Shown: positions 1 to 64,000 of the stretch, in pieces | Position numbering within the stretch: position 1 is the first letter of the stretch | How the letters are laid out: each line of letters begins with the position of its first letter | Assembly (NCBI RefSeq): GCF_037996645.1 | Contig: NZ_JBBMXV010000002.1 | Location: 248,001-312,000 of the forward strand | Length of the DNA stretch: 64,000 bases | Direction: 5' to 3' | Source of the DNA: Halalkalicoccus tibetensis | GTDB taxonomy: Archaea; Halobacteriota; Halobacteria; Halobacteriales; Halalkalicoccaceae | Notes under the pieces: generated by a model | Database searches by the model: none | Seen by the model: only the letters and a program-made list of their open reading frames with translations | What the model was told of the DNA's origin: nothing | Made by a program: the position numbers and the translations under genes

Positions 1-1122
1 GGCATCACAACTACACACCTATCGAATCATGGATGTTGGCGCACATCTACCGCGAGATTAACGGGTGGTCAATTAAACGAACTGCGGATCGGTTCGCTGG
101 AGAGCGCGATCTCCCGCAGATGCTCGGTTTCTTCGACGAAGGACCAGTCAAGGGCGATCCCGGTGACCCGCCAAGCTACACGCAGTTGCGGGACATGTGG
201 GAAGAGAACTTCACCGCGCGCCACCGTGGAGCGGTGAAGGTTGTTGCCGAGCGACTGGTCGAGTACTGCCGGAACAACGGAATTTCCCGCGCCTGAAGAC
301 GTATTCAGGCTGGATAAAGATGTAGAAGTCGAAGATCCACACGAAGATCACCCGACCGTTCGGGAGCTGACGATCAACAAGACGGCGGACGTGTGGGAGC
401 ACATCCGACCGCTCGTTCTCAAACACTGGTATCTGAAACGCCATCACAACTGGCAGATCCCCGAGCACCAGTTCTTCGACGCGCACGCCGCTCTCGGCGC
501 GGATAGCGACGATGTCTATCCCGAGTCCGCCCTCGGGAACTACTAAGCGAAAGGCGTCATCGAGGACGCGCACCACCCTTCGACCCACCGCCGCGAACTA
601 TCGAAGCTAACCGTCGAAGAAATCCGAGAGCTGCACCGAGCGGTAGTGAGAGACCTGATAGCAGAGGCACGGCGTGAGGGTGAACTCGTGGGGAAGATGA
701 CGCTCGCTATCGACGAGACGAAGGGCCACCCGTGGACGGGCGAGATCGAGCGCGACGAGGACGGTAACAACATCGATCCGTGGCGTCTCGGCTACGCGAA
801 CGACAACGACACGCGGACACAGTATTACTACAAGTGGGCGGCAATTCAGGTCGTTGGCTTCGACATCCCCATCGTCCTCGATGCACTCCCCGTCAAGCGC
901 AGAATGACGAAAGGCGAGATCGTGGACGATCTCCTCTCGTCCGCCACCGAGCTGCTCGATGAGGTTGAACTCGTCCTGATGGATGGTGGCTTCGATTCCG
1001 AGGCCTCGAAGAACAACGTTGAGAAGAACGGGGCGCTGTACGTCAATCGGAAGAGCCGAGACAAGGACGATAAGCGCCGAATGCGAGAGATGTGGGTGGA
1101 ATCAAAAAGGGGATTATATATC
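1..1122 (+). pseudogene. decayed DDE transposase (ISH3/IS4-like)
   Basis: Remnant of an insertion-sequence transposase that runs in from beyond the left edge. The first part reads in one frame to about position 290. The match then continues one frame over, so there is a frameshift near 278-290. A TAA at 544-546 interrupts that second frame, and translation-like sequence continues without a break to about 1120. The 646-1120 part looks like the catalytic core: AIDETK near the first Asp, YYYKWAAIQVVG, and LMDGGFDSE near the second Asp. The 3' end with the last catalytic Glu is missing. The sequence runs straight into the 3' end of the RIO2 kinase gene. No terminal inverted repeats were recognised. 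The family is judged from motif pattern only; that the copy is broken is clear. Confidence 0.8.
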
Positions 1123-1134
1123 GCCGTATGGGGT

Positions 1135-2040
1135 TCATTCGAGGTCGGCGAGCCGTTCGAACGAACCGTCGCGAACGGCGGCCACGAGTTCGTTCTCGTC
1201 GATCTCGGGAACCTGGCCGGGGTATTTGCGCTCGAAGTAGCCGAAGAGGTTCCGGACGTCACGCGCGAGGAACTCCTCGGCGTTCTCGTGGTCGGCGGGG
1301 ACGGCCTGTGGCCAGTCGAAGACCGTGATCCCGTCCTCGGCGACGAAGACGTTGTACTGGCTCATGTCGGCGTGGACGTAGCCCATCTCGTAGGCCGTCG
1401 TCAGCTCCCGGAGGATCATGTCGAGGATCGGGCGGACCTGTTCGGTCTCGAGTTTCGTCCGCGAGAGCTCGACCCCGTCGATCCGCTCCATGATCAGCGC
1501 GTGGCGGTTCTGATCCTCCGGACGCGGGACCGAGACGTCGGGATAGAGCGCCTCGAGGGCATCGTACTCGCGTTCGGCGGCCTTTCGTGCGGTGTAGAAC
1601 CACGAGAGGTGCTCCTTCTCGGAGGTGTAATCGCGCTCGCGGCGGACCTCCCGGAAGTTCGTATAGCCCTCCCGGTGGAACTTCAGGGCCATCGGCCGGT
1701 AGGACTGGACCTCGAAGACGTCGCTCTCCTTGCCGACCCCGAGGGGGACGCCGAACCCCTCGATGGTGTCGCGCTCCGCGAACGTCCGCAGCGCGAGCGC
1801 GTCGTAGCCGTCCATCCGCAGGCGGATCCCCTCGTACTGGATCGTCTTTCGTTCGACCAGCCCCCGATCGAGACAGCGCTCCAGTCGGAAATCGACCTCC
1901 TCGGGGGTGAGCCGGGAGAACTGCGGGAGCTTCCCGCGGTTCACCCACTCGCTGAAACGCATGCCGTGTTCGACGCCCGAGAGCAGGTGGAAGTCCTCGG
2001 GGTCGAGCTCCTGCATGACGCTCGCGACGTTCCGTGCCAT
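1135..2040 (-). CDS. rio2: RIO2-type serine/threonine protein kinase
   Basis: Atypical kinase/ATPase of the RIO2 family, which in archaea and eukaryotes acts in late maturation of the small ribosomal subunit. The 301-residue protein has the N-terminal winged helix (about 1-85), then a RIO kinase domain. It shows a glycine-rich loop at 98-104, the ATP-binding Lys120 in MALKF, the catalytic Asp225 in YVHADMSQYN, and the metal-binding Asp242 in VFDWPQ. The ATG at 2040 begins the conserved domain directly. A TATA-like TTTATATG lies about 45 bases upstream at 2083-2090. The stop codon lies about a dozen bases from the end of the transposase remnant, yet the C-terminal region looks complete in length. 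Confidence 0.95.
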   Translation of the reverse strand: MARNVASVMQELDPEDFHLLSGVEHGMRFSEWVNRGKLPQFSRLTPEEVDFRLERCLDRGLVERKTIQYEGIRLRMDGYDALALRTFAERDTIEGFGVPLGVGKESDVFEVQSYRPMALKFHREGYTNFREVRRERDYTSEKEHLSWFYTARKAAEREYDALEALYPDVSVPRPEDQNRHALIMERIDGVELSRTKLETEQVRPILDMILRELTTAYEMGYVHADMSQYNVFVAEDGITVFDWPQAVPADHENAEEFLARDVRNLFGYFERKYPGQVPEIDENELVAAVRDGSFERLADLE

Positions 2041-2172
2041 TGCCCGTGATAGGGCGGACGGCGGTAAAAGCCCCGCGAGGCGGCATATAAATCTCATGTG
2101 GCGATAGGAAATGGCCAGCCCGGTCGACGATCCCGACCAGGAACTGAAGCCACCGGGCGGCGAAGTGGGGGT

Positions 2173-2787
2173 GTGAGCGACGAACACCCGGTCTTCGCGG
2201 CGCTGTACGACCCGCTGACGAGAATCGCCGAACACCGGCTTCGCCCCCATCGCGAGTGGCTCGTCGAGGACATATCGGGGCGCGTGCTCGATCTGGGGTG
2301 TGGGACCGGCGCGATGTTCCCCTACCTCTGTCGGGGGGGGATCGACCTCCACGCGCTCGATCCCGATCCCCACATGCTGGCGCGGGCCGAGGAGCGCGCC
2401 GCGGCGCTCGACTGTCCAATAGAGCTCCACGAGGGGTATGCGGAAACGCTACCGTATCCCGACGACCACTTCGACGGGGTGGTCGTCTCGCTGGTGCTCT
2501 GTAGCGTCGACAGTGTCGAGGAGAGCGTCGCCGAGATCGCACGGGTCCTCGCGCCGGGCGGGGAGTGTCGCTTCCTCGAGCACGTCCGCGCGGAGGGATG
2601 GCGAGCCGAGTTTCAGGAGCGGCTGACCCCCTGCTGGCGCCATCTCGCGGGGGGCTGTCGGCTGGACCGCGAGACGCCGCGTGCGTTCGTCGCGGAGCCG
2701 AGGCTGGGGGTCGAGCGGCTCCAGCGGGTCCCGGTCGGCGTGACCCCCGTTTCTCCGATCCTTCGGGGGCGAGCCGTTCGGGAGTAA
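2173..2787 (+). CDS. class I SAM-dependent methyltransferase (UbiE-like)
   Basis: Small soluble methyltransferase of about 204 residues. Motif I is VLDLGCGTG at residues 38-46, followed by the acidic residue after strand 2 (HALDPDP) and a post-motif LAPGG that matches UbiE/COQ5-type enzymes. The substrate cannot be told from sequence. The start chosen is GTG at 2173, just before the first conserved helix. An upstream in-frame start would add an Arg/Gly-rich stretch unlike the family. The gene is divergent from rio2 and shares a short promoter region with it. The C-terminus is rich in Arg but carries no extra domain. Confidence 0.75.
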   Translation: MSDEHPVFAALYDPLTRIAEHRLRPHREWLVEDISGRVLDLGCGTGAMFPYLCRGGIDLHALDPDPHMLARAEERAAALDCPIELHEGYAETLPYPDDHFDGVVVSLVLCSVDSVEESVAEIARVLAPGGECRFLEHVRAEGWRAEFQERLTPCWRHLAGGCRLDRETPRAFVAEPRLGVERLQRVPVGVTPVSPILRGRAVRE

Positions 2788-2838
2788 CCGGAACGTCCTT
2801 CTACCGTCGTCCTCTCCGTACATGAAACGATCCCTCCC

Positions 2839-3591
2839 ATGACGACGGATGAAACGGCAGCAGTCGACGCGTTGGAGAGCCTCGGTCTCTCGAACTACGA
2901 GGCCAAAGTATTCATCGCCCTACAGACCCTAGGGACGGGGACCGCGCGCGACGTCTACCGCGTCTCCGAGATACCACGATCGCAGGTGTACGGCGCCGCC
3001 GAGAACCTCGCCGAGCGCGGACTGATCGAGGTCCAGCACTCGACGCCGATGCAGTACCGGCCCGTGAGCCTCGAGGAGGCCGAGGGGCTCCTCGCCGAGC
3101 GGTTCGAGGAACAACGCACCGAGGCGTTCGACTACCTCGAGTCGGTCCGCGAGCACGACCCGGGCGGCGAGGAGCGCGAGGACATCTGGTCGGTCAACGG
3201 CGTCGAGCACGTCGACGACCGGATCGAACACCTGATCAGGGACGCCGACCACCGGGTCGTCTTCGGGGCGGGTTCGACGGACCTCGTGAGTACGTCGCTC
3301 CGCGAGGCGCTCTCGGAGGCCATCGAGCGCGGCGTCGAGGTGGCGGTCGTCAGCGACAGTCCCGAGGTCCGGGCGCTGTTCGAGGACGGGCCGATCACGG
3401 TCCACGCCTCGCCCGAGAACCTGCGAAACGAGCGGGCCGCGCGGATGACCGTCGTCGACGACCGGGCGGTGTTGTTGAGCGTGCGCGGGGACGGCGACGA
3501 GCGGGAGGCGGCCTTCTGGAGCGAGTCGAGCGGCTTCGCGACCGTGCTCGTCGAGATCCTCACCGGCTGGCTCGAGACGACCGTCGAGTGA
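2839..3591 (+). CDS. TrmB family transcriptional regulator
   Basis: Protein of 250 residues with an N-terminal TrmB winged helix (about 10-80; LGLSNYEAKVFIALQ and the recognition region IPRSQVYGAAENL). The C-terminal domain (about 110-250) is like the regulatory domain of haloarchaeal TrmB-like proteins that resembles a phospholipase D fold. It lacks an HKD catalytic motif, so it is probably a sensor rather than an enzyme. The effector is unknown. The gene stands alone, with no sugar operon beside it, so its targets are likely elsewhere. Confidence 0.85.
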   Translation: MTTDETAAVDALESLGLSNYEAKVFIALQTLGTGTARDVYRVSEIPRSQVYGAAENLAERGLIEVQHSTPMQYRPVSLEEAEGLLAERFEEQRTEAFDYLESVREHDPGGEEREDIWSVNGVEHVDDRIEHLIRDADHRVVFGAGSTDLVSTSLREALSEAIERGVEVAVVSDSPEVRALFEDGPITVHASPENLRNERAARMTVVDDRAVLLSVRGDGDEREAAFWSESSGFATVLVEILTGWLETTVE

Positions 3592-3600
3592 TCCGAAGGG

Positions 3601-3607
3601 CTTAAAC
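3601..3607 (+). promoter_or_regulatory. TATA box of rpl15e
   Basis: CTTAAAC resembles haloarchaeal TATA boxes and lies right after the trmB-like stop codon. It would place the transcription start near 3630 and leave a leader of about 115 bases before the L15e ATG, which is long for a haloarchaeal mRNA. A second AT-rich patch, GTATAT near 3618-3624, could serve instead. Confidence 0.4.
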
Positions 3608-3659
3608 GCCGTTCGGCGGTATATCCGGCAACTCGCTGGGGAACGGGCACCAGCGGGCA

Positions 3660-3689
3660 CCCGTGAGACGCGCTTCGCGCGGACACGGG
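3660..3689 (+). repeat. two-step hairpin in the L15e leader
   Basis: Outer arms CCCGTG (3660-3665) and CACGGG (3684-3689) are perfect complements. Inside them GCGC (3670-3673) and GCGC (3677-3680) close a TTC loop. The structure sits in the predicted 5' leader of the ribosomal protein L15e gene, about 55 bases before its ATG. It could be a regulatory leader or simply GC-rich structure. Confidence 0.5.
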
Positions 3690-3743
3690 CCGGTATGTGG
3701 TCCACGAACGGACTGAACCACTCGACGCCCGTGGTGATAACCC

Positions 3744-4316
3744 ATGGCAAAGAGCTTCTACTCACACATCCGCGAGGCATGGAAGAACCCCAAGGAGGGG
3801 GCGCTGGGCGAGCTCCAGTGGCAGCGAAAACAGGAGTGGCGCGAGCAGGGCGCCATCGAGCGCATCGAGCGCCCGACGCGCCTCGACCGCGCGCGCGAGC
3901 TGGGCTACAAGGCAAAGCAGGGCATCGTCCTCGCACGCGTCAGCGTGCGCAAGGGCACCGCCCGAAAGCAGCGCCACAAGGCCGGGCGCCGGTCGAAGCG
4001 CCAGGGCGTCAACCGCGTCACGCGCGATAAGAACCTCCAGCGCGTCGCCGAGGAACGTGCGACCCGCAAGTTCCGCAACCTTCGAGTCCTGAACTCCTAC
4101 TCGGTGGGCCAGGACGGCTCCCAGAAGTGGTTCGAAGTGATCCTCGTCGACCCCGAGCACCCCGCGATCGAGAACGACGACGACCTGAACTGGATCTGTG
4201 GCGGCAGCCACGAGGGCCGCGCGCTGCGCGGCCTGACGAGCGCCGGCCAGCAGAACCGCGGGCTCGGCACGAAGGGGAAGGGCACGGAGCACACCCGCCC
4301 GAGCCGCGACCGCTAA
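3744..4316 (+). CDS. rpl15e: 50S ribosomal protein L15e
   Basis: Large-subunit ribosomal protein found in archaea and eukaryotes. The 190 residues begin MAKSFYSHIREAWKNP and end in the basic GTEHTRPSRDR tail, and the length agrees with the family. The many Arg/Lys residues set it apart from its acidic neighbours, as expected for an rRNA-binding protein. It follows a leader with a hairpin and is not within a ribosomal operon. The downstream gene ubaA starts 52 bases later and may be transcribed with it. Confidence 0.98.
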   Translation: MAKSFYSHIREAWKNPKEGALGELQWQRKQEWREQGAIERIERPTRLDRARELGYKAKQGIVLARVSVRKGTARKQRHKAGRRSKRQGVNRVTRDKNLQRVAEERATRKFRNLRVLNSYSVGQDGSQKWFEVILVDPEHPAIENDDDLNWICGGSHEGRALRGLTSAGQQNRGLGTKGKGTEHTRPSRDR

Positions 4317-4368
4317 CGTTCGGTACTTCTTGCCACGCGCTTATTAACGATCGTACCCGACTAGCGGT

Positions 4369-5202
4369 ATGGCCGACCTCTCGCTCGATCCCACGCAGCT
4401 CGACCGGTACTCCAGACACATCATCATGGACGAGATCGGCCCCGAGGGCCAGGCGAAGCTGCTCGATTCCCGCGTGCTCGTCGTCGGTGCCGGTGGACTC
4501 GGCTCGCCGATCATCCAGTATCTCGCGGCCGCCGGAATCGGAACCCTCGGAATCGCCGACGACGACAGCGTCGAGCGTTCGAACCTCCAGCGCCAGATCG
4601 TCCACGGCGACGCCGACGTCGGCGAGCCGAAAGTCGAGTCGGCGGAACGGTACGTCGAGCGGCTCAACCCCGACATCACCGTCGAGACCCACGAGATCCG
4701 GGTCGAGCCCGGAAACGTCGAGGAGCTGATCGCCGACTACGACGTGGTCGTCGACGGCTCGGACAACTTCAGGACCCGGTACCTCGTCAACGACGCCTGC
4801 ACCCTCTCGAACACGCCCTTCTCCCACGGCGCGATCTACAAGTTCGAGGGCCAGGCGATCACGTTCCCCGCGGGAGAGGGCGAGGAGCGAGGCCCCTGCT
4901 ACCGGTGTCTCTTCCCGGAGGCCCCGCCCGAGGACGCGGTCGCGGACTGTGCGACCACGGGCGTTCTGGGGGTCCTCCCGGGCACCCTTGGCTGCATCCA
5001 GGCGACGGAGGCGATGAAGCTGGTTCTGGGGTTCGGCGAACCCTTGGAGGGGCGGCTGCTGATCTACGACGCCGCCGACATGAGCTTCGAGGAGGTCCCG
5101 GTGAGGAAGAACCCCGACTGCCCGGTCTGTGGCGAGGACCCCATCGACTCGATCGAGGACGTCGAGTACGCCGCGGAGGGCTGTCGGGTCAGCGCGGACT
5201 GA
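4369..5202 (+). CDS. ubaA: E1-like SAMP-activating enzyme UbaA (MoeB/ThiF family)
   Basis: Adenylates the C-terminal glycine of ubiquitin-like SAMP proteins, for protein conjugation and for sulfur transfer in tRNA thiolation and molybdopterin synthesis. The 277-residue protein shows the nucleotide-binding GAGGLGSP at 40-47. Zinc ligands are Cys177/Cys180 and Cys251/Cys254. The conserved active-site Cys194 lies in DCATTGVLG. There is no C-terminal rhodanese domain, as in haloarchaeal homologues; a separate rhodanese-family protein is encoded at 38709-39596. Its last 14 bases overlap the 3' end of the convergent Tat protein gene. Confidence 0.93.
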   Translation: MADLSLDPTQLDRYSRHIIMDEIGPEGQAKLLDSRVLVVGAGGLGSPIIQYLAAAGIGTLGIADDDSVERSNLQRQIVHGDADVGEPKVESAERYVERLNPDITVETHEIRVEPGNVEELIADYDVVVDGSDNFRTRYLVNDACTLSNTPFSHGAIYKFEGQAITFPAGEGEERGPCYRCLFPEAPPEDAVADCATTGVLGVLPGTLGCIQATEAMKLVLGFGEPLEGRLLIYDAADMSFEEVPVRKNPDCPVCGEDPIDSIEDVEYAAEGCRVSAD

Positions 5203-5986
5203 CTCGGGCGAACAGCTCGGGGTCGTAGTCGGCCGTGAGCACCTCGAAGGGCGCGCCGGCGTTGGCCTCGTCGTCGTTGACCTCGTCGGCGTTGAACCGG
5301 AAGGCCAGCTCCAGGCGCTCGGCGATCGCGTTCAGGTTGTCGGTCTCGTCGAGCCCGCGGAAGTTCGCCTGGTCGTGGAGGAACAGCGCGCCGCCCCGGT
5401 CGACGAACGCCGCGAGCGCGTCGAGCTCCACGGGGTCGAACGCGCGCGGCGGGGTCGTGATCACGAGGCCGTCCGCGTCGGCGAGGGTCGCCCCGTCGAT
5501 CGCGTCGGCGGGCTCGACTCCGTAGCCCTCGTCCTCGGCGAGACCCCGGAAGCGCTCGAACGCGTCGAGCGACCAGTACTGCTCGTGGGAGCCGTCCCAG
5601 CGCACCCGATCGCCGTCGATGAGCGCGTCCCACAGTGAGAGCAGCGCCCGGCCGTTCGCGTCGGCGTAGGTCGCGTGGCCGCCCTGTTTTGCGGGGTCGG
5701 CGGCGAGCATCGACCCGATCCCGGCGACCCGCCCGTCGACCGAGACCAGCGGGATCCGTCCGTCGTACCGTACGGGCTCGCTCCGGCCGACGTCGACGTT
5801 GTAGGCGGTGGGCTCGGCCCAGAGGGCGACGACCGAGTCGTCGGTTAGCGGAGCGCCGCCGGCGTCGAGCTGGCTCGCCGGCGAGTACATCCGCACTGGA
5901 GGACGGGTGGAAGGAGTGGCGGTGGCGACCCCGGACGTGATGCCGAGGGTCGCCCCGGCGGTCGCGAGGAACGTGCGTCGATCCAT
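5189..5986 (-). CDS. Tat-exported protein with DUF4350/GATase-like fold
   Basis: Secreted protein of about 265 residues. The Tat signal MDRRTFLATAGATLGITS at the N-terminus decides the start at 5986; an in-frame codon nine residues earlier is less likely. The middle region contains DGLVITTPPRAFDPVELDALAAF followed by VDRGGALFLHDQ. This pattern fits the DUF4350 / class-I-glutamine-amidotransferase-like fold, in which a strand and glycine-rich turn form a non-catalytic binding domain. No lipobox Cys follows the signal. The function is unknown. The gene is convergent with ubaA and overlaps it by 14 bases. Confidence 0.65.
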   Translation of the reverse strand: MDRRTFLATAGATLGITSGVATATPSTRPPVRMYSPASQLDAGGAPLTDDSVVALWAEPTAYNVDVGRSEPVRYDGRIPLVSVDGRVAGIGSMLAADPAKQGGHATYADANGRALLSLWDALIDGDRVRWDGSHEQYWSLDAFERFRGLAEDEGYGVEPADAIDGATLADADGLVITTPPRAFDPVELDALAAFVDRGGALFLHDQANFRGLDETDNLNAIAERLELAFRFNADEVNDDEANAGAPFEVLTADYDPELFARVSPR

Positions 5987-6101
5987 GGACGACCCATTCC
6001 CCGACCCGGGCATATACTTTCAGGTAACTCTAGTATAGAAATTATGTTCGAACCGGGGCCGTAGGCGGAACCGCTTTGGGTCGGTCGACGATAGATCGAC
6101 C

Positions 6102-6911
6102 ATGAAGCGCACGGAACGGGAGTGGCGGCTCGTCCGCGAGGAGGCGTGGGAGGGGCCGACGAACATGGCGCTGGACGAGGTCGCGGCGGCGACGGCCGCG
6201 GCGGGCGGCCCGCGGACGGTGCGGGTCTACCGATGGGAGCCGAGCACACTCTCGCTTGGTTACCACCAGGATTCCCATACCGTCGATTGGGAGTTCTGCG
6301 AGCGCGAGGGCATCTCGGTCACCCGGCGACCCACCGGCGGCGGCGGGATCTATCACGATTTGCACGGCGACATCTCCTATACGATCGTCGCGCCGGCCGA
6401 CGAACTGCCCGGGAACCTGATGGAGAGCTACGAGCTGCTCTGTGAGCCGATCCTCGCTGCCTTCGACCGGCTGGGCGTCGAGGCGGGGTTCGCCGAGGAG
6501 CCCCAGCCCGAGATCCACCGGCCAGCCTGCTACCTGCGGGAGCTGCACCCGGCCCACGACGTGGTCGCGGGCGGGAAGAAGATCAGCGGGAACGCCCAGT
6601 ACCGCCGGAAGGACGCCGTCATCCAGCACGGCTCGGTCACGTTCGAGTCGCTGCCCGAACGCCACCTCTCGACCTTCTCGAACCCCGAAACGACCCCCGA
6701 GGAGTTCTCGGATCGGGTGACGAGCCTGCGCGAACAAGGGGTCGAGGACCGCGAGGCGGCCGTCGAAGCGTTCGAGGGCGCTCTGAAGGAGTGGGCCGGC
6801 GCCGAGGAGGGGTCGTGGAGCGACGAGGAGCTCCAGGACGCCCGCGAGCGCGCCGACGGGAAGTTCGCGAGCGAGGCGTGGAACCGGGACGGAGACGATC
6901 CGCTCGACTGA
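6102..6911 (+). CDS. lplA: lipoate-protein ligase A family protein
   Basis: Member of the biotin/lipoate protein ligase fold, which transfers lipoate or octanoate to the lysine of 2-oxoacid dehydrogenase E2 or glycine-cleavage H protein. It has 269 residues with the hallmark RRPTGGGGIYHD at 75-86 and the catalytic lysine region GGKKISGNAQYR at 158-168. LplA enzymes often need a second subunit, LplB, for adenylation. The next gene encodes a DUF371 protein rather than an LplB, so the C-terminal 80 residues here may replace it or the partner lies elsewhere. The gene heads a short co-directional run with DUF371 and nth. Confidence 0.85.
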   Translation: MKRTEREWRLVREEAWEGPTNMALDEVAAATAAAGGPRTVRVYRWEPSTLSLGYHQDSHTVDWEFCEREGISVTRRPTGGGGIYHDLHGDISYTIVAPADELPGNLMESYELLCEPILAAFDRLGVEAGFAEEPQPEIHRPACYLRELHPAHDVVAGGKKISGNAQYRRKDAVIQHGSVTFESLPERHLSTFSNPETTPEEFSDRVTSLREQGVEDREAAVEAFEGALKEWAGAEEGSWSDEELQDARERADGKFASEAWNRDGDDPLD

Positions 6912-6936
6912 AAGCCCCCGGGCAGGGAGTGGGGAC

Positions 6937-7359
6937 ATGGAGGAAGTCGTCCACGCGAGAGGCCACGAGAACGTCAGCGCCGAGCACGCGAGCACCTTCG
7001 AGGTGACGACCGACGACTGGCTCACGCCCGCCGGCGACTGCATCCTCGCCGTCGAGGCCGACCGCGCGCCAGCCGACTTCGCCCCCGCGTTCGTCGAGGC
7101 CTGCCGGGACGCCGGGGCGAGGATCACGACCACCTTCGAGGCCGACGGGCACACGGAGGAGGTCGTCGGGCGGGGCCATCCCGACCTCGCCTTCGAGAGC
7201 GAGCGCAGCATGGTCGGGCGCACGAGCGAGTACGTCGACGAGCGGACGTTCGTGGTCGGTGCGGGGAAGGCGGCGGCGGGGTTCGACCGCGACCTGATCG
7301 AGGCGCTTTCGGCGGGTGCGGAGCTGACGGTCACGGTGCGTGTCGAGCCCGCCGAATAG
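6937..7359 (+). CDS. DUF371 family protein
   Basis: Archaeal protein of unknown function, 140 residues. It matches the DUF371 pattern: an opening EVVHARGHENVSAEH, a central TPAGDCILAV, then VVGRGHPDLAF and the closing TFVVGAGKAAAGFDRDLI. No catalytic motif can be claimed, although the conserved His residues in the two RGH motifs stand out. It lies 25 bases after the lipoate ligase gene and 37 bases before nth, so the three probably share a transcript. Confidence 0.85.
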   Translation: MEEVVHARGHENVSAEHASTFEVTTDDWLTPAGDCILAVEADRAPADFAPAFVEACRDAGARITTTFEADGHTEEVVGRGHPDLAFESERSMVGRTSEYVDERTFVVGAGKAAAGFDRDLIEALSAGAELTVTVRVEPAE

Positions 7360-7396
7360 ACGACGGTTTTTGTGCGATGGGGACCCAGAACCGGGT

Positions 7397-8203
7397 ATGA
7401 GCGATGAGTCGGAACCGGCCGAGAACATCAGCGGCGGCCCCGAGGGTGGCGGGATCGCGTCGGAGTTCGAGCCGAGCGAGGCGGCGACACGCGCGGAGGC
7501 CGTCGTCGACGTGCTGGGGGAGCTCTACTGGCAGAAGACGTACGGCGGACAGGACGCCTTCGAGTGTCTCGTGCGCACGATCCTGAGCCAGAACACGTCG
7601 GATAAGGCGAGCCAGCCGGCCCACGAGTCGCTGATGGAGCGGTACTCCAGTGGGGACTTAGTCGAGGCGCTCGCCGAGGCCCGTCAGGACGAACTCGCCG
7701 AAACGATCAGTTCGGCGGGGCTCTACAACCGGAAGTCGGAGGTGATGATCGCCGCCGCCGAGGAGATCCGCGAGGAGTTCGGCTCCGAGGAGGAGTTCGA
7801 CGCGTTCGTACGCGAGGGCGAGCCCGAGGCGGTACGCTCGCGTCTGTTGGAGATCGACGGCGTCGGGCCCAAAACGGCGGACTGCGTGTTGCTGTTTTCC
7901 GGTGGTCGGGGCGGCGTCTTCCCGGTCGACACCCACGTCCACCGGATCTACCGCCGGCTGGGGATCGCCCCGCCGAAGGCCGACCACGAGGGGGTCAGGG
8001 AGATCCTCGAGGAGGCGGTGCCCGCCGAGAAGTGCGGGTTCGGCCACACCGCGAGCATCCAGTTCGGTCGGGAGTACTGCTCGGCGCGAAAGCCCGCCTG
8101 CCTCGACGGTCCGGAGGCTTGCCCGATGTACGACCTCTGTGAGCGGATCGGGGTCGACGAGGTGGAGGAGTCCGTGGTCGACCCGGCCGAAGTCGAGTCG
8201 TAG
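7397..8203 (+). CDS. nth: endonuclease III (DNA glycosylase/AP lyase)
   Basis: Base-excision repair enzyme that removes oxidised pyrimidines and cleaves at abasic sites. The 268-residue protein has the helix-hairpin-helix LLEIDGVGPKTADCVLL with catalytic Lys159, then catalytic Asp178 in VDTHVHR. At the C-terminus are four Cys for a 4Fe-4S cluster: 228, 235, 242 and 248. The middle spacing is six residues, where the classical motif has two, so the cluster loop is four residues longer. ATG 7397 is chosen because the upstream extension covers promoter-like sequence. The gene is convergent with dsbB, with one base between the two stop codons. Confidence 0.93.
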   Translation: MSDESEPAENISGGPEGGGIASEFEPSEAATRAEAVVDVLGELYWQKTYGGQDAFECLVRTILSQNTSDKASQPAHESLMERYSSGDLVEALAEARQDELAETISSAGLYNRKSEVMIAAAEEIREEFGSEEEFDAFVREGEPEAVRSRLLEIDGVGPKTADCVLLFSGGRGGVFPVDTHVHRIYRRLGIAPPKADHEGVREILEEAVPAEKCGFGHTASIQFGREYCSARKPACLDGPEACPMYDLCERIGVDEVEESVVDPAEVES

Positions 8204-8204
8204 G

Positions 8205-8597
8205 TCAGCGTGCGGCGAGCACTGCCCCGATCACGAGGAGGAAGGCCGTGAGCGCCATGTTCGGGATCGAGAGCCCGAGCAGTTCGTACTGGATCGTCGT
8301 ACAGCCGCCGCCGACGGTGCAGGCCCCCTCGCCGACCCGCTGGATGGCCGAGTGGTAGGCAGCGACCGTCGCGCCCGGGATCGCGAGCGCCATCGCGGTC
8401 GGAGCGATCCTCGGGTTTCCTTCGAGCGCCGCGATCCCCAGTATGGGTACCAAGGGGTACATGAAGATCCGCTGGTACCAGCACAGCTCGCAGGGAACCA
8501 GCCCGAGGACCTCGCTGAAGTAGAGGCTGCCGGCGGTGGCGACCGCCGCGAGCAGGGTTCCGAGGGCGAGCCACTCCCGCGAGCCGAACCGGTGCAT
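8205..8597 (-). CDS. dsbB: DsbB-like disulfide bond formation protein
   Basis: Membrane protein of 130 residues with about four hydrophobic segments. It passes electrons from a periplasmic-type thiol oxidase to quinones. The hallmark first pair is CELCWYQR (Cys36, Cys39) just after the first helix. The second pair is Cys93 and Cys99 in an external loop with glycine between them. The start at 8597 gives a short cytoplasmic N-terminus before the first helix. It lies downstream of fttA in the same orientation, across a region carrying three strong inverted repeats. Confidence 0.9.
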   Translation of the reverse strand: MHRFGSREWLALGTLLAAVATAGSLYFSEVLGLVPCELCWYQRIFMYPLVPILGIAALEGNPRIAPTAMALAIPGATVAAYHSAIQRVGEGACTVGGGCTTIQYELLGLSIPNMALTAFLLVIGAVLAAR

Positions 8598-8683
8598 TGG
8601 ACCCGCTTCGCACCCCAGCGTGAGAACGGTTACGCTGCCGTTTGTCAATCAGGACAGAGAGCTCAGTTGCGGATGTGGTGGCC

Positions 8684-8712
8684 TCGCTTCCCGGCCGCTG
8701 GCCGCGAAGCGA
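8684..8712. repeat. inverted repeat 1 between dsbB and fttA
   Basis: Outer arms TCGCTTC (8684-8690) and GAAGCGA (8706-8712), inner arms CGGCC (8692-8696) and GGCCG (8700-8704), loop GCT. The only unpaired position is C8691 against C8705. It lies within the 226-base space between the two minus-strand genes. Confidence 0.75.
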
Positions 8713-8738
8713 ACGGGGAAGGGCTGGCGTCCTCAAGA

Positions 8739-8760
8739 GCGGTGCGCGATCGCGCACCGC
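8739..8760. repeat. 22-base perfect palindrome
   Basis: GCGGTGCGCGA (8739-8749) is followed at once by its exact reverse complement TCGCGCACCGC (8750-8760), with no spacer. The centre is CGCGATCGCG. It lies midway between the 3' end of fttA and the 5' end of dsbB. Confidence 0.85.
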
Positions 8761-8793
8761 GTCCTGCTGTCCTGGCGGACATGCAAAGGGCGA

Positions 8794-8815
8794 GGCTGAC
8801 CCGCCAGGGTCAGCC
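8794..8815 (-). terminator. 9-bp stem hairpin just after fttA
   Basis: Arms GGCTGACCC (8794-8802) and GGGTCAGCC (8807-8815) are perfect complements around a GCCA loop. It begins nine bases after the fttA stop codon, in the predicted 3' UTR. A terminator or RNA-stabilising role is inferred from position only. Archaeal termination usually depends on U-tracts, and none is evident here. Confidence 0.45.
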
Positions 8816-8823
8816 GAGGGCTT

Positions 8824-10740
8824 TCATTTGAAGCGGAAGGTCTCCAGGTTCTTCGGGGAGAAGGTCCGCATGTTGTAGTCGTGGTACAGCGCCGACGAGA
8901 GGTCCTGAACGGAGCGTTCGTCGCCGTGGACACAGAGCACCTTCTCGGGGCGGGGGTTCATCGTCTTGACGAAGTTCTCGAGCCCCTGGCGGTCGGCGTG
9001 GCCCGAGAAGCCGTCGACGGTCTCGACCTCGAGGTTCAGGCTCAGGCGGTTCGAGCGCCCGCGGCCGTTGCTCATCGGGATCTCGTCCCAGCCGTTCTGG
9101 ATGCGCCGCCCCATCGTCCCCTGGGCCTGGTAGCCGACGAACACCATCGTGTTGTCCGGGTCGGGTCCGAGGTGCTCGAGCCAGGACATGATCGGGCCGC
9201 CGGTGACCATCCCCGACGTCGAGAGGATGATACACTCCTCGCCGTCGGCGACCTCCTGGCGCTCGTCCTCGCCGCCGTCGATGTGGTTGAAGTAGTCGGC
9301 GAGGAAGGGGTTCTGGTCGTCGTGGAAGATCCGGTCGCGGACGTCGTCGTTGAGGTACTCGGGGTAGGTGGTGTGGATCGCCGTCGCCTCCCAGATCATC
9401 CCGTCCAGATGGATCGGCATCTCGGGGATCTTCCCGGTGCGCATCGCCTCCTCGAGGACGAGCATGATCTCCTGGGAGCGCCCGACCGCGAAGGCGGGAA
9501 CCACGATCTTCCCGCCCCGGTCGTGGGCCTCGTTGATGGTCTCGATCAGCGTCCGCTCCGAGTCGCTCTGGTCGGTCTGGTAGTCGTTTCGCCCCCCGTA
9601 CGTGGATTCGAGGACGAGAGTCTCGACGCGCGGGAAGTCGTTGACCGCGCCGTTGAGCAGGCGCGTCTCGTCGTAGTGGATGTCGCCCGAGAACGCGACG
9701 TTGTAGAGGCCGTTTCCGATGTGGAAGTGGCTCACCGCCGAGCCGAGGATGTGACCCGCGTTGTGGAAGGTGAGCTTCACGTCGGGCGCGATGTCGGTGA
9801 CGTCGCCGTACTCGATCGGAATGGTGTGTTTGATCGCCTCGCGGACCATCTCGGACTCGTAGGGCGGCGTCCGGCCCTCCTTGGCGGCGACGTCGAGGTA
9901 ATCCAGCTGGAGCAGCCCCATCAGGTCCCGGGTGGGCTCGGTGGTGTAGATCGGACCGTCGTAGCCGTATTTGAACAGCAGGGGGATCAGCGCCGAGTGG
10001 TCGAGGTGGGCGTGGGTCAGCACCACGGCGTCGAGCGAGTTCGCGCCCGAGCCGAGGGCCTCGGGTACCTGCAGATAGGGGACGTCGTCGGAGCCGGGCT
10101 TGTCGCCACAGTCGATCAGGATCCGGGTATCGGCCGTCGAGAGGATGAACGCGGCCCGCCCGACCTCCCGACAGCACCCGAGCGTGGTGATGCGGACCCA
10201 CTGCTCGTCGGAGAGCTGCTCGCGGTGGATCTGCCGGCCGACCCGTTCGAGGATGTCCCGGCGCTCGTCGCGCTCCTGTTTGAGGAAGCTCCGAACGTTC
10301 GAGACGGTCGGCGACTCGATGGGCGGGGTGCGAACGACCTCCGGCGTCCAGCCGACCTCTTTGGTGATCTCCCGGAGCGTCGAGCCGTGGCGGCCGATCA
10401 CCATGCCGGGTTTCTGGGCCTCGATGACGACCTCGCCGGTGTCGGCGTGGAAGTCGAGGTCCGAGATCCCCGCGTCGTCGGGGACGACCGACTCGATCTG
10501 CTCGCTCGCCTTCGCGGGCGGCGCGAGCACGTCGGGGTCCGGGCGGACCGTGATGCGTTTGCGGAGCTTGCTCGCGAGCCGACGGACGAGGTCGCCCTGC
10601 TGGGCGAACTTCTTGGGCTCGCGCGTATAGACCACCAGCTCCGGCCCCTCGTAGGTCACGTCGGAGACGGAGATGTCGGCCGGGATCTCGTTCTTGATCG
10701 TTTCCAATGCGTCGTCGAGTTTCTGATCTACCGTGCTCAT
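8824..10740 (-). CDS. fttA: FttA/aCPSF1: beta-CASP ribonuclease, transcription termination factor
   Basis: Archaeal homologue of CPSF73. It cleaves nascent RNA and terminates RNA polymerase (FttA/aCPSF1). The 638-residue protein has two N-terminal KH domains (about 1-70 and 75-140, with GMVIGRHGS at 112-120). A metallo-beta-lactamase domain with the zinc motif HAHLDH at 243-248 follows, and then the beta-CASP insertion. GFSGHADRQ and VCVHGDERS near the C-terminus supply further metal ligands. ATG 10740 is preferred over a longer reading because the KH1 domain begins there. Three inverted repeats follow the gene. Confidence 0.96.
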   Translation of the reverse strand: MSTVDQKLDDALETIKNEIPADISVSDVTYEGPELVVYTREPKKFAQQGDLVRRLASKLRKRITVRPDPDVLAPPAKASEQIESVVPDDAGISDLDFHADTGEVVIEAQKPGMVIGRHGSTLREITKEVGWTPEVVRTPPIESPTVSNVRSFLKQERDERRDILERVGRQIHREQLSDEQWVRITTLGCCREVGRAAFILSTADTRILIDCGDKPGSDDVPYLQVPEALGSGANSLDAVVLTHAHLDHSALIPLLFKYGYDGPIYTTEPTRDLMGLLQLDYLDVAAKEGRTPPYESEMVREAIKHTIPIEYGDVTDIAPDVKLTFHNAGHILGSAVSHFHIGNGLYNVAFSGDIHYDETRLLNGAVNDFPRVETLVLESTYGGRNDYQTDQSDSERTLIETINEAHDRGGKIVVPAFAVGRSQEIMLVLEEAMRTGKIPEMPIHLDGMIWEATAIHTTYPEYLNDDVRDRIFHDDQNPFLADYFNHIDGGEDERQEVADGEECIILSTSGMVTGGPIMSWLEHLGPDPDNTMVFVGYQAQGTMGRRIQNGWDEIPMSNGRGRSNRLSLNLEVETVDGFSGHADRQGLENFVKTMNPRPEKVLCVHGDERSVQDLSSALYHDYNMRTFSPKNLETFRFK

Positions 10741-10973
10741 AAGTGAGACTGGAGTCGCGGGCGCGCCACGCCGGAAGGGCCTCGATCCCGACGAGCGATC
10801 CGGTCGCTCGTGACGATCGATCCGTTGGGACGTGGCGTTGGAGACATCGTGAGTGGACGCGATACAGCTACCAGTGGTGAAACCGGTCTGGGCCCCGGAC
10901 ACTGCCGAGGAAAACCCGCTTGCTCGACGGTATGAGGCCGGTGTTATAAAATCCCTTCGGCCCAACGGCCGCC

Positions 10974-11477
10974 ATGCGACTCACGCCGGCGGCCGTCGCC
11001 GAACAGTTCGACTGGCTCCACGGGCGCGATTCGACCGTCGTCGCGCTCGTCAACGACGTCCGAGGGGAGCTCGGGGCGGCCTTCGACACCGAGGTCGACC
11101 CGATCGCTCCCGAGGAGTACCACGCGACGATCGATCTGGTGGGGGAGGACGGGGATCGGGCGGTCAACGTCGCCGCACTCGTCGCGCTCCTTCGCGAGCT
11201 CGACGTCGAGGGCGACTACCCCGGGTTCGTCGTCGACGAGCTGCTCGGCCGGGAGCTCGCGGCGATGATCGCCGGCGACCAGCCCCTGCGGCTGCTCGCG
11301 GAGGCGACCTTCCACTACGCCGACGTCCACCACCACACCGACGAGCCCGCCGGCCGCGATGACCTCGACGCCGCGCTCGCCGCGGGCGTCCAGACGCGAC
11401 TGCCCGGCTGGGACTGGACCGAGTCGGCGAGCCCCTTCGATGTCGAGCCGGATTCACGTCACCGGGACGAGAGGTGA
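10974..11477 (+). CDS. conserved-looking haloarchaeal protein, unknown function
   Basis: A 167-residue acidic soluble protein that I do not recognise. It has a helical N-terminal half (QFDWLHGRDSTVVALVNDVR), an Asp/Glu-rich middle, and a His-rich patch FHYADVHHHTDE near residue 110 that could bind metal. No transmembrane segment or signal is seen. TTATAAAA at about 10944-10951 lies 24-30 bases upstream of the ATG, so the transcript is likely leaderless. The gene is divergent from fttA with a 233-base spacer. Codon use resembles its neighbours, supporting a real gene. Confidence 0.65.
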   Translation: MRLTPAAVAEQFDWLHGRDSTVVALVNDVRGELGAAFDTEVDPIAPEEYHATIDLVGEDGDRAVNVAALVALLRELDVEGDYPGFVVDELLGRELAAMIAGDQPLRLLAEATFHYADVHHHTDEPAGRDDLDAALAAGVQTRLPGWDWTESASPFDVEPDSRHRDER

Positions 11478-11719
11478 GCGAGGGACGGCGACCGGTAGCC
11501 ACGATGACCCGAGCCATTGAGAGGTCGTTCGTTCGTCATGTACTCGAAGTCCGGCGAGCACCACCTGGAGGCCACACGACGGGGGATCGGTTCCGTCGGC
11601 CCCTTTCGATGCGAACCGCCGACGGGGATCGTTCCTGTCACTCGGATTTCCGGCTCGGAGTGAACGATCCAACCACGGACCGGCTCGTGTCATAGACGAA
11701 CCCCTTCGTGGGGCCGAAT

Positions 11720-11735
11720 TATCTACCAGTAGATA
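11720..11735. promoter_or_regulatory. inverted repeat in the promoter of the acidic-tail protein
   Basis: TATCTA (11720-11725) and TAGATA (11730-11735) are exact complements around CCAG. The element is AT-rich in GC-rich surroundings and sits just upstream of the GTG start region at 11743. That is where a TATA box or an operator overlapping it would be expected. The 265 bases between 11478 and 11742 hold no credible gene. Confidence 0.5.
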
Positions 11736-11742
11736 CTTTTCC

Positions 11743-12891
11743 GTGATCAGCGCTCGCTGCAGTGTGGATCGAACACAGCGGACCACCACGGACGTATCGC
11801 GGCGGACGATCATTCGCGGGATGGCGGGGCTGGCCGCGCTGGGCGGGGTCGGTAACGCCGCGGCCGACGAGGAGGACGACCGGGGCGGGGACCCGAGCGC
11901 GGACGTCAGCTTCCCGGATCAGACCGTCGCGAACGACGGCTCCGGGCCGACCGTGACGGTCGACCGCCTCGAGATCAACGAGGGGGGCTATCAGTCGATA
12001 CACCAGTACAGCCGCTTCCAGTTCGCCGAGGGCGAGGACCCCGAGGAGTACGACGTCCCGGTCCCCGACGAGCTCGGAAACCCCGTCTGCGAGTCGCTGA
12101 TCGGCATCACGGAGTATCTCGAACCCGGCGTCCACGAGGACTTGGAGGTGCCGCTGTTCCGATCGGACTCGCCCGCCGTCGAGCTCGGGGCGGCGGAGGC
12201 GGGACCGCTCGAGGAGAGCCAGGTCATGATCGCCATCCCGCACCACAACACGACCGACGAGGGCACGTTCAACTGTCCCGACGACCCCTCGACGCCGGAC
12301 CCGTTCGAGAACGGCGAGGAGGTCGACGGCGCGTTCGGGAACGGCAGCCGCGACGTCGGCGACATCGGCGTCTCCCACGACCTCGCGACGGTGTTGGTCG
12401 AGGACGACGACGAGGAGCAGAAGGACGTCGCCGGACGCGAGGGGGAGCTGATCAGGGCGGGCGTTCTCGTCCCTCAGCCGGTCGGTCCCGATGACGAGGA
12501 GGAGGAAGACATCGAGGAGGAAGGCGACGAGGACGATGAAGACGAGGACGGGGAGGAACGGGAGCAGGAGAACGAAGGGGAGGGGAACGGCGAGGAAGAA
12601 GACGACGATGACGAGGAGAGCGAGGAAGAAGACGACGATGACGAGGAGAGCGAGGAAGAACGGGACGACGGCGACAGCGACGACGAGGACGACCGAGAAG
12701 ACGACGACGGTGACGAGGACGAGGAAAGCGGGAACGAGCAGGAAGGCGAAGGCGACGATGGGGAAGAGGACGGAAGCGACGAGGAACGGAGGGAAGCGGA
12801 AGACGAGGAGGACGACGGTGACAGCGAGAGCGAGGACGACGAAGAAGGGGACGGGAACGAAAACGAGAACGAGGGGAGCGGGGAGAAGTGA
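11743..12891 (+). CDS. Tat-exported DUF7282-like protein with long acidic tail
   Basis: Secreted protein of about 382 residues. After a short leader it has a Tat motif SRRTIIRGMAGLAALGG (about 19-35). A beta-rich domain follows (about 55-230) starting VSFPDQTVANDG, which resembles the DUF7282 domain of haloarchaeal surface proteins. The last 130 or so residues are almost only Glu, Asp, Gly, Ser and Asn, a disordered polyacidic tail. The start is uncertain: GTG 11743, or GTG 11764 closer to the signal. No C-terminal membrane anchor is seen, so it is either released or held by charge. Function unknown. Confidence 0.7.
   Translation: MISARCSVDRTQRTTTDVSRRTIIRGMAGLAALGGVGNAAADEEDDRGGDPSADVSFPDQTVANDGSGPTVTVDRLEINEGGYQSIHQYSRFQFAEGEDPEEYDVPVPDELGNPVCESLIGITEYLEPGVHEDLEVPLFRSDSPAVELGAAEAGPLEESQVMIAIPHHNTTDEGTFNCPDDPSTPDPFENGEEVDGAFGNGSRDVGDIGVSHDLATVLVEDDDEEQKDVAGREGELIRAGVLVPQPVGPDDEEEEDIEEEGDEDDEDEDGEEREQENEGEGNGEEEDDDDEESEEEDDDDEESEEERDDGDSDDEDDREDDDGDEDEESGNEQEGEGDDGEEDGSDEERREAEDEEDDGDSESEDDEEGDGNENENEGSGEK
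12601..12660 (+). repeat. 30-base tandem repeat, two exact copies
   Basis: Positions 12601-12630 and 12631-12660 are identical and encode the ten residues DDDDEESEEE twice, differing only where the next codons begin. The copies lie in the acidic tail of the exported protein. They suggest growth of the tail by slippage or unequal crossover. Confidence 0.9.
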
Positions 12892-13024
12892 GGCGAACGC
12901 GGTCGGTTCCGGAGCGGTCGCGGCAGGCACGACCGATCGGCCGGTCCCGACTCACGGCTTCCCGGTACGCTGATCGAGGGCCGGTAGCGAGGGGTTGAAA
13001 CCCGTCGGGGGAGTAGCGCCGCCG

Positions 13025-13234
13025 ATGCGGACGCTCTACGTGCTGACGATCGCCGGTCTCGTCGGCGTTCTCGCTCTCTCGGCGGCGATCGGGACGCTCG
13101 ACCCGCGGGCGCCGCTGGCGCTCGTCGCCCTCTACAACCTCTGGCTGCTCGCGACCGTCGCGGTCCTCGTCGCGGCGGTCATCACCCTCGCCTTCGATTT
13201 CTTTTCGTTCATCACGGGCGGAAACAGGAGATAG
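13025..13234 (+). CDS. small two-helix membrane protein
   Basis: Protein of 69 residues made of two hydrophobic helices (about 4-22 and 30-58) joined by a short loop, ending in FFSFITGGNRR. It lies 43 bases before the NSS transporter gene in the same direction. It may belong to that transcript, but no family is recognised. An in-frame start ten codons earlier exists; ATG 13025 is preferred because it begins right at the first helix. Confidence 0.55.
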   Translation: MRTLYVLTIAGLVGVLALSAAIGTLDPRAPLALVALYNLWLLATVAVLVAAVITLAFDFFSFITGGNRR

Positions 13235-13277
13235 ATATAGGACGATCGACACCGCAGTGGCTGACAAGTGATACCGT

Positions 13278-14738
13278 ATGTCTGAATCCGAGGCGAAAAC
13301 TGCGCGTGCCGAATGGGGGACGCGCTTCGGTTTCCTGATGGCGATGGTCGGCGCCATGGTCGGCGTCGGGAACATCTGGCGGTTCCCGTACGTCGCCGGC
13401 CAGAACGGTGGGGGTGCCTTCATCATCGCCTTCCTCGTGTTGCTGTTCGTGCTCGCGGTCCCGGGGCTGATGGCCGAGGTCGCGCTCGGGCGCTACACCG
13501 GGAAGGGCGTCATCGGGGCCTTTCGCGACGTGACCGGGCGGGGCGGGCTCGTCGGGCTGGGCGTCGTCGTCCTGCTCGTGAACATCGCGCTGATGTCGTA
13601 CTACGCGCCGCTGATCGGCTGGACGCTCTACTACGCGATCCACTCGTTGCTCGGGACCTTCACCGGCGCGGGCTTCGGCGCCGAGGCGTTCCTCGACGGC
13701 TTTCTCGCGAACCCCGTCCTGACCATGACGATGCACACGATCGTCATGGCGGGGATCGCGGGGGTGTTGCTGTTGGGTATCCGCCAGGGCGTCGAGCGCG
13801 TCGTCGTCGTCGCGGTGCCCGCGCTGGTGGTCTCGCTCGCGGTGATCGCGATTCGCGGACTGACCCTCGACGGTGCGAGCGAGGGGCTCGCCTTCACCTT
13901 CGGGATCCAGTGGGAGTTCCTCTTCATGAGCTCGACGTGGATCGAGGCGCTCGGTCAGGCGCTCTTTTCGACCGGGCTGGGCTGGGGGATCGCGCTCACG
14001 GTGGGAAGCTACCTCCGGGAGTACGACGACGTTCCGTTGGGCGGTGGGGTGTTCACCGCGATCGGCGAGGCCTCGATCGGGATCCTCGCGGCCTTCGCGA
14101 TCTTCCCGATCGTCTTCGCGTTCGGGCTCGACCCCGCCGCGGGCGCGGGCCTGACGTTCGTCTCGCTCGTCCAGATCTTCCCCGAGCTCGTCGGCGGGGT
14201 CTTCTGGGGGATGCTGTTCTTCCTCGGCTTCTTCCTCGCCGCGTTCACCTCGGGGCTCGTCATCACCGAGGTCGGCGTCACGACCGTCTCCGAGGAGACG
14301 CGCCTCTCGCGCACCCAGACCGTCCTCGCGGTCTGCGGGCTGATCTGGGTGCTCGGGATCCCGAGCGCACTGTCGGCCGACTTCCTCGACTTCGCGGACT
14401 TCGTCTTCGGGAGCTGGGGGCTGCCGCTCGCGACGCTCGCGATCATCGGCGTCATCGGCTGGAAGCTCGGTCCCGAGCGCCTGCGCGTGCTCTCGGTCAA
14501 CGACAACGCGGGCATCTACATCGGGCGCTGGTGGAACCCCGTCGTGAAGTTCGTCATCCCCGCGGTGATGCTGTTCATCATGGGCTTCTTCGCCGTCGAG
14601 GAGTTCGGCACGCCCGAGATGATCTGGGGGATGGTCGTGCTCGTGACGTTCCCGGTCGCCGGCTACGGGGTCATGCACTACCTCGAAGGGCGCGATCGAC
14701 CGCCGGAGACCGCCGACGTCGCCGGGGGTGACGACTGA
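13278..14738 (+). CDS. sodium-dependent transporter, NSS (SNF) family
   Basis: Neurotransmitter:sodium symporter family protein of 486 residues. It resembles bacterial LeuT/MhsT/MetP-type carriers that move amino acids with sodium. The first helix carries the unwound substrate- and sodium-site pattern GAMVGVGNIWRFPYVAGQNGGGAF. About 11-12 membrane segments follow. The substrate is likely an amino acid, but the residues seen do not settle which. Its stop overlaps the start of the small gene at 14738 (TGATG), indicating coupled translation with a probable accessory subunit. Confidence 0.93.
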   Translation: MSESEAKTARAEWGTRFGFLMAMVGAMVGVGNIWRFPYVAGQNGGGAFIIAFLVLLFVLAVPGLMAEVALGRYTGKGVIGAFRDVTGRGGLVGLGVVVLLVNIALMSYYAPLIGWTLYYAIHSLLGTFTGAGFGAEAFLDGFLANPVLTMTMHTIVMAGIAGVLLLGIRQGVERVVVVAVPALVVSLAVIAIRGLTLDGASEGLAFTFGIQWEFLFMSSTWIEALGQALFSTGLGWGIALTVGSYLREYDDVPLGGGVFTAIGEASIGILAAFAIFPIVFAFGLDPAAGAGLTFVSLVQIFPELVGGVFWGMLFFLGFFLAAFTSGLVITEVGVTTVSEETRLSRTQTVLAVCGLIWVLGIPSALSADFLDFADFVFGSWGLPLATLAIIGVIGWKLGPERLRVLSVNDNAGIYIGRWWNPVVKFVIPAVMLFIMGFFAVEEFGTPEMIWGMVVLVTFPVAGYGVMHYLEGRDRPPETADVAGGDD

Positions 14739-15079
14739 TGGCGATGGTCGACCCCGTGCCGCTACAGCTCACCGGCGAGGTCTGGGCGACCATCGCGGTC
14801 GTCGTCGTCGCGTTCTGGGGAGTCGCGATCTGGGCGCTGATCCGCACTCTCAGACAGGAGGACCGCAAGGTCGAGCTGCTCGAAGGCCAGGACCGGATCG
14901 ACAGCTACTCGCCGCGGGCGCTCGCGGACCTCCGGGAGTTCGTCGAGAACAACCCCGAGGACCCCTACGTGGCCGACGCCCGGCGCCGGTACAACGAGTG
15001 CGTCGAGACGCTCAAGGGAACCGACCGGCAGTTCTACGACTGGTCCGAGGAGGAGATCGACCGGCTGGAACGGCTGTAG
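14738..15079 (+). CDS. small membrane subunit of the NSS transporter (MetS-like)
   Basis: Protein of 113 residues with one N-terminal membrane helix (about 12-36) and an acidic cytoplasmic domain of about 75 residues (DSYSPRALADLREFVENNPEDPYVADARRRYNE). The start overlaps the transporter stop codon. In bacteria such as Corynebacterium, MetP-type NSS carriers need a small membrane subunit, MetS, encoded next to them. The arrangement here is the same, so a subunit role is likely, though the soluble domain is much larger than MetS. Its stop is one base from the convergent zinc mini-protein gene. Confidence 0.6.
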   Translation: MAMVDPVPLQLTGEVWATIAVVVVAFWGVAIWALIRTLRQEDRKVELLEGQDRIDSYSPRALADLREFVENNPEDPYVADARRRYNECVETLKGTDRQFYDWSEEEIDRLERL

Positions 15080-15080
15080 T

Positions 15081-15287
15081 TCAGTCGCTGGCGACGGGCG
15101 TTTCGCCGGGGACGATGGAGGCCGACCGCTCGTGCTGGTAACAGGCCAGATACGGCAGCGAGACCGGCGCTAGACACCGAGAGCCGTCCTTACACTCCCG
15201 CCCGCAGACGAGCTCCCCGTCCGCGTCCGTCGGCGGGTCGCGATCGAACTCCTCCGCCGCGTCGGACGCGCCGAACGTCGCGTTCAT
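15081..15287 (-). CDS. zinc-binding mini-protein
   Basis: A 68-residue acidic protein with four or five conserved-looking Cys/His residues: CGRECKDGSRC, then CYQH nine residues later. The DGSRC...PYLACYQH part follows the C-x(n)-CxxH pattern of small zinc ribbons. Its ATG overlaps the stop of the DUF7344 gene by four bases (ATGA), so the two are translated as a unit. Small zinc proteins of this kind are common in haloarchaea and often affect regulation. No exact function can be given. Confidence 0.7.
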   Translation of the reverse strand: MNATFGASDAAEEFDRDPPTDADGELVCGRECKDGSRCLAPVSLPYLACYQHERSASIVPGETPVASD

Positions 15288-15637
15288 CGCCGCTCACCCC
15301 CGTGGGCGCCGTTGGCGAGTTCGATCAGCTCCCCGTCCTGCAGGTACTCGACGATGCCCGCCGCCTCCAGTTTGGGGACGTGCGAGTGATAGAGCGTCGT
15401 GTGGACCCGTTCGACCTCCGGCGGCGGGACCTCCGCGGGCGGCGTCCCGTTCTCCATCGCCGCGACCTCGTCGGCGAGGTCGGTCGGCGTCATCGGCCCC
15501 GGCCGGTCCCGGAGACGGTCGACGGCGTACCGACGGCGACGGTACGTGGCCGGATCGAGCAGCCCCGAGCCGGGGAGTCGTCCTTCGTCGTCCGGTTCCG
15601 TATCGCGATCAGCTACTACCGACGTCGTCCCACTCAC
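15284..15637 (-). CDS. DUF7344 winged-helix protein
   Basis: Haloarchaeal putative regulator of about 117 residues. The winged-helix domain covers roughly 35-100. It includes RRRRYAVDRLRDRPGPMTPTDLADEVAAME and the recognition part ERVHTTLYHSHVPKLEAAGIVEYL typical of DUF7344. The start is best placed at GTG 15637: a TATA-like TTATAC lies 24-29 bases upstream (15661-15666), which fits leaderless transcription. A longer reading would need a TTG codon inside a palindrome. The gene is coupled to the zinc mini-protein gene. Confidence 0.8.
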   Translation of the reverse strand: MSGTTSVVADRDTEPDDEGRLPGSGLLDPATYRRRRYAVDRLRDRPGPMTPTDLADEVAAMENGTPPAEVPPPEVERVHTTLYHSHVPKLEAAGIVEYLQDGELIELANGAHGGERR

Positions 15638-15674
15638 GGTGTTCGATAGCGGAAGAGCCGGTATAACCGTCTGG

Positions 15675-15688
15675 CTCAATATATTGAG
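15675..15688. promoter_or_regulatory. 14-base AT-rich palindrome upstream of the DUF7344 gene
   Basis: CTCAATA (15675-15681) is followed directly by its reverse complement TATTGAG (15682-15688). It lies about 10 bases upstream of the TTATAC box of the regulator gene, where a transcription factor could block or help TFB/TBP. Self-binding by the DUF7344 protein is a possibility, not shown. Confidence 0.5.
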
Positions 15689-15727
15689 GTTATTTAAGTA
15701 CCTCCGCGGCCCGCCGCCGGGCCGCGC

Positions 15728-16453
15728 TCAGTCCAGCCCGAGAGCGGTGGCCCGCCCGATCATCAGCGAGTTGTGGATGAGGTTCGTCTGCCCCCGGCGC
15801 AGTCGCTCGGAGGCCGCCCGCGGACTCACCCCGAGCTCCGCGGCGAGCTCGTCGAGGGACGCGTCACGCGGGATCTCGAAATAGCCCATCTCCTGGGCGG
15901 TCGTCAGCGCCTCGAACTGTTTCTCGGAGACGTTGAACTGCCCCATCTTCGGCTTGCGCAGGCCGTAGAGGCGGAGCAGCTCGAACCGGACGTCCTGCTC
16001 CTCGCAGTAGGTCTGGAACGTCCCGAGCTCCTCGCGCGATTCGACTCGGAGCTTGAGGTGCCACTCGTCCTCCACCCCGTCGGCCTCGAGCAGCGTCGCG
16101 TGACCGTCGCGGAACCAGCCCAGAAAGCCGTAGTCGGGTTCGGCCCACTCGATCCTATAGAGGGCGCTGTCGTCGAACCTGGTGATGCAGCGGGCGTTTT
16201 CGACGGTGGGATCGTCCGCCGCCGCCGTCGCGAACGCCGTGGAGTCGGTGTCGACCCAGAGGAAGGGCATCGGCGCGCCCTCGGTCGGGACGATGAACTC
16301 GAACTCGACCGCGACGCCCGAGAGCTCCACGAGCGTCGACCCGAGGACGAACGACTCGGCCGGGACCCTGACCTCGGCGATCAGGCAGTCGCTCCCGGCG
16401 TCGATGGATCTCGTGTCGGTACCGTCGTGGTCGGCGTTGCTGTCGTCGGTCAT
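15728..16453 (-). CDS. HTH_10 (bacterio-opsin activator-like) transcriptional regulator
   Basis: Protein of 241 residues. The N-terminal 170 residues form the sensor-like region found in haloarchaeal Bat-type regulators (RVPAESFVLGSTL, VEFEFIVPTEG). The C-terminal 70 residues are the HTH_10 domain, with VSEKQFEALTTAQEMGYFEIPRDASLDELAAELGVSPRAASERLRRG. It has no PAS or GAF domain, so it is the short form. The ligand is unknown. Two strong inverted repeats lie in its predicted leader at 16513-16558. Confidence 0.88.
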   Translation of the reverse strand: MTDDSNADHDGTDTRSIDAGSDCLIAEVRVPAESFVLGSTLVELSGVAVEFEFIVPTEGAPMPFLWVDTDSTAFATAAADDPTVENARCITRFDDSALYRIEWAEPDYGFLGWFRDGHATLLEADGVEDEWHLKLRVESREELGTFQTYCEEQDVRFELLRLYGLRKPKMGQFNVSEKQFEALTTAQEMGYFEIPRDASLDELAAELGVSPRAASERLRRGQTNLIHNSLMIGRATALGLD

Positions 16454-16512
16454 TTGCTTCGTCGCGGAACGCGTCTGAGCCCGGTATGCGCCCCGCGCCG
16501 GCCACGCGAAGG

Positions 16513-16558
16513 GGATGGGACGTCGACGTCCCCCATCGCCGTCCCTCGCCGGGACGGC
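16513..16558 (-). repeat. two adjacent hairpins in the leader of the HTH_10 gene
   Basis: The first is the perfect palindrome GGGACGTC/GACGTCCC at 16517-16532, extended by GAT/ATC flanks. The second has arms GCCGTCCC (16538-16545) and GGGACGGC (16551-16558) around TCGCC. A TATA-like GGTATATAAC read on the minus strand lies near 16608-16617, so both structures would fall in the mRNA leader, 60-105 bases before the ATG at 16453. Alternatively they bind protein as DNA. Confidence 0.6.
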
Positions 16559-16630
16559 GCATAATGTGCAGTTAGTTGCTCCGTAGATACCGTTGGGGTC
16601 CCGGACGGTTATATACCAGGCTAGCAGCGG

Positions 16631-18448
16631 TCACGGGCGGGCGATCTCCTCGAAGACCGGCGTCCCGAGGAGCGTGAAGAGGGTGTACAGCTCCGCGGTG
16701 TGGTCCTCGCCGGCCATGTGGGCGTCGTACCGGTCGTAGGCGGCCTCGCGGTCGAGGAAGGGGAGGCCGCGGAGCAGGTCGTCGTTTCGCTCGAGGACCG
16801 TCCGCCCGAAGCCCCGTTCGCGCAGGACCGTCCCGCGGTCGCGCCAGGGCCCCCGCGAGTAGTACGGCCGGGGGAGCTGCTCGTCGTCGACGTGCTTGCG
16901 CCAGAACAGCGAGCCGTACTTCCGGACCTGATCGACGGGGAACCGGCTCGCCGGGCGGGCGCCCGTCTCGGAATGCCTGATCCCCGCGAGTTCCGGCGAG
17001 AGGGCGTCGAGGGCGGCGTTGATCACGTCACGCCGGAGGTGATACCGGATCGGCATCGAGCACGCGAGGTCGATGAAACGGTTGTCGAGAAAGGGCACCT
17101 ACTGGGGGGCCATCTGGGTCAGCCCGAAGTAGTGGTAGTCCCGGTCGTTCGAGAGCGGGTAGTAGGGACTGAACAGCACCAGATCGCGGATCGATGCGTA
17201 CTCGACCCCGCCGAGCGCGACCGACCCGTCGCGTTCATCGAGACTCGAGCGGAGCACCGACCCGAGGTCGGGCGGGGTCTCGACGAACGACGGCAGCGAG
17301 CCGTCCAGCGTGGCGAGGTAGTCCGCGAGCGAGTCGACCTCCCGCTCGATCGGCGTCGCGATCGAGCCGACCGGCCCCAGATCGAGGTCGAAGGCGGGGA
17401 CGATCCCGCCCTTGAACAGCGAGTCGCCGTAGAGCCCGGTGACCAGGACGTCACACTCCTCGCGGATCCGGCCGTCGAAGCCGTTGAGGTGGGCCTGGTC
17501 GAACCGGCCGTTGAAGTTCATGCGGGGCGGGACGTGCTCAAGCATCCGCTCGATGTGGTCGTCGGGGCGCTCGAGCAGTCGGAACTCCGCGTCGGCCATG
17601 AACGCCACGCGCTCGGCGGTGCGGGCCTCGCGGCTCATCCAGTCGGCGAGGTGGTAGGCGACCGGGGGCTCGCCGGCCGCCAGCAGGAGCCGCGAGTCGC
17701 TGCCGCCCGACAGCAGGAGACCGTACCGGCGGTCGTCGGCGGCACGTTCCTCGAACACGCGCTGGAGGAGCTCGACGAACCGATCGACGAAGTACGAGAA
17801 GGACCGGTTGACCGGATCGTACTCGAGGCGCCAGTAGCGCTCGACCTCGATCCCGCCGGTCGTGAGATCGATCGTCGCGATGGATCCGGGCGGGAGCTTT
17901 CGCACCCCTTCGAAGGGCGTCCCGACGCCGGGGACGCAGTTGAACGCCAGATAGGAGTAGAGCCCCTCGGTGTCGGGCTCGGGATCGACGGCGGGGTGGG
18001 CGAGCACCGACTGGATCGACGTCGAGAAGACGACCCCCGCGTCCGTCTCGGCGTAGTAGACGGGGTGGGTGCCGAGACGGTCGGTGACGATCGCGAGCCG
18101 GTCGCGGTCGCGCTGGTGGACGAAGACGCTCGCCGCAGCGTTCATCCCCCGAGCGAATTCGAGTCCGTGCGAGCGGTAGAGCCGGACGACGTACTCCGCG
18201 GCGGTGTACTCGCCCGCGTAGCGGTTCTCGTAGCCGCCGTCCTCGAAGCCGTGAACGTCGCCGAACGTCCAGACCGCGTCACCCTCGACCCGGACGGGCT
18301 CTCCCGTCGGCTCGTGTGTGACCGACCGGAGCGACAGCCCCTCGGCGGCGGTCGTCTCGACGGCCTCCTCGCCGCTCCATCGGAGCGGCTCGATCGGATC
18401 GGTCACCTGCCGCTCCACGTCACCCGTCACTCCGACGACTCCGACCAT
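16631..18448 (-). pseudogene. asparagine synthase-like gene interrupted by an in-frame TAG
   Basis: Reads as one frame of about 605 codons apart from a TAG at 17099-17101, just before VPFLDNRFIDLA, the conserved PFLD segment of the synthetase domain. The N-terminal region resembles the class II glutaminase fold but begins MVGVVGVTG, with Val in place of the nucleophile Cys2, so glutamine cannot be hydrolysed there. The ATP-pyrophosphatase signature SGGSDSR is present. Related glutaminase-dead enzymes include beta-lactam synthetase. Codon use remains normal on both sides of the TAG, so the lesion is recent, a sequencing error, or read through. TAG is an ordinary stop elsewhere in the window. 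Confidence 0.8.
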
Positions 18449-18565
18449 ACGACAGGTGTAGGATCCAGTACATGAATAGCTACCGACGGCGGAACCGGCC
18501 GGACCGGAGCCGCCGAACGGGCGAGCGGGTGGGACGGGGTCCCGGGCGTGATCGAATACCGCGGG

Positions 18566-18571
18566 TTTAAG
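18566..18571 (+). promoter_or_regulatory. TATA box of proS
   Basis: TTTAAG lies 25-30 bases upstream of the proS ATG at 18596, the spacing seen for leaderless haloarchaeal transcripts. This supports the chosen start over the in-frame codon at 18548, which lies upstream of the box. Confidence 0.55.
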
Positions 18572-18595
18572 CGAATCCTCGGGTACGAAGGGAGT

Positions 18596-20044
18596 ATGAG
18601 CGACGACCAGGAGCTCGGCATCACCGAGTCCAAGGAGCACAGCCCCGGCGAGTGGTACGCCGAGGTCGTCCGCAAGGCGAAGCTCGCCGATTACGCCCCC
18701 ATGGGCGGGTTCATCGTCACCCGCCCGCGGGGCTACGCGCTGTGGGAGGCGATCCAGGACCGGCTGGACGGCTGGTTCAAGGAGACGGGCGTCCAGAACG
18801 CCTACTTCCCGCTTTTCATCCCCGAGAGCTACCTCGAGCGCGAGAAGGACGTCGTCGAGGGGTTCGACCCCGAGGTCGCGTGGGTCACCCAGGGCGGCCA
18901 CGACGAGTTAGAGGAGCGCCTCGCCGTGCGCCCGACCAGCGAGTCGATCATCGCCCCCTTCCTGAGCCAGTGGATCCGCAGTCACCGCGACCTGCCCCTG
19001 CGAGTGAACCAGTGGTGTTCCGTGGTTCGGTGGGAGGCAACCGAGACGAAACCGTTCTTCCGCACGAAGGAGTTCCTCTGGCAGGAGGGCCACACCGCCC
19101 ACCGCGACGAGGCCGACGCCTGGGACGAGACGATGACCCGCCTCGAACAGTACGAGAAGGTCTACGAGGACGTGCTCGCGATCCCGGTGATGCGCGGGAG
19201 AAAGCCCGACCACGACAAGTTCCCCGGCGCGGACACGACTACTACTGTGGAGGCGCTGATGCCCGACGGCAAGTCGGTCCAGGGGGGGACGAGCCACCAC
19301 CTGGGTCAGTCGTTCGCCGAGGCGTTCGACATCACGTTCGTCGACGAGGACGAGGAGGAGACCGTCGCCCACACCACCTCGTGGGGCCTTTCATGGAGAG
19401 CGATCGGCGCGCTGATCATGACCCACTCGGACGACCAGGGGCTCGTCCTCCCGCCGACGGTCGCCCCCGAACAGGTCGTGATCGTCCCGATCTGGGGGGA
19501 GGAGAACCGCGAGGAAGTGCTGGAGTACGGCGAGGGGATCGCCGCCGAGCTCGAGGAGGCGGGCTTTCGCGTCGAGTTCGACGACCGCGACGAGCGCAAC
19601 CCGGGCTTCAAGTTCAACGAGTGGGAGCTGCTCGGCACCCCGCTGCGCCTCGAAATCGGCCCCAACGAAGTCGCGGACGGCGAGGCGACGGCCGTCCACC
19701 GTCCCGACGGCGAGAAGAGCGTCGAGGACCGCGAGGGGATCGCAGAGAGCGTCCAGGAACACCTCGACACCGTCTACGCGAAGCTGTACGCGGCCGCCGA
19801 GGAGAACCTCGAGGAGAACGTCCGGGACGCGGAAAGCCGCGAGGAGATCCTCGGGACGATCGGCCGCTTCGGCGGCTACGTCCGCGCGCCGTGGTGCGGC
19901 AAGGAGGAGTGCGAGACGGCGATCAAGGACGAGATCGCCGCCGAGATCGTGATGGTTCCGATGGAGGGCGACGATCCCGACGGCGAATGTGCGATCTGTG
20001 GGGAGGGTGCGGAGGAGACGGCCTACTTCGCGAAGTCCTACTGA
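18596..20044 (+). CDS. proS: prolyl-tRNA synthetase (archaeal/eukaryotic type)
   Basis: Class II aminoacyl-tRNA synthetase that charges tRNA-Pro. It has 482 residues, the usual length for the archaeal form without an editing insertion. Motif 2 and 3 regions are visible: VRWEATETKPFFRTKEFLWQEGH and WGLSWRAIGALIM. The anticodon-binding domain follows at about 290-390. The C-terminal zinc domain has CGKEEC and CAICG and ends in the typical terminal Tyr (YFAKSY). It is transcribed alone. The 370 bases to gltB hold no gene. Confidence 0.97.
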   Translation: MSDDQELGITESKEHSPGEWYAEVVRKAKLADYAPMGGFIVTRPRGYALWEAIQDRLDGWFKETGVQNAYFPLFIPESYLEREKDVVEGFDPEVAWVTQGGHDELEERLAVRPTSESIIAPFLSQWIRSHRDLPLRVNQWCSVVRWEATETKPFFRTKEFLWQEGHTAHRDEADAWDETMTRLEQYEKVYEDVLAIPVMRGRKPDHDKFPGADTTTTVEALMPDGKSVQGGTSHHLGQSFAEAFDITFVDEDEEETVAHTTSWGLSWRAIGALIMTHSDDQGLVLPPTVAPEQVVIVPIWGEENREEVLEYGEGIAAELEEAGFRVEFDDRDERNPGFKFNEWELLGTPLRLEIGPNEVADGEATAVHRPDGEKSVEDREGIAESVQEHLDTVYAKLYAAAEENLEENVRDAESREEILGTIGRFGGYVRAPWCGKEECETAIKDEIAAEIVMVPMEGDDPDGECAICGEGAEETAYFAKSY

Positions 20045-20301
20045 GCGCCCGCGCCCCGACGCCCCGAGCGCCCCCACGATCCGTCCGCGCGCGAGGACAC
20101 GCCGGGGTCGAACGGGGGCTCCGAGCCGCCCTGGGACGCCCCGCCGACACGTCGCGGCCGTCCGACGCCGGAACGTGGCCGCGAAACGTCAGTACTGCGA
20201 CCGAACGGAGGAATCGGGAATACGGACGTTGATGCCGACGAACGTATGATGGACGCGGGAGGATATACCGGAACTCCCTACTACTTCGGGCTCCACTGTA
20301 C

Positions 20302-20317
20302 GGATGTTAATACATCC
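20302..20317. promoter_or_regulatory. operator-like inverted repeat upstream of gltB
   Basis: GGATGT (20302-20307) and ACATCC (20312-20317) are exact complements around TAAT. The element is centred about 80 bases upstream of the predicted gltB TATA box. A regulator of nitrogen assimilation, such as an Lrp-type protein, is a plausible binder, but none is shown. Confidence 0.45.
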
Positions 20318-20385
20318 TGGTTGTTCATGAGTGACATAAGGATCATAATATGGCATTAACAGACCCTTAGCCCTTCAGGGACACG

Positions 20386-20393
20386 TTCTTAAG
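20386..20393 (+). promoter_or_regulatory. TATA box of gltB
   Basis: TTCTTAAG lies 22-29 bases before the ATG at 20415, consistent with a leaderless transcript. Confidence 0.5.
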
Positions 20394-20414
20394 TGAAGAC
20401 TCCCGTGGGAACGT

Positions 20415-23400
20415 ATGACCAACCACGCTAGCGGGACGACTACCCAACGTGGGCTTGCGGACCCGACGGACGAGCGATCGAACTGCGGCGTCGGGGTCGT
20501 GATGGACCTCGATGGGGGGGCTGACAACGGGGTCGTCGCGGACGGGCTGGAGCTGCTGAGCAACCTCGAACATCGGGGGACGACGGGCGCCGAGGAGGCG
20601 ACGGGCGACGGGGCGGGGGTACTGCTCCAGCGGCCCGACGAGTTCTTCGCCGAGGTACTGGGCCACGAGCTGCCCGAGACCTACGCGGTCGGGTCGCTGT
20701 TCTTCCCGCAGGACGACGACGCGCGCGAGTCGCTCCAGGAGCTCGTAGTAGAGACGCTCGCCGACCAGGGTCTGGAGGTCTTCGCGTGGCGCGACGTCCC
20801 GACGGACGCGACCGAGATCGGACGGACCGCCCGCGACGCCGAACCCGACGTCCGGCAGTGTTTCGTCGAGGCGGAGGGACTCTCGGAGGAGGAATTCGAC
20901 CGCGCGCTGTACGTGGGTCGGCGGGCCATCGAGAACGCCGTCAGCCGGCCGGCGGAGGGAGAAAGCGAGGAGGACGAACCCCACCGGGACGTCGTCGCCC
21001 GCGAGGACGGCGAGGGGTTCTACGTCTGCTCGCTCGACCGCAAGACGGTCGTCTACAAGGGCCTGCTGAAGGGCGAGCAAGTACCGCAGTACTACCCCGA
21101 TCTGACCGACGAGCGCGTGAAGTCGACGTTCGTGATGGTCCACGAGCGCTTCTCGACGAACACGCTGGGCGCGTGGCATCTCGCCCACCCATATAGGAAC
21201 ATCATCCACAACGGCGAGATCAACACGATCCAGGGCAACATCAACTGGATGCGCGCCCGCGAAACCGACATCGCCCACGAGGAGCTCGAGACCGAGGCGA
21301 TCAAGCCGATCATCGACGACCCCGAGCAGTCAGACACCGCGAGCGTGGACAACGCCCTCGAGCTGCTGCTGGAGGGCGGGCGCGACCTGCCCCACGCGCT
21401 GCGGATGCTGATCCCCGAGGCGTGGCGCGACGAGGCCAACGACCTCCCCGAGGAGCGCCAGGCGTGGTACGACTTCCACGCGAACCTGATCGAGCCGTGG
21501 GACGGCCCCGCGCTCGTGGCCGCGACGGACGGCGACCGGGTCGGCGCGGTGCTCGACCGCAACGGCTTCCGGCCGTGTCGCTACGACATCACGAGCGACA
21601 ACACGCTCTACATGGCCAGCGAGGCCGGCGCGGTCGACGTCGACCCGAGCCGGATCGAGGAGCGCGGCCGGCTCCAGCCCGGCCAGCTGTTCCTCGCGGA
21701 TCCCGAGGAGGGGCGGGTCATCCCCGACGCGGAGGTCTTCGACGGGCTCGTCGACGAGAAGTACGGGGAATGGGTCGCCGAGAACCAGGTGAACGTCAAC
21801 GAGCTCTCGAACGACCTCGTGAACCAGGGCTCGACCGACGAGCTGCCCCGTCCCGACGACCTGAGCCTCTCGGAGCTCGACGGCGACCTGCGGAGCCTGC
21901 AGGCCACCTTCGGCTACACCCACGACGAGCTCGACAACCTGCTCGAGCCGATGGCGAAGAAGGGCAAGGACCCCGTGGGCTCGATGGGCGACGACACCCC
22001 GCTGTCGGTGCTCTCCGATTTCAACCGGCCGCTCTTTTCGTACTTCAAGCAGCTGTTCGCGCAGGTGACCAACCCGCCGCTCGACTACATCCGCGAGGAG
22101 CTGGTCACCTCGATGGAGAGCCGGCTGGGCTACCAGCGCAACCTGCTCGACGAGTCGCCCGCGCACGCCCGCCAGCTCGTCGTCGACTCGCCGATCCTCT
22201 CCGACCGCCAGACTGCGGAGGCCAAGGCCCTCGAGCGCGACGGGCTCTCGAGCGCGACGATCGACGTCACCTACGACCCCGACGAGGAGCTCGAGGGCGC
22301 GGTCGAGAGAGTGCGCGACGACGCGGTCGAGGCGATCGAATCGGGCACCGAGATCCTCGTGCTCTCCGATCGGGCGACGAGTCCCGACCGGGTCGCGATC
22401 CCGAGCCTGCTGGCGACGGGGGCGGTTCACCACCACCTCGTGCGAAACGGGCTTCGCAACCACGCCGGCCTCGTCGTCGAGTCGGGCGATCCTCGTACGG
22501 TACACCAGGTCGCGACGCTGGTGGGCTACGGCGCGGGCGCGGTCAACCCCTACCTGGCATACCGCACGATCGCGGACGTCGTCGCGGGCCCGGACGGCGC
22601 GAGCGAGGCCGCGGCGGTCGCGGGCTACATCGGCGCGCTGGAGGACGGCCTGCTGAAGGTGATGTCGAAGATGGGCATCTCGACGGTTGAAAGCTACCAG
22701 GGCGCCCAGATCTTCGAGGCCGTCGGACTGGACTCGGACTTCGTCGCGGAGTACTTCGAGGGCACCGAGGCGCGCACGGAGGGGATCGGCATCGAGGAGA
22801 TCGAGGAGGACCTGCTCGCGCGCCACGCCGTGGGCTTCGGCGACGACCCCGACATCGAGCGCCAGGGCGAGTTCGAGAACCGCTCGGGGGGGATCCACCA
22901 CCAGTGGAACCCCGAGACGGTCGGCAAGCTCCAGCAGGCGGTCCGCGCGGGCGACTACGAGCGCTACGGGGAGTTCGCCGAGCTGATCAACGACCAGCAC
23001 GAGGAGCTCCAGACCCTTCGAGGGCTCCTGGAGTTCGATTCGAACGGGAGGGAATCGATCCCGATCGAGGAGGTCGAGCCCGTCGAGGAGATCGTCACGC
23101 GCTTCTCGACGGCGGCGATGAGCCTCGGGAGCCTCTCCCCCGAAGCTCACGAGAACAACTCGATCGCGATGAACCGCATCGGCGGGAAGTCGAACTCCGG
23201 CGAGGGCGGCGAGCCCCCGGAGCGATTCGGCACCGACAAGGAGTGTAACGTCAAGCAGGTCGCCTCCGGGCGCTTCGGCGTCACCTCGGAGTATCTATCG
23301 AGCGCCGACGAGCTCCAGATCAAGATGGCCCAAGGGTCCAAACCCGGTGAAGGAGGGAATCTGCCGGGCGAGAAGGTCAACGAGATGATCGCGGACGTCC

Positions 23401-25016
23401 GGTACGCCACGCCGGGCGTCGGGCTGATCAGCCCGCCGCCGCTGCACGACATCTACTCGATCGAGGACCTCAAACAGCTGATCCACGACCTCAAAGCGGC
23501 GAACGAGGAGGCCGACATCAACGTCAAGCTCGTCAGCGAGGCCGGCATCGGCACCATCGCGGCGGGGGTCGCGAAGGCCAACGCCGACGTGGTCCACATC
23601 TCGGGCCACTCGGGCGGGACCGGCGCCTCGCCACGGACCTCGATCAAGCACGCGGGCCTGCCGTGGGAGCTCGGCCTCGCGGAGGCCAACCAGATGCTCC
23701 ACGCGACCGGGCTTCGCTCGCGGATCCGCGTCTCGGCCGACGGCGGGATGAAAACGGGGAGGGACGTCGCAGTCGCCGCGCTGTTGGGCGCCGAGGAGTA
23801 CATCTTCGGGACCGCCTCGCTGGTGACCTCGGGCTGCGTGATGGCCCGCCAGTGTCACAACAACACCTGCCCCGTCGGCGTCGCGACCCAGGCGATGAAG
23901 CTGCGCGAGCGCTTCCCCGGCCAGCCCGACCACGTGATCAACTACATGACGTTCATCGCCCAGGAGCTCCGGGAGATCATGGCGGAACTGGGCTTCGAGA
24001 CCGTCGAGGAGATGGTCGGGAAGGTCGAGCACCTCACACAGCGCGAGGACGTCAGCCAGCCCAAGGCGCGCAAGCTCGACCTCTCGACCGTGCTCGCAGA
24101 GCCCGCGGGCGACGAGTACACGAAGACGAGGGAGCAGACCCACGAGATCGACGAGCAGCTCGACCACGAGCTGATCGACGCGGCCGAGCCCGCGCTCGCC
24201 GATCGGGAGCCCGTCGCGATCGACACCGCCATCTCGAACGTCGACCGGGCGGTCGGCGCGATGCTCTCGAACCGCGTTTCGAAGAGCTACGGCGGCGAGG
24301 GGCTGGCCGACGACACCATCTCGGTCGGCCTCTCGGGCACCGCGGGCCAGAGCTTCGGGGCCTTCCTCGCGTCGGGGATCTCGATGCATCTCACCGGCAC
24401 CGCCAACGACTACGTCGGCAAGGGGCTCTCGGGCGGGAAGATCGTCGTCGACACCCCCGAGAACGCCAGCTATGCGGCCGCGGAGAACATCGCGGTCGGC
24501 AACGTCGCGCTCTACGGCGCGACGGACGGCGAGCTCTACGTCAACGGCCAGGCCGGCGAGCGCTTCGGGGTACGGAACTCTGGAGTCAAGGCCGTCGTCG
24601 AGGGCGTCGGCGACCACGGTTGTGAGTACATGACCGGCGGCGTCGTCGCCGTGCTGGGCGAGACGGGCAAGAACTTCGCCGCGGGGATGAGCGGCGGGGT
24701 CGCCTACGTGCTCGATGAACCCGGCAACTTCGAGGAGCGCACCAACACCGGCATGGTGACGCTCTCGCGCGACCTCGGCGAGCGCGACGAGCGTATGCTC
24801 CGGCGACTGGTCGAGAACCACGCCGCCTACACCGACAGCGAGCGCGCGAACGAGATCCTCGAGGAGTGGGACGAGTACGTCGGGCGGTTCGTGAAGGTCA
24901 TGCCCGACGCCTACAGCGAGGTCCTCGAGCAGGGCGCCGAGGACGTCCGGGACTCCCCGCCGGCCCGTCCCGAGTCGACCGACCCCACCGCCGCCGGCGG
25001 CGTCAGCGCCGACTGA
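20415..25016 (+). CDS. gltB: glutamate synthase large subunit (ferredoxin-type GOGAT)
   Basis: Makes two glutamates from glutamine and 2-oxoglutarate. The 1533-residue protein has all four domains of the large subunit. The N-terminal glutaminase follows a 23-residue propeptide, with nucleophile Cys24 in NCGVGV. The central domain and the FMN-binding synthase barrel come next (PGEGGNLPGEKV; HISGHSGGTGASP). A 3Fe-4S cluster has Cys1141, Cys1147 and Cys1152 (C-x5-C-x4-C). The C-terminal beta-helix domain is intact (GLSGTAGQSFGAFL). No gltD small subunit is adjacent, so electrons probably come from ferredoxin. A T-rich stretch at 25029-25055 could end the transcript. Confidence 0.96.
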   Translation: MTNHASGTTTQRGLADPTDERSNCGVGVVMDLDGGADNGVVADGLELLSNLEHRGTTGAEEATGDGAGVLLQRPDEFFAEVLGHELPETYAVGSLFFPQDDDARESLQELVVETLADQGLEVFAWRDVPTDATEIGRTARDAEPDVRQCFVEAEGLSEEEFDRALYVGRRAIENAVSRPAEGESEEDEPHRDVVAREDGEGFYVCSLDRKTVVYKGLLKGEQVPQYYPDLTDERVKSTFVMVHERFSTNTLGAWHLAHPYRNIIHNGEINTIQGNINWMRARETDIAHEELETEAIKPIIDDPEQSDTASVDNALELLLEGGRDLPHALRMLIPEAWRDEANDLPEERQAWYDFHANLIEPWDGPALVAATDGDRVGAVLDRNGFRPCRYDITSDNTLYMASEAGAVDVDPSRIEERGRLQPGQLFLADPEEGRVIPDAEVFDGLVDEKYGEWVAENQVNVNELSNDLVNQGSTDELPRPDDLSLSELDGDLRSLQATFGYTHDELDNLLEPMAKKGKDPVGSMGDDTPLSVLSDFNRPLFSYFKQLFAQVTNPPLDYIREELVTSMESRLGYQRNLLDESPAHARQLVVDSPILSDRQTAEAKALERDGLSSATIDVTYDPDEELEGAVERVRDDAVEAIESGTEILVLSDRATSPDRVAIPSLLATGAVHHHLVRNGLRNHAGLVVESGDPRTVHQVATLVGYGAGAVNPYLAYRTIADVVAGPDGASEAAAVAGYIGALEDGLLKVMSKMGISTVESYQGAQIFEAVGLDSDFVAEYFEGTEARTEGIGIEEIEEDLLARHAVGFGDDPDIERQGEFENRSGGIHHQWNPETVGKLQQAVRAGDYERYGEFAELINDQHEELQTLRGLLEFDSNGRESIPIEEVEPVEEIVTRFSTAAMSLGSLSPEAHENNSIAMNRIGGKSNSGEGGEPPERFGTDKECNVKQVASGRFGVTSEYLSSADELQIKMAQGSKPGEGGNLPGEKVNEMIADVRYATPGVGLISPPPLHDIYSIEDLKQLIHDLKAANEEADINVKLVSEAGIGTIAAGVAKANADVVHISGHSGGTGASPRTSIKHAGLPWELGLAEANQMLHATGLRSRIRVSADGGMKTGRDVAVAALLGAEEYIFGTASLVTSGCVMARQCHNNTCPVGVATQAMKLRERFPGQPDHVINYMTFIAQELREIMAELGFETVEEMVGKVEHLTQREDVSQPKARKLDLSTVLAEPAGDEYTKTREQTHEIDEQLDHELIDAAEPALADREPVAIDTAISNVDRAVGAMLSNRVSKSYGGEGLADDTISVGLSGTAGQSFGAFLASGISMHLTGTANDYVGKGLSGGKIVVDTPENASYAAAENIAVGNVALYGATDGELYVNGQAGERFGVRNSGVKAVVEGVGDHGCEYMTGGVVAVLGETGKNFAAGMSGGVAYVLDEPGNFEERTNTGMVTLSRDLGERDERMLRRLVENHAAYTDSERANEILEEWDEYVGRFVKVMPDAYSEVLEQGAEDVRDSPPARPESTDPTAAGGVSAD

Positions 25017-25028
25017 GGTTCCTATCGA

Positions 25029-25055
25029 TTTTCGGTAACGTTCCCGATTTTTCAT
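25029..25055 (+). terminator. T-rich tract after gltB
   Basis: ATTTT at 25031-25036 and GATTTTTCA near 25048-25056 follow the gltB stop within 40 bases. U-tracts of this kind act in archaeal intrinsic and FttA-dependent termination. The call rests on composition only. Confidence 0.35.
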
Positions 25056-25151
25056 CCGCTGACACTGTGTGATACGGTAGCGTTTCTTCGGCAAGATTCA
25101 TGTCCACGAGACTGCTACGGCAGATATAGAGGCAATTCAAAGAAACAGTAA

Positions 25152-26150
25152 ATGGAGTTCGAAAATATATCTAAATTCAGAGAAGTAGGGTTGTTCGTGG
25201 TCGTCGCGCTGGTCTGGGGTGCGTCCTTTCCTGCGATAAACATCGGGCTCGAATCGCTGCCGCCGATCCTCTTCGCGGCGCTGCGCTACGATGTCGCGGC
25301 CGTGTTGGTGTTCGCGTTCGTCGCGATCAAGGGGTTGGCCTGGCGGCCGAGCACGATCGACGACTGGATACTGATCGGTCTCGGCGGGCTGTTGTTGATC
25401 GGGGCGCACTTCGCCTTCCTCTTCACCGGCCAGCAGTACGTCACCGGGGGGGTCGCGTCGATCGTCCTGAGCATCTCGCCGATCGTCACGCCGGTGTTCG
25501 CGCTCGCGGTCCTGCCGAACGAGCGGCTGGGCGTGACCGGCGTTCTGGGGCTTGCCTTCGGCCTGCTCGGGGTCGGGATCATCGCCCAGCCGAGCCCCGA
25601 GGCGCTGGCAGGCGGCCAGCTCTACGGGATCGTGCTGCTCATGCTGAGCGCGGCGAGCTTCGCGCTCGGGGCGGTGTTGACCGCACGGATGCGCACGACC
25701 CTCTCGCTGGTCTCGCTGCAGGCGTGGATGATGGCCGCCGGCGCGGTCTTCCTGCACGTCACGAGCGCGCTGCACCCCGGCGAGTCGCTCTCGGCGGCCA
25801 GCTGGACTCCCGAGGCGCTGGCGGCGATCGCGTTCCTCGCGGTGTTCGCGAGCGCGATCGGCTACCTCGCGTACTTCGACCTCCAGGAGCGCGTCGGCCC
25901 GATCGAGACCAGCCTCGTCAACTACGCGAGCCCCGTCGTCGCGACCGCGGCCGGCTGGGCGCTGCTGGGCGAGCCCGTCACCGAAGCCACCATCACGGGC
26001 TTCGCGGTGATCGCCTTCGGCTTCTGGCTCTGCAAGTGGTCGACGTTCACCTGGAAGCTCACCGGGCTCGCGGACCGCGTTCGCTTCCGGCGGGCGTTCC
26101 GCTCGCCCGACCGCGTGGTCGTCGGCAGCAACGTCTACTACCGCGACTGA
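25152..26150 (+). CDS. EamA/DMT superfamily transporter
   Basis: Drug/metabolite transporter family membrane protein of 332 residues with ten predicted helices in two EamA repeats (about 12-145 and 155-290). Each repeat begins with a hydrophobic segment such as VVVALVWGASFPAINIGLE. The C-terminal 35 residues are basic and cytoplasmic. The cargo is unknown; relatives export amino acids or other small metabolites. It lies 135 bases after gltB, probably with its own promoter. Confidence 0.88.
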   Translation: MEFENISKFREVGLFVVVALVWGASFPAINIGLESLPPILFAALRYDVAAVLVFAFVAIKGLAWRPSTIDDWILIGLGGLLLIGAHFAFLFTGQQYVTGGVASIVLSISPIVTPVFALAVLPNERLGVTGVLGLAFGLLGVGIIAQPSPEALAGGQLYGIVLLMLSAASFALGAVLTARMRTTLSLVSLQAWMMAAGAVFLHVTSALHPGESLSAASWTPEALAAIAFLAVFASAIGYLAYFDLQERVGPIETSLVNYASPVVATAAGWALLGEPVTEATITGFAVIAFGFWLCKWSTFTWKLTGLADRVRFRRAFRSPDRVVVGSNVYYRD

Positions 26151-26193
26151 CCGGAACCGCCGGGACTATCCTCTCGCCGTTCGATCCGTAGCC

Positions 26194-27180
26194 ATGGACA
26201 CGGCGCTCGTCATCGGCGGGACGCGATTCATCGGCCGCCACGCGGTCAAGGAGCTGCTCGATCACGACTACGAGGTCACGACCTTCAACCGCGGCACCCA
26301 CGCGAACCCCTTCGCCGACGTGGAGGGCGTCGATCGGGTCGAGGGCGACCGCACGGACGAGACCGCGCTGGAGGCGGCGGCCGTCTCGGTCGACCCCGAC
26401 CTCGTGATCGACTGCGTGGCCTACCACCCCGAAGAGGTCCGGACCGCCACCGAACTCTTCGCCGACTCGCGGTACGTCTACGTCTCGAGCGGCTCCTCGT
26501 ATGGCGCGGAACACGTCCCGAAACGCGAGGACGGGACTCCCTTGGAGCCCTGCAGCCCCGAGCAGGCGAGCGACGACTCGGCCGAAACGTACGGCGCGCG
26601 GAAGGCAGAGGGCGACCGCGCGGTCTTCGAGGCCGCGGAACGGGGCGTCGAGGCGATGGCGCTCCGGCCCTGCATCGTCTACGGCCCCCACGACTACACC
26701 GAGCGCCTCGACTACTGGATCGACCGGGTGCTGAACCACGACCGGGTCGTCGTCCCCGGCGACGGCCAGCACCTCTGGCACCGCGCGTACGTCGGGGACG
26801 TCGCGAGCGCGCTGCGTATCATCGGCGAGAAGGGGACCGCGGGCGAGGCCTACAACGTCGGCGACCGGCGGCTGCTCACGATCAGGGAGACCCTCGAAAC
26901 GATCGCCGACGCCGCGGGAACGGAGGTCGAGGTCGTCGCAGCGGGCGAGCGCGAGCTCGCCGCGGGCGGGCTCTCCCCGACGGGGTTCCCGCTCTATCGC
27001 GACTACCCACACGTCCTCTCGACGGCGAAGCTCGCCGATCTGGGCTGGGAGTCGACGGGGGTGAAGGAAGCGATGGTCCGTACGGTCGAGGAACATCGGG
27101 AAAGCGACCGCGATGGGGCCGAGCACGACCCCGGCCGCGATGCCGAAAAGCGGGTGCTCGGCGTGCTCGATACGCTCTAG
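26194..27180 (+). CDS. NAD-dependent epimerase/dehydratase (extended SDR)
   Basis: Extended short-chain dehydrogenase of 328 residues. The N-terminal nucleotide-binding pattern is VIGGTRFIGRHAVKELL. The usual catalytic Tyr-x3-Lys is present as YGARKAEGD near residue 130, preceded by VYVSSGSSYG. The C-terminal domain binds the sugar-nucleotide or similar substrate. The variant GGTRFIG glycine pattern is shared with plant and archaeal RNA-binding-like SDRs (CSP41 type). The exact substrate is unknown. Its TAG stop lies in a CTAG shared with the convergent DUF2267 gene. Confidence 0.85.
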   Translation: MDTALVIGGTRFIGRHAVKELLDHDYEVTTFNRGTHANPFADVEGVDRVEGDRTDETALEAAAVSVDPDLVIDCVAYHPEEVRTATELFADSRYVYVSSGSSYGAEHVPKREDGTPLEPCSPEQASDDSAETYGARKAEGDRAVFEAAERGVEAMALRPCIVYGPHDYTERLDYWIDRVLNHDRVVVPGDGQHLWHRAYVGDVASALRIIGEKGTAGEAYNVGDRRLLTIRETLETIADAAGTEVEVVAAGERELAAGGLSPTGFPLYRDYPHVLSTAKLADLGWESTGVKEAMVRTVEEHRESDRDGAEHDPGRDAEKRVLGVLDTL

Positions 27181-27581
27181 TTCTCGATCTCGCGCTCGGT
27201 CTCGGCCTCGACGAACAGCTCCTCGAACTCGCCCGGGAGCTGGTTGCGCATGTCCGAGAACTCCTCGCCGACGGCGTCCGCGAGCGTGCCGAGGACGGCC
27301 AGGATCCGCTCGTCGCGCTCCTCGAGGTCGGCGTCGACGTCGTCGTCGACGGCGATCCGCGCGGCGAACTCCTCGCGGGAGAACTCGGCGGGGTTACCGT
27401 GGTGATGGGTCAGGCTCTCGGCGATCGGTCGGGGCTGGCCGTCGGCCATGTCGCGGGCCTGGCCCTCGCTGATGCGCTCGCTGAGCGTCCGGAGGGTGGC
27501 GTGGGTGATCGAGAGCACCTCGTCCTCGCTTCCGAACTCGGCTCGCGACTCGACGCGGTCGTAGAACTCGGATTCGTCCAT
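27177..27581 (-). CDS. DUF2267 family protein
   Basis: An acidic 134-residue soluble protein matching DUF2267. The N-terminal helices are EFYDRVESRAEFGSEDEVLSITHATLRTLSERISEGQARDMADGQP, with the typical LP/LAxQLP-like segment replaced by DGQPRPI. The C-terminal helices are VLGTLADAVGEEFSDMRNQLPGEFEELF. The family consists of paired helical repeats of unknown role. The gene is divergent from egsA across 95 bases and shares a CTAG stop with the epimerase gene. Confidence 0.8.
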   Translation of the reverse strand: MDESEFYDRVESRAEFGSEDEVLSITHATLRTLSERISEGQARDMADGQPRPIAESLTHHHGNPAEFSREEFAARIAVDDDVDADLEERDERILAVLGTLADAVGEEFSDMRNQLPGEFEELFVEAETEREIEN

Positions 27582-27676
27582 GTCGGAACACGGAGCCCCC
27601 GCACCGTCGGTCCCGTGCCTGAATCTGCAGGACCTTCAAGAGCAAACGGTTTGGCGGGCGGGCGTCTTCCCCAACC

Positions 27677-28735
27677 ATGTTCGAGAAATCCAGCTGGATC
27701 CGCCTCCCGCGGAACGTACTGATCGGCCATGGCGTGCTCGATCGGGCCGTCGAGGCGATCGACGAGCTCCACCTGACGGGCCGCCCGCTGATCGTCACCA
27801 GCCCGACCCCTCGGGAGATCGCCGCCGGCCGCGTGATCGACCAGTTCGGGGATCGCGGGGTCGAGCCGGCGGTGGTCGTCGTCGAGGAGGCGAGCTTCGA
27901 GGCCGTCCAGGGGGTGATCGAGGCCGCCCGGAGCGAGGAGGCGGGCTACCTCATCGGGATCGGGGGCGGGAAGGCCATCGACATCGCGAAGATGGCGAGC
28001 GACGAGATCGGCTCGGGCTTCGTCTCGATACCTACTGCAGCGAGCCACGACGGGATCGTCTCCGGTCGGGGCTCCGTACCGGAGGGCGACACCCGCCACT
28101 CGGTGGCGGCCGACCCCCCGGTTGCCGTCATCGCCGACACGGCCGTGCTCGCGAACGCGCCCTGGGAGCTGACGACGGCGGGCTGTGCGGACATCATCTC
28201 GAACTACACCGCCGTGAAGGACTGGCGGCTCGCGAACCGCCTGCAGAACGTCGAGTACTCCGAGTACTCGGCGGCGCTCTCGGAGATGACCGCCGAGATG
28301 CTCGTGGGCAACGCCGACTCGATCAAGCGAGGGCTCGAGGAGTCCTCGTGGATCGTCGCGAAGGCGCTGGTCTCCTCGGGGGTCGCGATGTCGATCGCGG
28401 GCTCCTCGCGCCCGGCTTCGGGCGCCGAGCACCTCTTCAGCCACCAGCTCGACCGGATCGCACCCGGGAGAGCGCTCCACGGCCACCAGGTCGGCGTCGG
28501 CTCGATCATGGTCGAGTACCTCCACAGCGGCGAGAACGGCCGCTGGAGCGCGATCCGCGACGCGCTCGCGAGCATCGAGGCGCCGACGACGGCCGACGAG
28601 CTCGGACTCAACGAGGAGGAGGTGCTCGACGCGCTGACGAGCGCCCACGAGATCCGCGATCGCTACACCATTCTGGGCAACGGGATGAACGATCGGGCGG
28701 CCCGCGAGGCCGCGACCGTCACCGGCGTGATCTGA
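27677..28735 (+). CDS. egsA: NAD(P)-dependent glycerol-1-phosphate dehydrogenase
   Basis: Reduces dihydroxyacetone phosphate to sn-glycerol-1-phosphate, the first step of archaeal membrane lipid synthesis. The 352-residue protein belongs to the iron/zinc alcohol dehydrogenase-like family. It shows GIGGGKAIDIAK near residues 95-106 for NAD binding, and the zinc-ligand regions ASHDGIVSG, HLFSHQLD and LHGHQVGVG. The length agrees with the family. It is strong evidence that the host is an archaeon. The gene is convergent with the YihY gene, one base between stops. Confidence 0.97.
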   Translation: MFEKSSWIRLPRNVLIGHGVLDRAVEAIDELHLTGRPLIVTSPTPREIAAGRVIDQFGDRGVEPAVVVVEEASFEAVQGVIEAARSEEAGYLIGIGGGKAIDIAKMASDEIGSGFVSIPTAASHDGIVSGRGSVPEGDTRHSVAADPPVAVIADTAVLANAPWELTTAGCADIISNYTAVKDWRLANRLQNVEYSEYSAALSEMTAEMLVGNADSIKRGLEESSWIVAKALVSSGVAMSIAGSSRPASGAEHLFSHQLDRIAPGRALHGHQVGVGSIMVEYLHSGENGRWSAIRDALASIEAPTTADELGLNEEEVLDALTSAHEIRDRYTILGNGMNDRAAREAATVTGVI

Positions 28736-28736
28736 G

Positions 28737-29591
28737 TTAGCCCGCGCTTTTGCCCTTCTCCCCGTTCGCCTCGGTCTCGGCCTCCTCGGTGGGGAGCCAG
28801 CCGTCGTCGGCGTCGACCCGTCCCGCCAGAACGGCGTTGAGGATCGCGCCGAACAGCAGGATCAGCCCGCCGAGATAGAGCCAGGTGAGAACGAGGAGAA
28901 CCGCGCCGGCGACGCCGTAGAGCGCGACGCTGTCGGAGGTCGCGGCGTAGACCCGGAAAAAGAGCGCCGAGAGGGTCCAGGCGACCGCCGAGAACGCCGC
29001 GCCGGGCATCGCCTCGCCGAGCGTGACCGACCGGCCGGGGAAGCGGTAGTACATCGGGAGGAAGGCGAGGAAGAACGCGCCGAACAGTAGGGGTACGCTG
29101 AGGACGGAGACGGCGACGCTGTCGACGACCAGGACGAGCGCGACCCCGACGCCCCCGAGCAGGGAAAGCGAGACGATCACGATGGCGAAGATCAGCAGCG
29201 AGTCGGTCACCTTCCGGAGGCCGGATCGCCGTTTCCGGGTGCCGTAGACCTCGCTGAAGGCCATGTTCACCGCCTGGAACATGGTCGCGGTGCTGTAGGC
29301 GAAGATGCCGGCGGCGATCAGCCCTGCGCGGGTGCGCCCGCCGCCGTCGTCGGTGACCTCCTCGATCACCGGCTCGATCTCGGCGGCGTGGAGCCCGGTG
29401 GCCGACTCGATGGCGTTCGCGGTGGTCTCGGGGTCGTAGGCGATCGAGACCCCGATCGCGAGCAGGAGGAGAAGGGGGATCAGCGAGTTGAACGCGTAGT
29501 AGCCCAGGCCGGCGGCCGTCACGGTCACCTGCTGTTTGCGACCGACCGCGACCGACGTCTTCAGCGCCCGGATCCATTCGCGTAGCTCCAT
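28737..29591 (-). CDS. YihY/BrkB family membrane protein
   Basis: Integral membrane protein of 284 residues with about six helices, matching the YihY/virulence factor BrkB family. An amphipathic start (MELREWIRALK) leads into ITVTAAGLGYYAFNSLIPLLLLL-like sequence in which the conserved YYAFNSLIP motif is clear. ALYGVAGAVLLVLTWLYLGGLILLFGA follows near the C-terminus. A charged cytoplasmic tail ends the protein. ATG 29591 is right before the conserved domain; the much longer open frame upstream overlaps the divergent MaoC gene and is rejected. The role is unclear, perhaps transport or envelope-related. Confidence 0.88.
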   Translation of the reverse strand: MELREWIRALKTSVAVGRKQQVTVTAAGLGYYAFNSLIPLLLLLAIGVSIAYDPETTANAIESATGLHAAEIEPVIEEVTDDGGGRTRAGLIAAGIFAYSTATMFQAVNMAFSEVYGTRKRRSGLRKVTDSLLIFAIVIVSLSLLGGVGVALVLVVDSVAVSVLSVPLLFGAFFLAFLPMYYRFPGRSVTLGEAMPGAAFSAVAWTLSALFFRVYAATSDSVALYGVAGAVLLVLTWLYLGGLILLFGAILNAVLAGRVDADDGWLPTEEAETEANGEKGKSAG

Positions 29592-29678
29592 CGGTCCTAT
29601 CCACAGCGAGGGGAGGGGTAACCCCTTCGGATCGCTGCCGGGGCGAGCGACTATGACGGTGGCGGGCGAGTGCCCGAT

Positions 29679-30248
29679 ATGACCGACCGAGCGGACGGAG
29701 ACGGCGATCGCGAGCGCAGGCTCGTCCCGGGCTGGGAGGGGCGCTACTACGAGGACTTCGCGGTCGGCGACGTCTACAAACACCCCTACGGGCGTACCGT
29801 CACCGAGACCGACAACGTCTGGTTCACCAACCTCACGATGAACGTCAACCCGATGCACTTCAACGAGGCCTACGCCGCCGAGACGGAGTTCGGCGAGCGC
29901 CTCGTCGACGGCACCTTCGTCATCGCCCTCGCGGTGGGGATGAGCGTCGTCGACGTCTCGATGAACGCCACCGCGAACCTCGGCTACGACTCCATCAGGC
30001 ACCACGCGCCCGTCTACCACGGCGACACGATCTTCGCGGAAAGCGAGGTCCTGGAGAAACGCGAGAGCAGCTCTCGGGACCACGTCGGGATCGTCACGAC
30101 CGAGCTCCGGGCGTACAACGAATCGGGCGAGAAGGTACTTTCCTTGGAGCGTACCCCAATGGTGCTCAAACGGGAGCACGCCGAGCCCTCCGCGGCGCAG
30201 CCGACCGGATGGCCCGAAGGAGTGGGAACCCAGCCCGAGGACTGCTGA
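29679..30248 (+). CDS. MaoC family hydratase
   Basis: Hot-dog fold enoyl-CoA hydratase-like protein of 189 residues. The start region GWEGRYYEDFAVGDVYKHPYGRTVTETDNVWFTNLTMNVNP and the hydratase motif NPMHFNEAYAAETEFGERLVDGTF put His in the expected catalytic place. It resembles mesaconyl-CoA hydratases of haloarchaea but is shorter. The methylaspartate cycle is one possible home; no partner genes are adjacent. A GTG at 29670 could be the start instead of ATG 29679. Confidence 0.82.
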   Translation: MTDRADGDGDRERRLVPGWEGRYYEDFAVGDVYKHPYGRTVTETDNVWFTNLTMNVNPMHFNEAYAAETEFGERLVDGTFVIALAVGMSVVDVSMNATANLGYDSIRHHAPVYHGDTIFAESEVLEKRESSSRDHVGIVTTELRAYNESGEKVLSLERTPMVLKREHAEPSAAQPTGWPEGVGTQPEDC

Positions 30249-30354
30249 GGCGACCGGATTCTCGGGCACTCCCTACCCGTCGGGAGCCGTCCGTAGCCCT
30301 CGGGTTCGACATTACAAACTTACTTGGCAGCGGGGACGCAGTTTACTCGCGGAC

Positions 30355-31884
30355 ATGGTGAATGATACACAGGCACACTCGATAGGGCGGCGTGAACTCC
30401 TCACGGGGCTTGCCGGGGTCGGGGCGCTCGGAGCGATGGGGCGGGCGTCAGCGAGCGGGACGGGACACGAGACGGTCACGCTGTTTCATGACACGCACTT
30501 CCACGGGCTGTTCGAGGACGACCACGCCGACATCGCGAGCTACTTCGGGCTGATCGACGAGCGCGCGAGGGCGGCCGAGAACCCGTTCGTCCTCGGCAAC
30601 GGCGACGACATCGCCACGTCGCTCTACTCGTCGGTGTTCGAGGGCGAACACATGATCGACGCGCTGAACGCGAGCGGGCTCGACTACAACACCTACGGCA
30701 ACCACGAGTTCGACCTCGGTCCCGAGGTGCTCGCAGAACGCGTCGCGGGAAGCGAGTTCCCCTGGGTGAGCGCGAACGTCGTCGACGAGCGCACCGGCGA
30801 CGTCTTCGGCGCGGAACACGGCGCGGAGCGGTACGTCCTCCGGGAGGCCGGTGGCGTCACCCTCGGGTTCACGGGACTCTGTACCGAGGATACGCCCGAC
30901 GTGAGCTCGCCCGGCGAGCACGTCGCCTTCCTTGATCCCGCCGAGGCGATGGAGTCGCTCACCACCGAGATGTGCAGGGCGGGCGCGGACGTGATCGTCG
31001 TGCTGTCGCATTTGGCCAGCCCCGTCGCCGAGGAGGTCGCGGCCGCGGTCGACGACATCGACGTGATGGTCGGTGACCACTACTCGGAGGTCTACGACGA
31101 GCCCGCGGAGATCAACGACGCGATCCTCTCCTTCGTCGGCGACGAGTTCGAGTTCGTCGGTGAGATCGAGCTCGCGGTCAACGACGGCGAAGTGGCCGAC
31201 TACGAGTTCACGATGCACACGGTCGCGGAGGCCGATGTGGAGCCGCTGTCCGCGGTCACCGAGGTCGTCGAGCGCTACGAGGCCGAGCTCGACGAGGAGC
31301 TCGACGTCGAGATCGGCGAGACGACCGTCGAGCTCGACGTCCGCCGCGAGACGATCCGCTACGGCGAGTCGAACGTCGGCAACTACGTCGCCGACGTGAA
31401 GCGCGAGGAGACGGGCGCGGACGTCGGGCTGATGAACGGCGGCGGGCTTCGCTCCGATCAGGTCTACGGGCCCGGCCCCATCACCCGCCGAACGGTGGTC
31501 GACGTCCTTCCGTTCCCGAACGAACTCGTCACGATCGATGTCGACGGCGAGAGCCTGCGCGCGGCGCTCGAACACGGCGTGAGCGAGCCCGGCCACGGCA
31601 GGTTCCCGCAGGTCAGCGGGATGAGCTTCGCCTACGACCCGGACGCACCCGCCGGCGAGCGGGTCGGGGAGGTCGAAGTCAACGGCGAGGCGCTCGATCC
31701 CGACGGGACCTACGAGCTCGCGACCAACGACTTCGTCGCGGGGGGCGGCGACGGCTACGAGATGTTCGAAGGACTCGCCGACGGGCCCGGCGAGGGGCCG
31801 CTGCTCTCGACGGTCGTGATCGACGCGATCGAGGCCGAAGGGACCATCTCGCCCGAGGTAGAGGGACGGATCGAGCTGCTCTAG
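30355..31884 (+). CDS. Tat-exported 5'-nucleotidase/cyclic phosphodiesterase
   Basis: Secreted metallophosphatase of the UshA/CpdB family, 509 residues. It has a Tat signal (IGRRELLTGLAGVGALGAMG, about 9-28). The N-terminal metallophosphoesterase domain carries metal motifs FHDTHFHG, NGDD and GNHEFD, with GDHYSE further on. The C-terminal substrate domain (about 320-509) has NVGNYVADVKREETGADVGLMNGGGLR and NDFVAGGGDGYEMF. It would release nucleosides and phosphate from extracellular nucleotides. The stop is in a CTAG shared with the convergent S9 peptidase gene. Confidence 0.92.
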   Translation: MVNDTQAHSIGRRELLTGLAGVGALGAMGRASASGTGHETVTLFHDTHFHGLFEDDHADIASYFGLIDERARAAENPFVLGNGDDIATSLYSSVFEGEHMIDALNASGLDYNTYGNHEFDLGPEVLAERVAGSEFPWVSANVVDERTGDVFGAEHGAERYVLREAGGVTLGFTGLCTEDTPDVSSPGEHVAFLDPAEAMESLTTEMCRAGADVIVVLSHLASPVAEEVAAAVDDIDVMVGDHYSEVYDEPAEINDAILSFVGDEFEFVGEIELAVNDGEVADYEFTMHTVAEADVEPLSAVTEVVERYEAELDEELDVEIGETTVELDVRRETIRYGESNVGNYVADVKREETGADVGLMNGGGLRSDQVYGPGPITRRTVVDVLPFPNELVTIDVDGESLRAALEHGVSEPGHGRFPQVSGMSFAYDPDAPAGERVGEVEVNGEALDPDGTYELATNDFVAGGGDGYEMFEGLADGPGEGPLLSTVVIDAIEAEGTISPEVEGRIELL

Positions 31885-33671
31885 ACGTACTCCTCGAGGA
31901 ACTCCGCGATCCGCGTGTAGGCCTCGATCCGGTTCTCCAGCTTGGTGAAGCCGTGGCCCTCGTCGGGGAAGATCAGCGTCTCGACGGGGACGTGCTCGCT
32001 CGCCTCCGCCGCGATCTGTTCTGCCTCCCCCACCGGAACGCGGGGGTCGTTCTCGCCGTGGAGCACGAACAGCGGGGCCTCGATCGAGTCGATGTTGTTG
32101 ATCGGCGAGACCGATTCGAGGAACTCCCGGTCGTGCTCCAAGGAACCGTACTCGGCCTCGCGGAGCTCGCGGCGCCACTCGCCGGTGTTCTCGAGGAACG
32201 TCACGAAGTTCGCGATGCCGACGATGTCGATCCCCGCCGCCCACAGCTCGGGGTACTCGGTCAGGCTCGCGAGCACCATGAACCCGCCGTACGAACCCCC
32301 GAACGCGACGACCCTGTCGGGATCGATTTCCGACTGAGCGTGCAGCCACTCGACACCGGCCTTGATGTCCGCGACGCTGTCCATGCGTTTCTCGACGTCG
32401 TCGAGATGGGTGTACTCGCGGCCGTAGCCCGATGACCCGCGGACGTTGGGCTCGAAGTAGGCGTAGCCCCGATCGAGGAAGTACTGCTTGACCGGGCTGA
32501 AGGAGGGCCGCCGTTGGCTCTCGGGCCCGCCGTGGATGTCGACGATGACGGGTGCCCCCTCCGCGGGCGTCTCGGCGGGCAGCGAGAGGAAGGCGGGGAT
32601 CTCCCGATCATCGAACGACTCGAAGCGCACGAGCTCCGAGGGGGCGAAGCACTCGCGCGGAATGCCGCCGGTGGCGGCGTCCGTCCAGCGCTCGGCCTCG
32701 CCGGTCTCGCACTCGACGACGTGGACGTTCGTGTTGTGCGTGTCGCCGGTCGTGCTCACCGCGAAGCGATCTGCCGTGGAGTCGAAGCTCACGCCGCCGG
32801 CGACCCCCTCGGGCAGGTCGGGCGCGGGGAACTCCTGGATCCCGTTTCCGGAGAGCTCCCCCGCGGTGAGCTCGGTGTAGCCGTCGACGTTGCGCGAGTA
32901 GACGACCCGAGCGCTCTCCTCGTCGACCGCGACCCCGTCGACGTTCCACCCTCCCCCCTCTTCGACGACCGCGAGCTCGCCCGTCTCGGGGTCCAGACGC
33001 GCGAGATAGAGCGTGTCGCTGTCGCGGTCGGTCACGAGGTAGATCCCGCCGTCGGGCCCCCAGCTCGTGCTCTGGAACCGGACCGGACCCTCGTGGGGCG
33101 TCAGGTGGGTCAGCTCGCCGGTCTCGAGCTCGAGGGCGTAGACGTCCTGGTCGAAGCTCGAGTGCGACTCGGTGACGATCAGGCGCTCGTCGTCGGGGCT
33201 CCACCCGCCGACGGTGAGCCAGCCCTCGCCCTCGAAGACTAGCGTGGCCTCCTCGCCGCGCTCGTCGCGGCCCTGGACGTAGACGTCGAAGACCGACTCG
33301 TCGCGGCGGTTCGAGGCGAAGGCGAATCGCTCGCCGTCCGAGGACCAGCCGCCGAACCTGTGCTTTGCGCTCGGTTCGTCGGTCAGCGGGTCGATCGTGC
33401 CATCGTCGCCGAGCAGGAAGAGCTGCTGGCGTTCGTCGCCGCCCTCGTCCATCCCGAAGAGGAGTTCGGGGCGTTCCGGGGAGTAGGAGGCGAAGGTGAC
33501 GCGTTCGTCGTCAAAGGTGTGCTGTTCGGGCCACGCTCGCGGGGCGTCGATCGACCAGACCTGCGGGACGCCCGTCGTGTTCATCAGGAACGAGAGGCGC
33601 TCGCCGTCGGGACCGAACGAGGCGCCGTAGGCGCTTCGGACGTTGAGGTAGCGTTCGAACTCGTATGCCAT
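31881..33671 (-). CDS. S9 family peptidase (prolyl oligopeptidase type)
   Basis: Cytoplasmic serine peptidase of 596 residues. The first 350 residues form a beta-propeller with WD-like segments (SFGPDGERLSFL, WSSDGERFAFASN, WSPDDERLIV). The rest is the alpha/beta hydrolase domain with Ser near 457 in GGSYGGFM, Asp near 541 in HGENDPRVPV and His near 573 in DEGHGF. No signal peptide. It probably clips peptides, as acylaminoacyl-peptidases do. ATG 33671 begins MAYEFERYLNVRSAYG, which fits the family start. Confidence 0.93.
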   Translation of the reverse strand: MAYEFERYLNVRSAYGASFGPDGERLSFLMNTTGVPQVWSIDAPRAWPEQHTFDDERVTFASYSPERPELLFGMDEGGDERQQLFLLGDDGTIDPLTDEPSAKHRFGGWSSDGERFAFASNRRDESVFDVYVQGRDERGEEATLVFEGEGWLTVGGWSPDDERLIVTESHSSFDQDVYALELETGELTHLTPHEGPVRFQSTSWGPDGGIYLVTDRDSDTLYLARLDPETGELAVVEEGGGWNVDGVAVDEESARVVYSRNVDGYTELTAGELSGNGIQEFPAPDLPEGVAGGVSFDSTADRFAVSTTGDTHNTNVHVVECETGEAERWTDAATGGIPRECFAPSELVRFESFDDREIPAFLSLPAETPAEGAPVIVDIHGGPESQRRPSFSPVKQYFLDRGYAYFEPNVRGSSGYGREYTHLDDVEKRMDSVADIKAGVEWLHAQSEIDPDRVVAFGGSYGGFMVLASLTEYPELWAAGIDIVGIANFVTFLENTGEWRRELREAEYGSLEHDREFLESVSPINNIDSIEAPLFVLHGENDPRVPVGEAEQIAAEASEHVPVETLIFPDEGHGFTKLENRIEAYTRIAEFLEEYV

Positions 33672-33698
33672 GTGGCGGCCTGTCGCCGGATTCGCATA

Positions 33699-33720
33699 GG
33701 GGTTCGGGTCGCGGAACCCC
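33699..33720. repeat. hairpin in the S9 peptidase/methyltransferase promoter region
   Basis: Arms GGGGTTC (33699-33705) and GAACCCC (33714-33720) around an 8-base loop, in the 89-base divergent spacer. A TATA-like TTTATTA at 33731-33737 lies downstream of it, about 25 bases before the ATG of the methyltransferase gene. Confidence 0.5.
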
Positions 33721-33760
33721 GGCCGAGGCGTTTATTACCTGTCAGTCTAATATGTAGTGC

Positions 33761-34480
33761 ATGAAACAACACCTCCACGACCATCCGGGGGTTCACGACG
33801 CGCTGTACGCCCGGAAGCCCTACGCGGAGGAGGTGGGGTTCGCCCTCGAGCGGGCCCCCGCGGCCGACCGGGCGCTCGTCGTGGGCTGTCGGACCGGCGA
33901 GCACGTCCGGCGGTTCGAGGCCGCGGGCGTGGAGGCCGTCGGCGTCGACCCGTATCCGGCGCTGATCGAGCACGCGCGCGAACGGTCGGATTCGACGTTT
34001 CACGTCGGTGGGCTGCCGGAGCTGCCGGTCGACGGGGCGTTCGACCTCGTGCTCGCGCCCTTCATGACGGTGAACCGCCTCGCGGCCGACGAGCTGGAGC
34101 CGGCACTGGCGGCGCTCGCGGACCGCGCGGGCGAGGACGGGACCCTGGTCCTCGATACGGGCGAGTACCCCGACATGGAGTCGCCGACGCTCCGGACCGC
34201 GAGCGGAATCGAAACGGGAGAGGAGGAGAAAGAGGGGGCCGCTGGGAGCGGCTGTGCGCTGTTCGAGCAGTTCCGTCGCTCGGACGGCCGGGAGGTGCGC
34301 GTGGAGTCGGTCGTCCTTCACGGGGAGTCGTGGTTCGCCGACGGCCACGAGCTGGTCGAGTTCGAGAACGACGAGATCGGGACCCGGCTTGCCGACCTGG
34401 GGTTCGTCGTCAAGCGCGAGGACTGGCTCCCCGACCCGACGACGACGGCCGAGTCCTCGGTGTTCGTCGCCAGCCGGTAG
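33761..34480 (+). CDS. SAM-dependent methyltransferase
   Basis: A 239-residue protein with a compact methyltransferase fold. The motif I region is ALVVGCRTGEHVRRF (a variant of the usual D-x-G-x-G), followed by EAVGVDPYPALIEHAR and DLVLAPFMTVNRL. The Glu/Gly-rich linker near 147-160 is an odd low-complexity insertion. No close family can be named. A TATA-like TTTATTA sits about 25 bases before the start, fitting a leaderless transcript. Confidence 0.7.
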   Translation: MKQHLHDHPGVHDALYARKPYAEEVGFALERAPAADRALVVGCRTGEHVRRFEAAGVEAVGVDPYPALIEHARERSDSTFHVGGLPELPVDGAFDLVLAPFMTVNRLAADELEPALAALADRAGEDGTLVLDTGEYPDMESPTLRTASGIETGEEEKEGAAGSGCALFEQFRRSDGREVRVESVVLHGESWFADGHELVEFENDEIGTRLADLGFVVKREDWLPDPTTTAESSVFVASR

Positions 34481-34516
34481 ATCGGGAGGGGGATCGCGGG
34501 CCGGCGACGGCCGCGC

Positions 34517-34858
34517 TCACTCGGGGGCGGGGGTCGCCGACGTGTTGCTCAGATAGACCGCCGAGAGGATCAGCGTCGCGATCAGGAAGTCGAGGCCGTG
34601 TTCGACGAGGTGGTGGATCGTCATCGGGACGTAGCCGAAGACCGTCCCCAGCCCGATGAGCGTCCGGAAGACGAGCGCGCCGAGCGCGACCGTCACCAGC
34701 AGGTAGCGGGTCGTCGGCCGTCGGGCGAGGACGACGAGGCTGATCAGGAACAGCGCGACGGTGCCGAGCGCCGCGAGCAGGATGACGGCGAGCAGGAGCG
34801 GCGTGTGCTCGGCCGAGGGCCACTGACCCGCCTGTAGCGCGATACCGGTCGGCTCCAT
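34517..34858 (-). CDS. small membrane protein next to the copper module
   Basis: Protein of 113 residues with three hydrophobic helices (about 20-42, 50-72 and 85-106) and a short C-terminal tail. No family recognised. It is divergent from the tandem winged-helix regulator, sharing a 67-base promoter space. Such a divergent pair beside CopC-CopD suggests it belongs to the same metal response, but that is inference from position. Confidence 0.65.
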   Translation of the reverse strand: MEPTGIALQAGQWPSAEHTPLLLAVILLAALGTVALFLISLVVLARRPTTRYLLVTVALGALVFRTLIGLGTVFGYVPMTIHHLVEHGLDFLIATLILSAVYLSNTSATPAPE

Positions 34859-34925
34859 GGAGACTCGACGGACGTTCGACGGGTGCCGACAAATCCGTTG
34901 CGCTCGGGGCCGTTTCGCGCGACCT

Positions 34926-35480
34926 ATGTCGACCGAGGGCGAAGCGACGACGACGACCGCAATGAGGAGCAACGATACCCGGCAGCGGATCCGCGATCAC
35001 GTCCGCGCCAGCCCGGGGATCCACTTCAACGCGCTGGTCCGGGACTCGGAGTTCGCGCCCGGCCAGGTCCAGTACCACGTCCGGCGGCTGCTGAAGGCCG
35101 GAGCGGTGACCGAGGAACGGCTCTACGGCCGAACCCATTACTACCCGCCCGACCACGACCCCTGGGAACGCCGGACGCTCGCGCTCGCCCGACGCGAGAC
35201 CGCCCGCGAGCTGCTCGTCCACCTGCTCGAACACGAGGGGGCGAGGCCCGCGGACGTCGCCGACGCGCTCGGGATCGCCCGCAGCACGCTGGAGTGGCAT
35301 CTCGGCCGATTGGCCGAACAGGGGATCGTCCACAAGGAGCGCGACGGGCGCGAACGGGTGACGCTTCGCGTCTCGCATCCCGACCGGACCGCCAGACTGC
35401 TGGCCGAGACCACCGACTCGCTGCCCGATCGGTTCGCCGACCGGTTCATGCGGCTTGTCGACGACCTGTTCGAGGAGTAG
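34926..35480 (+). CDS. tandem winged-helix transcriptional regulator
   Basis: Protein of 184 residues with two winged-helix domains. The first covers about 12-75 (NDTRQRIRDHVRASPGIHFNALVRDSEFAPGQVQYHVRRL). The second covers about 95-150 (RELLVHLLEHEGARPADVADALGIARSTLEWHLGRL). This two-domain form is common in haloarchaea. No metal-binding Cys pair is obvious, so the signal is unknown. It lies 43 bases upstream of the CopC-CopD gene and is likely its regulator. ATG 34926 is chosen because the longer frame overlaps the divergent neighbour. Confidence 0.8.
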   Translation: MSTEGEATTTTAMRSNDTRQRIRDHVRASPGIHFNALVRDSEFAPGQVQYHVRRLLKAGAVTEERLYGRTHYYPPDHDPWERRTLALARRETARELLVHLLEHEGARPADVADALGIARSTLEWHLGRLAEQGIVHKERDGRERVTLRVSHPDRTARLLAETTDSLPDRFADRFMRLVDDLFEE

Positions 35481-35523
35481 CTTTCGACGCCCGTACCAGA
35501 ACGGGGAGGGTGACGCAGGGGTA

Positions 35524-37386
35524 ATGAAGGACGATGGGACGACGACGCGTTCGGGGGTCGGCGTGAGCCGGGCGGACCCACGGTGGGTCCGGGTCGCACT
35601 GATCGGGCTGGTGTTGTGTGCGCTGCTCGCAAGCGCCCCGCTCGCCGGCGCGCACGCCTATCTGAACGAGAGCGAGCCGGGCAACGGCGAGGCGGTCGAG
35701 GAGGTTCCCGAGGAGGTGGGCCTCTCCTTCTCCGGCGACGGCGTCCAGATCGCCGAAGTGAGCGTCACCGGGCCCGACGGGGAGGACGTGAGCGGCCCCG
35801 CCCATGTGGACCCCGACGACCCCCGGCTCGTGGCCGCCCCGATCGAGGAGGCCGGTGAGGGCGAGAGAGAGGGGATCTACGTCGTCGAGTGGGAGGTGCT
35901 CGCCGACGACGGCCACACCACCTCGGGGACGTTCCTCTTCTCGGTCGGCGACGGGCCGCCGGACCGCGAGCAGGTGATCGGGCTCCACGAGGACGACGAG
36001 GAGGGCGTCTCCGGGATCGAGGCGGCCGCCAACGGGCTGGTCCTGCTCTCGTTGATCGGGCTCGTCGGCGTCCCCGTCAGCCTCTGGATCGCGATCTACC
36101 CGCTCGCGGGGCGGTTCGGCGCCCCCCTCGGACGCGCCGAGGAGCGCGCGCGGACGGTGCTGCTCGCGTCGGGGGCGGCCATGCTCGCGGGCGTCGTCGG
36201 GCTGGGGCTCGCACGCAGCGCGTCGATCGCCCCCTCGCTTTCGTCGAGCGCCGTCGGGCGGTTCCTCGGGACCTCGCTGGGAGCGCTCTGGATCGCCCAG
36301 CTCGTGGTCGCCGGGGCGGTCGTCGGCGTTCTCCTAGTAGCTCGGCGCCGGCCCCTCGCGCGGCGCTACTGGCTCGGCGGTGCGGTCGCGGGCGGACTCG
36401 CCGTCCAGCTCTCGGTGAGTGCGACGAGCCACTCGGCGAGCCTGATCGACCGGTTCCAGGGGACGGCGACGGACTTCGCGCACATCGGCGGGGCCGCGCT
36501 CTGGGTCGGCGGGCTGCCCGCCCTCGGGCTCGTCCTGCCGGCCGTCCTGCGGCGCGCCGAGGCAGAGCGCGCGGTCGCGGCCGCCGCGATCCGGCGCTTC
36601 TCGGTCGTGGTGCTGACGGGGGTGACGCTCGCGGTGACGACCGGGCTCGTGCTCGCGGCGTGGCACGCGCCCGACCCCGAGGGGCTGTGGACCACCCTCT
36701 ACGGGACCCTCCTCTCGGCGAAGACGCTGCTGGTCGTCCTGGCGCTGGGCCTCGGCGGGCTCACGCGGGCCGTCCTGTTGCGCCGCCTCGAGGACGGGCG
36801 GGCCGACGTCGGGAGCGTCGTCCGCGCGGTGCGGATCGAGGGCGGCGTCCTGCTGGCCGTCGTGCTGGTCTCGGGGCTGCTCACCGCCGCGCCGACGGCC
36901 GCCGTCGCCGGGGCCGACGGGCCGAGCGAGGCGACGGCCGAGAGCGGGAACGTCGAGCTCACCGTGTTGCCCGCCGAGGACGGCGGGAGCGCCCTGTTGG
37001 TCGACGAGGACGAACCGATCGTCCTCGACGCGCGGTTCCTCGCTGACGGCGAGCCCGTCCCCGCGGAGGAGCCGACGCTGCTGTTGCGAAACGACCAGTC
37101 CGACGTCACGCTCACGACCGATCTGGAGGAGACCGAGGGGGGCGTCTACTCGACGGTCGAGACCCTGCCCGCGGTCGGCAGCTGGGAGGTCCGGGTCTCG
37201 GGCCAGGTCGATGACGGCTACGAGAGCGAGTGGTTCCGGCTGTTCAACGTGCCCGACCACCCCGCCCACGACGACCACGCGAGCGAGGGGACGGCCTTCG
37301 CCGCCTGGCTGCGGATCGGCGCGCTCGCGACCGGCCTGCTCGGGACGCTCGCGGTCCTGATCGAGACGGCCCGGTTCGAACAGTGA
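35524..37386 (+). CDS. CopC-CopD fusion, copper-handling membrane protein
   Basis: A 620-residue protein that joins an exported CopC domain to a CopD membrane domain. After a signal helix (about 22-42) the mature part starts AHAYLNESEPGNGE, where His44 is the first copper ligand. The second CopC histidine lies in DDGHTTSGTF. The following region has eight helices with the CopD pattern (FAHIGGAALWVGGLP). A second extracellular beta domain of about 120 residues near the C-terminus and one last helix end the protein. It likely imports or buffers copper. Neighbours are a regulator and a lipoprotein. Confidence 0.9.
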   Translation: MKDDGTTTRSGVGVSRADPRWVRVALIGLVLCALLASAPLAGAHAYLNESEPGNGEAVEEVPEEVGLSFSGDGVQIAEVSVTGPDGEDVSGPAHVDPDDPRLVAAPIEEAGEGEREGIYVVEWEVLADDGHTTSGTFLFSVGDGPPDREQVIGLHEDDEEGVSGIEAAANGLVLLSLIGLVGVPVSLWIAIYPLAGRFGAPLGRAEERARTVLLASGAAMLAGVVGLGLARSASIAPSLSSSAVGRFLGTSLGALWIAQLVVAGAVVGVLLVARRRPLARRYWLGGAVAGGLAVQLSVSATSHSASLIDRFQGTATDFAHIGGAALWVGGLPALGLVLPAVLRRAEAERAVAAAAIRRFSVVVLTGVTLAVTTGLVLAAWHAPDPEGLWTTLYGTLLSAKTLLVVLALGLGGLTRAVLLRRLEDGRADVGSVVRAVRIEGGVLLAVVLVSGLLTAAPTAAVAGADGPSEATAESGNVELTVLPAEDGGSALLVDEDEPIVLDARFLADGEPVPAEEPTLLLRNDQSDVTLTTDLEETEGGVYSTVETLPAVGSWEVRVSGQVDDGYESEWFRLFNVPDHPAHDDHASEGTAFAAWLRIGALATGLLGTLAVLIETARFEQ

Positions 37387-37441
37387 TTGGTTTCGACGAC
37401 CGTACCATAACCCACACTAATACAGGGTGGGAAGTACGGGT

Positions 37442-38662
37442 ATGGACACGATCAGGCGGAGGCGGTTCGTGCAGGTCGCCGGCGGCGGGCTCGTGGTCGC
37501 GCTCGCGGGCTGTACCGACGGCGACGCGGAAGGCGAGGACGACCACGGCGATCACGACGGGCAGGACGAGGACGAGGGGGACGAGGAGGGTGACGAACCC
37601 GGAAGCGAGGGGCTGCTCTACGCGTTCGCGCCCGAGACGACCGCGCTGATCGACCCCGAGGCGGGCGAGGTCGTCGACGAGCTCGACGCGGGCGGCGAGT
37701 GGGGCGACCCGCGGATCACGCGCGGCGGTTCGCGGATCCTCGTCAACGAGGGGACGGCGGCACAGGTCGTCGTGATCGACACCGAGGCCCGCAAGGTGGC
37801 GAGCGAGGTCGACGTCGGACCCGACCCGACGCATATCTACAACCCCGTCGAGGGGGAGGTTTGGAGCCATTCTGACGCCGAGGGCGCGTTCTACGTCATC
37901 GATACCGAGGAACTGGAGGTGGTCGACGTCGTCGAGGCCGGGCTGGAGAGCGAGGGCCACGGCAAGCTCCTCTCGCATCCCGACCTCGACTCAAAGGCTT
38001 ACGCGATGAACGTCAACGACGCCGCCGGGCTCGTGATCGACCTCGAGGCACGCGAGCGCGTCGAGGAGTTCCTCCTGGAGGGCGAGGGCGGCACCCACTA
38101 CAAGGCCTACGCGCCCGAGTCGGGGCTCGCGTACTTCCAGCGCGCCGGCGAGCCGGACGGGACCGACGTGATCGACACCGCGACCGACGAGGTCGTCGAT
38201 CGCCTCGAGCTCTCGGGCGGGATGTACCTCAGTCCCGACGAGGAGCTGCTCGGCCTGCTCGACGAGGAGGGCGTCCACTTCATCGACGCGACCAGCGAGG
38301 AGAGCGAGATCGTCGCGTCGATCGAGCTCGAGGGCGAGCCCGGCGCGCTCCGATACCACGAGGGCGACGACGGGCGCTACGGCTTCACGACGAACACCAC
38401 GACCCCGGACGTCTCGGTGCTCGACCTGGAGGGCTTCGAGGAAGTCGAGCGGATCGAGACGGGCGAGACGGAGGGCGAGTACCGCGCGGGCGTCGCGAGC
38501 GGGGGCTACTTCGCCACGACCGCCGACGCGGACGGGACGGTGGCGATCGTCGACATGGACGCCCGGGAGCTGGCCGCCGAGGTCGAGGTGAGCGAGGGCG
38601 TCGACACGCTGCAGTTCGTCGGGGGTGAGGGGACCTCGGGCGTCGGCTACACCGGGCAGTAA
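37442..38662 (+). CDS. YncE-like beta-propeller lipoprotein
   Basis: Exported lipoprotein of 406 residues. MDTIRRRRFVQVAGGGLVVALAGC gives a Tat signal with a lipobox ending at Cys24. A linker rich in Asp, Glu, Gly and His (HGDHDGQDEDEGDE) follows, then a propeller (about 60-406) with repeated segments such as VVVIDTEARKVASEVDV and VVDVVEAGLES. The His/Asp linker could bind metal. It lies 55 bases downstream of CopC-CopD and is probably co-transcribed, suggesting a role in copper handling outside the cell. Confidence 0.8.
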   Translation: MDTIRRRRFVQVAGGGLVVALAGCTDGDAEGEDDHGDHDGQDEDEGDEEGDEPGSEGLLYAFAPETTALIDPEAGEVVDELDAGGEWGDPRITRGGSRILVNEGTAAQVVVIDTEARKVASEVDVGPDPTHIYNPVEGEVWSHSDAEGAFYVIDTEELEVVDVVEAGLESEGHGKLLSHPDLDSKAYAMNVNDAAGLVIDLEARERVEEFLLEGEGGTHYKAYAPESGLAYFQRAGEPDGTDVIDTATDEVVDRLELSGGMYLSPDEELLGLLDEEGVHFIDATSEESEIVASIELEGEPGALRYHEGDDGRYGFTTNTTTPDVSVLDLEGFEEVERIETGETEGEYRAGVASGGYFATTADADGTVAIVDMDARELAAEVEVSEGVDTLQFVGGEGTSGVGYTGQ

Positions 38663-38708
38663 CGGGTCGAGAACGCGAAAAGTCGAAGAGGATCGGGGCG
38701 GCGCTCGT

Positions 38709-39596
38709 CTACTGGCCGTCGCCGGTCTCGATCGGGGTGCGGATCATGCTGCCCCATTCGGTCCACGAGCCGTCGTAGTTGCTGACGTCCTCGAAGCCCA
38801 GCAGCTCGCGCAGCGCGAACCACTCGATCGAGGAGCGCTCGCCGACGCGGCAGTAGGCGATGGTCGACTCCTCGCCGTCGACGCCGGCCTCGGCGTAGAT
38901 CTCGCGCAGCTCGTCGCTACTCTTGAACGTGCCGTCCTCGTTCAGGATGGTCGCGATGGGAACGTTCGACGCGCCGGGGATGTGGCCCGCGCGCTGGGCC
39001 GTCTCGTTGAGCCCCTCGGGCGCGATGACCTCGCCGCTGAACTCCTCGGGCGAGCGAACGTCGACCATCGGGAGCCCCTGCTCGATCGCGGTGTCGACGT
39101 CGTCCCGGTACGCGCGGATCGACTCGAAGGGACCGCGGGCGTCGTACTCCTGGGCGTCGAACTCGGGCACCTCGTCGGTCAGCGGGTAGTCGTTGTCGAC
39201 CCAGTAGCCCTTGCCGCCGTCGAGCACCTTCGCGTCCTCGTGGCCGTAGTATTTGGCCTGCCAGTAGGCGAAGAGCGCGAACCAGTTGGGGACCCGGCCG
39301 CCGCCGTAGAACACTATCGTACTGTCCTCGGTGATGCCCGCCTCGCCCATCGTCTCCTCGAAGGCGTCCTTCGAGAGGATGTCGCGGGTCTGCTGGTTAG
39401 TGAAGTCCTCCTCCCAGTCGAAGAAGATCGCGCCGGGCGCGTGGCCCTCCTCGTAGGACGTGTACTCCGAGTCCGTCGTGACCGTCGGGTTGTTCACTTC
39501 GAGCAACCGGTAGTCGGGGTCGTCGCTCTGGAACTCCTCCAGGTGGTCCTCGACCCAGTCGGCGTCGACGAGCACGTCGGTATCGTAGTCTGACAT
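38709..39596 (-). CDS. tssA: sulfurtransferase (tandem rhodanese)
   Basis: Thiosulfate/mercaptopyruvate sulfurtransferase type, 295 residues in two rhodanese domains. The first (about 5-140) is non-catalytic. The second carries the active-site loop CRVGERSS with Cys at about residue 248. A positively charged residue follows the Cys (Arg-Val-Gly-Glu-Arg), more like thiosulfate sulfurtransferases. It may supply sulfur for pathways such as UbaA-dependent thiolation, though no link is shown. It is transcribed alone and convergent to the lipoprotein gene. Confidence 0.88.
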   Translation of the reverse strand: MSDYDTDVLVDADWVEDHLEEFQSDDPDYRLLEVNNPTVTTDSEYTSYEEGHAPGAIFFDWEEDFTNQQTRDILSKDAFEETMGEAGITEDSTIVFYGGGRVPNWFALFAYWQAKYYGHEDAKVLDGGKGYWVDNDYPLTDEVPEFDAQEYDARGPFESIRAYRDDVDTAIEQGLPMVDVRSPEEFSGEVIAPEGLNETAQRAGHIPGASNVPIATILNEDGTFKSSDELREIYAEAGVDGEESTIAYCRVGERSSIEWFALRELLGFEDVSNYDGSWTEWGSMIRTPIETGDGQ

Positions 39597-39683
39597 ACGG
39601 TTCGACGTACGGCCCCCACACTATCGGGCCTTGTGGCGTCGGCCGGATACGTCGGTTCCCCCTGGAAGAGGCAATCGTCTCCG

Positions 39684-42107
39684 CTACCGATCGCCGTCGG
39701 CGGCCTCGACCGCCCGGACCGCGGCGACGTTCTCGGGGACGTCGTGGACCCGGACGACGTCCGCGCCCCGCTCGGCGGCGATGGTCGTTCCGGCAACAGT
39801 TGCCGCCGTCCGGTTCCCGGAGCCGCGGCCGACCCGTCCGAACATGGATTTGTGGGAGTGGCCGATCAGCACGGGACAGCCGAGCGCGTGGAACTCGTCG
39901 GTCCGCCCGAGGACCTCGAAGCTCTCGGCGGCGCTCTTCGCGAAGCCGATCCCGGGATCGACGACGATCTTCTCGCGATCCAGCCCGGCCTTCTCGGCCA
40001 GCAACACCCGTTCGGCGAGGTCGGCGATCACGTCCTCGACGACGTCGTCGTACTCGACCTCCCGATCGGGGTCGACCGGCGTGTCGAGGCTGTGCATCAC
40101 GATCAGCGGGACGTCGTACTCGGCGGCGACGAACCGCATCTCGGGGTCCTCGAGACCCGAGACGTCGTTCAGGATATCTGCGCCCGCTTCGAGGGCCGCC
40201 CGCGCGACCGCAGCCTTGCGGGTGTCGACGGAGATCATCGCGTCGAGGTCGCTGATCCGCTCGATCACCGGGGCGATACGGTCGATCTCCTCCTCCGCGG
40301 GGACCACCTCCGCGCCCGGTCGCGTGCTCTCGCCGCCGACGTCGATGATGTCGGCGCCGTTTTCGGCCATTCGCTCCGCCCGGGCGACCGCGTCCTCGAC
40401 TCGCTCGTAGCGCCCGCCGTCGTGGAAGCTATCGGGCGTGACGTTGAGGATCCCCATTACTGCCGTTCGTTCCTCCCACGGATACCCGTGGGAGGCGGGT
40501 TCGACGCCGATATCGAGGGCCTCTCGGACGTCCCGGGCGACGATCGACAGCCCGTAGGGCTGCTCCGCCAGCTTCTCACAGAGGCGTTTGAACTGCGCGA
40601 GCGTGCCCATGAGGACGACGTCGATGTTCTCGTCGTCCTGGTCGTTGAGCCCCGAGAGCGCACACTCCCCGCCGAGCGAGAGCATCTCCTCCTTGAGGTA
40701 CTGGGCCTGGCGGCGCTGGACGCGCGTCTTGACCACGCGGTGGACGGCCTTCCCCCGCATCCGCCAGACGCCCGGCCCGGTGACGTGGGTCCCTTCGAGG
40801 GTCTCCCGGGCGTCGTCGAGGTCCCGAACGCGCTTGGTGATCTCCGCGCGCGTCCAGCGCTCGCGGGCCTCCGCGACGGCGAACAGCGAGCCGGTCACCA
40901 GCACGCAGTCGTCGGGCCCCGCCTCCGAGAGCGCCCGCGAGAGTGCCCCCGAGACCGCCCCCCGGGTTTTCACGTCCGCGACGCCGCGGTTCTCGTAGAC
41001 GCGCGCGAGCACCTCACGGTCCTCCGCGCGATCCAGATCGGGCTGGGTACAGACGACGTGGTCGGGGTCGGGAAGCGCAGCGGCCATTCCGCCGTGGTCC
41101 TTCTCGTGCATCGCGCCGACCACCAGGAAGAGGTCGTCGTACTCGAACTCCGCGAGGGTCTCCGCGAGCGCCTCGCAGGCCCCGGGGTTGTGCGCGCCGT
41201 CGAGGACGGTGAGAGGATCCGTGTCCATCACCTCGAAGCGCCCCGGCCAGTGGGCGTTTCGCAGGCCCGTCGCCTGTTCGGCTTCCGAGACGTCCGCCAC
41301 CTGTCGGGCGAGCGCCGCCGCGACGCCCGCGTTCCGCGCCTGATACTCGCCCAGAAGCGGGAGCCGCGCCTCGACGCCCCAGTCGGGCCCCGAGATCGAC
41401 ACGGCGCTCTCGACGTGGTTCGTCCGCCCGCCGTACTCGGCACGCACGTCGCCCTCCGAACCGACCGTGAGGACGTCGCTGGCCTGCTCGCGAACGGCCG
41501 CGAGCGCCTCGCCCTCGGCGGCGGTGACCAGAGCCCCCTCGCGAGGCGCGACGTGGGCCTTGTCGCGGGCGATCTCCTCGATGGTGTCGCCCAGGATCCC
41601 GGTGTGTTCGAGGGTGACGCTCGTGACCGCGCTGGCGACTGGATCGACGACGCTGGTGGCGTCGTATCGCCCGCCGATCCCGACCTCCAGTATCGCGACG
41701 TCGACCTCCCGGCGGCCGAACTCCCACAGCGCCATCGTGGTCATCACCTCGAAGAACGTGGGGGCCTGCCCCTCGGCCGCGCGCTCGACGATCCGGGGTT
41801 TGACCCGCTCGACGAACTCGGTGAGGGCGGCCTTCGTGATCGGTCGGCCGTCGACGGTGATCCGCTCGCGCACGTCGTCGAAATGTGGCGAGGTGTAGAG
41901 GCCGACGGTGAGCCCGGCCTCCCGGAGGACCGACTCGGTCATCCTCGCCGTGCTGCCCTTGCCGTTGGAGCCGGCGACCTGGACGTATCGGGGGCCCTCG
42001 TGGGGGTCATCGAGGGCGGCCAGGAGGTCTGCCGTCGACTCCGTGCCGGGCTTCGGACGGAAGCGCCGCAGATCGAAGAGGAAGTTCGCGGCGTCGTGAA
42101 ACTCCAT
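39684..42107 (-). CDS. folCP: bifunctional folylpolyglutamate synthase/dihydropteroate synthase
   Basis: An 807-residue fusion of two folate enzymes. FolC covers about 1-415 with the P-loop GSNGKGSTARM (glutamate ligation). A middle region of about 130 residues (415-548) belongs to archaeal dihydropteroate synthases. FolP covers about 550-807 and begins MGILNVTPDSFHDGG, with GADIIDVGGESTRPGAE for pterin binding. The same fusion is known in haloarchaea. It provides folate for the PurN/PurH step encoded nearby. The start at 42107 precedes the FolC domain directly (MEFHDAANFLFDL). Confidence 0.94.
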   Translation of the reverse strand: MEFHDAANFLFDLRRFRPKPGTESTADLLAALDDPHEGPRYVQVAGSNGKGSTARMTESVLREAGLTVGLYTSPHFDDVRERITVDGRPITKAALTEFVERVKPRIVERAAEGQAPTFFEVMTTMALWEFGRREVDVAILEVGIGGRYDATSVVDPVASAVTSVTLEHTGILGDTIEEIARDKAHVAPREGALVTAAEGEALAAVREQASDVLTVGSEGDVRAEYGGRTNHVESAVSISGPDWGVEARLPLLGEYQARNAGVAAALARQVADVSEAEQATGLRNAHWPGRFEVMDTDPLTVLDGAHNPGACEALAETLAEFEYDDLFLVVGAMHEKDHGGMAAALPDPDHVVCTQPDLDRAEDREVLARVYENRGVADVKTRGAVSGALSRALSEAGPDDCVLVTGSLFAVAEARERWTRAEITKRVRDLDDARETLEGTHVTGPGVWRMRGKAVHRVVKTRVQRRQAQYLKEEMLSLGGECALSGLNDQDDENIDVVLMGTLAQFKRLCEKLAEQPYGLSIVARDVREALDIGVEPASHGYPWEERTAVMGILNVTPDSFHDGGRYERVEDAVARAERMAENGADIIDVGGESTRPGAEVVPAEEEIDRIAPVIERISDLDAMISVDTRKAAVARAALEAGADILNDVSGLEDPEMRFVAAEYDVPLIVMHSLDTPVDPDREVEYDDVVEDVIADLAERVLLAEKAGLDREKIVVDPGIGFAKSAAESFEVLGRTDEFHALGCPVLIGHSHKSMFGRVGRGSGNRTAATVAGTTIAAERGADVVRVHDVPENVAAVRAVEAADGDR

Positions 42108-42150
42108 GTAGGAGGGAAAAACGGGGCGTGCTTAGGACTGTCGGAGGGCG

Positions 42151-42684
42151 CTATTCGAACGTCTCGCCGGGTCGAACCGTCCCGCGTTCGAGTACCTCCG
42201 AGCCCTCTCCATGCCGGCGCGCGTTCTCGACGTAGCGGTCGGCAGCGGCCGCGAACCCGGCGTCGTCGAGCTCCTTGACCGGCTCGGCGGGCGCGCCCGC
42301 GACGAGGGTCCGGGCGGGCACCACGGTCCCCTCGGTAACGGTGCTGTTGGCCGCGACGATCGCCTCCTCGCCGATAGTCGCGTCGTCGAGCACGATCGCT
42401 CCCATCCCGACCATGCTTCGCTCGCCCGTCTCGGCCGCGTGGACGATCGCGTTGTGGCCGACGGTGGTGTGAGAACCGAGTTCGCATTCCTCGTGGAGGG
42501 TCGCGTTGTCCTGGACGTTCGCACCCTCGCGCAGGGTGATGGTTCCGTGATCGCCCCGCAGCACCGCACCGGGCCAGACGCTGGCCTCTTCTTCGAGCAC
42601 CACATCGCCGATCACGACCGCGCTCTCGTCGACGTACGCCGACTCCGCGATCTCCGGGACCGTCCCCTCGAAGGACCTGATCAT
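42151..42684 (-). CDS. gamma-carbonic anhydrase-like hexapeptide protein
   Basis: A 177-residue left-handed beta-helix protein of the gamma-carbonic anhydrase/PaaY type. RGDHGTITLREGANVQDNATLH, VGHNAIVHAAE and the middle GAIVLDD show the repeated hexapeptide turns. Three His in the expected zinc positions are present (LHEE, VGHN, VHAA). Members may be true carbonic anhydrases or carnitine-type transferases. It lies 43 bases upstream of folCP on the same strand; 121 bases separate it from the divergent catalase gene. Confidence 0.88.
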   Translation of the reverse strand: MIRSFEGTVPEIAESAYVDESAVVIGDVVLEEEASVWPGAVLRGDHGTITLREGANVQDNATLHEECELGSHTTVGHNAIVHAAETGERSMVGMGAIVLDDATIGEEAIVAANSTVTEGTVVPARTLVAGAPAEPVKELDDAGFAAAADRYVENARRHGEGSEVLERGTVRPGETFE

Positions 42685-42805
42685 GTCCGTCGGGTCGTGG
42701 CTGGAGCCGATAAACGTTCGTGCGCCGGTCGGGTCCCGTATCACACTTAGGTGGCCTGCAGGTGATTGATGTTCGCTTATGACTCGTACGGGCAACGGGG
42801 GAAGT

Positions 42806-45034
42806 ATGAGCGAACCGGAACCCGACGAGGGGCTCGACGACGAGACCGACTCCCGGGACCGAACGGAGGAGGGGGAGCCGGGGACGAGCGACGACGCTGA
42901 CGGGGTCGACGAGGACAGCAAACACGACCAGCTCGACGAGGTCCGCGAGAACCCGGAGGGCGAACAGCTGACGACCGACCACGGCGTCAAGGTAAGCGAC
43001 ACCGACAGCTCCCTGAAGGCCGGCAAACGGGGTCCGACGATCATGGAGGACTTCCACTTCCGGGAGAAGATGACCCAGTTCGACCACGAGTCGATCCCCG
43101 AACGGGTCGTCCACGCCCGCGGGACGGGCGCACACGGCTACTATCAGCCCTACGAGGATCCGGACCTCGGCGACGAGTACGACGACCTCGAGGAGCTGAC
43201 GAAGGCGAAGGTGCTGACCGATTCCGACCAGAAGACGCCCGTATTTACGCGGTTCTCGACGGTCGTCGGCTCGCGGGGCTCCTCGGACACCGTGCGGGAC
43301 GTCCGCGGGTTCGCGACGAAGTTCTACACCGAGGAGGGCAACTGGGACCTCGTGGGGAACAACATGCCTCCGTTCTTCATCCAGGACGCGATGAAGTTCC
43401 CCGACCTGGTTCACGCGATCAAGCCCGAACCCGACGACGGGATGCCCCAGGCCTCGGCGGCCCACGACACGTTCTGGGACTTCGCCTCGCTGAAACCCGA
43501 GATCTCGCACATGATCATGTGGGTGCTCTCGGGGCGGGCGCTGCCGCGAGCCTACCGGATGATGCAGGGCTTCGGCGTCCACACCTTCCGGCTGGTCAAC
43601 GAGGACGGCGAGTCGGTGTTCGTCAAGTTCCACTGGACGCCCAAGCTCGGCACCCACCAGCTCGTCTGGGACGAGACGACGAAGCTCTGGGGCAAGGACT
43701 CGGATTTCAACCGCAAGGGTCTCTACGACGTCATCGAGGAAGGGTACGACCCCGAGTGGGAGCTGGGCATCCAGGTCTTCGACGAGGAGCAAGCCGAGGA
43801 GTTCGACTTCGACGTCCTCGACCCGACGAAGATCGTCCCCGAGACCGAGGTCCCGGTCCGGCCGATCGGGAAACTGGTCCTGAACGAGACGCCCGACAAC
43901 TTCTTCGCCGAAACGGAGCAGGTCGCGTTCCACCCCGGGAACGTCGTCCCCGGGATCGACTTCTCGAACGACCCGCTGCTTCAGGGTCGGCTCTTTTCCT
44001 ACCAGGACACCCAGCTCAACCGCTTCGGGAGCGCCAACTGGGACGAGATCCCGATCAACCGCCCGATCGCCGAGCGTCACAACAACCAGCGCGCCGGCTT
44101 CATGCGCCAGGAGATCAACGAGGGGAAGGTCTCGTACAAACCCAACTCGATCGGCGACGACGACCCCCAGGAGGCGCCCGCCGAGGAGGGCGGCTACGAG
44201 CACTTCGCCGAGAAGATCGACGGGAAGAAGATCCGCGAGCGAAGCGACAGCTTCGAGGACCACTTCACGCAGGCGCGGCTGTTCTGGAACTCCATGTCCG
44301 AGCCGGAGAAACAGAACATCGTCGACGCCGCCCACTTCGAGCTCGGGAAGGTCGAGCGCATGGAGATCCGCGAGCGGATGGTCTACGACCTGTTCAACAA
44401 CGTCGACCACGAGTTCGCAAAGCGCGTCGCCGAGGGGATCGGCGTCGAGCCCCCCGAGGAGCCCGGCGACGAGATGCCGACCCACGACCGGGAGGACCCC
44501 TCCCTCAGCATGGAGAACCGGACCCCGGACACGATCGAGACCCGCAAGATCGCGATGCTGATCGACGACGGGTTCGACGACGAGCACGTCTCGAAACTCC
44601 GGTCGGCGCTCGAGGAGGAGGGCGCCCGGGTCAAGGTCGTCTCGAAGGTGCTCGGCGAGAAGTCCGGCGCCGACGGCGGGACGGTCGAGCCCGACAAACA
44701 CCACGTCGCGGCGGCCTCGGTCTCGTTCGACGCGGTCGTGATCCCCGGCGGCGAGGAGAGCGTCGAGACGATGCGCGGCCAGGGCGATCCGAAGCACTTC
44801 GTCGCCGAGGCGTTCAAACACTACAAGCCGATTGCCGCGCTCGGCGAGGGGACGGCGCTGTTCGAGGACGTCGACCTGCCCGACACCGAGATCGCCGACG
44901 AGGGCGAGCTCGTATCGGACGCGGGGGTCGTCACCTGTCGGAGCGACGATCTCGAGGCGTTCGCCGAGGAGTTCGTCGACGCCATCGCCCAGCACCGCCA
45001 CTGGGAGCGCGACCCCGAGGAAGTGCCCGCATAG
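42806..45034 (+). CDS. katE: large-subunit heme catalase with C-terminal DJ-1/PfpI-like domain
   Basis: Breaks down hydrogen peroxide. The 742-residue protein follows the large clade II catalase layout. A long acidic N-terminal arm (about 1-75) comes before the heme-binding core (75-560). The core shows catalytic His103 in [12 protein letters not shown] at 184-186, and the heme-ligand Tyr near 399 in [11 protein letters not shown]-terminal flavodoxin-like DJ-1 domain runs from about 585 to the end. ATG 42806 is preferred over 42779 because the latter adds nine residues unlike the family; both are possible. Confidence 0.95.
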
Positions 45035-45075
45035 CGGGTCGACCGTGCCGGCGGACCCGTCGCAGGTGATCCGGC

Positions 45076-46653
45076 TCAGTCGTGGCGGAACGCGCGGCTC
45101 CCGGTGAAGACCATCGCCATGTCGTGTTCGTCCGCGGCCTCGATCACGTCCTCGTCGTTCACGCTCCCGCCGGGCTGGATCACCGCCTCGATGCCGGCCT
45201 CGGCGGCCTCCGTGATCCCGTCCGGGAACGGGAAGAACGCGTCCGAGGCCATCACGGCTCCTTTCGAATCTTTCCCCTCGGCGTGCTCCTCGGCCTTCAT
45301 CGCCGCGAGCCGGACGGCATCGACCCGGCTGACCTGCCCCATCCCGACGCCGACCGTCTCGGTACCGTCGGCGAACAGGATCGCGTTCGACTTGACGTGC
45401 TTGATGGTGTGCCAGGCGAACAGCAGCGATTCGAACTCCTCCTCGCTCGGCTCGCGCTCGGTGACGACCTCCAGGTCCCCGCGCGCAAGGTGCTGGTCGT
45501 CGGCCTCCTGAACTAGCCGCCCGCCCGCGAGCTTCTTCTCCCGGAGCGGGGGTTCCAGATCGCCGAAGGGTCCCGTATCGAGCACCCGGAGGTTCTCCTT
45601 TTCCCGGAGGACCGAAAGCGCGTCGTCGGTGTAGTCGGGCGCGACGACGACCTCCTTGAACGAGTCGACGATCGCGGTCGCCGTGGGCTCGTCACACGCG
45701 CGGTTCAGCGCGACGATCCCCCCGAAGGCGCTCATCGGGTCCGTCGAGAGCGCGCGGTCGTAGGCCTTTTCGATAGTGTCGGCCGTGGCGCATCCGGCGG
45801 GGTTGGTGTGTTTGATCACCGCCGCGGCGGGCTCGTCGAACTCCTTGACCAGTCCGAGCGCCGCGTCGGCGTCGTTGTAGTTGTTGTAGGAGAGCGCCTT
45901 CGCGTCCTCGTTCAGTTGTTCCGCGTGGACCACCGTCGCGCGCTCTTCGGTTTCGTCGCTGTAGAGCGCCGCGTCCTGATGGGGGTTCTCGCCGTAGCGA
46001 AGCGCCGTCGAGCGGTCCTCGCCGGTGAGGCGACGGGCTGGGAACTCCTCGTCCTCGTCGCCCTCGATCCGGACCTCGTCGCCCTCCACTTCGACCTTCC
46101 CCTCGGCGACCCACCGCACCGCCCGCGGATACGCGCGAAACTCCGCGTCGTGGAGCACGCGCTCCTTCAGGCTCGCCGCGTCGTCGTCCTCGTAGACCGG
46201 GACGGGCTCCTGGGTGACGATCGGCCCGGCGTCGACCTCCTCGGTGGCGATATGCACCGTGCAGCCCGTGACCCGCGCGCCCGCCTCGAGCACCTGCTCG
46301 TGGGCGTCGGTTCCCGGAAACGACGGGAGCAGGCTCGGATGGACGTTCAGCGTCAGGGGCGCGCTCCCGAGGAACTCGTCGGTCAGTACGCGCATGTAGC
46401 CGTCGAGACAGACCAGGTCGAGGTCGTAGCCCTCGAGGGCCTCGAGGATCCGCCGTTCGTGTTCGATCCGGGCCTCGCTCTCCTCCCGTTCGACGACCGC
46501 CGTGGGGATCCCGCGGTCCTCGGCCTTGTCCAGCACGGGCGCGTCGGCGTGGTTCGACAGCACCACCGCGAGCTCCGCCCCGCCGGGCGCGCCGTCGGCG
46601 ATCCGCATGAGGTTCCTGCCGCGATTGCTCGCCAGCCCTGCGACCTGTGTCAT
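45076..46653 (-). CDS. purNH: bifunctional GAR/AICAR formyltransferase (PurN-PurH)
   Basis: Fusion of two folate-dependent purine enzymes, 525 residues. The N-terminal PurN-like part (about 1-190) shows SNRGRNL, LNVHPSLLPSFPG with the catalytic His, and EEVDAGPI. The C-terminal AICAR transformylase part (about 215-525) has KHTNPAGC and ends SRAFRHD. The IMP cyclohydrolase domain of bacterial PurH is absent, as in other haloarchaea, where a separate PurO does that step. The gene is divergent from purB across 166 bases. T-rich sequence about 25 bases upstream likely holds the TATA box. Confidence 0.93.
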   Translation of the reverse strand: MTQVAGLASNRGRNLMRIADGAPGGAELAVVLSNHADAPVLDKAEDRGIPTAVVEREESEARIEHERRILEALEGYDLDLVCLDGYMRVLTDEFLGSAPLTLNVHPSLLPSFPGTDAHEQVLEAGARVTGCTVHIATEEVDAGPIVTQEPVPVYEDDDAASLKERVLHDAEFRAYPRAVRWVAEGKVEVEGDEVRIEGDEDEEFPARRLTGEDRSTALRYGENPHQDAALYSDETEERATVVHAEQLNEDAKALSYNNYNDADAALGLVKEFDEPAAAVIKHTNPAGCATADTIEKAYDRALSTDPMSAFGGIVALNRACDEPTATAIVDSFKEVVVAPDYTDDALSVLREKENLRVLDTGPFGDLEPPLREKKLAGGRLVQEADDQHLARGDLEVVTEREPSEEEFESLLFAWHTIKHVKSNAILFADGTETVGVGMGQVSRVDAVRLAAMKAEEHAEGKDSKGAVMASDAFFPFPDGITEAAEAGIEAVIQPGGSVNDEDVIEAADEHDMAMVFTGSRAFRHD

Positions 46654-46819
46654 GTCCCAAGGGGCGACCGCGAGTTCAAAAACCGTTGCGATCCAACGAA
46701 GGAGGGTATGCGTATTCGTGGATATACTACCCACAACTGGGAACCAAGAACGGGTATTCTATGCACGGTAATGGGCTGACACCGACACGGTTTTGCCGCG
46801 GGCGTCGGTAGCCCGGCGT

Positions 46820-48214
46820 ATGGACGACGACCAGCGTTCGGACCCCCTCTACGCCGTCTCGCCGCTCGACGGCCGGTACGCGGGACGGACCGCGCCGCTC
46901 GCGCCCTACGCGAGCGAGGCCGCGCTCATGCGTGCCCGCGTTCGCGTCGAGGTCGAGTACCTCATCGCGCTCGCGGACCTCGAGGCCACCCCGCTCTCGA
47001 TCGACGAGGGGGGACGCGCGGCGCTCCGCGAGAGCTACCGGGAGTTCGATGCGGAGGACGCCCGGCTGATCAAGCGCATCGAGACGGAGGGCTACGGCGA
47101 GTACAGTGCCACCAACCACGACGTGAAGGCGATCGAGTACTTCGTGCGCGAGCGCCTTCCCGACGGCGTCGGGGAGCAGTGGATCCACTTCGGGCTCACG
47201 AGCGAGGACGTGAACAACCTCGCACACCGGCTGTTGGTCGGACCCGCGATCGAGGAGGTGCTCGTTCCCGCGCTCCGGGAGGTCCGCGATTCGCTCGTCG
47301 ATCTCGCCCGCGAGAACCGGGACGTGCCGATGCTCGCGCGGACCCATGGCCAGCCCGCGACGCCGACGACCTTCGGCAAGGAGATGGCCGTCTACGCCGC
47401 GCGGATAGGGAGATCGCTGGGACGAATCGAGGGCGCCACAGACGGACTTTCGGGCAAGCTCGCGGGCGCTTCGGGCACCTACGCCGCTCATACCGTTGCG
47501 TACCCCGACGTCGACTGGCGGGGCTTCTCCGAGGAGTTCGTCGAGGGGCTCGGCCTCGAACACACGTCCCTCACCACGCAGGTCAACCCGTGTGACGACC
47601 TCGCCGAACTCTTCGACGCGCTCAGGGGCGCCAACAACGTCCTGCTGGACCTCGACCGGGACATGTGGCTCTACGTCTCGGACCGGTATCTCGGCCAGCG
47701 CGCCGTCGAGGGGGAGACAGGCTCCTCGACGATGCCCCACAAAGTCAACCCGATCGACTTCGAGAACAGCGAGGGCAACCTCTCGAAGGCCAACTCCGAC
47801 CTGACGTTTCTCGCCGACTACGTCACCACCTCGCGGCTGCAACGGGACCTCTCCGATTCGACCGTAAAGCGCAACATCGGCGCGGCGCTCTCCCACTGTC
47901 TGATTGGCTACGGGAAGTGCGAGACCGGGCTCTCGAAGGTGACGCCCAACGAGGCGGTCATGCGCGAGGAGCTCGAGGAGAACCCCGAGGTGATCGGCGA
48001 AGCAGTGCAAACGGTCCTCAGGCGCGAGGGCCACACAGACGCCTACGAGCGGGTAAAGGAGCTCACGCGGGGGCGGCGGACCTCCCTCGACGATTTCAAG
48101 GCGCTCTTTCGGGAGCTCGACGTCGACGAACGGACCCGTGAACAGTTGCTGGCACTGACGCCCGCGAGCTACACCGGAACGGCCGACGAGCTGGTCGAGG
48201 ACCTCGGTCGATAG
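46820..48214 (+). CDS. purB: adenylosuccinate lyase
   Basis: Acts twice in purine synthesis, on SAICAR and on adenylosuccinate. The 464-residue protein has the fumarase-superfamily signature GSSTMPHKVNP near residues 303-313. Other conserved parts include LTSEDVNNLAHRL and RTHGQPATPTTFGKE. ATG 46820 gives the usual N-terminus (YAVSPLDGRYAGRT). A TTTTG box about 25 bases upstream supports a short leader. It is divergent from purNH, so both may answer to the same control region. Confidence 0.96.
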   Translation: MDDDQRSDPLYAVSPLDGRYAGRTAPLAPYASEAALMRARVRVEVEYLIALADLEATPLSIDEGGRAALRESYREFDAEDARLIKRIETEGYGEYSATNHDVKAIEYFVRERLPDGVGEQWIHFGLTSEDVNNLAHRLLVGPAIEEVLVPALREVRDSLVDLARENRDVPMLARTHGQPATPTTFGKEMAVYAARIGRSLGRIEGATDGLSGKLAGASGTYAAHTVAYPDVDWRGFSEEFVEGLGLEHTSLTTQVNPCDDLAELFDALRGANNVLLDLDRDMWLYVSDRYLGQRAVEGETGSSTMPHKVNPIDFENSEGNLSKANSDLTFLADYVTTSRLQRDLSDSTVKRNIGAALSHCLIGYGKCETGLSKVTPNEAVMREELEENPEVIGEAVQTVLRREGHTDAYERVKELTRGRRTSLDDFKALFRELDVDERTREQLLALTPASYTGTADELVEDLGR

Positions 48215-48361
48215 AACAGGCAGAAAAACCCGCGTGAGCGACGCACTGGATCCGAACGGTGCGTTCTCCGTCACGCCACGCCTCCGAGAGCAGCTTCGAC
48301 GCATGCGTTTTAGCTTCCTATCTAGTAAAATTACTTAATTTATATTAGTAAGCTAGAAATG

Positions 48362-48377
48362 TATTCCAAAAGGAATA
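48362..48377. promoter_or_regulatory. inverted repeat in an AT-rich promoter region
   Basis: TATTCC (48362-48367) and GGAATA (48372-48377) flank AAAA. The element lies 27-42 bases before the ATG of the propeller lipoprotein, within an unusually AT-rich stretch (48304-48385) that also contains TTTATATTA. Confidence 0.5.
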
Positions 48378-48403
48378 GTATGGCGTGAGTAGGAAGGTAC
48401 AGT

Positions 48404-49678
48404 ATGGATCGCAGACAGTTCATCGGGCGATCGGCGGCAGTAGCCTGTTCGGGCGTCGCGCTCGCGGGGTGTACGGGCGAGGAGGGTTCGGAGGGGGTCG
48501 AAGGTACGGAGGGCGAGTCCGGCGGTCCCGCCGACGACGGGGCTGAAGAGGAGCAGGGATCCGAGCCCGAACCGGAGGGTGGCGACGGGGAACCCTTCTA
48601 TCACTACGATCTCGACGTCCACGAGGAGCGGGCGAACGGGCAGCCGGTGTGGATCGACCGGGACGAGCGGCTGTACGGACGCGACGGCCTCGACGTGATC
48701 GTCAGCGACGACTGGTGGGAGACGACGGAGATCCTCTACTCCTTCGGGGACGAAGAAGGGCGAGTCGAGACGGTGATCGTCCCCGACAGCGGGAACGTCA
48801 TCGTCGCGGTCGGGGGGCGGGATGACGTCGGCGGGAGGGTCTACCGACTCGCCGACGACCTCGACGACCACGAGCTGCTCTACCAGTTCGATTACGGCCG
48901 CGTCTCCAACAGTATGGGCCACGCCGTCCACGAGGACGTCGTCGTGATCTCCTGTTACGGGATGTCGGATTTCGAGAACGACCGGCATCCGAACGAGGTG
49001 ATCCTCTCGACGGACGGCGGCGGGAGCTTCGAGCAGGTGCTCGAGGTGCCGCTCGAAACCGAGGACGCGGCGAACCACCACGTCCACGACGTCGAGTACG
49101 ACCCGTATGCCGAGCGGATCTGGGTCGCCCACGGCGATCACGGCAACTCACAGCTCTTCTGGAGCGACGACCACGGGGATTCGTGGGAGGAGATCGACGA
49201 ACAGGGGGCGATCACGATGGTCACGCAGGTCGCCGCCTTCGAGGACTGCGTCGTGCTCGGGACGGACGGAACGCCCGAAGGGATCATGCGATGGGAGCGG
49301 GAGTCTCCGGAGGACACGCCCGACCGAGCGAGCGACTTCGAGCGGGTGCACGTCCAGATCCAGCTCGATCCCGATGACGACACGATGGAGGTCTACGCCC
49401 GCCGGCGCTGGCACGTCCGAGAGGACGACGGCCGGGAGCTCTGTCTGATGCCCTTCGGCTACTCGCCGATGCACGACACCGCCGAGGACTCCGTCCTCCT
49501 GGCGAGCGTCGACGGCGACGAGTGGTACGAGCTGCTTCGAACCGAGACGCGAGACATCCTGCTCACGAACGTCATGGGCCCGCTCTCGATGGACGGCGAC
49601 CTGCGGACGCTCGTCTCCGACAGCAACCAGGGCGATGGCCACCAGTTCGACGCGACGATCCCGAGGTTCTGGGACTGA
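48404..49678 (+). CDS. beta-propeller lipoprotein (BNR/sialidase-like)
   Basis: Exported lipoprotein of 424 residues with a Tat signal (MDRRQFIGRSAAVACSGVALAGC, lipobox Cys23). A Glu/Gly-rich linker (about 24-65) precedes a propeller with BNR-like Asp-box segments: VILSTDGGGSFEQVLEV and LFWSDDHGDSWEEID. Proteins of this shape bind or process glycans or act as extracellular sensors. No catalytic residues of true sialidases can be identified. It stands alone between purB and the cobalamin-binding protein. Confidence 0.75.
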   Translation: MDRRQFIGRSAAVACSGVALAGCTGEEGSEGVEGTEGESGGPADDGAEEEQGSEPEPEGGDGEPFYHYDLDVHEERANGQPVWIDRDERLYGRDGLDVIVSDDWWETTEILYSFGDEEGRVETVIVPDSGNVIVAVGGRDDVGGRVYRLADDLDDHELLYQFDYGRVSNSMGHAVHEDVVVISCYGMSDFENDRHPNEVILSTDGGGSFEQVLEVPLETEDAANHHVHDVEYDPYAERIWVAHGDHGNSQLFWSDDHGDSWEEIDEQGAITMVTQVAAFEDCVVLGTDGTPEGIMRWERESPEDTPDRASDFERVHVQIQLDPDDDTMEVYARRRWHVREDDGRELCLMPFGYSPMHDTAEDSVLLASVDGDEWYELLRTETRDILLTNVMGPLSMDGDLRTLVSDSNQGDGHQFDATIPRFWD

Positions 49679-49752
49679 CGGCGAGAAGGGGCGTTCGGGT
49701 TCCCGCCGGGCGCTTCCTCGGGTAATAAGACCCGGCCGCGCCATCGAGAGGT

Positions 49753-50643
49753 ATGAACGTCGTTTCGACCTCGCCCTCGGGCACGGAGATCCTCTGTGCG
49801 CTCGGGGTCGACCCGGTCGCCGTCTCGCACGCCTGTGACTACCCGCCGCGAGTGGCGGATCTCCCCTCGATCGATTTCTCCAGGGTGCGCGGCGAGTCGA
49901 GCGCCGAGCGCCACGACCGCGTGCGGACCGTCAGCGCCGAGGGGACGGTGTATCGGCTCGACGTCGAGACCCTTCGCGACGCCGAGCCCGACCTGATCCT
50001 CAGCCAGGAGGTCTGTGGGGTCTGTGCGGTGGACACGACCCTCGTCGACGAGGTGCTGGAGGACCTCGATTCGGATCCCGACGTCGTGGGGCTGCACGCC
50101 AGTCAGTTGGAAGACCTCTTCTCCTGCATCGAGCGGGTCGGCGAGGCCGTCGGGCGCGAAAAGCGGGCGGGGGAGCTGAACGACGAGCTCCGCGAGCGCC
50201 TCGCGGGAATCGAAGCGCGCACGGAGGGGATGGAGCGCCCCCGGGTGGCGATCCTCGAGTGGCTCGACCCGCCCATCGCCGCCGGCAACTGGGTGCCCGA
50301 ACTGGTCGGGGTCGCCGGCGGGAAGTACGGACTGGCCGAGCCCGGCGATCGGACCGTCGAGGTCGACTGGGCCGAGCTCAGGGAGTACGACCCCGAGGTC
50401 CTCGTCGCCGCGCCCTGCGGGTTCGACGTCGAGGTGACCCTCACCCGGAGCGGGGAGCTGACCGAGCGCGAGGGCTGGGCCGAGCTGTCGGCCGCCCGAA
50501 ACGGCCGGGCGTACGCCATGGACGGCGCGAGCTACCTCAACCGCTGGAGCCCGCGGCTGGTCGAGGCGGCCGAGCGGCTCGCGGCCTGCTGTCATCCCGA
50601 GGAGTTCGGCGAGCCGCCCGCGGACGTCGCGACGCTCCGATAG
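49753..50643 (+). CDS. BtuF-like cobalamin-binding protein without export signal
   Basis: Protein of 296 residues with the two-lobed periplasmic-binding fold of BtuF-type proteins. The N-lobe pattern is VVSTSPSGTEILCALGVD; the middle helix is at about 125-155; the C-lobe includes WVPELVGVAGGKYGLAEPGD. The CxxC in LSQEVCGVCAVD is typical of the family in haloarchaea. Unlike true BtuF it has no signal peptide or lipobox, so it likely works inside the cell or relies on another route. No BtuC/BtuD genes are adjacent. Confidence 0.8.
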   Translation: MNVVSTSPSGTEILCALGVDPVAVSHACDYPPRVADLPSIDFSRVRGESSAERHDRVRTVSAEGTVYRLDVETLRDAEPDLILSQEVCGVCAVDTTLVDEVLEDLDSDPDVVGLHASQLEDLFSCIERVGEAVGREKRAGELNDELRERLAGIEARTEGMERPRVAILEWLDPPIAAGNWVPELVGVAGGKYGLAEPGDRTVEVDWAELREYDPEVLVAAPCGFDVEVTLTRSGELTEREGWAELSAARNGRAYAMDGASYLNRWSPRLVEAAERLAACCHPEEFGEPPADVATLR

Positions 50644-50664
50644 CGCGAAGAAGCGAAGAGAAGG

Positions 50665-51717
50665 TCAGTGCAGCCGGGCGAGCGCGTCCCCGAGGACCTC
50701 GGCCGCCCGCCGAACCCGCTCGACCCGGACGTACTCCCGATCGCCGTGGGCGACCGCACCCGCCTCGTCGGCGAGCACGCCGGGGCCGAAGACGACGGTG
50801 GGCGCCTCGCTCGCGAAGTACGAGGCCTCGGTCGCGGCCGTGAACGGACGGACCTCGCCGGCGCCCGCGGCCCGCAGCGCCTCGACGACCGCCTCGCTGG
50901 GGTCGGTCTCGAACGCCTCCAGAAAGGGCGTCTCGCGCTCGGTAAAGCGGAAGTCGGCGTCGACGTCGGGGACCCGTTCCTCGAGATGGGCGGCGAGGGC
51001 TTCGGCGAACCCCGCCGCCGTCTCGGGCGGGACGCTCCGTCGGTCGAGGGTGATCCGGCAGTCGGCGGGCACCTGGTTGGTCGCCGACCCGCCCTCGATC
51101 AGCGTCGGCGTGAGCGTCGGGCCCCCGAGTTGGGGATGGGGCTCGGCGTCGGCGTCGAACTCCTCGAGGGCGAGAAGCACCCGCCCCGCGTCGGAGACGG
51201 CGTTGTGGCCCGTCTCGGGCTCGGCGGCGTGAGCGTTCTCCCCGCGAACGGAGAGGGTGCCCTGGAAGCGGCCCTTCGCGGCGGTACAGACATCCAACCC
51301 TGTCGGCTCGCCGACGATACACCGGTCGAACCCGAGCGAGAGGGCGTACGCGCCCCTCGAAAGCGTCTCCTCGTCGGGCGTGACCGCGAGGGTCACCCGC
51401 CCCTCGGGCTCGCAAGCGAGAAACGCCGCGAGCATCGCCGCGAGCGGGCCCTTCGCGTCACAGGACCCTCGCCCGCGTATCACGTCGCCGTCGCGCTCGA
51501 AGGGGACGTGCGGCGAGACGGTGTCGATGTGGGTGTTCAGCAGGGTGTGGGGAGAACCCTCGCCCCGCGAGGCGATCACGTTGCCGGCCTCATCGACGCG
51601 GGGCTCGACGCCGTGCTCGGCGAGGGTTTCACACAGAAAGTCGCGCATCCCGCCGACGCCCTCGTTCGAGGGGATGTCCACTGCTCGCTCGAGAAAGTCG
51701 ATCGGGTCGAAGCTCAC
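50665..51717 (-). CDS. dapE: succinyl-diaminopimelate desuccinylase-like M20 peptidase
   Basis: Zinc amidohydrolase of 350 residues that removes succinate from N-succinyl-LL-diaminopimelate in lysine synthesis. Metal ligands are seen in LNTHIDTVSPH and RGSCDAKGPLAAML, with the catalytic Glu pair in TPDEET. The start is GTG at 51717 within GTGA, overlapping the dapF stop. It is the last gene of the dap operon. M20 families also include ArgE; the dap context favours DapE. Confidence 0.85.
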   Translation of the reverse strand: MSFDPIDFLERAVDIPSNEGVGGMRDFLCETLAEHGVEPRVDEAGNVIASRGEGSPHTLLNTHIDTVSPHVPFERDGDVIRGRGSCDAKGPLAAMLAAFLACEPEGRVTLAVTPDEETLSRGAYALSLGFDRCIVGEPTGLDVCTAAKGRFQGTLSVRGENAHAAEPETGHNAVSDAGRVLLALEEFDADAEPHPQLGGPTLTPTLIEGGSATNQVPADCRITLDRRSVPPETAAGFAEALAAHLEERVPDVDADFRFTERETPFLEAFETDPSEAVVEALRAAGAGEVRPFTAATEASYFASEAPTVVFGPGVLADEAGAVAHGDREYVRVERVRRAAEVLGDALARLH

Positions 51718-52586
51718 GGCGTCGGCACCTCGCCCCGTCCTTCGAACTCGACGGGGCCCGAGAGGGTGGCCGGCCCGTCGTCGGGCACCCGCACCTCGAG
51801 ATCGCCTCCCGGTGGCGAGACCGACACCCGTTCGCGCTCGACGAGTCCCAGCCTGCGGGCGACCGCCGCGATGGCGACCGCGCCGGTACCACACGAGCGG
51901 GTCTCGCCCTCGACGCCCCGCTCGAAGGTCCGTCCCTCGAACCCGCCGTCGGTGCGCTCTGCGAGGTTCACGTTCGCGCCCTCGGGGAAGACCTCGGCGT
52001 GGCGAACGGGCGGGGCCATCGTCTCGAGGTCGGTAGTCGAAACGTCGTCGACGAAGACGACGGCGTGAGGAACCCCCGTATTGACCGCCGTGACTTCATA
52101 GCCCTCCACGTCCTCGCGGATCAACGGCTCCTCTCGCGCGAGCGGGACGTCGCCGGGGTCGAAGGAGGGGACGCCCATCTCGATCTCGATCGTCTCCTTG
52201 TCCACGCGGGCCCGACGCTCGCCCGCCGGCGTGTCGATGGCGAACGCGTCCGCTCCGAGCCGTCTCGCTCCGCTCGCGGCCTCCGGCCGCTCGCGCGTAT
52301 CGAGGCGACGAAGTCGCCTCGCTGCCCACCGTGCCGCACAGCGCGCGCCGTTGCCACACATCGCCGCGGTGCCGCCGTCGGGCTGATAGAGGCGCATCCG
52401 AACTCGACCATCCTCGATCGAGAGGACCAGTACGCCGTCGGCGCCGCGGCGCTCGCCGGCCTCGACGCCCGTCTCGCGGTCGCAGTGCTCGATGGCGAAC
52501 GCGCCCCAGTCGTCGACCGGTTCGTCAGCCTCACAGACGAGGAAGTCGTTGCCCGTCCCGTGGTACTTCTCGAAGGCTACAGCCAT
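51714..52586 (-). CDS. dapF: diaminopimelate epimerase, with palindromic insertion
   Basis: Converts LL- to meso-diaminopimelate. The 290-residue protein has the two catalytic Cys: Cys77 in MCGNGARC and Cys232 in SCGTGAVA. Between the conserved ARCAARWAA and DAFAIDTPAG segments, residues about 90-110 form an Arg-rich insertion (RRLDTRERPEAASG) not expected in the family. Its DNA is made of two adjacent perfect inverted repeats at 52276-52290 and 52302-52320. The frame is kept and the motifs on both sides are intact. The gene overlaps lysA by ten bases. Confidence 0.9.
   Translation of the reverse strand: MAVAFEKYHGTGNDFLVCEADEPVDDWGAFAIEHCDRETGVEAGERRGADGVLVLSIEDGRVRMRLYQPDGGTAAMCGNGARCAARWAARRLRRLDTRERPEAASGARRLGADAFAIDTPAGERRARVDKETIEIEMGVPSFDPGDVPLAREEPLIREDVEGYEVTAVNTGVPHAVVFVDDVSTTDLETMAPPVRHAEVFPEGANVNLAERTDGGFEGRTFERGVEGETRSCGTGAVAIAAVARRLGLVERERVSVSPPGGDLEVRVPDDGPATLSGPVEFEGRGEVPTP
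52257..52320. repeat. palindrome-rich in-frame insertion inside dapF
   Basis: Arms GCGGCC (52276-52281) and GGCCGC (52285-52290) around TCC, then GAGGCGAC (52302-52309) and GTCGCCTC (52313-52320) around GAA. Together they fill a stretch of about 63 bases encoding extra residues in DapF. The composition resembles the GAGCGGAGCGAG-type palindromes of haloarchaeal intergenic DNA. Confidence 0.7.
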
Positions 52587-53812
52587 GGCGCCCCCCGGTC
52601 GAGCCGCATCACGTCCTCGATCGTCTCACGTCGGCGATCCACCGCGCTCTCCTCGCCGTCGAGGACGACCGTTGCGGGCCGCGGGCGGCTGTTGTACTGG
52701 CTCGCCATCTCGTACCCGTAGGCCCCCGCGTTGCCGATCGCCAGCAGGTCGCCGCGGGCGGGGTTGGGCAGCGCGTAGCTCCCGAAGACGTCCCCGCTCT
52801 CGCAGATCGGGCCGGTCACGGTCGCCTCGACGATCCCGCGATCTCCCGTGTCGGCGAGCGATCGGATCGCGTGGTGTGCGTCGTACATCGCCGGCCGCGC
52901 GAGATGCGTCATCCCGGCGTCGACCCCGACGACCCGCTCGTCGCCGGCGGGTTTGACCGTGTTCACCCGCGTCAGCAGGACGCCCGCGTCCGCGACGAGG
53001 TAGCGTCCGGGCTCGACGACGAGGGTCGCGTCGACCTCGCCGAGCGCCTCGCGGGTCGCGTCGGCCACCGCCGCCAGGTCGAGGGGCTCCTCGTCCTCGC
53101 GGTAGGGCACGCCGAACCCGCCGCCGATATCGACGAACTCCAGATCGGGAGCCGTTTCGCGAGCGAGCTCGCCCATCCGCGAGACGAGCTCGCGGTGGGC
53201 CGCGAGGTCCTCGCCGCTGATGCCGCTGCCGGCGTGGGCGTGGATCCCGACGACGTCGAAGCCGCGCTCGTCAGCCTCCGCCAGCAGTTCGGGCGCGCGC
53301 TCGATGGGGACGCCGAACTTCGCGTTGGCTCCCGTCGAGACCTTCTCGTGGTGGCCCGCGCCGACGCCGGGGTTGACGCGGAGGCAGAGCCGGCCCGAGA
53401 ACCCGCGCTCGGCGAGGCGGTCGATCGTGTCCCGGGCTCCGGCGGTGATCGTCAGCTCGGGGTGCTCGCGGGCAGTCCTGACCGCGTAATCGAGGTCGTC
53501 AGCGGGAGGGTTGACGGCGGTGTACTGCACGCGTTCGGGGGGAGCCCCCGCCGAGAGCGCGCGCTCGACCTCGCCCGCGGAGGCACACTCGATACCCGCA
53601 CCCGCCTCGACGAGCGTCGTCAGCACCGCCTCGGCTGTGTTGGCCTTCGCCGCGTACATGACCTCGCTCTCGGGAAAGGCGTCGGCCATCCGCGCGTAGT
53701 TCTCGCGGACCCGTTCGAGGTCCTGGACGTACAGCGGCGTTCCATGGGTATCCGCGAGCTCCGCTAATCGGCCGGCGTCCCAGTCGGCGAGCCGCCATAC
53801 CGCCGAGCTCAT
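52577..53812 (-). CDS. lysA: diaminopimelate decarboxylase
   Basis: Last step of lysine synthesis. The 411-residue protein is an alanine-racemase-fold PLP enzyme with the PLP lysine Lys56 in MYAAKANT, the phosphate loop GGGFGVPY, and the active-site Cys in ICESGDVF near residue 340. Its start overlaps the dapD stop (ATGA) and its end overlaps dapF by ten bases. The order places the last pathway enzyme in the middle of the operon. Confidence 0.95.
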   Translation of the reverse strand: MSSAVWRLADWDAGRLAELADTHGTPLYVQDLERVRENYARMADAFPESEVMYAAKANTAEAVLTTLVEAGAGIECASAGEVERALSAGAPPERVQYTAVNPPADDLDYAVRTAREHPELTITAGARDTIDRLAERGFSGRLCLRVNPGVGAGHHEKVSTGANAKFGVPIERAPELLAEADERGFDVVGIHAHAGSGISGEDLAAHRELVSRMGELARETAPDLEFVDIGGGFGVPYREDEEPLDLAAVADATREALGEVDATLVVEPGRYLVADAGVLLTRVNTVKPAGDERVVGVDAGMTHLARPAMYDAHHAIRSLADTGDRGIVEATVTGPICESGDVFGSYALPNPARGDLLAIGNAGAYGYEMASQYNSRPRPATVVLDGEESAVDRRRETIEDVMRLDRGAPWL

Positions 53813-54642
53813 TCCCGAAGCGCCTCTTCCCGCCGGGTGGCGTCGAGGGTCTGGTCCTCGACGTCGAGCGCGACGACCGCGGGCTTGTACGCCCCGCCCT
53901 CGAACAGGTCGTGATCGCCCAACGAGGACTCGACGTAGCGGGTGAAGGCCCGGCGCTCGGGCGGGAGCTCGCCGTAGAGCACCTCCTCCTCGACGAGGTC
54001 GTAGACCGGGATCCGGGGGGTGAGCAGCGTGTTCTCGCCGACGATCGAGCCCTCGCCGACGACGAACCCGCTGGTGACGCGACAGCCCGCACCCAGCGAG
54101 ACGCCGTCCTCGACGATCACGGGCGCGTCCTCGACGGGTTCGAGAACGCCCCCGATGAGGGTGTTCGCGCCGAGCTTGACGTTCTCGCCGATCTGGGCAC
54201 AGGAGCCGACGGTGTCACAGGAGTCGATCAGCGTGCCGTCGCCGACGTACGCGCCGGCGTTGACGAAGCTCGGGCTCATCATGATGCAGTCCGAGCCGAC
54301 GTAGGCGCCCCGGCGGATCGCCGTTCCATCCGGTGTGTTTCGGGTGCCCCGCTCGCCCAGGTCGGCGGTGTCGCGAAGCGGCAGCACGTCGTGGTAGGTG
54401 ACGTCGCCGTAGCTCCGCGGGTGGGTCTCGCGCAGCCCGAAGTTGAGCAGGATGCCGCGCTTGACCCACTCGTTCGACTCCCACTCGCCCGCACGCTTCT
54501 CTGCGGACCGGACCTCGCCGCTCTCGAGGGCCGCGAGGAAGGCGTCGAGCGTGTCGAGGTGGTCGGTCGTCGCGCTATCGGCGTCGATCTCGTCGGCGGC
54601 GTACCGTTCCCACAGCTTCGAGATCTCGGTTTCGAGGCTCAT
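53809..54642 (-). CDS. dapD: tetrahydrodipicolinate N-succinyltransferase
   Basis: Adds succinate to tetrahydrodipicolinate, committing lysine synthesis to the succinylase branch. The 277-residue protein has an N-terminal helical part, then a left-handed beta-helix with hexapeptide repeats (VGDGTLIDSCDTVGSCAQIGENVKLGANTLIGG). The family motif GAYVGSDCIMMSPSFVNAGAYVGD is clear. It overlaps dapB upstream and lysA downstream, each by four bases. Confidence 0.94.
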   Translation of the reverse strand: MSLETEISKLWERYAADEIDADSATTDHLDTLDAFLAALESGEVRSAEKRAGEWESNEWVKRGILLNFGLRETHPRSYGDVTYHDVLPLRDTADLGERGTRNTPDGTAIRRGAYVGSDCIMMSPSFVNAGAYVGDGTLIDSCDTVGSCAQIGENVKLGANTLIGGVLEPVEDAPVIVEDGVSLGAGCRVTSGFVVGEGSIVGENTLLTPRIPVYDLVEEEVLYGELPPERRAFTRYVESSLGDHDLFEGGAYKPAVVALDVEDQTLDATRREEALRE

Positions 54643-55400
54643 GACTGGCTATCGGGCAGGGTGTCGGAAAAGTCGTACCATCCCGGCGAGCGCCCCGCGA
54701 GCCACTCGGCGGCGTCGACCGCGCCCGCGGCGAACACGCCGCGGCTGCCCGCGCGGTGGGTTAGCCGGAGCTCCTCGTGGTTGCCCGCGAGCAGCACCTC
54801 GTGCGCCCCGCTGATGTCGCCCGCGCGGCGGGCGTGGACGCCGATCTCGCCCTCCTCCCGCGGGGCCTCGCCCTCGCGGCCGTGGACGCGGGGGGATTCG
54901 CCCCGAGTTTCGTCGATCGCGTCGAGCACCCGGTTCGCGGTGCCGCTGGGGGCGTCGCGCTTGCCGTTGTGGTGGGTCTCGGTGAGCTCGACGTCGTACT
55001 CGGGCAACGCGGCGACGGCCTCGCGGACGGCGCTCAACAGCCCCTGGACCCCGCGGGCGAAGTTCGCCGCCTGCAGGACCGGGGTCTCCTCGCTCGCCTC
55101 GCGAAGCTCCTCCCCTTGGGCCGCCGAGAACCCGGTCGTACCGACGACTGCTGGAACACCGGCCTCCGCACAGTCGCGTACGTACGAGACGCTCGGGTCG
55201 GGCAGCGTGAAGTCGATGACGGCGTCGGGCTCGCGTTCGGAAAGCAGCGTCGCGAACTCGCTCGCCGGCTCGAGTTCGACCCCGCCGATCTCGCCGGTCG
55301 CGCTGTGGCTCACCGCGACGACCTCGTGGTCCGCCTCGCGGGCGGCCTCGACGACCTCCCGGCCCATCCGGCCCGTCGCGCCGGTCACCGCGACCCTCAT
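54639..55400 (-). CDS. dapB: 4-hydroxy-tetrahydrodipicolinate reductase
   Basis: NAD(P)H-dependent reductase of 253 residues. The Rossmann pattern VAVTGATGRMGREV is at 3-16. The catalytic His and Lys region is LTETHHNGKRDAPSGTA near 155-170. It follows dapA and precedes dapD with four-base ATGA overlaps, so the products are probably made in matched amounts. Confidence 0.95.
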   Translation of the reverse strand: MRVAVTGATGRMGREVVEAAREADHEVVAVSHSATGEIGGVELEPASEFATLLSEREPDAVIDFTLPDPSVSYVRDCAEAGVPAVVGTTGFSAAQGEELREASEETPVLQAANFARGVQGLLSAVREAVAALPEYDVELTETHHNGKRDAPSGTANRVLDAIDETRGESPRVHGREGEAPREEGEIGVHARRAGDISGAHEVLLAGNHEELRLTHRAGSRGVFAAGAVDAAEWLAGRSPGWYDFSDTLPDSQS

Positions 55401-56314
55401 GCCTCGACCCCGACCTCGACGGCCGGCGACGAGTCGAGCTCGTCGAGCAGTCCCTCGAGCTCCTCGCGAACCCCCTCGGAGGCCCGCGAGAGCGGCGAGC
55501 GCAGGTGGGGCTCGCAGTGACCGCGGATCGCCATCGCCTCCTTCACGGGGATGGGGTTCGATTCCGCGAACAGCGCCCGCATCAGCGGGCCGAGCTCGTG
55601 GTGCAGCGCCCGGGCGCGCTCGTAGTCGCCCGCCAGCGCCGCGCCGGCCATCGCGCAGGTCCGCTCGGGCTCGACGTTCGCGACGACGCTGATCGCGCCG
55701 GTCCCGCCGACCGACAGCGTGGGAAGCGTCATGCCGTCGTCGCCCGAGAGCACGCTGAACGCCGCGTCGCGGGTGCGCTCGACGACCTCGCTGATCCGTC
55801 CGAGGTCGCCGCTCGCGGCCTTGTAGCCGACGACGTTCTCGTGATCGGCGAGCGAGACGGCGGTCTCGACCGCGATGTCCCGGCCCGTGCGCCCGGGGAC
55901 GTTGTAGATGACCTGGGGCAGGTCGACCGCGTCTGCGATCTCACGGTAGTGGTGCTCCATCCCCTCGGGCTCGGGGCGGTTGTAATACGGCGAGATCAGC
56001 AGCAGGCCGTCGGCGCCGGCCTCCGCCGAGCGCTCGGAGAGCTCCAGGGCCTCGGCGGTGTTGTTCGACCCGCTGCCGGCGATCACGGAGACGTCCTCGA
56101 CCGCGCCGCTTACGGTTTCGACGACCTGGACGTGTTCGTCGTGGGTCAGGGTCGCGCTTTCACCTGTGGAGCCGACCGGGACGAGGCCGTCGACGCCCGC
56201 GCGTTCGAGGCGCTGGGCGTCGGCCGCGAGGGAGTCGAAGTCGATGCTGCCGTCGTCGTGGAAGGGCGTCACCATCGCCGGGAGGACGCCGCTGTAGGGT
56301 TCGTGTGCCGTCAT
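55397..56314 (-). CDS. dapA: 4-hydroxy-tetrahydrodipicolinate synthase
   Basis: Condenses pyruvate with aspartate semialdehyde, the first step of the lysine branch. The 305-residue TIM barrel has GSTGES at 48-53, the catalytic Tyr137 in VIYNVPGRTG and the Schiff-base Lys165 in VVGYKAASGD. It heads the operon dapA-dapB-dapD-lysA-dapF-dapE. The upstream region is GC-rich and no clear TATA box was identified. Confidence 0.96.
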   Translation of the reverse strand: MTAHEPYSGVLPAMVTPFHDDGSIDFDSLAADAQRLERAGVDGLVPVGSTGESATLTHDEHVQVVETVSGAVEDVSVIAGSGSNNTAEALELSERSAEAGADGLLLISPYYNRPEPEGMEHHYREIADAVDLPQVIYNVPGRTGRDIAVETAVSLADHENVVGYKAASGDLGRISEVVERTRDAAFSVLSGDDGMTLPTLSVGGTGAISVVANVEPERTCAMAGAALAGDYERARALHHELGPLMRALFAESNPIPVKEAMAIRGHCEPHLRSPLSRASEGVREELEGLLDELDSSPAVEVGVEA

Positions 56315-56640
56315 TGGTTCGTGCGTTCGTGAGTCGTGGGTTCGGTAGTGCGTGCGGTCCCCGCTCCTGCTCGGGCCCCGGACGGGGTCGCTACCCCCGC
56401 CGGGAGCCCACCCTCACGCGCGTTTCTTCGCGCAGAAAAGAGCGCTGGCCGGCACGCTGTCGGACCCGAGCGCCGATCGTGCCAGTCGCGTCATGGTCGT
56501 ATCCGTGTCGGCGCGCCACTTAGCCCTTGCGACCCGAGCGAGCGTTGCCGAGGCGGGGGGCTCCCGGCGTTCGTGGCTCTTCGGGCCGAGCCGGTGGCGC
56601 TGAACGAAGCGTTTTATCGTCGGCGCCGAGAGGCACGGGT
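56315..56640. other. divergent spacer between dapA and the NYN-domain gene
   Basis: 326 bases with no credible gene. It holds a small hairpin, GCGCG (56418-56422) and CGCGC (56429-56433) around TTTCTT, and a TATA-like TTTTAT (56612-56617) for the downstream gene. Nothing resembling an attenuator or riboswitch was recognised, although this is the control region of the lysine operon. Confidence 0.5.
56612..56617 (+). promoter_or_regulatory. TATA box of the NYN-domain gene
   Basis: TTTTAT lies 24-29 bases before the ATG at 56641, the spacing of leaderless haloarchaeal promoters, and supports that start codon. Confidence 0.55.
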
Positions 56641-57138
56641 ATGACGGTCGTTCACCCCAATCAGCGCGTCGCCGTGCTGGTCGACTCACAGAACCTCTAT
56701 CACTCCGCCCACAGCCTCTACTCCCGGAACATCGACTACTCCGGGCTGCTCGAGGAGGCCGTGCGGGGTCGCGAGCTCACCCGGGCGATCGCCTACGTGA
56801 TCCGCGCGGACTCCCCCGAGGAGGAGAGCTTCTTCGAGGCGCTGATCGACATCGGCTTCGAGACGAAGATCAAGGAGATCAAGACGTTCGGCGACGGCTC
56901 GAAGAAGGCCGACTGGGACGTCGGGATGAGCCTCGACGCCGTCACGCTCGCGCCCCACGTCGACACCGTCGTGCTCTGTACCGGCGACGGCGACTTCTCG
57001 CGGCTCTGTTCGCATCTACGCCACCAGGGCGTGCGCGTCGAGGTGATGGCGCTCGGCCCCTCGACGGCCGACGAGCTGGTCGAGGCGACCGACTCCTTCG
57101 TCGACATGACCGACCACGAGGAGACGTTCCTGTTGTGA
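56641..57138 (+). CDS. NYN-domain (LabA/DUF88-like) putative ribonuclease
   Basis: Protein of 165 residues with a PIN-like NYN fold. Acidic residues expected at the metal site are Asp15 and Asn18 in VLVDSQNLY, Asp in KKADWDVGMSLDA, and TGDGDFSRL. This set matches LabA/NYN family proteins, some of which cleave RNA. No partner domain is attached. Its stop is directly next to that of the convergent small membrane protein gene. Confidence 0.85.
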   Translation: MTVVHPNQRVAVLVDSQNLYHSAHSLYSRNIDYSGLLEEAVRGRELTRAIAYVIRADSPEEESFFEALIDIGFETKIKEIKTFGDGSKKADWDVGMSLDAVTLAPHVDTVVLCTGDGDFSRLCSHLRHQGVRVEVMALGPSTADELVEATDSFVDMTDHEETFLL

Positions 57139-57321
57139 CTATACCGCCGGGCCCTCGCCGGTCGTCCCGACGAGCAGCGATCCGACCGCGAGCCCGGTCG
57201 TGGCGAGCGCGGCGAGCGCGATCGGCACCGGGAGGTTGAGCATGCCGGTAGCGAGCAACAGTGCCCCGCTCACCACGAGGAGGCCCAGGCCCGCGACGTT
57301 CTTGGTCTGATCCGAAGCCAT
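57139..57321 (-). CDS. small two-helix membrane protein
   Basis: Protein of 60 residues with two helices (about 9-27 and 32-52) and no charged core; the helices are VAGLGLLVVSGALLLAT and PIALAALATTGLAVGSLL. A TATA-like sequence (TATATAACCC read on the minus strand) lies about 25 bases upstream near 57343-57352, fitting expression from the ATG at 57321. Function unknown. Confidence 0.65.
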   Translation of the reverse strand: MASDQTKNVAGLGLLVVSGALLLATGMLNLPVPIALAALATTGLAVGSLLVGTTGEGPAV

Positions 57322-57434
57322 TGGGGGACAGTAGGTCCGAAGGGTTATATAATTCTCACCAAAGCGACCGACGGCCGGGTGGCCGCGGGAGGCGAAACGG
57401 TGAGCTCTTGTGCGACGCTTGCGACCCCAGGGCC

Positions 57435-57899
57435 ATGGACGAGTTCGAGGAACGCCCCCGCCTGCGCCGGATCGCCGACTACCAGTTCGGCCACGGCGCC
57501 GGAACGGCGCTGTTCGACGGGGAGCTGCGGGTCGCACGCTCGAAGTCGGGCCGGCCCCGCCAGGTCCACGCCCCGACGGGGCGGGTGGTCTCGCTGGGCG
57601 CCGACGGCCGGTTCACGCTCGGCATCGAGGGCGGAACGCGGCTGCTCGCGGCGCTTTCCGCGCCGACGGGGCGGGTGGTCGTCGGCGACGAGAGCGAGCC
57701 GTTCGTCCGCGAGGGCAAGAACGTCTTCGCGAAGTTCGTTTCGACGGTGGACCCCGAGATCCGCCCGGGCGACGAGGTCTGCGTCGTCCACGAGGACGGC
57801 GGGCTGCTGGCGGTCGGGCGCGCGGAGCTGCCCGCCGACGGGATGCTCGATTTCGCGACCGGCATGGCCGTGAAGGTCCGCGAGGGCTGCGAGGACTGA
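57435..57899 (+). CDS. PUA-domain protein
   Basis: Protein of 154 residues ending in a PUA RNA-binding domain (about 75-150: GDESEPFVREGKNVFAKFVSTVDPEIRPGDEVCVVHEDGGLLAVGRAEL). The N-terminal half (LRRIADYQFGHGAG) resembles the pre-PUA domain of archaeal tRNA-modifying proteins. Archaea often encode such a protein just before NAC and a tRNA methyltransferase, as here, which points to a role in translation or rRNA/tRNA maturation. Confidence 0.85.
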   Translation: MDEFEERPRLRRIADYQFGHGAGTALFDGELRVARSKSGRPRQVHAPTGRVVSLGADGRFTLGIEGGTRLLAALSAPTGRVVVGDESEPFVREGKNVFAKFVSTVDPEIRPGDEVCVVHEDGGLLAVGRAELPADGMLDFATGMAVKVREGCED

Positions 57900-57945
57900 C
57901 GGGGCGTTCGGCACGTTTTTCCCTCCGTGTCCCGACTGACCGGGT

Positions 57946-58338
57946 ATGTTCGGAGGAGGCGGCGGCGGGCTCGACCCGCGCAAGATGGAACAGATGATGG
58001 AGCAGATGGGCATCGACACCGAGGAGATCGACGCCACGGAGATCGTCATCCGCACCGGCGACGAGGAGCTGGTGTTCACCGACGCCGAGGTCACCGTGAT
58101 CCAGGCCCAGGGCCAGGAGACCTACCAGATCGTCGGCGAGCCCGAGAGCCGCGAGGCCGACGCGGGCTCGAGCGCCGGCGAGGACGCCGCGATCGAGGAC
58201 GCGGAGATCCCCGCCGACGACGTCGAGATCGTCGCGATGCGCACCGGCGCGAGCGAGGAGGACGCCCGCGAGGCCCTCGAGGCGGCCGACGGCGACCTGG
58301 CGAACGCGGTCGAGAAGCTCGAGTCGGAACCCAAGTGA
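57946..58338 (+). CDS. nac: nascent polypeptide-associated complex protein (archaeal NAC)
   Basis: Ribosome-associated chaperone homologous to eukaryotic NAC-alpha, 130 residues. A glycine-rich start ([23 protein letters not shown]) is followed by the NAC domain (about 25-70) with [30 protein letters not shown]. An acidic linker follows, then a C-terminal UBA domain (about 90-130; [30 protein letters not shown]). Its stop overlaps the start of trmI (GTGA), so translation is coupled. Confidence 0.95.
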
Positions 58339-59051
58339 TCCTGCTGGTCCGGGGCGACCGCGAGTACCTCCGCGAGCCGGGCGAGACGTTGGAGACCGAC
58401 CTGGGGGTCCTCGAGATCCCCACGGACGCCGAGCCGGGCGACGTCCTCGAAACCCATCTGGGCGAGGAGTTCCGCGTCCGCGAGCTGCGCGGACCGGACC
58501 TGTTCAACCACCTCGAGCGCACCGGCGCGCCGATGCTGCCCCGCGACGTCGGGCTCGTGATCGGCGAGACCGGCCTCGCCGCCGGCGACCGGGTGCTCGA
58601 CGCCGGCACCGGCACCGGCGTGCTCGCGAGCCACCTCGGACGATTGGGCGCCGACGTCGTGACCTACGAGCGAAAGCCGGAGTTCGCCGAGGTCGCCCGC
58701 GAGAACATGGCGCTGGCGGGCGTCGACGAGCGCGTCGAGGTCCGGACCGGCGACCTGACCGACGACCTCGAGGACCTGTCGGGGTTCGACGTCCTCACCC
58801 TCGACACCGAGGACGCCCCCGACGCGGTCGCGCGGGCCGACGAGCTGCTCGTTCCCGGCGGGTTTCTCGCGGTCTACTCGCCGTTCGTCGAGGCGACCCG
58901 CGAGGTCGTCGAAGCGGCTCGCGAGAGCCTCTCGGACGTGCGGGCCGTCGAGACGATCCAGCGCGAGCTCGACGTCGATTCCAGGGGAACGCGTCCGAGT
59001 ACGGGCCCGGTGGGCCACTCGGGCTATCTGGTGTTCGCGCGCAACGTGTAG
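58335..59051 (+). CDS. trmI: tRNA (adenine-N1)-methyltransferase TrmI-type
   Basis: Makes 1-methyladenosine in tRNA (position 58, also 57 in archaea). The 238-residue protein starts at GTG 58335 inside the nac stop codon. An N-terminal beta domain (1-60) precedes the methyltransferase fold with motif [17 protein letters not shown] at 87-102. [20 protein letters not shown] follows. The C-terminus ends with [10 protein letters not shown], typical of the family. It completes the PUA-NAC-TrmI operon. Confidence 0.93.
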
Positions 59052-59091
59052 TCGTTCGTGGATACGGCGCCGCTACCCGATGGGACCCCGG

Positions 59092-59361
59092 TCACTCGTA
59101 GAGACGGACCTCCTGGCGTCCCCCGTCGACCACGACCGAGAACCCCTCGAACGGGAATCGGACCCATCCGCCCGTCCGTCGACGGTCGTCACACGTCGGG
59201 CCGAACACCTCGTTCAGCGCGTCCGGGTCGATCACGTCGTTCAGCGGCCCGATCTCGGCCGGGGATCTGTCGGTAGCGGCCGAAACCGCGTCGATCACCG
59301 CGAGAGTCGCGTCCTCCTCGTACGGGACACACGCCACTGGGACCGCCACTGCTTGTGTCAT
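59092..59361 (-). CDS. HalOD1 domain mini-protein
   Basis: An 89-residue protein consisting of a HalOD1 output domain. Key segments are VIDAVSAATDRSPAEIGPLNDVIDPDALNEVF and WVRFPFEGFSVVVDGGRQEVRLYE. The family is restricted to haloarchaea and appears either alone or at the end of signalling proteins. ATG 59361 removes a Cys-rich extension that is probably not translated. It is a paralogue of the protein encoded at 59534-59812. Confidence 0.82.
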   Translation of the reverse strand: MTQAVAVPVACVPYEEDATLAVIDAVSAATDRSPAEIGPLNDVIDPDALNEVFGPTCDDRRRTGGWVRFPFEGFSVVVDGGRQEVRLYE

Positions 59362-59533
59362 CCCGTTCGGTCCCGCTGCCAGCCCGCACACCTCATCGCC
59401 AATATATTCTTGTTCTTCATCCGTGTATTCATGTATCTCAAGTGGATCGAATTTAGATAGGAAAGGGGATAGCTACACCGCATGGCTTACCAAGTCGATT
59501 TAGAGTGGCGTTCTAACGGGGAGGCGAGACCCC

Positions 59534-59812
59534 TCACTCGTAGACCAGCACCTCGCGGCTGTCCGCATCGATCTCGATGGGGTAGCCGTCGAGACGAAAG
59601 GAGACCCTGCCGCCGTCCCGCGCCTGCCCGTCGGGCCGCGTCGCGAACAGCTCACAGAGCGCCTCCGGGTCGACGATGTCGTTGATCGGCCCGATCTCGG
59701 TGATCGACGAGGACGACACCGCGGCCACGGCGCTCACCACGACGAACGACAGCTCGTCGCTTTCCTCGTACTCGACGCGGTGGGCCGGCTCGTCGTGTTG
59801 GGAGACGCTCAT
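59534..59812 (-). CDS. HalOD1 domain mini-protein, second copy
   Basis: A 92-residue HalOD1 protein. ESDELSFVVVSAVAAVSSSSITEIGPINDIVDPEALCELF and GRVSFRLDGYPIEIDADSREVLVYE align along their whole length with the protein encoded just downstream. The two copies are similar but clearly diverged, so the duplication is old. AT-rich DNA with an inverted repeat at 59882-59896 lies upstream. Confidence 0.82.
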   Translation of the reverse strand: MSVSQHDEPAHRVEYEESDELSFVVVSAVAAVSSSSITEIGPINDIVDPEALCELFATRPDGQARDGGRVSFRLDGYPIEIDADSREVLVYE

Positions 59813-59881
59813 GGTGGTTCGTGGTCGGTGACGGGCCGCCGTCACCGGATGGGATTGCAGCGTGTTTAATTTGCGATTAGA

Positions 59882-59896
59882 TAATAGTTGCTATTA
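59882..59896. promoter_or_regulatory. inverted repeat upstream of the HalOD1 gene
   Basis: TAATAG (59882-59887) and CTATTA (59891-59896) around TTG, inside an AT-rich stretch (59863-59920) that is the promoter region of the HalOD1 gene ending at 59534. It lies 70-85 bases from the start codon. Confidence 0.45.
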
Positions 59897-59957
59897 GCTT
59901 AACTAGAGCGGATAATTACGGCGACGTCGCCCCGAATGGGGGGTCGCATCGTCCGTG

Positions 59958-61166
59958 TCAGGCGGTCGCGAGGTCGCGGAACGCCTCGCCCGAGGTCCGC
60001 GTCCCCTTCGCGATGAGGACGTCGCCGGCCTCCAGTTCGGTGTCGGCGTCCGGGACGAGCATCCAGCCCTCCTCGGGCCGGCGGACCGCGAGCACGTTCA
60101 TGCTCACGTCGGACTCGGGGACGCCCCCGACGAGGGAGGTCCCCTCGAGCGGGCTCCCGCTGTCGAGGGCCACACGGGCGATGATCTCGTCGCTCTCCTG
60201 GACCGCGAGCTCGACGACGGGGTGGACGTCGATCTCCCGGAGGACGCCCTCGGTGATCTCGAGGGCGGCGTCGCTGATCTCCTCGGTGCTGAACCCCAGG
60301 TGGAGCAGGCCCCGGAGCGCGACGGGGTCGGGCGCGTCGGCCGCGGCCCGCAGCGTCCAGGCCTCGAAGCGCGAGCGCAGCGCGTCGACCTCGACCTCGA
60401 GGTTGTGGACCTCCTCCGCGAGTTCGACGTTGTCGAAGAGGATCGAGCCGTAGGCCAGATCGACCGCGAGCTCGCTCAGGTTCTTCATCAGGACGATCGA
60501 GTCGACCGCCCGGTCGAGGTCCTCGATCTTCGAGTCCTCGACCTCCGTGGGGGTGTAGGCCTCGCCCGAGAGCGTCTCGTAGACCTCGCCGATGCCGTGG
60601 TCGGGCCCGCGAAGCAGCGCCACGTCGCCGGCCTCGATCGCTGTCCCCGGGCCCGGGTTGACGATCCAGTCCTCGCCCCGGCGGATCGCGATGACCCGGA
60701 CCCCCGTCTCGGACTCGAGGTTGATGTCGCCGAGCGTGCGCCCGGTGTACTCCGAACCCTCGATCGCGCTCGCGCGCACGAGCGTCTCGACGGCCTCGGG
60801 CAGCGCCGTGCGCATCGCGCCCGGGAGCCCGACCTCCTCGAGCACCACCTTCGCGATGTCGCCGGTCGCGTCGCTGATCTTCTCGGCGCCGCTGACGATC
60901 CCCAGGACCGGCGCGAGCGCTTCGGCATCGGAGGGGTTGCGCGCGGCCATCAGCAGGCTCATCCGCGCGCGAAGCTGGAGGACGTCCATGCGCTCCTCGA
61001 GCCGGAGGACCTCCTCGGCGATGCTCTCGCTGTTCAGCAACACCGCCGAGTACGAGAGGTCGATCAGCAGCTCGGAGGTGTCCTTCATCTCGACGAGCAG
61101 GTCCTTGACACTCACCGGCTCGTACTCGACGGTGGCCGACGACCGTCCGCCGCGAAAGGGGCCCAT
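59958..61166 (-). CDS. duplicated PhoU/TrkA-C regulator of potassium transport
   Basis: Soluble protein of 402 residues made of two similar halves. Each has a PhoU-like helical domain (about 15-110 and 220-310) followed by a TrkA-C (RCK_C) domain (about 125-205 and 320-395). The second domains show TLGDINLESETGVRVIAIRRGEDW and SLVGGVPESDVSMNVLAVRRPEEGW. RCK_C domains bind small ligands and gate potassium transporters. No transporter gene is adjacent, so its partner lies elsewhere. A T-rich TTTTTA box lies about 21-28 bases upstream. Confidence 0.9.
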   Translation of the reverse strand: MGPFRGGRSSATVEYEPVSVKDLLVEMKDTSELLIDLSYSAVLLNSESIAEEVLRLEERMDVLQLRARMSLLMAARNPSDAEALAPVLGIVSGAEKISDATGDIAKVVLEEVGLPGAMRTALPEAVETLVRASAIEGSEYTGRTLGDINLESETGVRVIAIRRGEDWIVNPGPGTAIEAGDVALLRGPDHGIGEVYETLSGEAYTPTEVEDSKIEDLDRAVDSIVLMKNLSELAVDLAYGSILFDNVELAEEVHNLEVEVDALRSRFEAWTLRAAADAPDPVALRGLLHLGFSTEEISDAALEITEGVLREIDVHPVVELAVQESDEIIARVALDSGSPLEGTSLVGGVPESDVSMNVLAVRRPEEGWMLVPDADTELEAGDVLIAKGTRTSGEAFRDLATA

Positions 61167-61206
61167 GCGGATGGGTTACGCGGGTACGTAAAAAGGCCTT
61201 GCGCAG

Positions 61207-61518
61207 CTAGTGGTCGTCCTCGCGCCACTTGTGCTCGCACTCGGTGCAGACGAAAAACCGCGTCTCGCTCTCGTCGGCCGCCCGGATCTGTTGCATGTAC
61301 CAGTAGGCGCGGTCGTTGTCACACTCGGGACACTGCGCGCTCGTGGTGGGCAGCCCGCTGTTCTCGGCGCCCGATTCGATGACCTCGCTCTCCTCCTGGG
61401 CGTCGGTCGTAGTGTAGGAGGCGCTGTCGCCCTTGGGCTGTTCGTGCCCGCAGCTGTTGCAGACCCAGACGTCGTCCTGGGCCATCATCATCGAGCCGCA
61501 CTCGTCGCAGAATTCCAT
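61207..61518 (-). CDS. tfs: transcription factor S (TFS)
   Basis: Archaeal homologue of TFIIS that restarts stalled RNA polymerase by stimulating transcript cleavage. The 103-residue protein has an N-terminal zinc ribbon (Cys4, Cys7, Cys20, Cys23) and a C-terminal one (CPECDNDRAYWYMQQIR and VCTECEHKW). The acidic pair in RAADESETRFF reaches the polymerase active site. ATG 61518 gives the usual MEFCDECG start. It lies between the PhoU/TrkA-C gene and a DUF5789 gene, all on the same strand. Confidence 0.96.
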   Translation of the reverse strand: MEFCDECGSMMMAQDDVWVCNSCGHEQPKGDSASYTTTDAQEESEVIESGAENSGLPTTSAQCPECDNDRAYWYMQQIRAADESETRFFVCTECEHKWREDDH

Positions 61519-61561
61519 GCCTCGCCTATCGTACCGAACCAATTAAGCGCCCCGAATCGCG

Positions 61562-61819
61562 CTATCCCTCGCCCTCGGACTGGTAGGGTTCGCCGACGGC
61601 CTCCCGGGGGAGGACGTTCTGGATCTCGCTCTCGAGGTCCTCCCGGCTGGTGAACGAGTCGCTTCCCGTCTCCGAGACCAACTCGCCGAGGTTCGCCTCG
61701 CCGTCGGCGAGCAACACCGTCACGTCCTCGAACTCGATCGCGGCGTCGTCGCGCGCGATCGGGTAGGAGAGTTCGTCGAGCGTGTCCTCGAGCTGGCTCA
61801 TCTTGATTTCACGTGCCAT
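61562..61819 (-). CDS. DUF5789 family protein
   Basis: Haloarchaeal protein of 85 residues matching DUF5789. It begins MAREIKMSQLEDTLDELSYPI and has a central DDAAIEFEDVTVLLADGEANLGELV. The acidic sequence has a winged-helix-like length but no certain motif. It lies upstream of tfs on the same strand, 43 bases apart, suggesting shared transcription. The role is unknown. Confidence 0.8.
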   Translation of the reverse strand: MAREIKMSQLEDTLDELSYPIARDDAAIEFEDVTVLLADGEANLGELVSETGSDSFTSREDLESEIQNVLPREAVGEPYQSEGEG

Positions 61820-61895
61820 GTTATCGATAGAACCGCGGAGGTCTTATGGCTTCGCCGAACAGCAGGCTGATGGCGCCCGGATCCGTACGGCCGGC

Positions 61896-63164
61896 GTGGC
61901 CCGTACCCTCTTCGGAACCGATCGGCGCATCCTGGCGCTCGCGATGGCCCGGATGGCCGACGGCGTCGGTAACTCCTTTCTCATCATCGTCCTCCCCCTC
62001 TACATCGCGAGCGGGGTCGTCGAGGGGCGGACCTTCGGGCTGACCGAGTCGATGATCATCGGGATCGTCCTCTCGCTGGTAGGGTTCGTCAGCAGCCTCG
62101 GCCAGCCGTTCGCCGGACGCGTATCGGATCGGACGGGCCGACGCAAGTCCTATATCCTGCTGGGCCTGGGCGGACTGACGGCGGCGAACCTGCTGTACCT
62201 GTTCGCGGGCTCGTACGTCACGCTCGTCGCGGTGCGGGCCCTTCAGGGGATCTCGATCGCGTTCATCATCCCCTCGTCTGTCGCGCTGGTCAACGAGCTG
62301 GCGGGCGCGGGCACCCGCGGGGGCAACATGGGCGTCTACAACACCTTCCGGCTGGTGGGCTTCGGCTCGGGGCCGGTCGCCGCCGGCGCGCTCGTCAACG
62401 CCGGGCCCTACAGCCCCCTCGGGATCGAGCTGAGCGGGTTCGAGGCGACCTTCTATCTCGCGGCCGGGGCCGCGGCACTGGGCTTCCTGCTGGTCACGGT
62501 ACTGGTCCACGACCCCGCGGAGCTCGAACGCACGGAGAGGGACCTCTCGGTCGACGTCCTCGACGGCGAGGGCGGGCTCGACCCGATCTTCACCCTCGGG
62601 GTCGCCTCCTTCTTCATGGCGACGGGGATCGCGCTGTTCGCGACCCTCCAGCCCGAGGTCAACGCCCGCCTCGACCAGGGCTCGACCTGGTTCGGGGTCC
62701 AGTTCGCCGCCTTCGTCATCGCGCAGGTCTTCCTCCAGGTACCGATCGGCCGGGCGACCGACCGCTGGGGGCGGCGGCCGTTCATCCTCGTCGGGCTGGT
62801 GTTGCTCGTCCCCACGACGCTCGCCCAGGGGATCGTACTCGACTCGGCGGTCATGCTCGCGGTGCGGTTCCTCCAGGGGGTCGCCGGCGCGATGGTGTTC
62901 GCCCCCGCGCTCGCGCTCGCGGGCGACCTCGCGACCGGCGGGGACTCGGGGACGAAGCTCTCGGTGCTGACGATGGCGTTCACCCTCGGGATCGCGATCG
63001 GCCCGCTCTCGGCGGGCTTTCTCGTCTCGCTCGGCTTCGTCGTTCCCTTCGCCGTCGGGGCGGCCCTCGCGGTCCTCGGGCTGGTCCTGGTCTACACGCA
63101 GGTCGAGGAAACGGTCGGCCGGGAGAGCCCCCGGGCGGGCTCGGGGCCCGCGGCTCAGGACTGA
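61896..63164 (+). CDS. major facilitator superfamily transporter
   Basis: MFS transporter of about 422 residues with twelve helices. The loop 2-3 motif GRVSDRTGRRKSYILLG and its repeat GRATDRWGRRPFILVG between helices 8 and 9 are clear. The GTG at 61896 places the first helix at residues 12-35. An in-frame codon further upstream would overlap the DUF5789 gene. The substrate is unknown; relatives export drugs or sugars. The last ten bases overlap the convergent dehydrogenase gene. Confidence 0.88.
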   Translation: MARTLFGTDRRILALAMARMADGVGNSFLIIVLPLYIASGVVEGRTFGLTESMIIGIVLSLVGFVSSLGQPFAGRVSDRTGRRKSYILLGLGGLTAANLLYLFAGSYVTLVAVRALQGISIAFIIPSSVALVNELAGAGTRGGNMGVYNTFRLVGFGSGPVAAGALVNAGPYSPLGIELSGFEATFYLAAGAAALGFLLVTVLVHDPAELERTERDLSVDVLDGEGGLDPIFTLGVASFFMATGIALFATLQPEVNARLDQGSTWFGVQFAAFVIAQVFLQVPIGRATDRWGRRPFILVGLVLLVPTTLAQGIVLDSAVMLAVRFLQGVAGAMVFAPALALAGDLATGGDSGTKLSVLTMAFTLGIAIGPLSAGFLVSLGFVVPFAVGAALAVLGLVLVYTQVEETVGRESPRAGSGPAAQD

Positions 63165-64000
63165 ACGGGGTTGGTCGGCTCCCCGCCCGCCAGCACCGAG
63201 AGGACGTCCCGGGTGACCGTCTCGCGTAGATCCGCGATCGACTCCTCGGAGTACCACGCGACGTGGGGCGTCAGGACCACCTCCTCCAGATCGAACAGCG
63301 GCGACTCCTCCGGGGGCTCCTCGGGTAGGACGTCGAGGCCGGCACCCGCGATCTCGTCGTCCTCGATCGCCGCGGCGAGCGCCCCGACGTCGACGAGTCC
63401 GCCCCGGGCGGTGTTCACGAGCACCGCGTCCTCGCGCATGGTCTCGAACGCCCCGGCGTCGAGCAGCTCGCGGGTCTCCTCGGTCAGCGGCGCGTGGACC
63501 GAGACGATCCTCGCCCTCGCGAGCAGCCCCTCCAACCCGACCTTCTCGACGCCGGCCCCCGCGAGCTCCTCCTCCGAGCGATAGGGGTCGTACGCGAGGT
63601 ACTCGAAGCCGAAGCCGGACGCCTTCTCGGCGAGGCGTTCGGGGATCGAACCGAAACCGACGAAGCCGACCGTCGCGCCCTGGAGGCGATTGATCGGCTT
63701 GCCGGCCGTCCAATCCCACTCGCCGTTCTTCACTCTCCCGTCGAACCGGGCGGTCTCGCGCACGCTCGAAAGGGTCAGCGCGAGGGCGTGTTCGGCGACC
63801 TCGTCCTGGCAGTAGTCGGGAACGTTCACGACGGGGACGCCGTGATCCGAGGCCGCATCGAGGTCGACGCTGTCGACGCCGATGCCGTAGCGACCCACCG
63901 CGGCGAGGTCGAGCGCCTCGAAGACCTCGCGGGTGATCGGTGCGTACTGGACGAGCAGGGCGTCGGCGCCGACCTCGCGGGCGGCTTCGATCACCTCCTC
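63155..64000 (-). CDS. D-isomer 2-hydroxyacid dehydrogenase (partial)
   Basis: C-terminal 280 or so residues of an NAD-dependent 2-hydroxyacid dehydrogenase; the start lies beyond the right edge. The catalytic Arg is seen in VNTARGGLVD, Glu in GLDVLPEEPPEES and His in VLTPHVAWYS. The nucleotide-binding loop reads GFVGFGSIPERLA, with Pro where the third Gly is usual. The closest general match is the C-terminal binding protein/phosphoglycerate dehydrogenase group. The substrate is not certain. Confidence 0.88.
   Translation of the reverse strand, partial: EEVIEAAREVGADALLVQYAPITREVFEALDLAAVGRYGIGVDSVDLDAASDHGVPVVNVPDYCQDEVAEHALALTLSSVRETARFDGRVKNGEWDWTAGKPINRLQGATVGFVGFGSIPERLAEKASGFGFEYLAYDPYRSEEELAGAGVEKVGLEGLLARARIVSVHAPLTEETRELLDAGAFETMREDAVLVNTARGGLVDVGALAAAIEDDEIAGAGLDVLPEEPPEESPLFDLEEVVLTPHVAWYSEESIADLRETVTRDVLSVLAGGEPTNPVQS

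Follow-up and report, generated by a model that had tools for sequence, protein, structure and literature searches.

An in-frame TAG interrupts an otherwise open asparagine-synthetase-like gene of Halalkalicoccus tibetensis, and this locus raises the question of whether the codon is read through to give a complete enzyme, whether it marks a gene that has just been lost, or whether it is a wrong base in the assembly. The stretch of DNA analysed (64,000 nt, hereafter the window) is part of contig 2 of an assembly of 3.6 Mb that is 97.3% complete, and it was compared with the matching neighbourhoods of three congeners, namely G001, G003 (Halalkalicoccus paucihalophilus) and G006. Most likely, the genetic code is read here in no novel manner, and the window carries either a knockout mutation of an ordinary kind and recent date or a single wrong base.

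The interrupted gene and its enzyme family

The gene lies at 16628..18448 on the minus strand (the earlier note had given no strand), with its ATG at 18448, its last sense codon at 16633-16631 and a terminal TGA at 16630-16628. Both the frame and its translation bear out the original observation of about 605 codons broken by one TAG at 17099..17101 (minus strand), which is codon 450, stands in the context CAG TAG GTG CCC TTT CTC GAC and is the sole lesion in the 605-codon frame. The translatable N-terminal 449 codons (17102..18448, minus strand) encode a degenerate glutaminase-like domain, in which residue 2 is Val in place of Cys2, as had also been noticed, and the PP-loop SGGSDS at residues 247-252, whose S247, G248, G249, D251 and S252 are invariant in the 20 sequences aligned. 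The downstream 155 codons with the terminal TGA (16628..17098, minus strand) remain open and contain the invariant PFLD motif. The divergent neighbour, the prolyl-tRNA synthetase gene proS (18596..20044, plus strand), served as locus marker in the relatives.

The read-through protein matches both PF00733 (Asn_synthase; 33 bits, cut-off 21) and PF13537 (GATase_7; 30 bits, cut-off 25) and aligns end to end with intact relatives, which makes the frame, as far as sequence can tell, more than a chance ORF. A profile score over the curated cut-off, together with the SGGxDS PP-loop, places it in the asparagine synthetase superfamily (PF00733). With the AsnB-type asparagine synthetases (TIGR01536; E. 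coli AsnB, 1ct9) it shares the two-domain layout of PF13537 and PF00733, the PP-loop and the PFLD motif; unlike them, however, it lacks Cys2 and reaches 92.3 bits against an equivalog cut-off of 267.1 for TIGR01536, and the EARVPFLD motif of AsnB has become PQ-W/TAG-VPFLD in the window family, with the Glu of EAR lost. Beta-lactam synthetase (1jgt) and CarA (1q15) belong to the same superfamily and are also matched by the family profile, in a match that spans the N-terminal and PP-loop part and leaves the C-terminus outside; no lactam-biosynthesis genes were found among the scanned neighbours of the gene. Closer at hand, the same genomes hold haloarchaeal Asn-synthase-like paralogues with 36-44% identity and the same layout, at different loci. 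A structure prediction from three sequences gave a pLDDT of 35. From what is known of the superfamily, the intact protein was probably an ATP-using, amide-forming enzyme, in which the SGGxDS PP-loop would bind ATP, a carboxylate would be activated and an amide formed, the glutaminase half being degenerate.

The earlier note had tied the Val at position 2 to a different amide-forming reaction and had counted it among the clues to the meaning of the stop. The residue itself stood up, its bearing on the stop did not: Val2 is present in 5/5 full-length orthologues and in 2/2 paralogues with the N-terminus in the alignment and, since every full-length homologue aligned carries it, including those with no stop, it has no weight as a clue to the TAG. 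As a mark of special chemistry tied to the stop it was thus rejected; on the alignment it is, instead, an old feature shared throughout this haloarchaeal family, unlinked to the interruption, and the locus may be used as a warning that a missing Cys2 and a stop in the same gene can be unrelated.

Distribution, codon 450 and constraint

A search for relatives retrieved H. paucihalophilus, whose copy is 74% identical across residues 1-449, and also a Halococcaceae MAG, at 51%; end-to-end alignment with intact genes gave 68-75% identity in four congeners and about 49% in one sister-genus genome. The gene is full length in five of the seven genomes of the genus, the window genome counted (at 67-80% identity when compared with the copy of H. 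paucihalophilus), and in the sister-genus genome G008, which is the Halococcaceae MAG. N-terminal fragments at contig ends were found in the congener G004 (71% complete), where the fragment lies beside proS, and in the sister-genus genome G009. In the congener G005 (95% complete) another gene stands upstream of proS and the only homologue, elsewhere in the genome, is a 44% paralogue; in the sister-genus genome G007 (99% complete) the gene is missing at proS. The search of 195 genomes of the order at E 1e-150 added no further genome and, within the genomes sampled, the orthologue family is apparently limited to one haloarchaeal family. Because it is absent at the proS locus of both near-complete genomes, G005 and G007, the gene is, on this distribution, a narrow, accessory and dispensable one.

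With regard to gene order, in G005 a homologue (L128) of the DUF7282 gene found at 11743-12891 of the window sits close upstream of proS, so that in G005 the segment lying between the two in the window is either absent or placed elsewhere.

The comparison of close relatives at the stop site, suggested in the earlier note, gave a uniform answer: codon 450 is TGG (Trp) in 5/5 full-length orthologues (G001, G002, G003, G006 and G008/L010), and the TAG of the window is one G-to-A transition away. A pseudogene made by a nonsense mutation is expected to have intact relatives in which the position of the stop holds a sense codon, as it does here. In the paralogues the same position is mostly Arg, with some Gly or Val, and in E. 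coli AsnB it is the Arg of EARVPFLD. Trp450 is therefore, in these alignments, conserved within the orthologue group alone and, since the paralogues have Arg, Gly or Val, the position would not be one at which to expect a special amino acid such as pyrrolysine.

Constraint was estimated as dN/dS by simple counting (Nei-Gojobori with Jukes-Cantor), a procedure that, under the strong GC bias of these genes, bounds the age of the break only roughly. Against G003, pairwise dN/dS is 0.222 on the 5' side of the stop (449 codons) and 0.246 on the 3' side (155 codons); against G006 the values are 0.220 and 0.238, respectively, and GC3 is 0.942 after the stop vs 0.922 before it. Private amino-acid changes number 16 in the window lineage, compared with 16 in G001, 13 in G003 and 22 in G006. 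On the window-lineage branch, omega of the gene is 0.295 (bootstrap 0.236-0.399) and that of eight concatenated neighbouring genes 0.182, a ratio of 1.6, with ratios of 1.1 to 1.8 in the three other lineages. Purifying selection thus looks alike before and after the stop, and the window lineage does not look unusually relaxed. Constraint lasting through most or all of the branch indicates that the stop is very recent or that the base is not real. A long-standing pseudogene was rejected, there being neither extra lesions nor relaxed constraint. Unrelaxed constraint, on the other hand, is equally expected of an intact gene that has been mis-sequenced and of a gene whose stop is suppressed.

Decoding of UAG in this genome

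The open and constrained frame downstream of the TAG is also what would be seen if the codon were read through, as pyrrolysine or, by way of a suppressor tRNA, as Trp or some other amino acid, to give a full-length enzyme. The searches for pylS and pylT proposed in the earlier note do not support this. The pyl gene search, run on the 97% complete assembly, covered PylS and PylB; the best PylS match in the genome scored 22.3 bits, where the cut-off is 178, at a locus whose translation reads as histidyl-tRNA synthetase, and the best PylB match 20.9 bits against 348. A survey of tRNAs found 44 genes, ARAGORN giving anticodons for 42 of them, and none of the 44 has a CUA anticodon, in a set from which the survey missed tRNA-Trp and some Pro isoacceptors. 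The two genes left without an anticodon, one of them intron-bearing and likely to be tRNA-Arg(TCT), the other a degenerate tRNA-like sequence, show no CUA either. A search with a pattern that combines a CUA anticodon loop and a T-loop gave hits in two tRNA-Gly genes and at two further sites, neither of which the Rfam scan recognises as a tRNA. Pyrrolysine proteins go with genomes that carry pylS, pylT and pylBCD; here PylS and PylB are at background and no CUA tRNA was found at the sensitivity used, and pyrrolysine decoding was rejected on these searches.

Furthermore, TAG is a routine terminator, closing 14 of the 48 matched frames of the window (an approximate count, a few of these frames being antisense), so genome-wide reassignment of UAG was rejected. 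The RNA just 3' of the stop folds no more stably than its shuffles (z -0.02), leaving readthrough with no stimulating structure, and the congeners have a plain Trp at the site. Although a divergent suppressor could have escaped a scan that missed Trp and some Pro tRNAs, we consider readthrough of this TAG very improbable, and still slighter is the chance that a haloarchaeon with no pyrrolysine genes suppresses this UAG through an unrecognised tRNA and so makes the full-length enzyme. In the consulted part of a review on archaeal recoding, pyrrolysine is placed in methanogens, halophilic methanogens included, and no haloarchaeon is named (PMC8211752). At the level, mostly, of titles and abstracts, the literature (including PMC5198076 and PMC8211752) reports neither pyrrolysine in Halalkalicoccus nor the Asn-synthetase-like family in haloarchaea.

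Among the tRNA-like sequences, L085 (G000:C1:596593-596671; 36.7 bits) has no recognisable anticodon and may be a tRNA remnant.

Translation could also stop at the TAG and restart at the adjoining GTG, producing chains of 449 and 155 residues that assemble into a split enzyme. The GTG follows the TAG immediately, and the list of open reading frames begins a 155-residue frame there; however, the bases immediately upstream show no ribosome-binding site, the relatives have ACG, GCC or GCG in place of the GTG, the break separates conserved parts within one domain and none of the orthologues is split at that point. This is, in our judgement, the least probable of the explanations considered.

Recent nonsense mutation or sequence error

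The gene is thus probably an accessory member of the asparagine synthetase superfamily just inactivated by a single nonsense mutation, that is, an ordinary nascent pseudogene. The Trp450 codon TGG would have become TAG by a G-to-A change; translation should then end after 449 residues, short of the invariant PFLD and of the remainder of the synthetase domain on its C-terminal side, and would presumably leave an inactive fragment of a dispensable gene, with decay probably to come. In the either/or of the earlier note, very recent loss agrees with the one G-to-A step, the lack of any other lesion and the equal constraint on both sides, while readthrough found no support.

The main rival to a nascent pseudogene is a single-base assembly error, in which case the strain carries TGG and the gene is intact. 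The conserved codon is one base away, the gene has no other sign of decay, and the base call comes from a single assembly of one strain. The quality of the surrounding sequence speaks against an error: among the window frames matched to relatives, none was found broken apart from the asparagine-synthetase-like gene, and this makes the local error rate look low. The remaining internal stops checked in matched frames all either precede a plausible start or belong to a wrong frame, and poor local assembly was rejected on these grounds; one suspect, at 46400-48205, turned out to encode an unbroken adenylosuccinate lyase. Moreover, a dispensable gene is easily lost in earnest. We therefore regard an error as unlikely, though far from negligible.

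In G003 an Asn-synthase-like paralogue of H. paucihalophilus (L037, G003:C5:370461-372292) is split by a frameshift near 371003-371015, so it is nothing unusual here for genes of this kind to be lost.

For a nascent pseudogene, the consequences are modest: in-frame stops in single dispensable genes are often seen, and the present one matters little. The case illustrates how recoding can be told apart from a newly arisen nonsense mutation once congeners are compared. The intact orthologues, in turn, make up a small family of enzymes, uncharacterised and probably amide-forming. Elsewhere in the window, three segments (35500-38600, 42700-45050 and 48250-50650) have no match in the neighbourhoods of the relatives compared and are possibly lineage-specific insertions.
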